Virus record (IMG/VR): IMGVR_UViG_3300042695_000505
Span: 1 to 29,256 of that record
DNA length: 29,256 bases
Direction: 5' to 3' (one strand)
From: a virus
Shown here: in pieces, positions 1 through 29,256 of the stretch
Numbering within the stretch: position 1 is the first letter of the stretch
Layout: every line of letters begins with the position of its first letter
Program-made: the position numbers and the translations under genes
The notes under the pieces: model-generated
Seen by the model: the letters and a program-made list of their open reading frames with translations, nothing else
The model's database searches: none
Told to the model about the DNA's origin: nothing

Positions 1-1
1 A

Positions 2-934
2 ACCCCAAGTAATACACAAACACAAACTAATACACCTACTAATACATCAACACAAACCCCTACGCAAACACCAACTATGACTGGATTTACTATCCCTTGT
101 GTCTGTGTTGAAATAACAGCAACCAATACTGACCCCGAAGGACCAGCAGGTTCAATAACATACAATAATTGTTTTGGAACATTGGTGGGTGAGATATTTT
201 TAACAACGGGAACAAGATACAGGTGTATAGATTATACTGGCGGAGTATTACAAATATTTAGTTCAACAAATGTGACTTATAGTATTGCTTCTGGTTATAG
301 TTGCTCTGGTGGAACTTGTCCTACTGATATTGTTATTCCTTTAACACCAACACCGACTCCTACTAATACTTTAACACCAACCCCTTCAACAACTATTGGT
401 GCATCTCCAACACAAACAGAAACTCCTACGCAAACACCGACCCCTACTAATACAGAAACACCTACACAAACTAACACACCAACTACAACTTTAACAGCAA
501 CACCCACACCAAGTATAACCGCATCACAAACCCCAACCACAACAACAACTTTAACAGCAACACCCACACCAAGTATTACACCACCACTTGAAACTTGTGC
601 CTTCCTCACGGTAAGAACTGACTCAAGTTTAGATGTTCCAATTACAGGTGTTGAGGTAAATAGTGTCCCTGTGACTTATTTATCGGGTGAAACATTCACA
701 ATTATACCAACTGACCCACCAGGTTATTTTAATACAACACAAACAGGGACATCTGTGACTGTGGTAGTAAATTATGGAAGTAATATTGCGGGACAACGAA
801 TAGAGCTTACAGATTGTGATGTTGTAGTTCATTGTTGCGACTTAAACCCTGGTGGTGGAACTTGCACCTTTACAGGAGTTGATTTGAGTTGTAATTGTAA
901 TTGGGAAATACAAGCATACGATGGAACTTGTTAA
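2..934 (+). CDS. Thr/Pro-rich tail fibre-like virion protein (5' partial)
   Basis: The reading frame is open to the first bases of the window, so the true start lies upstream; the ATG at 77 sits inside a Thr/Pro tract and is unlikely to be the start. In order the visible part holds the end of one tract of TPT/TQT/TNT units (to about base 76), a Cys-containing globular segment (about 77-335), a second Thr/Pro/Gln/Asn tract (about 340-595), and a C-terminal Cys-rich segment with an HCC motif and a CNCNW stretch near the end. Low-complexity linkers joining compact Cys-containing domains fit a fibre or surface appendage. It lies just upstream of the tape measure module, which supports a tail role. 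No catalytic motif or receptor-binding fold was recognised, so the exact role is inferred. Confidence 0.6.
   Translation, partial: TPSNTQTQTNTPTNTSTQTPTQTPTMTGFTIPCVCVEITATNTDPEGPAGSITYNNCFGTLVGEIFLTTGTRYRCIDYTGGVLQIFSSTNVTYSIASGYSCSGGTCPTDIVIPLTPTPTPTNTLTPTPSTTIGASPTQTETPTQTPTPTNTETPTQTNTPTTTLTATPTPSITASQTPTTTTTLTATPTPSITPPLETCAFLTVRTDSSLDVPITGVEVNSVPVTYLSGETFTIIPTDPPGYFNTTQTGTSVTVVVNYGSNIAGQRIELTDCDVVVHCCDLNPGGGTCTFTGVDLSCNCNWEIQAYDGTC
485..576 (+). repeat. 32-bp direct repeat, 60-bp period, in Thr/Pro linker
   Basis: Bases 485-516 and 545-576 are identical over 32 bp with a 60-bp period (20 codons). The unit begins ACAACTTTAACAGC and ends CCAAGTAT. The repeat keeps the reading frame, so loss or gain of one unit would only change linker length. 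Confidence 0.85.
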
Positions 935-943
935 AATTAAATT

Positions 944-1111
944 ATGGAATTCAAGATATATTATGAGGGTGTGGAAATAGTTTTACCTCTCGTTCAAGAA
1001 AAGAAAAAAATAAATGAAATGTTGAATGACCTTCAACCAAAGTTTTCGCAACTTACAGATAATGTTAGATTGATGAAAGTTTTTAATTTAGGTATTAAAT
1101 ATGGCGAATAA
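944..1111 (+). CDS. Small 55-aa protein upstream of tape measure gene
   Basis: ATG at 944 opens a 55-codon frame that starts MEFKIYYEG and ends IKYGE before TAA. It begins 9 nt after the previous stop and its end overlaps the tape measure start by 11 nt (ATGGCGAATAA), the close packing expected of a real gene. The protein mixes charged and hydrophobic residues, with a helical middle (QEKKKINEMLNDLQ) and no Cys or membrane segment. Position just before the tape measure gene suggests a tail assembly role, but no family was recognised. It is shorter than most automatic gene-calling cut-offs and could be missed. Confidence 0.65.
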   Translation: MEFKIYYEGVEIVLPLVQEKKKINEMLNDLQPKFSQLTDNVRLMKVFNLGIKYGE

Positions 1112-3626
1112 AAAAATCACCTTTGAGTTAGACATTAACGGAAAACCTATTGATGTTGTTATAGATAAGACGCTTAATCTAAAACAAGCCGCAAGGGAAC
1201 TTACCAAAGAATTAAATAAAACAAAGGAAGGAACAAAAGAGTTTGAGTTATTATCATCATCATTAGCTGATGTAAATGATAAGATTTCAACAACGAATGC
1301 TAAGTCAAGAGATTTATTCTCATCTTTTTCTTTAATACCAGGACCTATTGGTGAAATTGCTGGAAAGTTAAATGGTGCTATTGGTTTAATGAAAACATTT
1401 AGTTCCTTTTCATTCGGAGACCTGAAATTTCAGTTCAAGGAAACAATAAACGACATCAAAGATATTGGTGTAAATATTGGAAGGGCAACAGGTTTAACTA
1501 AACTATGGCAGACCACAGTAGGTGCTCTAACAAATTTATTCAAACTATTACCGATAAGTATGAACGCAGCAACTATTGCTGCGAAAAGTCTTGCGGCTGC
1601 GATTGCGGCAACAGGTGTTGGTTTATTGGTTGTTGGTATATCTACCTTGATTGGTAAAATAATGGAATGGACGAGTTCCACAAATAAAGCAGAAGCGGCA
1701 CAAAAAAGATTGGCTGACTCAATAGCGTTAGTTTCCACTCGTTTAGACCAACAAAGAGAAGCATTAGCAGACCAAACTGACTTAAATGTTTTACAAGCGA
1801 AGGCTGCGGGAAAAAGTGAAGCAGAGTTATTAAGGATTCGTAAAGAAGGAATAACAAAACAAATTGAGTTAGATAAACTTGCTGTATCAAGTAAAGGAGA
1901 ATTTGCGAAAGAGGAACTTAAAATCGCATTAGATAGTAAAACAACGGAAGTTGAAAAACAAAAACTATACGATGAGTTATTAAAGAAAAGAAACGAAGCC
2001 AGTGATAGAATTTATAAGAATAACATTCAATTACAAAAACTTGACCTTGAAGCAACGATTGCGAATAATGATAAATTAAAAGGTCAGGGTGAAAAATCCT
2101 TAGCAACAGCAACAAAACTTGCGGAGGATATTCTCAATCAAAAAAAGGAAGCGATAAATCAATTCAAGGATGCGTTAGAACAACAAATACAAAATGAAGT
2201 AGATGCTGAAAATACATCAGCGGCGAAATTAAAACCTTTAATTGATAGGAGAATAAAGGCGGAGAACGAGGAATTAGATAAAGCCAAAAAAATACTTGAC
2301 CAACAATTAAAAGATAAAATAATAACACAAGAACAATTTAATGTTATTAGTGAAGGTATTGAGGCTAAGAAATTAGCAATTGTAGTAAAATATAAAAATC
2401 TTGTTGATAAAGCATTAGAGGAAGATAATAAAAAAGTTGAAGATAAGAAAAAGGAACGAGAGGAGGAGATAAAAGATGTTGAGGATTTCAATAGAAGAAT
2501 TGCTGAAATTCGTATAACAGCAATAAAAGATGATACAGCAAGAAATAAAGAGGAAAGAACCAACAAGTATAATAACGAATTGACTGAACTTGAAAAAGAT
2601 AAAAACTTTATTTTATTAAGTGAAACAGAAAAAAATGAGGTTAGAAAAAATCTTAAAATAGCATTTAATAATGATTTACAAGCAATAGATGATAAGGCTA
2701 AGGAAACCGCTAAGGAAAAAGAACAAAAAGGTTTTGATGATAGATTAAGATTACTTGAATTACAATCACAAGGTTTATACGCAGGAACTCAAGCGTATTT
2801 TGATAATAGACAAACATTATTGGATACTGCTATGGCGAAAGAATTAGCGGCAGTTGAAAAGGGTGGTGCTGATGAATTAGCGATTAAATCAAAGTATGCG
2901 AAATTACAAAAACAATTAGACGATGAAAAAATTGCGGCAACAGGAAAAGTAATATCCGCAACTTTGGATTCATTCGCAGCAGTTGGTAATGCTCTTGCCA
3001 GTTCTTATGATGAGGAAGCAAAGACAAGTGAAGATGCGTTTAATAAAAGAAAAAAATTACAAAAAGCCACGGCGTTAATGTCCGCAGCATCGGGATTGGT
3101 TCAAATACTTACACAACCATCTACATTACCATCTCCTTTTGATTGGATTGTTAAAGGAATAAATGCTGTCGCTCTTGGTATTGCTACGGCAACCAATATT
3201 AAAAAGATAGAACAGACACAATTTTCGGCTCCAACAGGTGGTGGCGGTGGTAATACCTCAACTGCTCCACAACCGATAAATGTGGTTGCCTCAAGAGCAA
3301 GTGGGGGTATTGTAATGGGTCAGGGCACAAGCACAAGTGATTCCATAACAACAAGATTATCAAATGGAGAATTTGTTGTGAATGCCAAGGCTACACAAGC
3401 GTTCCTTCCTTTACTAAATTCAATGAACGATGCGGGATTACAACCACAATTCTCAATGGGTCAAATGAATAGTGGGTCTAATTCCAATTTTGATATGTCG
3501 CAAAGTTTAACAAACGCAATTGCCAGTTCAATTAGTGAAAGACCTATACGAACTTATGTGGTTGGAACTGATATGTCTAATCAACAACAAATGGATAGAA
3601 TAATTAAATCCCGTTCTTTGGTATAG
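1101..3626 (+). CDS. Tail tape measure protein
   Basis: This is the longest protein in the window (841 aa). Tape measure proteins line the tail lumen, set tail length and leave the tail with the DNA. The N-terminus is soluble and helical. A hydrophobic Ala/Gly/Val-rich stretch at about residues 137-190 (AAAIAATGVGLLVVGISTLI) is followed by several hundred residues of Lys/Glu/Gln-rich coiled coil. Near the C-terminus come a second hydrophobic helix, a Gly-rich linker (TGGGGGN) and a conserved tail with SGGIVMGQG and LSNGEFVVNAKA, which I know from many tape measure C-termini. Length and composition fit the family. The start overlaps the 55-aa gene by 11 nt. Confidence 0.9.
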   Translation: MANKKITFELDINGKPIDVVIDKTLNLKQAARELTKELNKTKEGTKEFELLSSSLADVNDKISTTNAKSRDLFSSFSLIPGPIGEIAGKLNGAIGLMKTFSSFSFGDLKFQFKETINDIKDIGVNIGRATGLTKLWQTTVGALTNLFKLLPISMNAATIAAKSLAAAIAATGVGLLVVGISTLIGKIMEWTSSTNKAEAAQKRLADSIALVSTRLDQQREALADQTDLNVLQAKAAGKSEAELLRIRKEGITKQIELDKLAVSSKGEFAKEELKIALDSKTTEVEKQKLYDELLKKRNEASDRIYKNNIQLQKLDLEATIANNDKLKGQGEKSLATATKLAEDILNQKKEAINQFKDALEQQIQNEVDAENTSAAKLKPLIDRRIKAENEELDKAKKILDQQLKDKIITQEQFNVISEGIEAKKLAIVVKYKNLVDKALEEDNKKVEDKKKEREEEIKDVEDFNRRIAEIRITAIKDDTARNKEERTNKYNNELTELEKDKNFILLSETEKNEVRKNLKIAFNNDLQAIDDKAKETAKEKEQKGFDDRLRLLELQSQGLYAGTQAYFDNRQTLLDTAMAKELAAVEKGGADELAIKSKYAKLQKQLDDEKIAATGKVISATLDSFAAVGNALASSYDEEAKTSEDAFNKRKKLQKATALMSAASGLVQILTQPSTLPSPFDWIVKGINAVALGIATATNIKKIEQTQFSAPTGGGGGNTSTAPQPINVVASRASGGIVMGQGTSTSDSITTRLSNGEFVVNAKATQAFLPLLNSMNDAGLQPQFSMGQMNSGSNSNFDMSQSLTNAIASSISERPIRTYVVGTDMSNQQQMDRIIKSRSLV

Positions 3627-3650
3627 AAAGTGGGAAATTATAAAAGTTTT

Positions 3651-3658
3651 TATATTTA
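3651..3658 (+). promoter_or_regulatory. TATATTTA box 6 nt before ATG (candidate late promoter -7)
   Basis: TATATTTA lies 6 nt upstream of the protease ATG. The same box at the same distance occurs before the portal (8090) and chaperone-like (21910) genes, with a near match before the sigma-like gene (17286). It resembles the Bacteroidota -7 box TAnnTTTG, but no TTG is at the usual distance upstream. The transcript would be nearly leaderless. Confidence 0.4.
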
Positions 3659-3664
3659 ACAATA

Positions 3665-4864
3665 ATGAATCACACTAAGATTGTAGAATTATTTATCAAC
3701 GATGAGTTTGATGAAAGTGGAATAGAAGCAATTTCTTTGGTTTCAAGACCAGCACACGATGAAACTTGGATGGCGTTTAATAAAAATAATGAAACTATTA
3801 TTACCGATAAGTTTGATGATGAGGAAAAATTAAATCCTTATATTATAGTTGAGGATGACTTTTGTAATATCAATAAAGAAATATTTGAGTTAGGAGAACC
3901 CTATGAAAAACTTATAAATGAAGGTTATGACATTGTGAGGGTGGAAAAGATTACCCCACAAGTAGTTCATAAAATGAATCAAGAGAAATTTACACAGAGT
4001 AATCCTAACGCAGAGTCAGTATTAGATAAAAACCAGCCTTATCTTGTTAGATACAAATATATTGGAATTAGAGATGATAAAAACAGAACTTTTTGTCGTC
4101 AAATGCTCCAAGCAGGTAAAGTTTATACTATTGAGGATATTGATAGATTGACGGATAGTGTTGCCAACGAACAATTTGGTTTTTATTCCATTTTTATGTA
4201 TCGTGGTTCTTATAATTGTCGTCATCAGTGGGTTAGATTATTATACAAAAAAGGAACTGAAATAAGAAATAGGGATACATCTGTTAAAGGTCTTGTTGAT
4301 GTTCAAGGATTAGGTCCTAATTTACAACCAAATACCGTGCCAGATAATCAAAGAGACAAGGTAGAACCAAGAGTTGGTAGTAGTTTCAGCAAACAAAAAA
4401 ATTATTACTTTGACGATGAAAAAAGAATTATTGTTGGTGCCGCTATGGTTCCAAATAGAATGATTCATCGTTATGATGAACTCGGTAATTTATACTATGT
4501 GTTTTTCAGTAAAGTCAGTATTAAAAAGATGGCTGATAGATTCCTTAAACAAAAGCGCACCGACCAAACAAGTATAGAGCACGACGGAATTAAATTAGGT
4601 AGTGATAAAGTTTATATTACTGAAAGTTGGGTGAGTGAAGACCCAATTAAAGATAAATCATCGGCGTATGGTTTTAATCTACCTGCAGGAACTTGGTTTG
4701 TTAGTATGTATGTGGCAGACCCTGAGGTGTGGGATATGATTAAAAAGAAAGCCTTGACAGGTTTTTCTGTGGAGGGATTATTCGCAGAAAAAAGTGTTTT
4801 CTCGCAAGAGTCAAAACAAATAAACCAAATAAAAGAAATACTAAAATCAATTAACGATGAATAG
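3665..4864 (+). CDS. XkdF-type prohead protease with Mu F-like segment
   Basis: The C-terminal third resembles the XkdF/S78-type prohead serine proteases, which cleave scaffold and capsid during head maturation. Visible signatures are the N-terminal SGIEAISLVSRPA (residues 18-30), VYITESWVSEDP (315-326), GTWFVSM (342-348), EVWDMIK (354-360) and GFSVEG (366-371). By family analogy Ser368 is the likely nucleophile and His306 (IEHDG) the likely base. Between the N-terminal motif and the protease lies a segment with FCRQML (143-148), YTIEDI (154-159) and GSYNCRHQWV (181-190), like the Cys/His segment of Mu F/SPP1 gp7-type minor head proteins. Protease and minor head segments therefore appear in one 399-aa chain. 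The scaffold-like and capsid genes follow directly. Confidence 0.8.
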   Translation: MNHTKIVELFINDEFDESGIEAISLVSRPAHDETWMAFNKNNETIITDKFDDEEKLNPYIIVEDDFCNINKEIFELGEPYEKLINEGYDIVRVEKITPQVVHKMNQEKFTQSNPNAESVLDKNQPYLVRYKYIGIRDDKNRTFCRQMLQAGKVYTIEDIDRLTDSVANEQFGFYSIFMYRGSYNCRHQWVRLLYKKGTEIRNRDTSVKGLVDVQGLGPNLQPNTVPDNQRDKVEPRVGSSFSKQKNYYFDDEKRIIVGAAMVPNRMIHRYDELGNLYYVFFSKVSIKKMADRFLKQKRTDQTSIEHDGIKLGSDKVYITESWVSEDPIKDKSSAYGFNLPAGTWFVSMYVADPEVWDMIKKKALTGFSVEGLFAEKSVFSQESKQINQIKEILKSINDE

Positions 4865-5915
4865 TAAAAAAGCGGTGGATAGAATAATGAAAGTTTTAGG
4901 ACTAACTCAACAATCTTTTTACGAGGCAAAGACCGAACAAGGTATGTCTGTAAAAATGGAGGGTGAGTTGGAAATAGGACAACCACTTTATGTATCCACA
5001 GAAGAAGGTATGATTCCTGCACCCGCGGGAGTTCATAAAATGGACGATGGGACAGAAATTGAAGTTGATGAAATGGGTAAAGTATCTAAAATCAAAATGG
5101 GTCAAACAGAAGACGCAAAAATTGAGGAAGAGAAAGAAGCTAAGGACATCAAGGACGAGGATATGTCTAAAATCGTAGAACAATTTGGGGATGTGAAATT
5201 AAAAGATGGTTCAATTTTAAGAATTGGAGCATTAGAACCTCAATTTGGAACTCGTGTGTTAAAAGTTATGTATGATGGCACTTATTCTGCCCTTGTTGAT
5301 GGTGAATATGAAACCAGTGATGGTAAAATATTATCCATTAATGGTGGGTCAATTAAAGGTGTTCAATCAAAATCAGACTACGACAAAAGAGGGACTGGTA
5401 TGGACGATGAGAAAAAAATACCAGTTGAAAAAATTGGTAAAGCAATTGCTGATGTATTTACGGAGGCTAAAACAATTGATGGTGTTAAATTGGATAGTCC
5501 TACATTTGATGTGGGTGAAACAATTGATGTCGTTAAAGAAGATGGCACAAAGGAAAAAGCACCTGATGGAGAACACGAAATTATCTTAAAAGATAGTGAA
5601 GGTAATGATGTTAAAATCAAAGTTGAGGTTGCTGATGGTAAAATAACTGAAAGAGAAAATATTGAAGAATCACCTTCTAAGGAAGATGAAATGGCAGAAA
5701 TTGCTAACATTTTTTCATTAGCACTTAAAAAGTTTGAGACCAAAATTGACGCAATCGCATCTAAACAAACTGAACTTGAAACAAAGTTTGGCAAGTTTTC
5801 CAAAGAACCTGCGGGTTCAAGAGTTTATACTCAAAAAACAATAAACGAAATAGAAAATCCTATAATGTCTAAATACGATGGTTTTAGAAAATTAAGGGAA
5901 ATGATTAAAAACTAA
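4857..5915 (+). CDS. Scaffold-like capsid assembly protein with three internal repeats
   Basis: The 352-aa protein is acidic and lies between the prohead protease and the major capsid protein, the usual place of a scaffold. The start overlaps the protease gene by 8 nt (ATGAATAG). Three diverged beta-rich repeats are visible at about residues 32-80, 107-170 and 204-264. Each has Val-rich strands, a short DG turn, a DGE/AGVH turn (APAGVHKMDDG, LVDGEYETSDG, APDGEHEI) and ends in a Gly-Lys-Ile/Val turn. The C-terminal part, about 275-325, is helical with a coiled-coil stretch (KFETKIDAIASKQTELETKF), as in scaffolds. No database family could be named; the scaffold role rests on order and the helical tail. 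Confidence 0.6.
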   Translation: MNSKKAVDRIMKVLGLTQQSFYEAKTEQGMSVKMEGELEIGQPLYVSTEEGMIPAPAGVHKMDDGTEIEVDEMGKVSKIKMGQTEDAKIEEEKEAKDIKDEDMSKIVEQFGDVKLKDGSILRIGALEPQFGTRVLKVMYDGTYSALVDGEYETSDGKILSINGGSIKGVQSKSDYDKRGTGMDDEKKIPVEKIGKAIADVFTEAKTIDGVKLDSPTFDVGETIDVVKEDGTKEKAPDGEHEIILKDSEGNDVKIKVEVADGKITERENIEESPSKEDEMAEIANIFSLALKKFETKIDAIASKQTELETKFGKFSKEPAGSRVYTQKTINEIENPIMSKYDGFRKLREMIKN

Positions 5916-5930
5916 AAAAAAGTTAAAAAA

Positions 5931-6905
5931 ATGAAAAAGAATAATTTATCAAAATTAAATTTCAATTATGACTTGGCTGGATTAGCGAATTACACTGACC
6001 AATTATCTGCTGATATTATCAGTGAAGCAGTCCTTACACCGATTACAATGAAATATGTAAATGTGGTGCCAGGAATTAAGGGGACACAAAATGTGAATTT
6101 ATTGAGTGAAACATTAGTTGTCCAAACAGGAACAACTTGTGGTTGGTCTTCATCAGGAGACACTACTTTCACAGTAGCACCTATCACAGTTCAAGCACTA
6201 AAAACAAACACAAGTCTTTGCTTACAGGAATTAAATTCTCTGTGGTTGGGACAATATCTTTCAAGTGGAAGTTATAATGAGAACGCTCCGTTTGAACAAG
6301 CAATTATTGACTTGCAGACTAAACAAATTAAAAGATACAATGAAGATTTATTGTGGAACGCTACATCTGGTTCATCTCAGTTTTCAGGTTTCATAGAAAT
6401 ATTCCAATCTCCTAACTTTGTTTCTAATGGTGGTGTTGAATTAACAGGTCAAACAGCATTATGTTCTGTGACTGGTTCTACAACACAAGAAAAAGCAAAC
6501 AATATTCTTGCACAAGTTGATAATCTTATCAATTCATTAAACAGAAACGTTTATGATAGAGATGATATTATCGTGTATATGTCTCAAAGTCAATTTAAGT
6601 GTTATATGGTTGCGTTGAGAAATGTAAATAACTTCCATTTTACAGAACCTACATTAGGTTCGGTTTATGAAGTGTTCCATCCTCAGTCAAACTATAAAGT
6701 TGTAGGTTGTCCTGGATTAAACGGAAGTAATTTAATTGTTATTGGTCCAATGCAGTATATGCTTGTTGGAACTGACTTAACTTCTGATGAAGATAGTTAT
6801 AGAGCTTGGTGGTCTCAAGACTTCCAAGAGGTAAGAATTATGTCATCTTGGAAATTAGGAACAAATGTTGCGTTCCAAGAGTTTTTCGTGACTAACGGAT
6901 TATAA
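5931..6905 (+). CDS. Major capsid protein
   Basis: The 324-aa protein follows the protease and scaffold-like genes and is followed at once by a strong hairpin, as expected for the most highly expressed virion gene. The N-terminal helix-rich segment (LAGLANYTDQ, ADIISEAVL), the central GTCGWSSSGDTTF turn, the long helix IIDLQTKQIKRYNEDLLWN (about 126-144) and the C-terminal TNVAFQEFFVTNGL suit an HK97-fold capsid protein of Bacteroidota phages. I did not see a separate propeptide beyond the first 20 or so residues. The fold assignment is from resemblance and order, not alignment. Its ATG follows an A-rich stretch with no Shine-Dalgarno. Confidence 0.8.
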   Translation: MKKNNLSKLNFNYDLAGLANYTDQLSADIISEAVLTPITMKYVNVVPGIKGTQNVNLLSETLVVQTGTTCGWSSSGDTTFTVAPITVQALKTNTSLCLQELNSLWLGQYLSSGSYNENAPFEQAIIDLQTKQIKRYNEDLLWNATSGSSQFSGFIEIFQSPNFVSNGGVELTGQTALCSVTGSTTQEKANNILAQVDNLINSLNRNVYDRDDIIVYMSQSQFKCYMVALRNVNNFHFTEPTLGSVYEVFHPQSNYKVVGCPGLNGSNLIVIGPMQYMLVGTDLTSDEDSYRAWWSQDFQEVRIMSSWKLGTNVAFQEFFVTNGL

Positions 6906-6916
6906 TATTTAAGGTC

Positions 6917-6932
6917 GGGAGGGAAACCTCCC
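6917..6932 (+). terminator. Hairpin after major capsid gene
   Basis: GGGAGG (6917-6922) pairs with CCTCCC (6927-6932) around a GAAA tetraloop. AAG just upstream can also pair with CTT at 6934-6936 across a small internal loop. There is no long T-run, so this may be a partial terminator or an mRNA 3'-end stabiliser rather than a full stop. Confidence 0.6.
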
Positions 6933-6971
6933 ACTTTAACAAAAACTAAACACTAAATTAAATAATACAAA

Positions 6972-7517
6972 ATGAGTTGTAATTTAACAGACGGAATTTT
7001 ATTAGGATGTCGTGATAATGTCGGAGGACTTAAAACGATGTGGATTACTGATTTCTGTAATTTATCAGGTATTACCTCAAGCACGGCTTCAACAATTACA
7101 AATATTGCTGGAACAGGTGAGTTTTATTGTTTTCAATTGATTAGAACATCTTCCCAACATACAGAGACAGTGAATGCTTCTTTGGAAAATGGAACGATTT
7201 TTTATCAAGGTGAAACTGTGACTTACTTTGCTAAATTGGAACAAGCGAAGAGAAATATACTTAAAACATTGGGTCAGCAACAAAAATTAGCAATTGTAGT
7301 AGAAGACAATAATGGGGATTATTTCCTATTAGGTCAAACCTACGGATGTTATGTCACTGCTGGAACATCAGTGACAGGAAAGGCTCTTGGAGACCAAAAT
7401 GGATATAATATCACATTTGGTTATATGGAACCAGAACCGATGAATCAATTGAGTGGTCCTTTATCAACAATCGTAACGGGTATTACCGTGAGTGATTGTG
7501 CAGGATGCTTATCTTAA
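6972..7517 (+). CDS. Probable major tail (tube) protein
   Basis: This 181-aa protein starts MSCNLTDGILLGCRDNVGG and contains VENGTIFY-like (SLENGTIFYQGE), a central helix (KLEQAKRNILKTLG), IVVEDNNGDYFLLGQ and a GKALGDQNGYNITF strand. I associate this combination with abundant small structural proteins of Bacteroidota phages that sit next to the capsid gene and are usually interpreted as tail tube subunits. Hairpins isolate it on both sides (6917-6932 and 7529-7566), consistent with separate high-level expression. Tube identity is inferred from resemblance and position; a head decoration protein is the main alternative. Confidence 0.6.
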   Translation: MSCNLTDGILLGCRDNVGGLKTMWITDFCNLSGITSSTASTITNIAGTGEFYCFQLIRTSSQHTETVNASLENGTIFYQGETVTYFAKLEQAKRNILKTLGQQQKLAIVVEDNNGDYFLLGQTYGCYVTAGTSVTGKALGDQNGYNITFGYMEPEPMNQLSGPLSTIVTGITVSDCAGCLS

Positions 7518-7528
7518 ACAAAATATAA

Positions 7529-7566
7529 ACATAGGAGAGTAGGGATTGCTCTCCTGTGTTTTTTTT
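7529..7566 (+). terminator. Rho-independent terminator after tube-like gene
   Basis: ACATAGGAGAG (7529-7539) pairs with CTCTCCTGTGT (7549-7559) in an 11-bp stem with one G-U pair and a 9-nt loop. A run of seven T follows at 7560-7566. This is the clearest terminator in the structural region, and the next start codon is only 5 nt further on. Confidence 0.9.
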
Positions 7567-7571
7567 ATATT

Positions 7572-8057
7572 ATGCTGATTATAAAAACAAATCAACCTAA
7601 CTCTTTGGTGGTCACAGTATCACAGAATAGTGAATTGTCTAACCCTGAATATTTATTTTCATTTACTCATATATTCTCCAAACAAAATGTTTCGTTTATA
7701 CCACTTGATGTTTCATTACATAAAAGTAGATATGATGAATTTTATTTTATTGAGGGTCTTGGTTGTGATGAAATACATTTTCCGTATGAGGGACAATACC
7801 TTTATTCAATTAGCGAACAACCAGCGGGTTCTGGAAACCTTAACCCTGCTCTTGCGTATAATGTGGTAGAAAATGGTGAGGCACAAATCATAGTTCAGTC
7901 AGCAATTACCGTGAATTCACAATTTGATGTGTTTATATCATCAAACGAAGACAATAGCAACTTTATATTCGCACCAGACGAACCAAACCCAACGCCAAAT
8001 ATTACTTGCACGACCTCCCCAACACCTACCCCCACACCCACACCCACAACGCCATAA
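7572..8057 (+). CDS. Beta-rich virion protein with Thr/Pro C-terminal tract
   Basis: The 161-aa protein begins MLIIKTNQPNSLVVTVSQN and appears all-beta, with NPEYLFSFTH and a RYDEFYFIE segment that I associate with small structural proteins of Bacteroidota phages. The last residues are a Thr/Pro tract (TSPTPTPTPTPTTP, bases about 7982-8055), the same low-complexity type as in the fibre-like protein at 2-934 and the 724-aa protein at 22661. The frame ends at a double stop (TAATAA) right after the tract, so it could be the truncated remnant of a longer linker-containing protein. Its ATG lies 5 nt after the T-run of a strong terminator, so it may depend on read-through or a promoter inside the terminator region. 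Function is unknown; a neck or head decoration role is possible. Confidence 0.65.
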   Translation: MLIIKTNQPNSLVVTVSQNSELSNPEYLFSFTHIFSKQNVSFIPLDVSLHKSRYDEFYFIEGLGCDEIHFPYEGQYLYSISEQPAGSGNLNPALAYNVVENGEAQIIVQSAITVNSQFDVFISSNEDNSNFIFAPDEPNPTPNITCTTSPTPTPTPTPTTP

Positions 8058-8089
8058 TAATTTACGCTATGATTAAAAAGAAAAAAAAT

Positions 8090-8097
8090 TATATTTA
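8090..8097 (+). promoter_or_regulatory. TATATTTA box 5 nt before portal ATG
   Basis: TATATTTA (8090-8097) lies 5 nt before the portal start, in the same arrangement as at 3651 and 21910. No TTG is found 19-20 nt upstream of it. It is a candidate phage-specific -7 element giving a nearly leaderless mRNA. Confidence 0.4.
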
Positions 8098-8102
8098 TAA
8101 AT

Positions 8103-9317
8103 ATGGAAGATATTAAAACAGAAGGGGATTTATTAAAAGTCTTTAATTTTACAACAGCCCAAGTTCCTATCATTGAGGAAAATCTTATAATCAATACAAG
8201 AAGTCCTTGGGTTTATTATGGGATTGCTAATATGGCACCACAGGAACTTATTAGATTATACAATTCATCACCAACACATAGAGCAGCAGTCCAATCAAAA
8301 TGGTTTGGAGTTCGTGGAGAGGAATTAAGTATTCTCAATGGTAATAATGATAGATTGGTTATGGCTAATAGTTTGGGTGATGGTTTTTATGATATTTGGA
8401 TGAAATGTGCTTTGGACTTTATTTTATATGGTGCGTTCGCACTGAATATTGTTTGGAGAAAAGATAGGGAAATGGGTTTTGATATGTATTATATGGATTG
8501 TTCCAAGTTGAGAGCAGAAAAAAGTGATTTATACGACAAGGTTCATCACTATTATTATTCTGCTGATTGGGCTTTTCCAAAAAAGTTTATCCCAAGAAAA
8601 TTAGTTGCCTTTGATTACAATAGTGAAGAATCATCACAAGTATTTTATTATACAACTCATAGTTGCGGAAATAATTTTTATGCTACTCCGTCATATTGGG
8701 GTGGTGCGACAAGTATCTCAACAGAAGTAGAAGTGTATAATTGGTGGTTTAGTAATATTTGTAATAATTTACAACCATCTTTGTTTGTTTCACTCAATTC
8801 AGGAATTCCTGCACCAGAACAAAGAGAGGAAATTTTTAATAATATGACAGCCAAGTATGGTTCGTCAAATAATGCGGGAAAATTATTTTTAACTTTTAGT
8901 GATAGTAAAGAAAACGCACCCGAAGTGACGCAGATACAATCTAATAGTAGTGATAAGATGTGGATTGAGATGGCTGCGGCTGTTCAACAATCAATTTTAA
9001 CATCACATCAAATTAGTAGTCCTGAATTATTAGGTATTATTACGCCAGGAGGACTTGGTGCTCCCGACCATTTAGAAGCCCAAGACCATTTCCAAAACCT
9101 CGTTATTAAACCTATCCAAACTGAAATAAAAAAGGTATTTGAGAAATTATTGTTATTGAGAGATAAAGAACCTGCGGAGTTAGTTATTAAACAATTTACT
9201 ATGGTGACGATTCCTGATGCCGCACCTATCAAAACTGTGGATGTGAATAAAAATATTATTGATACACAAGTTCCATTAGCAGATAATCCTGAAACAAAAC
9301 AAATTATAAATGAGTAG
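8103..9317 (+). CDS. Portal protein
   Basis: Portal proteins form the dodecameric DNA channel at the capsid vertex. This 404-aa protein has the expected length and features: an N-terminal clip/wing region (PQELIRLYNSSPTHRAAVQSK), FILYGAFALNIVWRKDREMG, a conserved LVAFDYNSEE strand, a YWGGATSISTEVEVYNWW helix, and a long late helix with MAAAVQQSILTSHQISSPELLGI followed by GGLGAPDHLEAQDHF. The pattern is that of HK97/SPP1-like portals. The head-tail adaptor gene overlaps its end by 8 nt. In most phages the portal sits next to the large terminase; here the terminase is about 11 kb downstream. Confidence 0.85.
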   Translation: MEDIKTEGDLLKVFNFTTAQVPIIEENLIINTRSPWVYYGIANMAPQELIRLYNSSPTHRAAVQSKWFGVRGEELSILNGNNDRLVMANSLGDGFYDIWMKCALDFILYGAFALNIVWRKDREMGFDMYYMDCSKLRAEKSDLYDKVHHYYYSADWAFPKKFIPRKLVAFDYNSEESSQVFYYTTHSCGNNFYATPSYWGGATSISTEVEVYNWWFSNICNNLQPSLFVSLNSGIPAPEQREEIFNNMTAKYGSSNNAGKLFLTFSDSKENAPEVTQIQSNSSDKMWIEMAAAVQQSILTSHQISSPELLGIITPGGLGAPDHLEAQDHFQNLVIKPIQTEIKKVFEKLLLLRDKEPAELVIKQFTMVTIPDAAPIKTVDVNKNIIDTQVPLADNPETKQIINE

Positions 9318-9933
9318 TCCAGGTATAGTTCCTCAAAATGTCTTACTAATTAGTGAGACGAAATTAAAAAACTTTACAGACATTGACCCTAATGTATCGT
9401 CAAGTGTCCTTTTACCTTTTATCTCTGTGGTTCAACAGACGAAATTAGAATATATTATCGGGGCAAGATACTATAAAGATTTACTTTATGGTGTATCAGG
9501 TAATACTTTATCACAAACAGACACAAATTTCCTAAATTACTTTGCACAACCGATGCTTGTATGGGCTGCGTATGCTGAAGCCCTCCCATCAGTTTTTATG
9601 AGAATTAAAAATAATGGAATTGTGACAGGTGCTGAAAACACGGTGACGATAAAAGAAATGGAGTATATGCAAGGAAGGGCAGATGATAGGTCGCAGTTTT
9701 TTGAGCAGCGACTTATACAGGAATTGATTTTTAATTCCAATTTATACCCACAAGTATTTACAACAACATCTAATCAAGGTCTTTTTCCACATTTGGGGAA
9801 AGCGTATTTTAGTGGAGTCCAAATCAATAATCAAAATGGAGATACATCACCTTATAATATGATGAAAAATTATGGTTTAAGGAGTTATGCTGACCCTACA
9901 TATCCTTATTTGTGTCAAGGAGGTAATTGTTAA
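9310..9933 (+). CDS. Head-tail connector/adaptor protein
   Basis: The 207-aa protein starts in an 8-nt overlap with the portal gene (ATGAGTAG). Its N-terminal half is helical (LLISETKLKNFTDIDPNV, LLPFISVVQQTKLEYIIGARYYKDLL), and LVWAAYAEALPSVFMRIKNNGI is a conserved-looking helix. These are features of the DUF6712-type or gp6-like adaptors found beside portals in Bacteroidota phages. Adaptors form the ring under the portal to which the tail binds. The C-terminal part is polar, with SPYNMMKNYGL and a Cys pair (CQGGNC) at the very end, which is unusual. Function is inferred from position and helical pattern. Confidence 0.65.
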   Translation: MSSPGIVPQNVLLISETKLKNFTDIDPNVSSSVLLPFISVVQQTKLEYIIGARYYKDLLYGVSGNTLSQTDTNFLNYFAQPMLVWAAYAEALPSVFMRIKNNGIVTGAENTVTIKEMEYMQGRADDRSQFFEQRLIQELIFNSNLYPQVFTTTSNQGLFPHLGKAYFSGVQINNQNGDTSPYNMMKNYGLRSYADPTYPYLCQGGNC

Positions 9934-9937
9934 ACTT

Positions 9938-10192
9938 ATGAACGAAACTATATTATTATTATTATCAAATACTTTAACAGGTATTGCTGGTTGGTTTGTT
10001 GGTCGTAAAAGACAACAAGCGGATACGGATAATCAAGTATTACGTAATCTTGAACTTGCTGTTGGATTATACAAAAACATTATTGACGACCTAAAAGAAG
10101 AGATACATCAGTTGAATATTAAAATACAAGAATTGGAAAAAAAGGTTGATGAACTCCATATTGAAAATAAAAGATTAAAAAGTAGTTTATAA
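9938..10192 (+). CDS. Small membrane-anchored coiled-coil protein
   Basis: ATG at 9938 gives an 84-aa protein. An upstream in-frame start at 9887 would overlap the adaptor gene by 47 nt and is not preferred. Residues 4-20 are hydrophobic (ILLLLSNTLTGIAGWFV) and could span the membrane, followed by a positive GRKRQ stop. From about residue 32 to the end the protein is a heptad-like coiled coil rich in Lys, Glu, Leu and Ile. One N-terminal membrane segment with a coiled-coil tail resembles an inner-membrane spanin subunit or a holin-like accessory protein. No endolysin is nearby, so a lysis role is only a possibility. Its stop overlaps the next start by one base (TAATG). Confidence 0.65.
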   Translation: MNETILLLLSNTLTGIAGWFVGRKRQQADTDNQVLRNLELAVGLYKNIIDDLKEEIHQLNIKIQELEKKVDELHIENKRLKSSL

Positions 10193-11490
10193 TGCCAACG
10201 CCGAGAGAAAAAGACGAGACAGAAAAAGATTTTATATCAAGATGTATGAGTGAAACAAAAGGTGAATATCCTGATACAGCGCAACGATATGCTGTTTGTA
10301 AATCTTATGCCGATAAGAGTAGTGAAAAAATGAAAAAACAAGACCTGTTCGTATTGGTCCCTAAGAAGTCCGAGAATAGAGGTAAATATTTGGCAAGGTG
10401 TTCGGCTCACCCACAGATTAAAGGTCAATTTTCCCCCCTTAAAGAACGATTGGCGTATTGTTTAACATCTTTTAATGAATATTATAAGTATTGGACAAAG
10501 ATTGAGGCGTTTGCGGAGGTTCCAAGTGATACAGCATTAGGTGATTGTATTGCGAAAGAAAAAGCCAAGGGGTTTGATTATAAAGAATCATACGCACATT
10601 GTGCGAGTAAAGTTGTGGTTCAGCCAGGCCCTGTTGTTTTGAGTGAAGATAATTTATTGATTGAACCTGTATTGGGTGCAGAGTGTCCGCCAGAAACACA
10701 AGATATAGAATTAAACTTGGCTAATAGACAAAAGTGTATTGATGAGGCTAATTATGGACCATTAAATCCTAATGAACCTAATGAAGATTATTGGAGAAAA
10801 AAAGCAGACCAATTCCAAGGTGATATAAAAGAAGCGAAAAAAGCCTTATGTGGTAATTGTGTATTTTTTATACAAACAAAAAGTATGTTGGATTGTATTG
10901 CTGGAGGTATTGGTGGTGATGATGCGTGGGATAGTATTGATGCTGGTGATTTAGGATATTGTGAAGCCTATGATTTCAAGTGCGCCGCGAGTAGAACCTG
11001 TGATGCGTGGGTTGTTGGAGGACCAATAACAATAGAAGATGAATATGCCGATTTGGAAGATGCTTGTTGGGAAGGATACGAACCAATTGGGTTAAAAGAA
11101 AAAGATGGAAGGATGGTTCCAAATTGCGTTCCTGTAGAACAAGCGAAGGAATTATTCTTAAAGGAGGAAACATCTTTTAATGATTATCCTGAAAGTGCCA
11201 AAAATAATGCTTGTAAAGCGATTAAATGGAAAGAGGAACACGGAGACGAAGTAAAAGGTATGACCCAAGTTGGTTGGATTAGAGCGAACCAATTATGTAA
11301 AAAAGAAAAAATATCAAAAGAAACTATTGGTAGGATGTCAGGTTTCCAAAGGCATAGAAAAAATGCTGTGGTTGCTCCTGAATTTAAGAGCACACCTTGG
11401 AAGGATTCGGGTTATGTTGCTTGGTTGGGTTGGGGTGGTGAGTCAGGTGTTAGTTGGGCTGAAAATAAACTTAAACAATTGAATAAATAA
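10192..11490 (+). CDS. Cys-rich multidomain virion-associated protein
   Basis: The 432-aa protein has several modules. Residues 1-140 hold three diverged copies of a small motif with two Cys 18-20 residues apart (C18/C36 in RCM...RYAVC, C70/C90, C119/C137); the first copy resembles the FIxRCM...QRxAVC motif seen beside phage proteases and capsid genes. Residues 205-265 form a Cys-rich unit, CGNC (210-213), C225, C247, C254 and C260, with DLGYCEAYDFKC; it could bind zinc or an Fe-S cluster, but no ligand can be assigned. Next come ACWEGYEPIG and PNCVPV (281-304). The C-terminal 315-432 is helical and ends with GYVAWLGWGGESG...WAENKL, a domain I know from phage structural proteins. Position suggests a minor head or internal protein; enzymatic function is unknown. 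Confidence 0.55.
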   Translation: MPTPREKDETEKDFISRCMSETKGEYPDTAQRYAVCKSYADKSSEKMKKQDLFVLVPKKSENRGKYLARCSAHPQIKGQFSPLKERLAYCLTSFNEYYKYWTKIEAFAEVPSDTALGDCIAKEKAKGFDYKESYAHCASKVVVQPGPVVLSEDNLLIEPVLGAECPPETQDIELNLANRQKCIDEANYGPLNPNEPNEDYWRKKADQFQGDIKEAKKALCGNCVFFIQTKSMLDCIAGGIGGDDAWDSIDAGDLGYCEAYDFKCAASRTCDAWVVGGPITIEDEYADLEDACWEGYEPIGLKEKDGRMVPNCVPVEQAKELFLKEETSFNDYPESAKNNACKAIKWKEEHGDEVKGMTQVGWIRANQLCKKEKISKETIGRMSGFQRHRKNAVVAPEFKSTPWKDSGYVAWLGWGGESGVSWAENKLKQLNK

Positions 11491-11526
11491 TTTACAAAAA
11501 TTACCAAGATATTATATTTATGTAGG

Positions 11527-11562
11527 TAAAGAGGGTTTTATTACTCCCATTATACCTCTTTA
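11527..11562 (+). terminator. Long-loop hairpin in 11491-11681 intergenic region
   Basis: TAAAGAGG (11527-11534) pairs with CCTCTTTA (11555-11562) around a 20-nt loop and is followed by a T-rich stretch (TTTTATTTATTTTT). It precedes the stronger terminator at 11582. A TATATTTA box at 11513-11520 lies just upstream, so the two hairpins could also belong to a short untranslated RNA. Confidence 0.4.
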
Positions 11563-11581
11563 TTTTATTTATTTTTATATG

Positions 11582-11608
11582 ACCCCCTTATTTTGAGGGG
11601 GTTTTTTT
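11582..11608 (+). terminator. Rho-independent terminator ending the structural operon
   Basis: ACCCCCT (11582-11588) pairs with AGGGGGT (11596-11602) around a 7-nt loop, followed by T to 11608. The T-run runs directly into the first copy of the 63-bp repeat. This separates the head module from the small-gene cassette. Confidence 0.9.
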
Positions 11609-11664
11609 ATCTCAAATAAATATTTGTGTTGCTTGACTTTTTGTGTCATTTGATTATATTTATA
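11602..11664 (+). repeat. 63-bp direct repeat, copy 1 (terminator T-run plus promoter)
   Basis: Bases 11602-11664 are identical to 13742-13804. The unit starts in a terminator T-run and ends in the -7 box of a promoter. It contains the palindrome CAAATAAATATTTG (11613-11626) and the inverted half-sites TGAC (11634-11637) and GTCA (11645-11648) inside the promoter spacer, which look like repressor sites. Confidence 0.95.
11633..11662 (+). promoter_or_regulatory. Promoter in repeat copy 1
   Basis: TTG (11633-11635), 19 nt, then TATATTTA (11655-11662) fits the Bacteroidota TTG-N19-TAnnTTTG pattern with the last base changed. Read as a sigma-70 site, TTGACT and TATATT are 16 nt apart. The start of the 69-aa gene is 19 nt downstream. 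Confidence 0.65.
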
Positions 11665-11681
11665 CTTATAAAAATTAAATA

Positions 11682-11891
11682 ATGGGAAACTTAAAAATTA
11701 GTGGCAACACAACACAGACCGAGGATTGGAACATATCAAACATATTAGATGGTTATATTGATATGTGTAAAGAAATACACGATAAGGAAACTATGGGCAG
11801 TGAAACATCAAGGGTGAATATGACCTATTGGGAAATTGATAGGTTAAAGGATTTTGAACTTGCAATGGAATATGATAGAAAACTCATATAA
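11682..11891 (+). CDS. Small hypothetical protein, first gene of cassette
   Basis: This 69-aa polar, acidic protein (MGNLKISGNTTQTEDWN...) is placed 19 nt after the promoter of the first 63-bp repeat. The second half is probably helical (MTYWEIDRLKDFELAMEYDRKL). No Cys-pair motif, membrane segment or known family was recognised. Its isolated promoter and small size are typical of early phage genes that act on host functions, but that role is inferred only from context. The next promoter follows 51 nt after its stop. Confidence 0.6.
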   Translation: MGNLKISGNTTQTEDWNISNILDGYIDMCKEIHDKETMGSETSRVNMTYWEIDRLKDFELAMEYDRKLI

Positions 11892-11942
11892 TAATTTTAA
11901 TAATATTATAAAAAAAAATATATTAAAAGATTAAAAAATTAT

Positions 11943-11973
11943 TTGGCGGTATTAGGAATTTATTATAATTTTG
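11943..11973 (+). promoter_or_regulatory. Promoter P1 of the cassette family
   Basis: TTG (11943-11945), 20 nt, TAATTTTG (11966-11973), an exact match to TAnnTTTG. The surrounding block from 11941 to the A-run near 11990 is nearly identical to that at 13089-13139. A conserved leader with TATCTCACAATTAAAA follows, then ATG at 12001. Confidence 0.8.
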
Positions 11974-12000
11974 TATCTCACAATTAAAAAAAAAAACAAT

Positions 12001-12297
12001 ATGACGAACCTCTCTAAATCATTCAAAGAATTAAGAAAATTCGGTTATTTCGCAAGACAAAATTTTTCGTGTTGCCAAACTTGTGCGGTGTATGAAATCA
12101 CCGAGGAAATGGGGCATAAAAATTATGTATATTATCACCAACAAGATAATGAAAATAGAAAAAATTACGAAACATTTTATTTAGGTTGGAATGGTGATTT
12201 TGATTTAATCTGTAATACCTTGGAGAAATATGGTGTTGTGGTTATTGATAAAGATGTTAATAAAAGAATTAAAGTATTATCAAATTCTGTAAAATAA
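12001..12297 (+). CDS. DUF6891-like small protein
   Basis: The ATG at 12001 was chosen because the in-frame TTG at 11971 lies inside the promoter -7 box and would be at or before the transcription start. The 98-aa product contains FARQNFSCCQTC (CC and TC Cys pairs), YVYYHQQDNE, FYLGWNGD and a C-terminal KRIKV strand. I associate this combination with the DUF6891 family of small bacterial and phage proteins of unknown function. The three Cys in CCQTC could bind a metal. The gene has its own promoter and leader. Confidence 0.7.
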   Translation: MTNLSKSFKELRKFGYFARQNFSCCQTCAVYEITEEMGHKNYVYYHQQDNENRKNYETFYLGWNGDFDLICNTLEKYGVVVIDKDVNKRIKVLSNSVK

Positions 12298-12299
12298 AT

Positions 12300-12330
12300 T
12301 TTTTTACATTAGGAATTTATTATAATTTTG
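12300..12330 (+). promoter_or_regulatory. Promoter P2 of the cassette family (weak -33)
   Basis: TAATTTTG (12323-12330) and the following leader match P1 nearly base for base from ATTAGG (12308) to the start codon. The expected -33 position reads TTT instead of TTG, so activity may be lower or rely on the shared AGGAATTT element. Confidence 0.65.
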
Positions 12331-12356
12331 TATCTCACAATTAAAAAAAAAACAAT

Positions 12357-12617
12357 ATGAAAAAAAATTACGGACAAGCAAGATTGGACATTCAATTACA
12401 CAATGATGTAATCACAGTATATCACGACGACGGAACCATATTATTCAGTTGGGAACCAGCCAAGGGTGATTGGGATAAAATATTTTATACTTTACAAAAG
12501 TTGAGTGATATGGCTGACCTTAAACAAAAGGCAGTAAAGGATATGGAAAATAATATTGATAATATGAGTAATAAACAACTTGAGGAATTGGTAGAATTAT
12601 TAAATATTAAATTATAA
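12357..12617 (+). CDS. Small hypothetical protein
   Basis: The 86-aa protein starts 27 nt after promoter P2. Residues 8-35 look like a beta hairpin (ARLDIQLHNDVITVYHDDG, ILFSWEP); the rest is helical, ending in MSNKQLEELVELLNIKL. It has no Cys and no membrane segment. No family was recognised. Its own promoter and the shared leader place it with the neighbouring cassette genes. Confidence 0.65.
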   Translation: MKKNYGQARLDIQLHNDVITVYHDDGTILFSWEPAKGDWDKIFYTLQKLSDMADLKQKAVKDMENNIDNMSNKQLEELVELLNIKL

Positions 12618-12631
12618 AATAGATTTTTTTA

Positions 12632-12655
12632 TATTAGGAATTTTATTTAATTTTA
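12632..12655 (+). promoter_or_regulatory. Promoter P3, diverged member of the cassette family
   Basis: TATTAGGAATTTT then TAATTTTA (12648-12655), with the same distance between AGGAA and the -7 box as in P1. The final G is A, there is no TTG at -33, and the leader has lost the TATCTCACAATT part. It probably drives the genes at 12675 and 12861. Confidence 0.5.
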
Positions 12656-12674
12656 CACTATAAATAAAAAATAT

Positions 12675-12857
12675 ATGACCCCGAAATTTCAACCTGTGGA
12701 TTACTCAAAAATGACCGAACAAGAATTTCTTGATTTTTTGGATAAGGAGGCAATAAGAATGAGAGAGGAAAATTATACTCGCCCTTTTGGTAGAGTTGCT
12801 TCGGGTAAAAAAATCAAAGAATATAAATTACTTAAAAAAACACAAATAAAAAAATAA
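12675..12857 (+). CDS. Small basic hypothetical protein
   Basis: The 60-aa protein has an acidic helical first half (YSKMTEQEFLDFLDKEAIRMREE) and a basic second half (GRVASGKKIKEYKLLKKTQIKK). Such charge separation suits a small nucleic-acid or protein binder, but no family was recognised. It follows promoter P3, and the next gene starts only 3 nt after its stop, so the two are probably co-transcribed. Confidence 0.55.
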   Translation: MTPKFQPVDYSKMTEQEFLDFLDKEAIRMREENYTRPFGRVASGKKIKEYKLLKKTQIKK

Positions 12858-12860
12858 ATT

Positions 12861-13085
12861 ATGACTAAAAAAGAACAAGTATCCTATATGGTTCAGGATA
12901 TATTATACAGAATGTCCAATATAAAAGACGAGTTGATGGAATATATGACTGAGGAAAATATGGACCTATTGGTGAGTGATGATAATTATGAAGCCTTGAC
13001 TGAATTAGATGATATAGTTGGTTCAACAGAATTTCTTTATAATCGTCTTGATAAAAAATTTGGTGATATTAGAGAAGAAGAATAA
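12861..13085 (+). CDS. Small acidic helical protein
   Basis: The 74-aa protein is very acidic (YMTEENMDLLVSDDNYEALTELDD) and likely all-helical, starting MTKKEQVSYMVQDILYRM. Small acidic phage proteins often mimic DNA or bind host regulators, but nothing here shows a specific target. It lacks its own promoter and lies 3 nt after the 60-aa gene, so it shares promoter P3. Confidence 0.6.
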   Translation: MTKKEQVSYMVQDILYRMSNIKDELMEYMTEENMDLLVSDDNYEALTELDDIVGSTEFLYNRLDKKFGDIREEE

Positions 13086-13090
13086 AATAT

Positions 13091-13121
13091 TTGGCGGTAT
13101 TAGGAATTTAATTTAATTTTG
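13091..13121 (+). promoter_or_regulatory. Promoter P4 of the cassette family
   Basis: TTG (13091-13093), 20 nt, TAATTTTG (13114-13121). The block from ATTTGGCGG (13089) through the leader matches the P1 block at 11941 with two mismatches. ATG of the 180-aa gene follows at 13147. Confidence 0.8.
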
Positions 13122-13146
13122 TATCTCACAATTAAAAAATTATATT

Positions 13147-13689
13147 ATGAGTATTGTTAAAAATGTTGATATTGTTAAAGGTGCCGATATATTCGGTTGT
13201 CAGGAATGTATGTTTCGTGCCAACTTTATAGAACAAGTTATGGGTTGGGAGGCACAAGCGGGAACAATTTTATTATATGAAAAACCACTTAAAAAATGGA
13301 GATTTGGATATGATTTTCATTTTTGGAATATTGATGATGATGGGAATTTATGGGATAGTCATAGTTGCCTTACTGAATGGTGTAATCAAAATCGTGAATA
13401 TAAAATGCCAAAAAGATTTAACTATAAACTTATGTCCGCTTTTGATTGGAATTATCCACCTCAACACCCTGGCGATTCCACGAAGATTGATATGGTTAAA
13501 TGGGTCAATAAATATATTCCAAAAGATAAATACGATATGATTTATGTTTATGGTATGGGTTATAATAGAAATATGAGTGATAGATTGGTTATGGAAGATG
13601 AAATGTATGAAAATATGTATAATTACGAATTAAAAAAATCGGTAATTGATGAATATAAATTATTAAATGAAATGTCTGTGGTGGTATAA
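13147..13689 (+). CDS. Hypothetical Trp/Tyr-rich protein, last gene of cassette
   Basis: The 180-aa protein is the largest of the cassette and has its own promoter (P4) and its own terminator (13716-13748). It contains FGCQECMF near the N-terminus, an aromatic core (WRFGYDFHFWNIDDDGNLWDSH, about residues 51-72), FDWNYPPQHPGD and a C-terminal helix. It seems compact and soluble. The DDDGN segment looks like a beta turn, not a clear catalytic motif. No family was recognised. Isolation between its own promoter and terminator points to independent regulation. Confidence 0.65.
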   Translation: MSIVKNVDIVKGADIFGCQECMFRANFIEQVMGWEAQAGTILLYEKPLKKWRFGYDFHFWNIDDDGNLWDSHSCLTEWCNQNREYKMPKRFNYKLMSAFDWNYPPQHPGDSTKIDMVKWVNKYIPKDKYDMIYVYGMGYNRNMSDRLVMEDEMYENMYNYELKKSVIDEYKLLNEMSVVV

Positions 13690-13715
13690 ATTGAGTTTTT
13701 TTTTCGTTGTGAATT

Positions 13716-13748
13716 AAGGTGTGGGTAGCAATACCCCACCTTTTTTTT
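13716..13748 (+). terminator. Rho-independent terminator closing the cassette
   Basis: AAGGTGTGGGTA (13716-13727) pairs with TACCCCACCTT (13732-13742) around a GCAA tetraloop, with one bulged T, followed by T to 13748. Its T-run merges into repeat copy 2. Confidence 0.9.
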
Positions 13749-13804
13749 ATCTCAAATAAATATTTGTGTTGCTTGACTTTTTGTGTCATTTGATTATATT
13801 TATA
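13742..13804 (+). repeat. 63-bp direct repeat, copy 2
   Basis: Identical to 11602-11664, 2140 bp away in the same orientation. As with copy 1 it begins in the T-run of a terminator whose hairpin is unrelated in sequence, and ends in a promoter. The palindrome CAAATAAATATTTG is at 13753-13766. Confidence 0.95.
13773..13802 (+). promoter_or_regulatory. Promoter in repeat copy 2
   Basis: TTG (13773-13775), 19 nt, TATATTTA (13795-13802), identical to the copy-1 promoter with the same TGAC/GTCA half-sites in the spacer. It would drive the overlapping gene set starting at 13825. Confidence 0.65.
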
Positions 13805-13824
13805 ATAATAAAAATAAAAATAAA

Positions 13825-14028
13825 ATGACCAACACAGAAAAAGAAATCAAAAAAGTATTAAAGAGTAATGGATACAATTATAGAATATCTACTCGTAGAT
13901 GGATTGTGTATCAAATTTATAACGAACAAGAGAACAAGTTAAATGATTGGATTGGTAAAGAAACTATTGAACTTATCAAAGATGAATTACAACCATATAG
14001 AAAAATAAAAAAGGTAAATTGTGGGTAA
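13825..14028 (+). CDS. Small basic hypothetical protein
   Basis: ATG at 13825 was chosen over an in-frame GTG at 13783, which lies within the promoter. The 67-aa product has the layout EKEIKKVLKSNGYNYRIS, then RRWIVYQIYNEQENKLNDWIG and ends KKVNCG; it is basic and likely alpha/beta. It is the first gene behind repeat copy 2, and its stop overlaps the following GTG start by 8 nt (GTGGGTAA), the spacing seen at many junctions here. No family recognised. Confidence 0.6.
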   Translation: MTNTEKEIKKVLKSNGYNYRISTRRWIVYQIYNEQENKLNDWIGKETIELIKDELQPYRKIKKVNCG

Positions 14029-14248
14029 AATATTATTAAAGGTCACAAAAGAAGATGTAGAAAAATCACTTGGGTATGAATTGGAACACTTCAGCCTTCA
14101 CCCTGAATATGTAAATGGTGAGTGTATCGGTCTTGAAGTTGCCGCAACACCAAAGGAAACTAAATTGGAAACAAAAATAAAATTAAATTTAATTTATGGG
14201 AAAATTAAAAGAGTATTACGAGGACTTCTTGTCCGCAATAGAATTTGA
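14021..14248 (+). CDS. Small hypothetical protein with GTG start
   Basis: The 75-aa frame opens with GTG at 14021, supported by the 8-nt overlap with the upstream gene that recurs elsewhere with ATG. The protein (MGKILLKVTKEDVEKSLGY..., VNGECIGLEVAATPKETK) has a beta-alpha start and a basic C-terminus (YGKIKRVLRGLLVRNRI). The last 53 nt overlap the next gene in another frame, so the basic tail may be partly a by-product of that overlap. Function unknown. Confidence 0.5.
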   Translation: MGKILLKVTKEDVEKSLGYELEHFSLHPEYVNGECIGLEVAATPKETKLETKIKLNLIYGKIKRVLRGLLVRNRI

Positions 14249-14363
14249 CCTGATGTTTGATGATGAATATGACGAATGGTTAAAGAATAAAAACAGAAAT
14301 GAAAATCAATATTATATTGATTTGATAAAAGAATTAAATAAAAAAACAGATGGACGAGATTAA
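14196..14363 (+). CDS. Small acidic 55-aa protein in an overlapping chain
   Basis: ATG at 14196 opens a 55-aa frame: MGKLKEYYEDFLSAIEFDLM, then DDEYDEWLKNKNRNENQYYID and a Lys-rich end. It overlaps the previous gene by 53 nt and the next by 14 nt (ATGGACGAGATTAA), and it alone fills the 101 nt between 14248 and 14350. It is probably helical. The filled gap and the 14-nt overlap, also used at 15481, argue that it is translated. No family recognised. Confidence 0.6.
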   Translation: MGKLKEYYEDFLSAIEFDLMFDDEYDEWLKNKNRNENQYYIDLIKELNKKTDGRD

Positions 14364-14631
14364 ACAATCAGGGGATACAACATCAATCCCTTTAGAAAAA
14401 CCTACGATGAGAGGACATATAGACAATGAAGGTATTTTATATGCTACCACTGAAAGTATTGTAGATGAAAGTTTTGATGAGGAAATGGACACATACGATT
14501 TTATTATCCAAACCTACGCAGACGATTTGATAAATGTTCGCTTAAAGGAAAAACATATACAACAAATGGTCTTGTATATGAGAAAACAACAAGCGGATTT
14601 ACGATACATTAAACACATAATGAAAAATTAA
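14350..14631 (+). CDS. Hypothetical helical protein
   Basis: The 93-aa protein has a flexible polar N-terminus (MDEIKQSGDTTSIPLEKPTMRG), an acidic middle (DESFDEEMDTYDF) and a long C-terminal amphipathic helix (LKEKHIQQMVLYMRKQQADL) with a basic end. The arrangement suits a small helical binding protein, but no family was recognised. It starts within the previous gene and ends 7 nt before the next. Confidence 0.55.
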   Translation: MDEIKQSGDTTSIPLEKPTMRGHIDNEGILYATTESIVDESFDEEMDTYDFIIQTYADDLINVRLKEKHIQQMVLYMRKQQADLRYIKHIMKN

Positions 14632-14638
14632 AATTAAA

Positions 14639-15001
14639 ATGGGAAAACAAATTAAAGATTCAAGAGTAGATGATTTAATGGATATGGTTAAAAAGTTTGA
14701 CTTTACATATCTAATTCAAGATGACCTTGTAAAATGGAAACAAGGAGTAAATAAAGAATATCTTGTTAAAAAACTAATACACGAAGTATTAGGAGTATAT
14801 GGTTTTGATAATTGGAAAAAATTGGAGGCGGCAGTATTAAAATCAACTCCACAAATCCTTTTCCATAATATAGAACACGAAACAATACACAATTGGTTCT
14901 TACCTTATAACAAACCACCTGAAACAAAAAATGCGCCGAGTGCATATAAATTCCAAAATCACCAGTCATTAAAACGAGGTGCTACAAATAGAATGTCATA
15001 A
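14639..15001 (+). CDS. Hypothetical protein
   Basis: This 120-aa protein has a helical first half (DDLMDMVKKFDFTYLIQDDL, KEYLVKKLIHEVLGVYG) followed by LEAAVLKSTPQILFHNIEHE and a polar, basic C-terminus (SLKRGATNRMS). The His-containing HNIEHETIHNW stretch might hint at a metal site, but the spacing fits no motif I know. It ends 1 nt before the HNH endonuclease start, which suggests the endonuclease was inserted at, or tightly coupled to, this stop codon. Confidence 0.55.
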   Translation: MGKQIKDSRVDDLMDMVKKFDFTYLIQDDLVKWKQGVNKEYLVKKLIHEVLGVYGFDNWKKLEAAVLKSTPQILFHNIEHETIHNWFLPYNKPPETKNAPSAYKFQNHQSLKRGATNRMS

Positions 15002-15002
15002 T

Positions 15003-15494
15003 ATGGAAAAAGAAATTTGGGTTGAAATGTGGGATTATCCCACCTATGAAGTGTCTAATCTCGGCAGAGTTCGCAGAGCAAAGACAGAAAGATTACTAAC
15101 AATAAGAGAGGATGGTAATGGATATAATGTTGTTTGTATTTTTTATAATAAAAAGAAACATACTAAAAGATTAGGTAAAGTTATATGGCAGTCTTTCAAC
15201 GAGTGTGATTGTGCTAAAACTATTGACCATATTGATAGAAATAAAAGTAATGATAGACTGGATAATTTAAGATGTGTGACAATGTATAGGAATTATAAAA
15301 ATAGAGTAGGTAAAAAAAGAGAAAACAAATATAATTTAACTCCTGAAATAAAAGCACTTATACATACTAACTTTACTGATGGCATTTGGTCCTCTTGGTA
15401 TGTGAGACAAATATACGGATTACCGATAAACTATACTAAAACCGTGATGAAAAGAAACTCGTGGGAAAAATTTGTGAATAATGAAAGATTATAA
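15003..15494 (+). CDS. NUMOD4/HNH homing endonuclease
   Basis: Residues 1-50 form a NUMOD4 domain (WVEMWDYPTYEVSNLGRVRR), which binds DNA in free-standing homing endonucleases. Residues 65-105 are the HNH nuclease core: IDHIDRNKSNDRLDNLRCVT, with the paired His-Ile-Asp-Arg and Asn residues of the HNH_3 group. Residues 110-163 are helical and resemble the C-terminal helix-turn-helix of such enzymes (TPEIKALI, VRQIYGLP, NSWEKF). All core residues appear intact at 163 aa. ATG at 15003 was preferred over a GTG at 14979 inside the previous gene. The next gene overlaps its end by 14 nt. Such genes usually spread by cutting phage genomes that lack them. Confidence 0.9.
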   Translation: MEKEIWVEMWDYPTYEVSNLGRVRRAKTERLLTIREDGNGYNVVCIFYNKKKHTKRLGKVIWQSFNECDCAKTIDHIDRNKSNDRLDNLRCVTMYRNYKNRVGKKRENKYNLTPEIKALIHTNFTDGIWSSWYVRQIYGLPINYTKTVMKRNSWEKFVNNERL

Positions 15495-15765
15495 AATAGT
15501 AGCGACAATAGAATTCTCTGATGGTAGGGAGGAATATGTAATTTGGGAACCAGAATTTTATGGTGAAATGATTTATCGTGGAGTTGATATGTATGAATTG
15601 TTTTATAATACCTCTACAAACGATTTTAATGTATCACCAGTCAATGTTCTCATTGAGTTATATGAAACCCCTATTGTGAAAAAGATAGGGTCTAGGATTG
15701 AAGGTAATGAAAAGATTGTGGAATTGTTAGTAGGTAAAAAGGTTTTTCCTATTCGTCAGTTTTAA
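15481..15765 (+). CDS. Hypothetical beta-rich protein
   Basis: The 94-aa protein starts in a 14-nt overlap with the HNH gene (ATGAAAGATTATAA). It is mainly beta (YKIVATIEFSDGREEYVIWE, VLIELYETPIVKKI) with a short helical segment, and has no Cys or membrane segment. Its last 17 bp overlap the end of the convergent minus-strand gene. No family recognised. Confidence 0.55.
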   Translation: MKDYKIVATIEFSDGREEYVIWEPEFYGEMIYRGVDMYELFYNTSTNDFNVSPVNVLIELYETPIVKKIGSRIEGNEKIVELLVGKKVFPIRQF

Positions 15766-16111
15766 TACAATCGGTGTGTGTGTATTTGTTCTTTGATTTT
15801 GCTTCTCGTTTTTTATAAGGTAAATTATATTTGATACAAAATTGTTTATGAATATCTTTATTGAGGTCATAACCAATAACACTTATAAACTCAAACATAG
15901 AACAATAATCTTTTTGCGGTGTGTTGCTTAATCTAAAAAATACATTTGATTTATCCCTTATCGTTGTTCGTCTTTTTTCTTTATTACGATTACTATTATA
16001 CTCATTTACACAAATACCACAACTACTATTAAGTCCATCAGTGAATGCCTTACTTTTATGGTATTCATTGAGGGGTTTATCAACACCACACTTCTTACAA
16101 ATTTTAGTCAT
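15749..16111 (-). CDS. Lone minus-strand zinc-ribbon protein
   Basis: This is the only supported gene on the minus strand. ATG at 16111 gives 120 aa beginning MTKICKKCGVDKPLNEYHK; an upstream in-frame ATG at 16156 would add only a short hydrophobic stretch. CKKC and CGIC about 24 residues further on form a zinc ribbon of the type seen at the N-terminus of many small phage HNH-like proteins (CKKCG...K....F/YHKSK..DGL...C..C). The rest, with FEFISVIGYDLNKDIHKQFC, also resembles such proteins, but a complete HNH core is not visible. A homing-endonuclease relative or DNA-binding protein acquired separately from the + strand operon is the best reading. A weak TTG-N20-TATTATTG promoter may lie upstream on the minus strand (within 16112-16160). 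Confidence 0.7.
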   Translation of the reverse strand: MTKICKKCGVDKPLNEYHKSKAFTDGLNSSCGICVNEYNSNRNKEKRRTTIRDKSNVFFRLSNTPQKDYCSMFEFISVIGYDLNKDIHKQFCIKYNLPYKKREAKSKNKYTHTDCIKTDE

Positions 16112-16187
16112 AACAATAAATAGAACAATAATACCAAAAGTCCTTTTTCGTTTCAAGGATATTTATTATTATTATAAAAATAAATAA

Positions 16188-16592
16188 ATGAAAAGAAGTA
16201 AATTCGTAAATGAAGACCAAGAGTTATTAAAAACTATCCTTGGCACAAACAAGTTTCTTATGTTAAACTTGAATTTGGTTAAAAAATTATCTCCTAATGG
16301 CGCTGTAATGCTTACCTATATTTTGGATAGGGCAATATGGTTTTTGGATAAAAAAGAAATAAGTTCATTGGACGAAGGCTTTTTTATTTATAGAAGGCAC
16401 TTCAGGGATTTAGGTATTAGTGTTTATCAACAAACTATGTTGGAAAGCAAGTTCAAGGAACTTGGTCTCCTTGAGGTAAATTTAATACACGCACAAGGTG
16501 ATACTTGGAATGAATATAAAATAAATTTGACACAAATTGCTGAATACATTGAGGAACCTACCCCCCCTAAATATTTACCCCCCTCCCCCTAA
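16188..16592 (+). CDS. Winged-helix protein, replication initiator-like
   Basis: The 134-aa protein has a central winged-helix pattern: LSPNGAVMLTYILDRAIWFLD (helix), DEGFFIYRRHFRDLGISVYQ (helix-turn-helix with an FxDLGIS recognition helix), LESKFKELGLLEV (helix) and a beta wing (WNEYKINLTQI). This is the layout of the N-terminal DNA-binding domain of phage replisome-organiser or RepA/DnaD-like initiators, and of some regulators. The C-terminal tail, TPPKYLPPSP, is encoded by a C-rich element that is repeated about 98 bp downstream, so the gene appears to contain one half of a candidate origin. No helicase-loader domain follows. Confidence 0.65.
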   Translation: MKRSKFVNEDQELLKTILGTNKFLMLNLNLVKKLSPNGAVMLTYILDRAIWFLDKKEISSLDEGFFIYRRHFRDLGISVYQQTMLESKFKELGLLEVNLIHAQGDTWNEYKINLTQIAEYIEEPTPPKYLPPSP

Positions 16593-16684
16593 AAAAATGG
16601 GGGCTGTGTTATACTACTACTTTATATTATAATATTATATTAAATATTAGTATAACTACCCCCTAAAAATTTATACCCCTCCCA
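16558..16684 (+). other. C-rich repeats flanking an AT-rich palindrome: candidate replication origin
   Basis: Two similar elements, CTA-C7-TAAATATTTA-C6-T-C5 (16558-16589) and CTA-C5-TAAAAATTTATA-C4-T-C3 (16656-16683), lie in the same orientation about 98 bp apart. Between them are GTTATACTA (16608-16616) and its inverse TAGTATAAC (16648-16656) around a pure A/T core. C5 at 16585-16589 can pair with G5 at 16599-16603. The minus strand has several G-tracts with quadruplex potential. Repeats, an unwinding-prone core and the adjacent winged-helix gene suggest an origin; a terminator or regulatory site is the alternative. Confidence 0.4.
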
Positions 16685-16699
16685 TATAAAAATTTAACT

Positions 16700-17002
16700 A
16701 TGAAAAATAAAAAACAACTAACAATGGAAGACAAGATTGAAAAAATTAAAAAGGTTGATTTAGAATTGACCCCAACGAAATACCATATCTTGTTTGATGA
16801 GGGCAATGATTGGAACAAAGGTAATGATTCCTCAATGAGCTCATTAGAGCGGGCTGGGTTTCATCAATTATATCTGGAATATAATCGGTGGGAAATGAGA
16901 TTTAGATTAAAATTAGATGGTTCTGATGAACAACCAGTCATATTCACAGGTGGTTTTGCTGAAGATGAAAATGAAAATACAATTCAAGGATTCACTTTTT
17001 AA
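16700..17002 (+). CDS. Hypothetical protein
   Basis: The 100-aa protein starts MKNKKQLTMEDKIEKIKK and has an alpha-beta look: FDEGNDWNKGNDSSMSSLER, HQLYLEYNRWEMRFRLKLDG and a beta C-terminus (QPVIFTGGFAEDENENTIQ). It is first after the C-rich repeat region and 1 nt before the next gene. No family, Cys motif or membrane segment recognised. Confidence 0.55.
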   Translation: MKNKKQLTMEDKIEKIKKVDLELTPTKYHILFDEGNDWNKGNDSSMSSLERAGFHQLYLEYNRWEMRFRLKLDGSDEQPVIFTGGFAEDENENTIQGFTF

Positions 17003-17003
17003 T

Positions 17004-17279
17004 ATGAATAGAGAATTACATAAACTATTATTGGAACTTGATTATAAATTTGAGGTTGAACTTGATGATTATTTTAAGTATGATGAGGAATCCAAAGATG
17101 AACTTGCTCTTGCCATAGTAGAATATTTTATACCTTATATTAAATCACATCCATACGCATTATCAAATGTTTTATGGGGATTAAAACTTATGATTGATGA
17201 GGCAGAACATTATGAGGAATATGAGAGAGCGGATTTGTTTAATAGATGTAGAATAAAATATGAAAAAACTTTTTTATAA
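17004..17279 (+). CDS. Hypothetical acidic helical protein
   Basis: ATG at 17004 (91 aa) was chosen over an in-frame ATG at 16917 that would overlap the upstream gene by 86 nt. The protein is helical and acidic (LHKLLLELDYKFEVELDDYF, ELALAIVEYFIPYI, DEAEHYEEYERADLF). It ends 20 nt before the sigma-like gene. The function is unknown. Confidence 0.55.
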   Translation: MNRELHKLLLELDYKFEVELDDYFKYDEESKDELALAIVEYFIPYIKSHPYALSNVLWGLKLMIDEAEHYEEYERADLFNRCRIKYEKTFL

Positions 17280-17285
17280 TTTACA

Positions 17286-17293
17286 AGTATTTA
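17286..17293 (+). promoter_or_regulatory. AGTATTTA box 6 nt before sigma-like gene
   Basis: AGTATTTA (17286-17293) is a near match to the TATATTTA boxes at 3651, 8090 and 21910 and has the same 6-nt distance to ATG. If these boxes are read by the phage sigma-like factor, this copy would give autoregulation. Confidence 0.35.
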
Positions 17294-17299
17294 TAACTA

Positions 17300-17791
17300 A
17301 TGAACGACTGGATAGAAAAAAATTATACACAGATGAAAAAGATGTGTGATAAGTTCAGTATTGAAATTGATACTGATGATTTATGCCAAAGTTGCATAGA
17401 ACAATTACTTAAAAATAAAAAAGCAAAAGATATACCTGAAAATAAATTGATGTTTTTCTTCACAAGAATTGTGATGAATAATGCGAAATCAACGACATCA
17501 AATTTTTATACAGAAAATAGAAAATATAAGTTCAGTGAAATAAATAACCTTGAAGTAAAAGATATTGAATATGTTGAAGGAGTGGATTATGATTGGGTAT
17601 TAGAACAAATTAGAGAATTAAAAAAAACACAATGGTATTACGCCAGACTATTTGAGTTGTGGATTGAAGAGGGTTGTTCTCAAACAAAATTATCAAAGAG
17701 AACCACAATACCAATAAACTCAATATCAAGGGACTTAAAAAAATTTAGAGATATATTAAAAGAAAAAAGGAAACAACACTATGGGATGTAA
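17300..17791 (+). CDS. Phage sigma-70-like (ECF-type) transcription factor
   Basis: The 163-aa protein has the two-domain layout of small sigma factors. Residues 1-75 resemble region 2: DTDDLCQSCIEQLLKN (helix after an acidic stretch), KLMFFFTRIVMNNAKSTTSNFY (the region contacting the -10 box). Residues 115-160 resemble region 4: LFELWIEEGCSQTKLSKRTT, then IPINSISRDLKKFRDILKEK, a helix-turn-helix with recognition helix. This protein type is common in Bacteroidota phages. It could direct host RNA polymerase to middle or late promoters. The next gene starts in an 11-nt overlap (ATGGGATGTAA). Confidence 0.7.
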   Translation: MNDWIEKNYTQMKKMCDKFSIEIDTDDLCQSCIEQLLKNKKAKDIPENKLMFFFTRIVMNNAKSTTSNFYTENRKYKFSEINNLEVKDIEYVEGVDYDWVLEQIRELKKTQWYYARLFELWIEEGCSQTKLSKRTTIPINSISRDLKKFRDILKEKRKQHYGM

Positions 17792-18095
17792 TTGTAAAAA
17801 CAAAACTTACTTGGACGCAAAACCAAAAACAATACAAAAAGAAAATGGTGAAATAACTTTTATGATGGAAGCCCCGCCATATACAAGAGAGGAAGTCCAA
17901 AGGGTTAAAAATTATATGGTTGCGTATAATAAAACAGAAACAGAAAAACAATTTATGGTTGAGTTCAACGAAAAGTATTTTGGTGAGGTTATTGTAGGTT
18001 ATTGCGACCAAACTTGTATTAAAACCGTGAATAAGAGATTGGATAGGGCAACAGAATTATTAGACCAATGGGAAGAAATAAAAAACAAAAAATAA
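17781..18095 (+). CDS. Small Cys-containing protein next to sigma factor
   Basis: The 104-aa protein begins MGCNCKNKTYLDAKP and has a second Cys pair late in the chain (YCDQTCIK), so four Cys could bind one metal ion. Between them is a helical region (YTREEVQRVKNYMVAYNKTE) and it ends in a Lys/Glu helix. I have an impression that MGCNCK-starting proteins accompany this sigma-like factor in related phages. It could be a partner of the sigma-like factor, but no family is known to me. The start overlaps that gene by 11 nt. Confidence 0.55.
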   Translation: MGCNCKNKTYLDAKPKTIQKENGEITFMMEAPPYTREEVQRVKNYMVAYNKTETEKQFMVEFNEKYFGEVIVGYCDQTCIKTVNKRLDRATELLDQWEEIKNKK

Positions 18096-18098
18096 TAT

Positions 18099-18698
18099 AT
18101 GAATACAAAATTAGTTAAAATTGAAGACCTCAAGGATAATCCAAATAATCCAAGAGTTATTAAAGATGAAAAATTTAGAAAACTTGTTAAAAGTATAAAA
18201 GAGTTTCCAAAAATGTTGGAAATAAGACCAATAGTTGTAAATGATGATATGATTGTATTGGGTGGTAATCAACGATTAAAGGCGTGTAGAGAGGCTGGAT
18301 TGAAAGAAATACCTGTTATATCAATATCAAACTTAAACGACGAAGAACAGAAGGAGTTTATCATTAAAGATAATACCAGTTATGGTGAGTGGGATTGGAA
18401 CGCACTAACGGAAGGGTGGGATAATAGTTTATTACAAGATTGGGGTATGGACACATTACACTTTGGTAATGTTGGCAGACTTGATGAGGTAAATTATGAA
18501 ACAGAGTGGGTCGGGATGCCAGAATTCCAACCAAGAGATGAAACATATAAATTGATAATCCATTTCCAAAATGAAAATGATAGAGAAGCATTTGCGAACG
18601 AAAAAGAAATTGAAATACAAAGAAAAACAGAGATGACTTGGATTACAAATGTTCCATATAAAACAAAAATGGATTTGACCTCACTACGATATGATTAA
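18099..18698 (+). CDS. ParB-like nuclease-fold protein
   Basis: Residues 1-95 match the ParB/Srx N-terminal fold: KIEDLKDNPNNPR (7-19), KFRKLVKSIKEFPKM, RPIVVNDDMIVLGGNQRLKA (43-62; GGNQR is the GxxR nucleotide-binding box) and EIPVISI. A variable second half, about 105-199, contains a Trp-rich helix (GEWDWNALTEGWDNSLLQDW) and ends with ITNVPYK. Phage proteins of this type often accompany DNA-modification or packaging genes. It is the first gene of a chain with 8-nt overlaps that continues through the glycosyltransferases, suggesting a link to DNA modification or packaging. Catalysis is not shown. Confidence 0.8.
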   Translation: MNTKLVKIEDLKDNPNNPRVIKDEKFRKLVKSIKEFPKMLEIRPIVVNDDMIVLGGNQRLKACREAGLKEIPVISISNLNDEEQKEFIIKDNTSYGEWDWNALTEGWDNSLLQDWGMDTLHFGNVGRLDEVNYETEWVGMPEFQPRDETYKLIIHFQNENDREAFANEKEIEIQRKTEMTWITNVPYKTKMDLTSLRYD

Positions 18699-19458
18699 AT
18701 ATACAATTTACATACCATCAAAAGGACGACCAACAAAATGCCACACAGGAGAGATGTTGAAAGAGACTGGATTAAAATTTTATATTGTTATTGAACCACA
18801 AGATTACGATGAGTATGTAAAAAACTTTAATAAAGAAAACTTATTGGTATTACCATTTTCCAACTTGGGACTTGGTGGATACCCTGCAAGAAATTGGATT
18901 AAAGATTATTCAACAACAGCAGGAGAAAAGAAACACTGGCAATTAGACGATGACCTTTACCACTTGGCAATTTTTAATAAAGGAAAGGAAATAAAAAAAA
19001 CACCAAATGAAATACTTGGATTGATAGAACAATTTACAGACAAATATAATAATGTAGGATTATCAGGACCAAGTAGCAACGCATTCGCTGGATTCCAAAA
19101 AAAACCTTTTAGAATAAATCAACAAATATGTAATTGTGTATTAGTGAATAATGATATACCTTATCGTTGGAGAATAAAAGGAGGACACGATACGGATATG
19201 TCCATACAAGTATTAAAATCTGGACTATGCACCATTTTATTTAATTCGTTTGTGTTTAAGATGGCACCGACAGGAATAAATGAAGGGGGAAACCAAACAG
19301 AGTTATATGATGAAAACGGCTCAAAAAGATTAGGAGAATTATTTACACTACACCCTGAATTACCAATAAAGACATCCAATAAATTTGATAGAATAAGATA
19401 CGATACAAAAAGAGTATGGAGATTATTCAAACAAACATTACAAACAACAAATGAATAA
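18691..19458 (+). CDS. TET-associated-type glycosyltransferase (TAGT), first copy
   Basis: The 255-aa protein carries the signature of TET-associated glycosyltransferases: YIPSKGR (7-13), VIEPQDYDEY (33-42), LPFSNLGLGGYPARNW (54-69), HWQLDDD (82-88, the DxD-like sugar-nucleotide/metal site), IPYRW (156-160), HDTDMS (166-171) and GGNQTELY (199-206). Members of this family are thought to add sugars to hydroxymethylated bases in phage DNA. Here the NED motif of the second copy is replaced by GHD (165-167), so substrate or activity may differ. It begins in an 8-nt overlap with the ParB-like gene and overlaps the second copy by 8 nt. No TET/JBP oxygenase or base hydroxymethylase is visible in the window. 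Confidence 0.8.
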   Translation: MIKYTIYIPSKGRPTKCHTGEMLKETGLKFYIVIEPQDYDEYVKNFNKENLLVLPFSNLGLGGYPARNWIKDYSTTAGEKKHWQLDDDLYHLAIFNKGKEIKKTPNEILGLIEQFTDKYNNVGLSGPSSNAFAGFQKKPFRINQQICNCVLVNNDIPYRWRIKGGHDTDMSIQVLKSGLCTILFNSFVFKMAPTGINEGGNQTELYDENGSKRLGELFTLHPELPIKTSNKFDRIRYDTKRVWRLFKQTLQTTNE

Positions 19459-20353
19459 ATACCCAATATACATAGTATCAAAAGGTAGATGGAAAAAACC
19501 TATCACCGCCGCATTATTCAAGGAATTTAATATGAATTTTAAGGTGGTCGTTGAGCCACAAGAATACGACGACTATTGTAGAGCACTCGGTGAAGAATAT
19601 GTATTACAATTACCCTTTGCGAACTTAGGTCTTGGTTCATATCCAGCAAGGAACTTTTGTTGGGAACATAGCAAAGAACAAGGACATAAAAGACATTGGG
19701 TATTTGATGATAATATATGGAGGTTCCGTAGAATTGTTAAGGGAAAAAGAATACCAGTAAATCCAAACATAGCGATTAAATGTCTTGAAGATTTTATTGA
19801 TAGATATGAAAACATCGGTGTAGCGGGATTCAACTATTCAACATTTGTAGTTCCTGGTGCCAGCGATAAAAAACCTTTTTACCTCAATGTCCATTGCTAC
19901 TCGGCTATGATTATGGATAATGATTTACCTTTTAGATGGAGATTAAAATATAATGAAGATGTGGATTTATGTCTTCAAGTGCTACACAATAACTATTGTT
20001 CCATATTGTTTAATGCGTTCTCGGTGGATAAAGTATCAACATCACAAATGATGGAGGGAGGAAACCAAACAGAATTATATGTAAATAACTCACACGATAA
20101 AAAAATATTAAAGGTTATGTCGTTAGATGAAATATGGAAAGAGGAAGGATATGTGAAAGCAATTATGCGTTATGGAAGACCCCATCACTTCGTAGATTGG
20201 AAGGCACATTTTCATACACCCCTGATTAGAAAAAAAGATTTTAATTGGGACGAATTAAATAAAATTGATAATTACGAAATGGAATTAAAACAAATTAAAC
20301 CAACCAAAAATAAACTATTGGAAGAGTTTTATAAAAACGAAAGAAGCAACTAA
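19451..20353 (+). CDS. TET-associated-type glycosyltransferase (TAGT), second copy
   Basis: The 300-aa protein repeats the motif series of its neighbour: IVSKGR (8-13), VVEPQEYDDY (33-42), LPFANLGLGSYPARNF (54-69), HWVFDDN (82-88), FRWR (161-164), NEDVDL (168-173) and GGNQTELY (203-210). It has a longer C-terminus with YGRPHHFVDWKAHF and a Lys-rich tail that the first copy lacks. The motifs look complete, so this copy may be the main enzyme. The two copies are clearly related but diverged, so this is an old duplication or two acquired paralogues, possibly adding different sugars or a second sugar on the first. It ends 12 nt before the small terminase. Confidence 0.85.
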   Translation: MNKYPIYIVSKGRWKKPITAALFKEFNMNFKVVVEPQEYDDYCRALGEEYVLQLPFANLGLGSYPARNFCWEHSKEQGHKRHWVFDDNIWRFRRIVKGKRIPVNPNIAIKCLEDFIDRYENIGVAGFNYSTFVVPGASDKKPFYLNVHCYSAMIMDNDLPFRWRLKYNEDVDLCLQVLHNNYCSILFNAFSVDKVSTSQMMEGGNQTELYVNNSHDKKILKVMSLDEIWKEEGYVKAIMRYGRPHHFVDWKAHFHTPLIRKKDFNWDELNKIDNYEMELKQIKPTKNKLLEEFYKNERSN

Positions 20354-20365
20354 ATTACAACTATT

Positions 20366-20755
20366 ATGGGATATAAAGATATAAAACCAAGATGGAAACC
20401 TGGAGAGAGTGGAAATCCTAAGGGAAGACCAAAAAAACCAGTCCTCACTATGAAAGTGGAGGGGTATAAACTCGCAGAGATAAATGATACAATACAGATG
20501 ATGGTGGGTATGACCGCAGGGGAATTATTGAAGGTGTGGGAAAATCCAAAAGCAACGATACTTGAAAGAACAATAGCATCAGCATTACGCAAGAGTATTG
20601 AAAAAGGAAACCTTGATAGTGTTGAAACATTATTAAATCGTGTATATGGAAAACCTAATGAGAAGGTGGATATTACCACGGCGGGTGAAAAAATAAATGA
20701 ACCAAGAGTTCAAATAGAAATTTTAAGAGGCAAAGACGAAACTAACAATGGTTAA
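20366..20755 (+). CDS. Terminase small subunit-like protein (DUF5681 motif)
   Basis: The 129-aa protein begins with WKPGESGNPKGRPKKP (residues 10-25), the DUF5681 signature of basic DNA-binding N-termini. It continues with a helical core (MVGMTAGELLKVW, TILERTIASALRKSI, GNLDSVETLLNRVYGKP) of the size and arrangement of small terminase subunits, which recognise the packaging site. The large terminase starts in an 8-nt overlap (ATGGTTAA). The role is inferred from this junction and from the helical layout. Confidence 0.75.
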   Translation: MGYKDIKPRWKPGESGNPKGRPKKPVLTMKVEGYKLAEINDTIQMMVGMTAGELLKVWENPKATILERTIASALRKSIEKGNLDSVETLLNRVYGKPNEKVDITTAGEKINEPRVQIEILRGKDETNNG

Positions 20756-21890
20756 AATACAAACGACAAAAGTATTTGAGGAATTACACACCAGCGATAA
20801 AAGGGTAAATGTGTTTCAGGGTTCATCAAGAGCATCCAAAACATATAACATACTAATTTATTTTATATCCAGATTATTAAACGAGGATAATAAAACATTA
20901 TCACTTGTTCGTAAAACACTACCCGCATTAAAGGGGTCAGTGTTGAGGGACTTAAAAGAAATCCTAATAATGTTTGAGGTGTTTGATAGTAATGACTGGC
21001 ATACAGGAGATGGTTATTATAAATTAGGGACGAATATTATAGAGTGGTTCAGTGTTGATGATGAGACAAAATTGCGTGGTCGTAAAAGAGATTATTTATT
21101 TATCAACGAGGCAACAGAAATTAGTTATGATGAGTATATTCAGTTGATTTTAAGAACGGGTGGTATGGTTGTTATGGACTTGAACCCTTCATTATGGAAG
21201 AGTTGGATATATGACCTTGAAGGACAGGACGATGTGAAATATACTATAACAACATATAAGGATAATCCCTTTTTACCACAAATACAAATAGACGAAATTG
21301 AAAAATTAAAACAAAGAGACCCGAACCTGTGGAGAATATTTGGATTAGGACAAAAAGGCATCCCAACCAAAATGGTATTTACACATCAACAATACTATAC
21401 AGATTTACCACAAGGAGCAAAGTTATTAGGGTATGGTATTGATTGGGGTTATAGCGACCCCTCCACGCTCGTTAAGGTGTCCAAAATGGACGAGAATATA
21501 TTTTGCCAAGAGTTATTATACCTTCGTAATACAACCATCCCAGATTTCATCTACAAGATAAAAGATTTAGGGTTAAATAATACAGATGATTTTATTTGTG
21601 ATTCAGCAAACCCACAAGCAATAGAGGAATTAAGACGCAATGGGATAAACGCAAAACCTGTTAAAAAGAATTCCATATTACACGGCATAGATTTAATTAA
21701 AAGAAATAATTTATTTATACATAATGATAGTATAAATCTCCAACAAGAATTATTTTCTTATATTTGGAAAACAGATAAGAATAATAATAACCTTGACGAA
21801 CCAGTTGATAGTGATAATCACTTAATAGATGGTATAAGGTATGTCCTTGAAATGAAAATAGGCAGAAACACAGGGGTTTATATTTATTAA
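20748..21890 (+). CDS. terL: Terminase large subunit
   Basis: The 380-aa motor-nuclease has Walker A GSSRASKT (25-32), Walker B DYLFINEATE (115-124, catalytic Glu121) and a coupling DLNPS (144-148). The nuclease domain has GIDWGYSDPS (230-239, Asp232), FICDSANPQ (282-290, Asp285) and DSDNHLIDGIRY (354-365, Asp354/Asp356/Asp361), the acidic set expected for the RNase H-like fold. It packages DNA into proheads using ATP and cuts concatemers. Length is on the short side for TerL but all motifs are present. Unlike in most phages, the next genes are tail-type rather than the portal. Confidence 0.95.
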   Translation: MVKIQTTKVFEELHTSDKRVNVFQGSSRASKTYNILIYFISRLLNEDNKTLSLVRKTLPALKGSVLRDLKEILIMFEVFDSNDWHTGDGYYKLGTNIIEWFSVDDETKLRGRKRDYLFINEATEISYDEYIQLILRTGGMVVMDLNPSLWKSWIYDLEGQDDVKYTITTYKDNPFLPQIQIDEIEKLKQRDPNLWRIFGLGQKGIPTKMVFTHQQYYTDLPQGAKLLGYGIDWGYSDPSTLVKVSKMDENIFCQELLYLRNTTIPDFIYKIKDLGLNNTDDFICDSANPQAIEELRRNGINAKPVKKNSILHGIDLIKRNNLFIHNDSINLQQELFSYIWKTDKNNNNLDEPVDSDNHLIDGIRYVLEMKIGRNTGVYIY

Positions 21891-21909
21891 AGGGTGATAA
21901 ACAAAAAAA

Positions 21910-21917
21910 TATATTTA
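21910..21917 (+). promoter_or_regulatory. TATATTTA box 5 nt before chaperone-like gene
   Basis: TATATTTA (21910-21917) is 5 nt before ATG at 21923, as before the portal gene. There is no TTG at the usual -33 distance. It could start the tail-gene operon with a nearly leaderless mRNA. Confidence 0.4.
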
Positions 21918-21922
21918 TAGAT

Positions 21923-22668
21923 ATGACGACGCAGTTCATAGAACACAAAGGAAAGAAATATCCCATCAAAGAACCAACCATTAAAGTTTGGGCTGATGTG
22001 ATGAAATTACAGGGTATATTAGACGAACAAGAAATGTTTGTTAAAATATTAGAAATAAGCACAGGACTTACACAAGAAGAAATACTATCGGCTGACCCCG
22101 CTGAAATTCTTGTAGCAGGGAAACAAGTATCAAGTTTCTTAAACCAACAAGATAAAAAGGTCGTTAAAGAATTTATACATAATGGGGTTGAATATGAATT
22201 TTTAGATATTGGTGATTTAACCTTTGGTCAATTTATAGACATAGACACCTTCCTTACAAAAGACGAAACATACAGAGCACAAAACTTAAATGAATTAGCG
22301 GCATACCTCTACACAGAGAAGGGAAAAAAATATGGGGAAACAAAAATTAAAAAAAGAATAAAAGATTTTGAGGATTTACCGATTAAATACCTTGAAGGCT
22401 CTGTTTTTTTTTTGTTGAGTTCAGCAAAACTATCCGCAGAGATTACCACGCTTTATTCCCAGAGCAGGTTGCTATGGACGATAATGAAACTAAAAATAGT
22501 TTTCAGGCTCATTGGGGCTGGTATTCAGCAGTCAGCACATTATGCCAAGATAAAGTTAGGGACTTTGATTACGTTTCTAATTTATCCCTTTATCAGTGTC
22601 TCAATCATTTATCTTACCTTAAAGACCTTGCTCAAGAAAAAGAAAAACTAATAAAATTAAATGAGTAA
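21923..22668 (+). CDS. Tail assembly chaperone-like protein, split by a -1 frame change
   Basis: The first frame (from ATG 21923) encodes about 163 sensible residues: HKGKKYPIKEPTIKVWADVM, ILEISTGLTQEEILSADPAE, DLTFGQFIDIDTFL and LAAYLY, a pattern like tail assembly chaperones. At a run of ten T (22404-22413) the sense moves to the -1 frame. The join GSVFFFVEFSKTIRRDYHAL continues to FQAHWGWYSAVSTLCQDK, DFDYVSNLSLYQCLNHLSYL and a Lys/Glu end at 22668, giving about 248 aa. Without the shift, frame 0 continues to 22651 with a hydrophobic/basic, unconvincing tail. The -1 frame ends in the usual 8-nt overlap with the next gene (ATGAGTAA), so it is the real end. It could be programmed slippage or a sequence error. 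Confidence 0.7.
22404..22413 (+). other. Ten-T homopolymer at the frame change
   Basis: T10 lies exactly where the sense changes from frame 0 to -1. Slippage by ribosome (TTT-TTT-TTG) or by RNA polymerase on the run would both give the joined protein. The upstream stop in the -1 frame (TGA at 22393-22395) confines the possible shift site to this short stretch. Confidence 0.7.
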
Positions 22669-24835
22669 TCCTTTATACATCAATTTTAAGAATATTGCGG
22701 ATGACCTACAATATATGGTGGAGCATCACAAACAAATCAATTCGTATGGTTTAGGTGATACAGACCAATTGAGTTATTGGACACAAATTAGAGACCAAGA
22801 ACCTAATAACACTTTTGAGTCTCCTATATTTCCATTACTATACATTGTTCCTGGTAGATGTGAAAACAATATACAATATAAAAAGTGGGAATTTAATTGT
22901 GTTATGTTGGATATTGTGGATAGGGATTTAACAAACCAAGTGGATGTGTTTAGTGATACACTACAAATGGTTCAAGATGTGGTCAGTCAATATAGATTAT
23001 CGGTGTGTGATAAGTATGGTAATTTTAACCTTAATTATTATGTTGATGATACGGTGGTATTTGTTCCGTTCTTTGAGGAGTATAGCGACTTGAATAATGG
23101 ATGGAACGGGATAATGAAAATAAACACCACAACACCACTTGATAGATGCGCCGCAGCCTTTAATACCTTTACAGGAACAACAATATATCACGACACAATA
23201 AACTTTAAGACATTCCACGATGATTTTAGATTATTGGCTGATTATCACAAACAATTAAATTCATTTGGTTTTGGAAACTATGAGGATTTATCTTATTGGA
23301 CGGAGAGTAGATTAAAACAAAGCAACCCTACATTTGAGAGTCCGTTTTTTCCATTACTATATGTTGTCCCTTCCAACGCAGAACAAAGGATAGAACAAAA
23401 TGGTTCGTCGTATATGGAATATGAATTTAATTGTATTGTGATGGATATAATAGATAGGGATTTAGCCAACCAAGTTGATGTATTAAGCGACACCAACCAA
23501 ATATTAGATGATATTATATCACAATTTAGATTATCAGTCACAGAAAGTTTAGGGTGTTTTAATTCCAAATATTATCTTGATGAAACAATTGAGATGATTC
23601 CGTTTTTAGAAAGGTATAGTGATTTATGTGGTGGGTGGAATGCGATATTAAAGATTAAAGTAATGTCTCCACTTGATAGATGTAATGCGGCATTTAGACC
23701 ATTTGTGACTCCAACAACCACCGCAACACCTACACCTACCCCAACTAATACTAACACACCTACTCCGAGCATAACACCTACACAAACTAATACCCCAACA
23801 AATACACAAACCCCTACAACCACAACTACTTTAACATCAACTCAAACAAATACGCCTACCCCTACACAAACCCCTACACAAACACAAACACCTACTACCA
23901 CTTTAACCGCAACCCCTACACAAACACCAGCATCTTGTATATGGAATGAAACTATTGCGAATTGGGATAGTAATACGAATTTATGGAATAGTTGTTTCCC
24001 AATTCCTACACCTACTAATACATCATCACCAACGCAAACCCCAACAAATACACCTACGGTTTCATTAACACAAACAAATACACCAACCCCGAGCGCAACA
24101 CCAATAAGTCCATCAAGTCTTAATCCAATGATTTGGATAGATTTTAATAATACATCTACTTTAACTTTAAGGTCAGGACAATATATTACATCAGTATCTA
24201 ATTTGGGTAATTGGACAGCATTCACAGGGTTCTCACAAACAACAGCGGCTAACCAACCAAGTTGGTCTGCTTCAACGATGGGGACAGGTATGAGTGCTGT
24301 GACAATATCAAATGATTTTTTACAGAGCGAAACTATCCTAACTGGTTCAACTTGGAATACTTTTATAGTATTAAAATTTGGTGGAACAAGTCCATTTGCT
24401 CCATTACAACAAAACGGAACATTTGGTGGGGCTAACTCTTGGTCTAACCTTTACGCACAAAGACAATTATCAAGATACGCTAACTACAAGATTGAAGGGG
24501 CAAATGAATATAGGAGAGGGTTTGATGGTTATACAGATTTCAATACAACACACATAGCGCAAGGTTATATGAGTAATTCAGCCTTAACTATTGTGAATTA
24601 TTTTAATGTAAATAATTTACCACAAACTGAAACTATCGTATCTAATACTAATACTACGACAGGGTGGCCAGGAGCAATACCAAATAGTCCAGTATTTAGA
24701 ATAATAAATAACGAAGAGTTTGGGTCATCAATAAATGGTGAAATAGGTGAGATTATAATGTTTGATAAAGAACTTACATCAACACAACAAACGAACCTAA
24801 CAAACTACTTAAAAGTTAAATGGGGAATAACTTAA
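22661..24835 (+). CDS. Fusion of duplicated tail-completion-like domains with a lectin-like domain
   Basis: The 724-aa protein has four parts. Residues 8-170 and 181-347 are two diverged copies of one domain; each has a QIN/QLNSYG or SFG loop, YWT, FESP and PLLY(I/V)VP, (I/V)DRDL and NQVDV, a YSDL...GGW/GW core and PLDRC. Similar single domains act in tail terminator or completion proteins of Bacteroidota phages. Residues about 349-424 and 448-482 are Thr/Pro/Gln/Asn tracts separated by a short Trp-rich unit (IWNETIANWDSNTNLWN). Residues about 483-724 look like a concanavalin/LamG lectin fold, with WIDFNN near its start and GEIGEIIMFDKELT near its end. Lectin domains can bind host surface sugars. 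Joining a tail terminator-type module to a lectin is unusual. Start overlaps the chaperone-like gene by 8 nt. Confidence 0.7.
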   Translation: MSNPLYINFKNIADDLQYMVEHHKQINSYGLGDTDQLSYWTQIRDQEPNNTFESPIFPLLYIVPGRCENNIQYKKWEFNCVMLDIVDRDLTNQVDVFSDTLQMVQDVVSQYRLSVCDKYGNFNLNYYVDDTVVFVPFFEEYSDLNNGWNGIMKINTTTPLDRCAAAFNTFTGTTIYHDTINFKTFHDDFRLLADYHKQLNSFGFGNYEDLSYWTESRLKQSNPTFESPFFPLLYVVPSNAEQRIEQNGSSYMEYEFNCIVMDIIDRDLANQVDVLSDTNQILDDIISQFRLSVTESLGCFNSKYYLDETIEMIPFLERYSDLCGGWNAILKIKVMSPLDRCNAAFRPFVTPTTTATPTPTPTNTNTPTPSITPTQTNTPTNTQTPTTTTTLTSTQTNTPTPTQTPTQTQTPTTTLTATPTQTPASCIWNETIANWDSNTNLWNSCFPIPTPTNTSSPTQTPTNTPTVSLTQTNTPTPSATPISPSSLNPMIWIDFNNTSTLTLRSGQYITSVSNLGNWTAFTGFSQTTAANQPSWSASTMGTGMSAVTISNDFLQSETILTGSTWNTFIVLKFGGTSPFAPLQQNGTFGGANSWSNLYAQRQLSRYANYKIEGANEYRRGFDGYTDFNTTHIAQGYMSNSALTIVNYFNVNNLPQTETIVSNTNTTTGWPGAIPNSPVFRIINNEEFGSSINGEIGEIIMFDKELTSTQQTNLTNYLKVKWGIT
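23705..24106 (+). repeat. Thr/Pro-coding low-complexity tract
   Basis: Two stretches (about 23705-23932 and 24002-24106) consist of degenerate ACA/ACC/CCT/CAA/AAT codon units coding for TPT, TQT and TNT, interrupted by a Trp-rich unit. The same codon mixture appears at 2-76, 340-595 and 7982-8055. The reverse strand reads as a long VGVGV frame, which is a by-product. Confidence 0.8.
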
Positions 24836-24836
24836 T

Positions 24837-25124
24837 ATGAAAGGATTTATTAAATATACAGAACGAGAAATACAACAGGCAACAGATTTGGTTAATCAAA
24901 TAAACGATTGTTTGGGATTACCTGCTGACGAAACCATAACTTGGGACACTCCGACCGCGATGTGTTCATTGGATTCTTCAAGTGCCTATACACAATTTTG
25001 GGGTTATGTTGTTAAAGTAGATACTGAACAACTTACAAATTGTCTAACACCACAACAAGTAGAGAATATAATAGAATTACCGCCAGGTATTTCTGTTTGT
25101 AGAACTAATCAAGTAATAAATTAA
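24837..25124 (+). CDS. Small hypothetical virion protein
   Basis: The 95-aa protein starts 1 nt after the stop of the 724-aa gene (TAAT then ATG). It has three Cys (CLGLP, MCSLD, NCLTP) plus a fourth in SVCRTNQ, and a WDTPT...FWGYVVKVD segment that looks beta-rich. It has no membrane segment. Given its neighbours it is probably a tail or baseplate component, but no family was recognised. Confidence 0.55.
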   Translation: MKGFIKYTEREIQQATDLVNQINDCLGLPADETITWDTPTAMCSLDSSSAYTQFWGYVVKVDTEQLTNCLTPQQVENIIELPPGISVCRTNQVIN

Positions 25125-25142
25125 AAAAAAATATAAAATAAT

Positions 25143-26042
25143 ATGTCTAATTTAACAGGACAAGCAATCCAAAACACATACGATGGTTTATTAAACCTTC
25201 AAGACAGCACAACTGGCATAACATCATCTTATCAAAATATCCAAGATGGTTTAGGTAATAATACAGGGGCACAAATAAAACAAGATGGGTTATTCTCAAA
25301 TAATTTTTCCGCAGATACTTATAATGATATTTTTGAGTATCCTGGTAGATGGACTCCACCAACTTATTCAGCAACTACAGCAGCGGATTATGGTAATACG
25401 GGAACAACAGGATTTTTCTTATCATCAGCAAGTCAAGTTATAGATACAAACCCCACTGGATTATCCGCAGCAACTGACTCAAATGTTTATCCTGTTCCAT
25501 TTTATTTATACAAGGGGGAAATGTTTAGAGGTATTACCTTTTGGGTGAGGTCAGGGGCAACTACTAACGCTAAAATTGCGTTATACCAACCAGTAATTAG
25601 AACTGGTAATTGGACTTCAAATGGTATTCAATCTTTCGCACCAGGGCAACTTGTGACTGAAATTGGTGAAATAAATTGTTCTGTTGGTGGTCTTAAAAGT
25701 TTAGATTTTACAACCCCCTTCATTGTTCCATACACAGGGGTATATTTTATAATGATAAAAATAGGTGCTACCGCGAATTTAAGATTAGCAGGTCAAAACT
25801 CCACTATTCAACTAACCACAGGAAGATGGAGCACCCAACAAGGTGGTCCTTCAACTTGGAGAGTAGATACGGCACCCGTTTATACCTTAAATCAGTCTCA
25901 ACCATACCAAGCACAATATTATACAAATAGAACCTATGCTGACGCGTTCCCAACTACATTTGATTATACTACCAACGCTGCTTCTTGGTCTCAAGGAATA
26001 ACACTTGGGTTATTTTATAAAAATCAATTTCAAGAAATATAA
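25143..26042 (+). CDS. Tail fibre/receptor-binding-like protein
   Basis: The 299-aa protein begins with MSNLTGQAIQNTYDGLLNLQ and SSYQNIQDGLGNNTGAQI. I know this kind of segment as the virion-attachment start of tail fibre and distal structural proteins. The remaining 230 residues are a Thr/Ser/Tyr/Gly-rich beta sandwich (YLYKGEMFRGITFWVRSG, KIALYQPVI, YTGVYFIMIKIGATANLRLAG) of the type found in carbohydrate- or receptor-binding tips. No chaperone or peptidase domain is seen. It lies among tail genes. Receptor binding is inferred. Confidence 0.6.
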   Translation: MSNLTGQAIQNTYDGLLNLQDSTTGITSSYQNIQDGLGNNTGAQIKQDGLFSNNFSADTYNDIFEYPGRWTPPTYSATTAADYGNTGTTGFFLSSASQVIDTNPTGLSAATDSNVYPVPFYLYKGEMFRGITFWVRSGATTNAKIALYQPVIRTGNWTSNGIQSFAPGQLVTEIGEINCSVGGLKSLDFTTPFIVPYTGVYFIMIKIGATANLRLAGQNSTIQLTTGRWSTQQGGPSTWRVDTAPVYTLNQSQPYQAQYYTNRTYADAFPTTFDYTTNAASWSQGITLGLFYKNQFQEI

Positions 26043-26049
26043 TTTAGTA

Positions 26050-26658
26050 ATGAGATTAGCGATTACAGAGTCAGCATTAAAACAATTGGGTAAATTGTTT
26101 ATTGAGAGAATGAAAAATGAAATCAAGAAAAAACAATACCCTTATGCTCCTGGTTATGGTTTGGAATCAAAACCAAATCAACCAAAAGGTGTTGGTGATA
26201 AATACGCATCGGGGGCACTTTACAATAGTTTAGCGTATCAAGTTTTTCAGGCTGACGGACAACCCGCATTAAAACTTATTTATAATGATTATTTTGAACT
26301 TGTAAATCGTGGAATAAAACCGAGTAAAAAGTATGGTAAAACAAAAGGTGTGGGAAGCGGTAATGGTGGAACATCTCCTTTTATACAAGCATTATTAGGG
26401 TGGATGACTTTAAGAAATATAAGACCAAAAAACAAGAAAGGTAAATTCATACCTAAATTAGGTGTTGCGTTGGCAATAAGAAAAAATATATTTAGATATG
26501 GAATAGCACCTGCAGGGTTTTATGATAAAACACAAGATAAATTAGAAAAATTATTTGAGAACCCACCACCATATATCGCTGTTAAACTGACTGAATTAGG
26601 TGTTGCGATAGGTAATGATGTGGAAAACCTAATGGATAATATATTAAAAGAACCTTAA
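26050..26658 (+). CDS. Tail completion/HK97 gp10-like protein
   Basis: ATG at 26050 (202 aa) was chosen over an in-frame TTG at 26005 inside the previous gene. The protein has the gp10/neck-protein pattern: an N-terminal helix (ALKQLGKLFIERMKNEIKKK), SGALYNSLAYQVF with strands, LIYNDYFELVNRGIKPS, a Lys/Gly-rich loop, SPFIQALLGWMTLRNI, LAIRKNIFRYGI and FENPPPYI. Such proteins join head and tail or complete the tail end. Its stop is 1 nt before the next start. The domain match is by resemblance. Confidence 0.65.
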   Translation: MRLAITESALKQLGKLFIERMKNEIKKKQYPYAPGYGLESKPNQPKGVGDKYASGALYNSLAYQVFQADGQPALKLIYNDYFELVNRGIKPSKKYGKTKGVGSGNGGTSPFIQALLGWMTLRNIRPKNKKGKFIPKLGVALAIRKNIFRYGIAPAGFYDKTQDKLEKLFENPPPYIAVKLTELGVAIGNDVENLMDNILKEP

Positions 26659-26659
26659 A

Positions 26660-28324
26660 ATGAGTTTAGAACTAACGATAATACAAAAACCACTTGATGT
26701 CTGTGAAAGTCATAGCGACCATACTTGGAATGTTTCCTTGAATGATTACTCGGCATATACGGATATAAGATTAGTTGTTGATGTTTATGCCAACCCTTAT
26801 AGTAATGACCAACAAGGCAACGAAGGGTCAGGAAAAAAAGCAAGATTACTTATACCTGTAAATGAATTTGGTAATTGTATTTTTAATGTTGAAACTATCG
26901 TCCGTAATTTCACACAACCAAACCCAAGAAACTCTACAATGGTTTATAATCCAGCAGGACCATCGGCTCAAACATCAAATTATTTAACACAAGTAATGTT
27001 GGACACAGGTTTTACCACAACAGGTAATACCAACCAAGCAACAATCAATAATGCGAGACCATCCACAATAGCCTTTTCTAACGGGTTTAACGGGGTCAAT
27101 GATGGTTATGGGGAAATATACCACATCAACGAATATCGTTTAATCTACGGGGTTCAATTTACCTCTGGTGATACATCTACTCTTATTATTGATGAAACAA
27201 ATTATAATGTTTATTCAGGTTGGACAGGTCAAACTATAAACCCCGCAAGTGCCGCAACACAACCATACGGAATTATGATTTATCCTGGCGTTCAGGATAA
27301 TAAAATCGTTGGGTATTCCAATAACCCCGCATTCAATCCATATTATACAACCAATCCTGAATTTAATTATCATAATACAAAAGTTTATGACTATGCTATG
27401 AATACTGGTGTGGCACCTTTCAACCTTGATGGTTTATTTATGGCAACATTTGGAAAGGAAACAATCCCTATGACTGCGTTCGGTGGTTCGGTAAATCAAA
27501 CAAGATTTAGAACACATTACTATAATTGTCCTATTGTTATTCCTTTTATGTATAGTGAAAACCCATTGTATAATAACTCAAATGTTGTGGATTCAATTAC
27601 TTACTTATTAAAATCACAAGGCAACGGACAAATGAATTATGATACAGCATTAAATTATCCTATATCATTTACATCAGGGGCACCTTATTATTCTTATTTA
27701 GGTCAAAGAATCGCATACGGAATTTATAAACAAAATCCTAATTATTTGGAACAAAGCGATGTTGCTATTTTTCTTTCATCGGGAACTTGTGACCCAACAG
27801 GTGCAAGTAAAGTGAGTGAAATAGTCCAGTATAAAATGGTAGGTCAAGAATGTTTCAACGACCCCTTTAATTTTTTATTCTTAAACAGACAAGGAGTATG
27901 GGACACATACACATTTACAAAAAAGAATACCAAATCTTTTTTACCAAAAAGAAAAACATATTCATCTTATAAAACATTAAATTCCAAAGTTTGGAATAGA
28001 CAATCATACGATGCGAGTCAAAGTGTTTATTACGGACAAGCAGAGGAGGTGGCAACTTTTGACACAGGATTCCTAAATCAAAATGATAGAGAAATTGTTG
28101 AGGATTTATTATTGTCCCCTTATCTTTATATGATTATGGATAATTATACACCGCAACAAAACGAGTGTGGGGGTTTTACACAGACACAAATATTTCCTTT
28201 CCTTATTCCTTGTGTTATACAAGATAGAGAGGTTAAAGTGTTTGAACAGAAATATCAAAGATTATTCCAATATACTTTGGAGGTTAAACAAACACCATAC
28301 AGACCATACGATTTACCATACTAA
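26660..28324 (+). CDS. Large tail/baseplate protein
   Basis: The 554-aa protein is rich in Asn, Tyr, Thr and Pro. An N-terminal beta domain (DHTWNVSLNDYSAYTDIRLVVDVY, KARLLIPVNEFGNCIFNVE) is followed by a long middle with NEYRLIYGVQF. The C-terminal third has FLNRQGVWDTYTFTKKNTKS, then KTYSSYKTLNSKVWNRQSYD, NDREIVEDLLLSPYLYMIMD and FQYTLEVKQTPYRPYDLPY. I associate the WDTYTF-type segment with tail/baseplate proteins next to the protein encoded at 28328 in Bacteroidota phages. It probably belongs to the distal tail, but its exact place is not shown. Confidence 0.65.
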   Translation: MSLELTIIQKPLDVCESHSDHTWNVSLNDYSAYTDIRLVVDVYANPYSNDQQGNEGSGKKARLLIPVNEFGNCIFNVETIVRNFTQPNPRNSTMVYNPAGPSAQTSNYLTQVMLDTGFTTTGNTNQATINNARPSTIAFSNGFNGVNDGYGEIYHINEYRLIYGVQFTSGDTSTLIIDETNYNVYSGWTGQTINPASAATQPYGIMIYPGVQDNKIVGYSNNPAFNPYYTTNPEFNYHNTKVYDYAMNTGVAPFNLDGLFMATFGKETIPMTAFGGSVNQTRFRTHYYNCPIVIPFMYSENPLYNNSNVVDSITYLLKSQGNGQMNYDTALNYPISFTSGAPYYSYLGQRIAYGIYKQNPNYLEQSDVAIFLSSGTCDPTGASKVSEIVQYKMVGQECFNDPFNFLFLNRQGVWDTYTFTKKNTKSFLPKRKTYSSYKTLNSKVWNRQSYDASQSVYYGQAEEVATFDTGFLNQNDREIVEDLLLSPYLYMIMDNYTPQQNECGGFTQTQIFPFLIPCVIQDREVKVFEQKYQRLFQYTLEVKQTPYRPYDLPY

Positions 28325-28327
28325 TAT

Positions 28328-29256
28328 ATGAGTTTAAGAATAAGAACAACAATAGAAGGAATACATAAGTTTTTGGACATCTACGAAGATGAACCAGTCC
28401 TTATGGAATTTTCTTTTGCGGAACTACAAGACATTACTCAAAAAAATAGTGCTTTTTCACAATCATTTAATTTACCTGGCACAAAAAACAATAATGATAT
28501 ATTCAATTATTATTATAATGTTAGTGCGCTACCATTAGATTTTAATCCCAACAATAAGTTTGAGACAATTTTAAGTTGGGATGGGTATGAGATATTACAA
28601 GGTAATATAAGGTTGAATAATGTGACTATTGATAAAGATGAAATTATTTATAACATAACTTTTTATAATCAGGTAGGAGATTTAGCGGCGAATATAGGAG
28701 ATAAGTTTTTACTTGATTTAGATTTAACCAATTTATCACACCCTTATTCCTCCGATGTTATATTAGAAAGTAATATTGATTATAATTTATTTCCAATAAC
28801 AGGAAACACAAACTACTCTTACCAAAATGGTAAAACTATGTGGGGTCTTTATAACATTGGTTATTCTTACATATCAGGTAATAGTGTTGATACAAATGTT
28901 AGTGCCTTGGTTCAGTTTTCACCTTTTTCAGCAGGAACATATACACCTGTGAGGGGTAATTTTGATTTTCCATTAACACCTGTAAATGATTATTATTATA
29001 AACCAACATTACAGATTAAAGAATTATACACTCAAATATGTAATGAGGCGGGGTATAAAATAAGTAGTGAATTTTTTGATACGAATTACTTTGAGAGATT
29101 TTATATGCCATTAAAGTTTTTGGACGAAACGATTTATGCCAGAAACGCTGTTCCATTATGTTTTAGTTATAATGTTCCAATAACAAACCTATACGATGAT
29201 ACAATAGAAGAATACCTTGACCCTTCTTTTGACCAAACTTGTAATAACTTAAACCT
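28328..29256 (+). CDS. Tail/baseplate protein (3' partial)
   Basis: ATG at 28328 opens a frame that stays open for at least 309 codons to the window end. The N-terminus includes HKFLDIYEDEPVLMEFSFAE, AFSQSFNLPGTKNNNDIFN and ILQGNIRLNNVTIDK, followed by LAANIGDKFLLDLDLTNLSH. I know this combination (an FS.SF.LPGT..N..IF core with an adjacent G.IRL strand) from Bacteroidota phage tail/baseplate proteins that follow the gene type found here at 26660. It then continues with Tyr-rich beta-type sequence and a helix (LQIKELYTQICNEAGYKI). The C-terminus lies beyond the window. Confidence 0.75.
   Translation, partial: MSLRIRTTIEGIHKFLDIYEDEPVLMEFSFAELQDITQKNSAFSQSFNLPGTKNNNDIFNYYYNVSALPLDFNPNNKFETILSWDGYEILQGNIRLNNVTIDKDEIIYNITFYNQVGDLAANIGDKFLLDLDLTNLSHPYSSDVILESNIDYNLFPITGNTNYSYQNGKTMWGLYNIGYSYISGNSVDTNVSALVQFSPFSAGTYTPVRGNFDFPLTPVNDYYYKPTLQIKELYTQICNEAGYKISSEFFDTNYFERFYMPLKFLDETIYARNAVPLCFSYNVPITNLYDDTIEEYLDPSFDQTCNNLN

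Follow-up and report, generated by a model that had tools for sequence, protein, structure and literature searches.

A terminase-adjacent phage cassette of a ParB_N-MPEF protein and two divergent TAGT-family glycosyltransferases as a candidate for DNA glycosylation

The window analysed in this work, by which we mean the whole stretch of 29,256 bases, is the IMG/VR record IMGVR_UViG_3300042695_000505, a linear fragment with the gene content of a tailed phage (terminase, portal, XkdF-like protease and tail genes) for which no near-identical DNA was found among phage records. Immediately upstream of its terminase genes lies an operon of three plus-strand genes. The first encodes a 199 aa ParB_N-domain protein (18099-18698; Pfam ParB_N E 3.6e-9) which ends in a module here named MPEF (18483-18698, delimited by HMM classification of TAGT loci and by alignment), and the other two encode TAGT-family glycosyltransferases, namely GT1 of type A (18691-19458, 255 aa; PF20691 E 2.6e-34) and GT2 of type B (19451-20353, 300 aa; PF20691 E 1e-40). 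They are followed on the same strand by a DUF5681 gene for a probable terminase small subunit (20366-20755; Pfam DUF5681 E 3.8e-10), which precedes terL and is conserved in 39 TAGT-free relatives, and by the gene of the terminase large subunit (20748-21890; PF04466, PHROG terminase families and TIGR01547), which served as the query for finding relatives. The DUF5681 gene marks the downstream edge of a slot whose upstream edge is formed, again on the plus strand, by a sigma-factor-like gene with a weak PHROG sigma match (17300-17791; present in 42 TAGT-free relatives) and a small conserved gene (17781-18095; present in 41). Overlaps of 8 nt join the ParB gene to GT1, GT1 to GT2, and the small to the large terminase gene, while the gap between GT2 and the start of the probable small terminase gene measures 12 nt; these five genes look translationally coupled. 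Thr/Pro-rich, mucin-like repeats are found in structural proteins of the window (77-934, 7572-8057, and 22661-24835), the last of which has two similar domain copies of ~170 residues near its N-terminus, ahead of the Thr/Pro-rich part.

A sequence-only reading of this DNA had described the two overlapping genes as TAGT-type enzymes, and profile searches confirmed both the family and the 8 nt overlap, with PF20691 scores of 119.4 bits for GT1 and 140.3 bits for GT2 against a curated cut-off of 27.5, and matches of both to PHROG 842 (E 3e-36 and 9e-37, respectively). The two proteins are 39% identical, and their alignment reproduced the motifs listed in that reading in the same order. Both retain the family-invariant residues, which in GT1 are K11, R13, E35, R67-N68, H82-W83, D86-D87, D167, and GGN, and in both the DD of the DD(D/N) metal motif and the later D are invariant. 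The reported difference of GHD in GT1 and NED in GT2 is real: NED is found in GT2 and most relatives, and in GT1 a histidine replaces the glutamate of "ED." As the first TAGT of locus L096 has GND at this position, the GHD of GT1 appears to mark a subgroup and not decay. The structural model of GT1 has a GT-A fold (pLDDT 91.6), in agreement with the assignment of the T6 TAGT to GT-A (PMC13216743), and the beta-glucosyl-HMC-alpha-glucosyltransferase of T2/T6 has both PF20691 and the GT-A fold in common with the window enzymes. The solved chains nearest to the GT1 model are cellulose synthase BcsA, GalNAc-T2, and TarP (VIA Z ~13-15, rmsd 3-4 A); these structure matches are general GT-A enzymes, with protein- or polysaccharide-acting ones numerous among them. 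Querying the PDB with the GT2 sequence gave no relative, and NCBIfam has no model matching GT1 or GT2. An identity as capsule or LPS enzymes was rejected, as neither protein was placed in such a family by the Pfam or PHROGs searches; a match to a capsule-glycosylating family was among the refutations named in the sequence-only reading. The pair does not look like an assembly accident, since an independent contig (L004) carries it in identical form and L005 carries it as a natural variant in which a 35 nt deletion at the 3' end of GT1 (about 1224-1260) leaves the frames open and reduces the overlap to 4 nt.

In a tree of 83 rows, made by a quick method and with some type A rows on long branches, GT2 fell within a 74-row type B group (SH-aLRT 98) and GT1 outside it, on the type A side. 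Type A further includes the first TAGT of L096, the TET-linked TAGTs of Nonlabens phage P12024L and L046, the TAGTs of phage c5 and L006, and one member of each pair in L099, L007, and L161; the inner branching of type A is unsure because of the quick tree and the long branches. Pairs of one type A and one type B enzyme were found in five loci (the window, L096, L099, L007, and L161), and pairs of two type B enzymes in Vibrio phage Kuja and L104. A recent tandem duplication was rejected, GT1 and GT2 being on opposite sides of the SH-aLRT 98 split. The earlier claim that the two are paralogues thus holds in so far as both are TAGT-family, with the refinement that, judged by the tree, GT1 and GT2 are old and divergent paralogues and not a fresh tandem copy. 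Type B is similar to TAGTs from T4-like phages of Aeromonas, Vibrio, and Tenacibaculum, in which the enzyme has an MPEF-like N-terminal region. Kuja has two adjacent and overlapping TAGT genes, as does the window; in contrast to the window, both are of type B, which suggests a younger duplication, the MPEF region is fused to the TAGT, no ParB_N was detected, and a TS-family gene is present.

The ParB_N gene and its MPEF module did not feature in the sequence-only reading. The protein is composed of an N-terminal ParB CTPase-like domain (PF02195), the sole domain reported by Pfam, which listed no helix-turn-helix parS-binding domain, and the C-terminal MPEF module, with a TIGR partition model scoring below cut-off; a general Pfam scan reported no ParA among the window ORFs. 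Foldseek matched the AF2 model of the protein to the CTP-binding clamp domain in ParB-CTP/CDP structures (e.g., 7bm8, 29% identity over 96 columns), and the match covered essentially the ParB domain, the fold of MPEF being modelled with less certainty (pLDDT ~50-90). MPEF is a label coined in this analysis for a module of ~70 aa with the pattern W..MPEF...F....FA....iW.p. As our TAGT loci were gathered by similarity to GT2 and its relatives, fractions describe that clade and not all TAGTs, and the ParB frequencies are not those of a random sample: a ParB_N gene lies upstream of the TAGT in 53 of the 91 TAGT loci, mostly overlapping it, and in 27 of these 53, window included, the ParB protein ends in MPEF. 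In 23 loci lacking ParB, MPEF stands as a gene of its own (~80-100 aa) upstream of the TAGT, in six it is fused to the TAGT, and in TAGT-free loci none was found. A single ORF in L099 carries ParB_N (2-122), MPEF (124-189), and a TAGT (194-454), and is followed by a type B TAGT; it represents the three genes of the window with the first two joined. A free MPEF copy gave no match in Pfam or NCBIfam, and the MPEF segment of the window none in PHROGs. One free MPEF protein (L145, 784-1050) showed a weak and short match to PHROG 2980 (T4 goF mRNA metabolism modulator, E 0.003).

Comparison with 77 terminase-relative loci beyond the same virus, none of which carries the TAGTs of the TAGT-locus set, showed that the slot upstream of terL can hold other DNA-modification genes, a feature absent from the sequence-only reading. 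ParB_N and Tet_JBP occupy it in L014, whose terL is 87% identical; in L046 (5331-9055) the order is ParB_N, a gene of 160 aa, one that is weakly HAD-like, a distantly related TAGT, and finally Tet_JBP, possibly a multi-step base modification cassette; in L067 the slot contains ParB_N and ABC/GNAT, and in L016 an N6/N4 DNA methyltransferase. Two Mom-family genes (PF25680) stand in tandem behind ParB_N in L041 (6125-7473), which parallels the window's pair of TAGTs in this slot. TET/JBP HMM matches were obtained in 10 of the 77 terminase relatives, in each case just upstream of terL, and Pfam confirmed Tet_JBP in L014 and L046. ParB_N precedes TET, Mom, and GNAT genes as well as TAGTs, and similar orders are seen in Leptospira phage LE3 (ParB-GNAT-terL), Bacteroides phage BS-TP3 (ParB-MTase-terS-terL), and phage c5 (cos, ParB, TAGT, terL). 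A published thymidine-hypermodification ParB-TET cluster in Rhodococcus phage Tonitrus is likewise headed by a ParB-like gene, there followed by TET-like, aGPT-PPlase2, and 5hmU kinase genes where the window has two TAGTs only (PMC11955845). The window genes consistently common to TAGT loci are ParB (59 loci), GT1 (81), and GT2 (81), the others being only terminase and some structural genes; the cassette of ParB, GT1, and GT2 therefore seems, on this distribution, to have been gained as one block in a DNA-modification slot. This exchange of cassettes in the slot is the strongest evidence for DNA as the target, which is the likeliest one because the slot otherwise holds TET/JBP, Mom, GNAT, and DNA methyltransferase genes.

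In T-even phages hmC is made by a dCMP hydroxymethylase and the first glucose is added by alpha-GT. Neither was seen in the window, and neither alpha-GT (PF11440) nor beta-GT (PF09198) was among the Pfam matches of its proteins. Profile searches bore out the earlier statement that TET/JBP, TS-type hydroxylase, and kinase are missing here: the record contains no Tet_JBP, and a Pfam scan of the other 36 ORFs (E 0.01) assigned none of them to the TET, thymidylate synthase, methyltransferase, or kinase families. In 43 whole viral TAGT records of this clade, no Tet_JBP above cut-off and no thymidylate synthase family was found, whereas the controls returned TET in P12024L and TS in the large TAGT phages henriette 12B8, Kuja, and PTm1. 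As most IMG/VR records are fragments, in which single absences are weak, most weight is carried by complete cultured genomes; neither TET nor TS was found in the complete Lactobacillus phages c5 and phiLdb, nor in the nearly complete Vibrio phages 1.124.O and 1.076.O. Five distinct TAGT loci were found in bacterial genomes, all on MAG contigs, so that they provided no complete prophage for this check. Judged by these profile searches, the absence of a recognisable hydroxylase appears usual among TAGT-bearing phages. The nearest arrangements differ in their neighbours: in P12024L and L046, whose TAGTs lie on the GT1 side of the tree and the latter of which has the same terminase slot and also ParB_N, Tet_JBP adjoins the TAGT, where the window instead has a second TAGT and no TET; c5 and phiLdb resemble the window in having ParB_N and TAGT genes immediately ahead of the terminase and no TET or TS, yet they have a single divergent TAGT (two ORFs in phiLdb) and no MPEF could be recognised.

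We consider it rather probable that the locus is a horizontally acquired, terminase-adjacent DNA-glycosylation cassette of three genes with sequentially acting TAGTs. The family, the fold, the operon, the paralogy, the module fusion, and the slot swapping on which this builds are directly observed; from them we infer DNA as the acceptor, and the cassette would probably coat the phage's DNA with sugars and so shield it from bacterial defences. The ParB_N-MPEF protein is probably a clamp loaded on DNA or a docking subunit and would bring the two GT-A TAGTs to replicating phage DNA, where they may act in sequence to leave the base with a disaccharide or a further decorated sugar, and this sugar would block restriction or Cas nucleases. 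The sequence is compatible with either a disaccharide or, as also named in the sequence-only reading, the decoration of two base types. In T2/T6, enzymes of the TAGT family attach the second glucose to DNA with alpha-glucosyl-hmC (PMC13216743). Hints on the order of action conflict. The grouping of GT1 with TET-linked TAGTs suggests that GT1 may make the base-proximal bond; conversely, type B stands alone in most cassettes and type A shares the middle position with FkbM methyltransferase, sulfotransferase, and GT32-like genes, which suggests that type A decorates a sugar that type B has already attached. These middle genes lie between ParB-MPEF and TAGT in L116 (sulfotransferase, 2155-2778), L101 (FkbM methyltransferase, 5352-5996), and L093 (GT32-like, 1387-2031), which hints that the sugars there may be sulfated, methylated, or branched. 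Epimerase and UDP-glucose dehydrogenase genes are also among the neighbours in other TAGT loci and, as they adjoin several TAGTs, point to varied sugar donors; the window, being without sugar-nucleotide enzymes, would use host UDP-sugars. With regard to the proposed protection, palindrome O/E values in the window are 0.50 for 6-mers and 0.67 for 4-mers, an avoidance as strong as in relatives and thus no sign of relaxed restriction pressure; the means differ between the TAGT and TAGT-free sets, but so do the hosts of these sets.

How the DNA would become an acceptor can be explained in more than one way. It is possible, if on balance improbable, that an unrecognised hydroxylase of the phage or its host, with no relation to TET or TS, supplies it. 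Several window genes at 11.7-17 kb match no family, and the L099 record has a radical SAM protein and that of L106 one 2OG oxygenase; however, the unassigned genes of the window were not met again in any other TAGT locus, which leaves no shared phage candidate, and the generic 2OG oxygenase PF13640 is present in only one of 48 records. Also on balance improbable is the alternative that ParB_N, MPEF, and TAGT make up a self-contained DNA glycosylation system that dispenses with a phage TET/TS hydroxylase and reaches the base or another DNA group by an undescribed route, with additional enzymes (the second TAGT, GT32-like, O-methyltransferase, or sulfotransferase) diversifying the sugar.

The most serious rival, although in our estimate an unlikely one, is that the sugars go to a protein of the virion or the host, for instance by O-glycosylation of the mucin-like structural proteins rich in Thr and Pro that are typical of this phage family, two of which (77-934 and 22661-24835) the window itself encodes. 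The resemblance of the GT1 model to polypeptide GalNAc-transferases and COLGALT1 among GT-A folds, and the lack of a base hydroxylase, would fit such a target, as would the FkbM methyltransferases, sulfotransferases, and epimerases encoded near other TAGTs, which could also serve to decorate glycoproteins. Yet 31 of 36 TAGT-free relatives but only two of 51 TAGT loci have Thr/Pro-rich stretches, so that these proteins and the TAGTs do not travel together; moreover, the slot otherwise houses DNA-modifying enzymes, ParB_N is a DNA-partition-type domain that in L099 is fused to the TAGT, and the cassette adjoins the terminase and not the capsid or tail genes. Least probable of all, and in our view very unlikely, is ordinary TAGT biology with a hydroxylase in an unsequenced part of the genome, an option raised in the sequence-only reading: the record is a linear fragment, and henriette 12B8, Kuja, and PTm1 do have a TS-family enzyme and P12024L a TET, but in four relatives, whose gene order closes the map on itself, the stretch between the window ends is taken up by the rest of a tail gene and Thr/Pro-rich structural proteins, the TET of this slot family sits just upstream of terL in a region fully sequenced here, and neither TET nor TS is found in the 43 TAGT records, c5, phiLdb, or Vibrio 1.124.O and 1.076.O.

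The sequence-only reading had called the combination unreported, which is not fully right. Tandem TAGTs are public in Kuja, TAGT-only phages have been published, with 288 of 753 phage genomes that encode DNA glycosyltransferases having a TAGT but no alpha-GT or beta-GT (PMC13216743), and ParB-TET clusters are likewise already known (PMC11955845). For the ParB_N-MPEF-TAGT module, the pairing of types A and B, and the exchange in the slot, no report was found in the searchable literature, which did not extend to key earlier papers on TET/TAGT operons. The locus offers a concrete module, a recurring A+B pair, and a natural fusion. TAGT-only phages are numerous, and cultured phages with small genomes make the question of the acceptor approachable; should DNA be glycosylated with no TET- or TS-type hydroxylase involved, this would be new DNA modification chemistry. 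The terminase-adjacent slot, in which TET, Mom, GNAT, methyltransferase, and TAGT genes interchange, is a hunting ground for further DNA modification enzymes. Some of the terminase relatives also carry relatives of a NUMOD4/HNH homing-type endonuclease gene located at 14979-15494 of the window.
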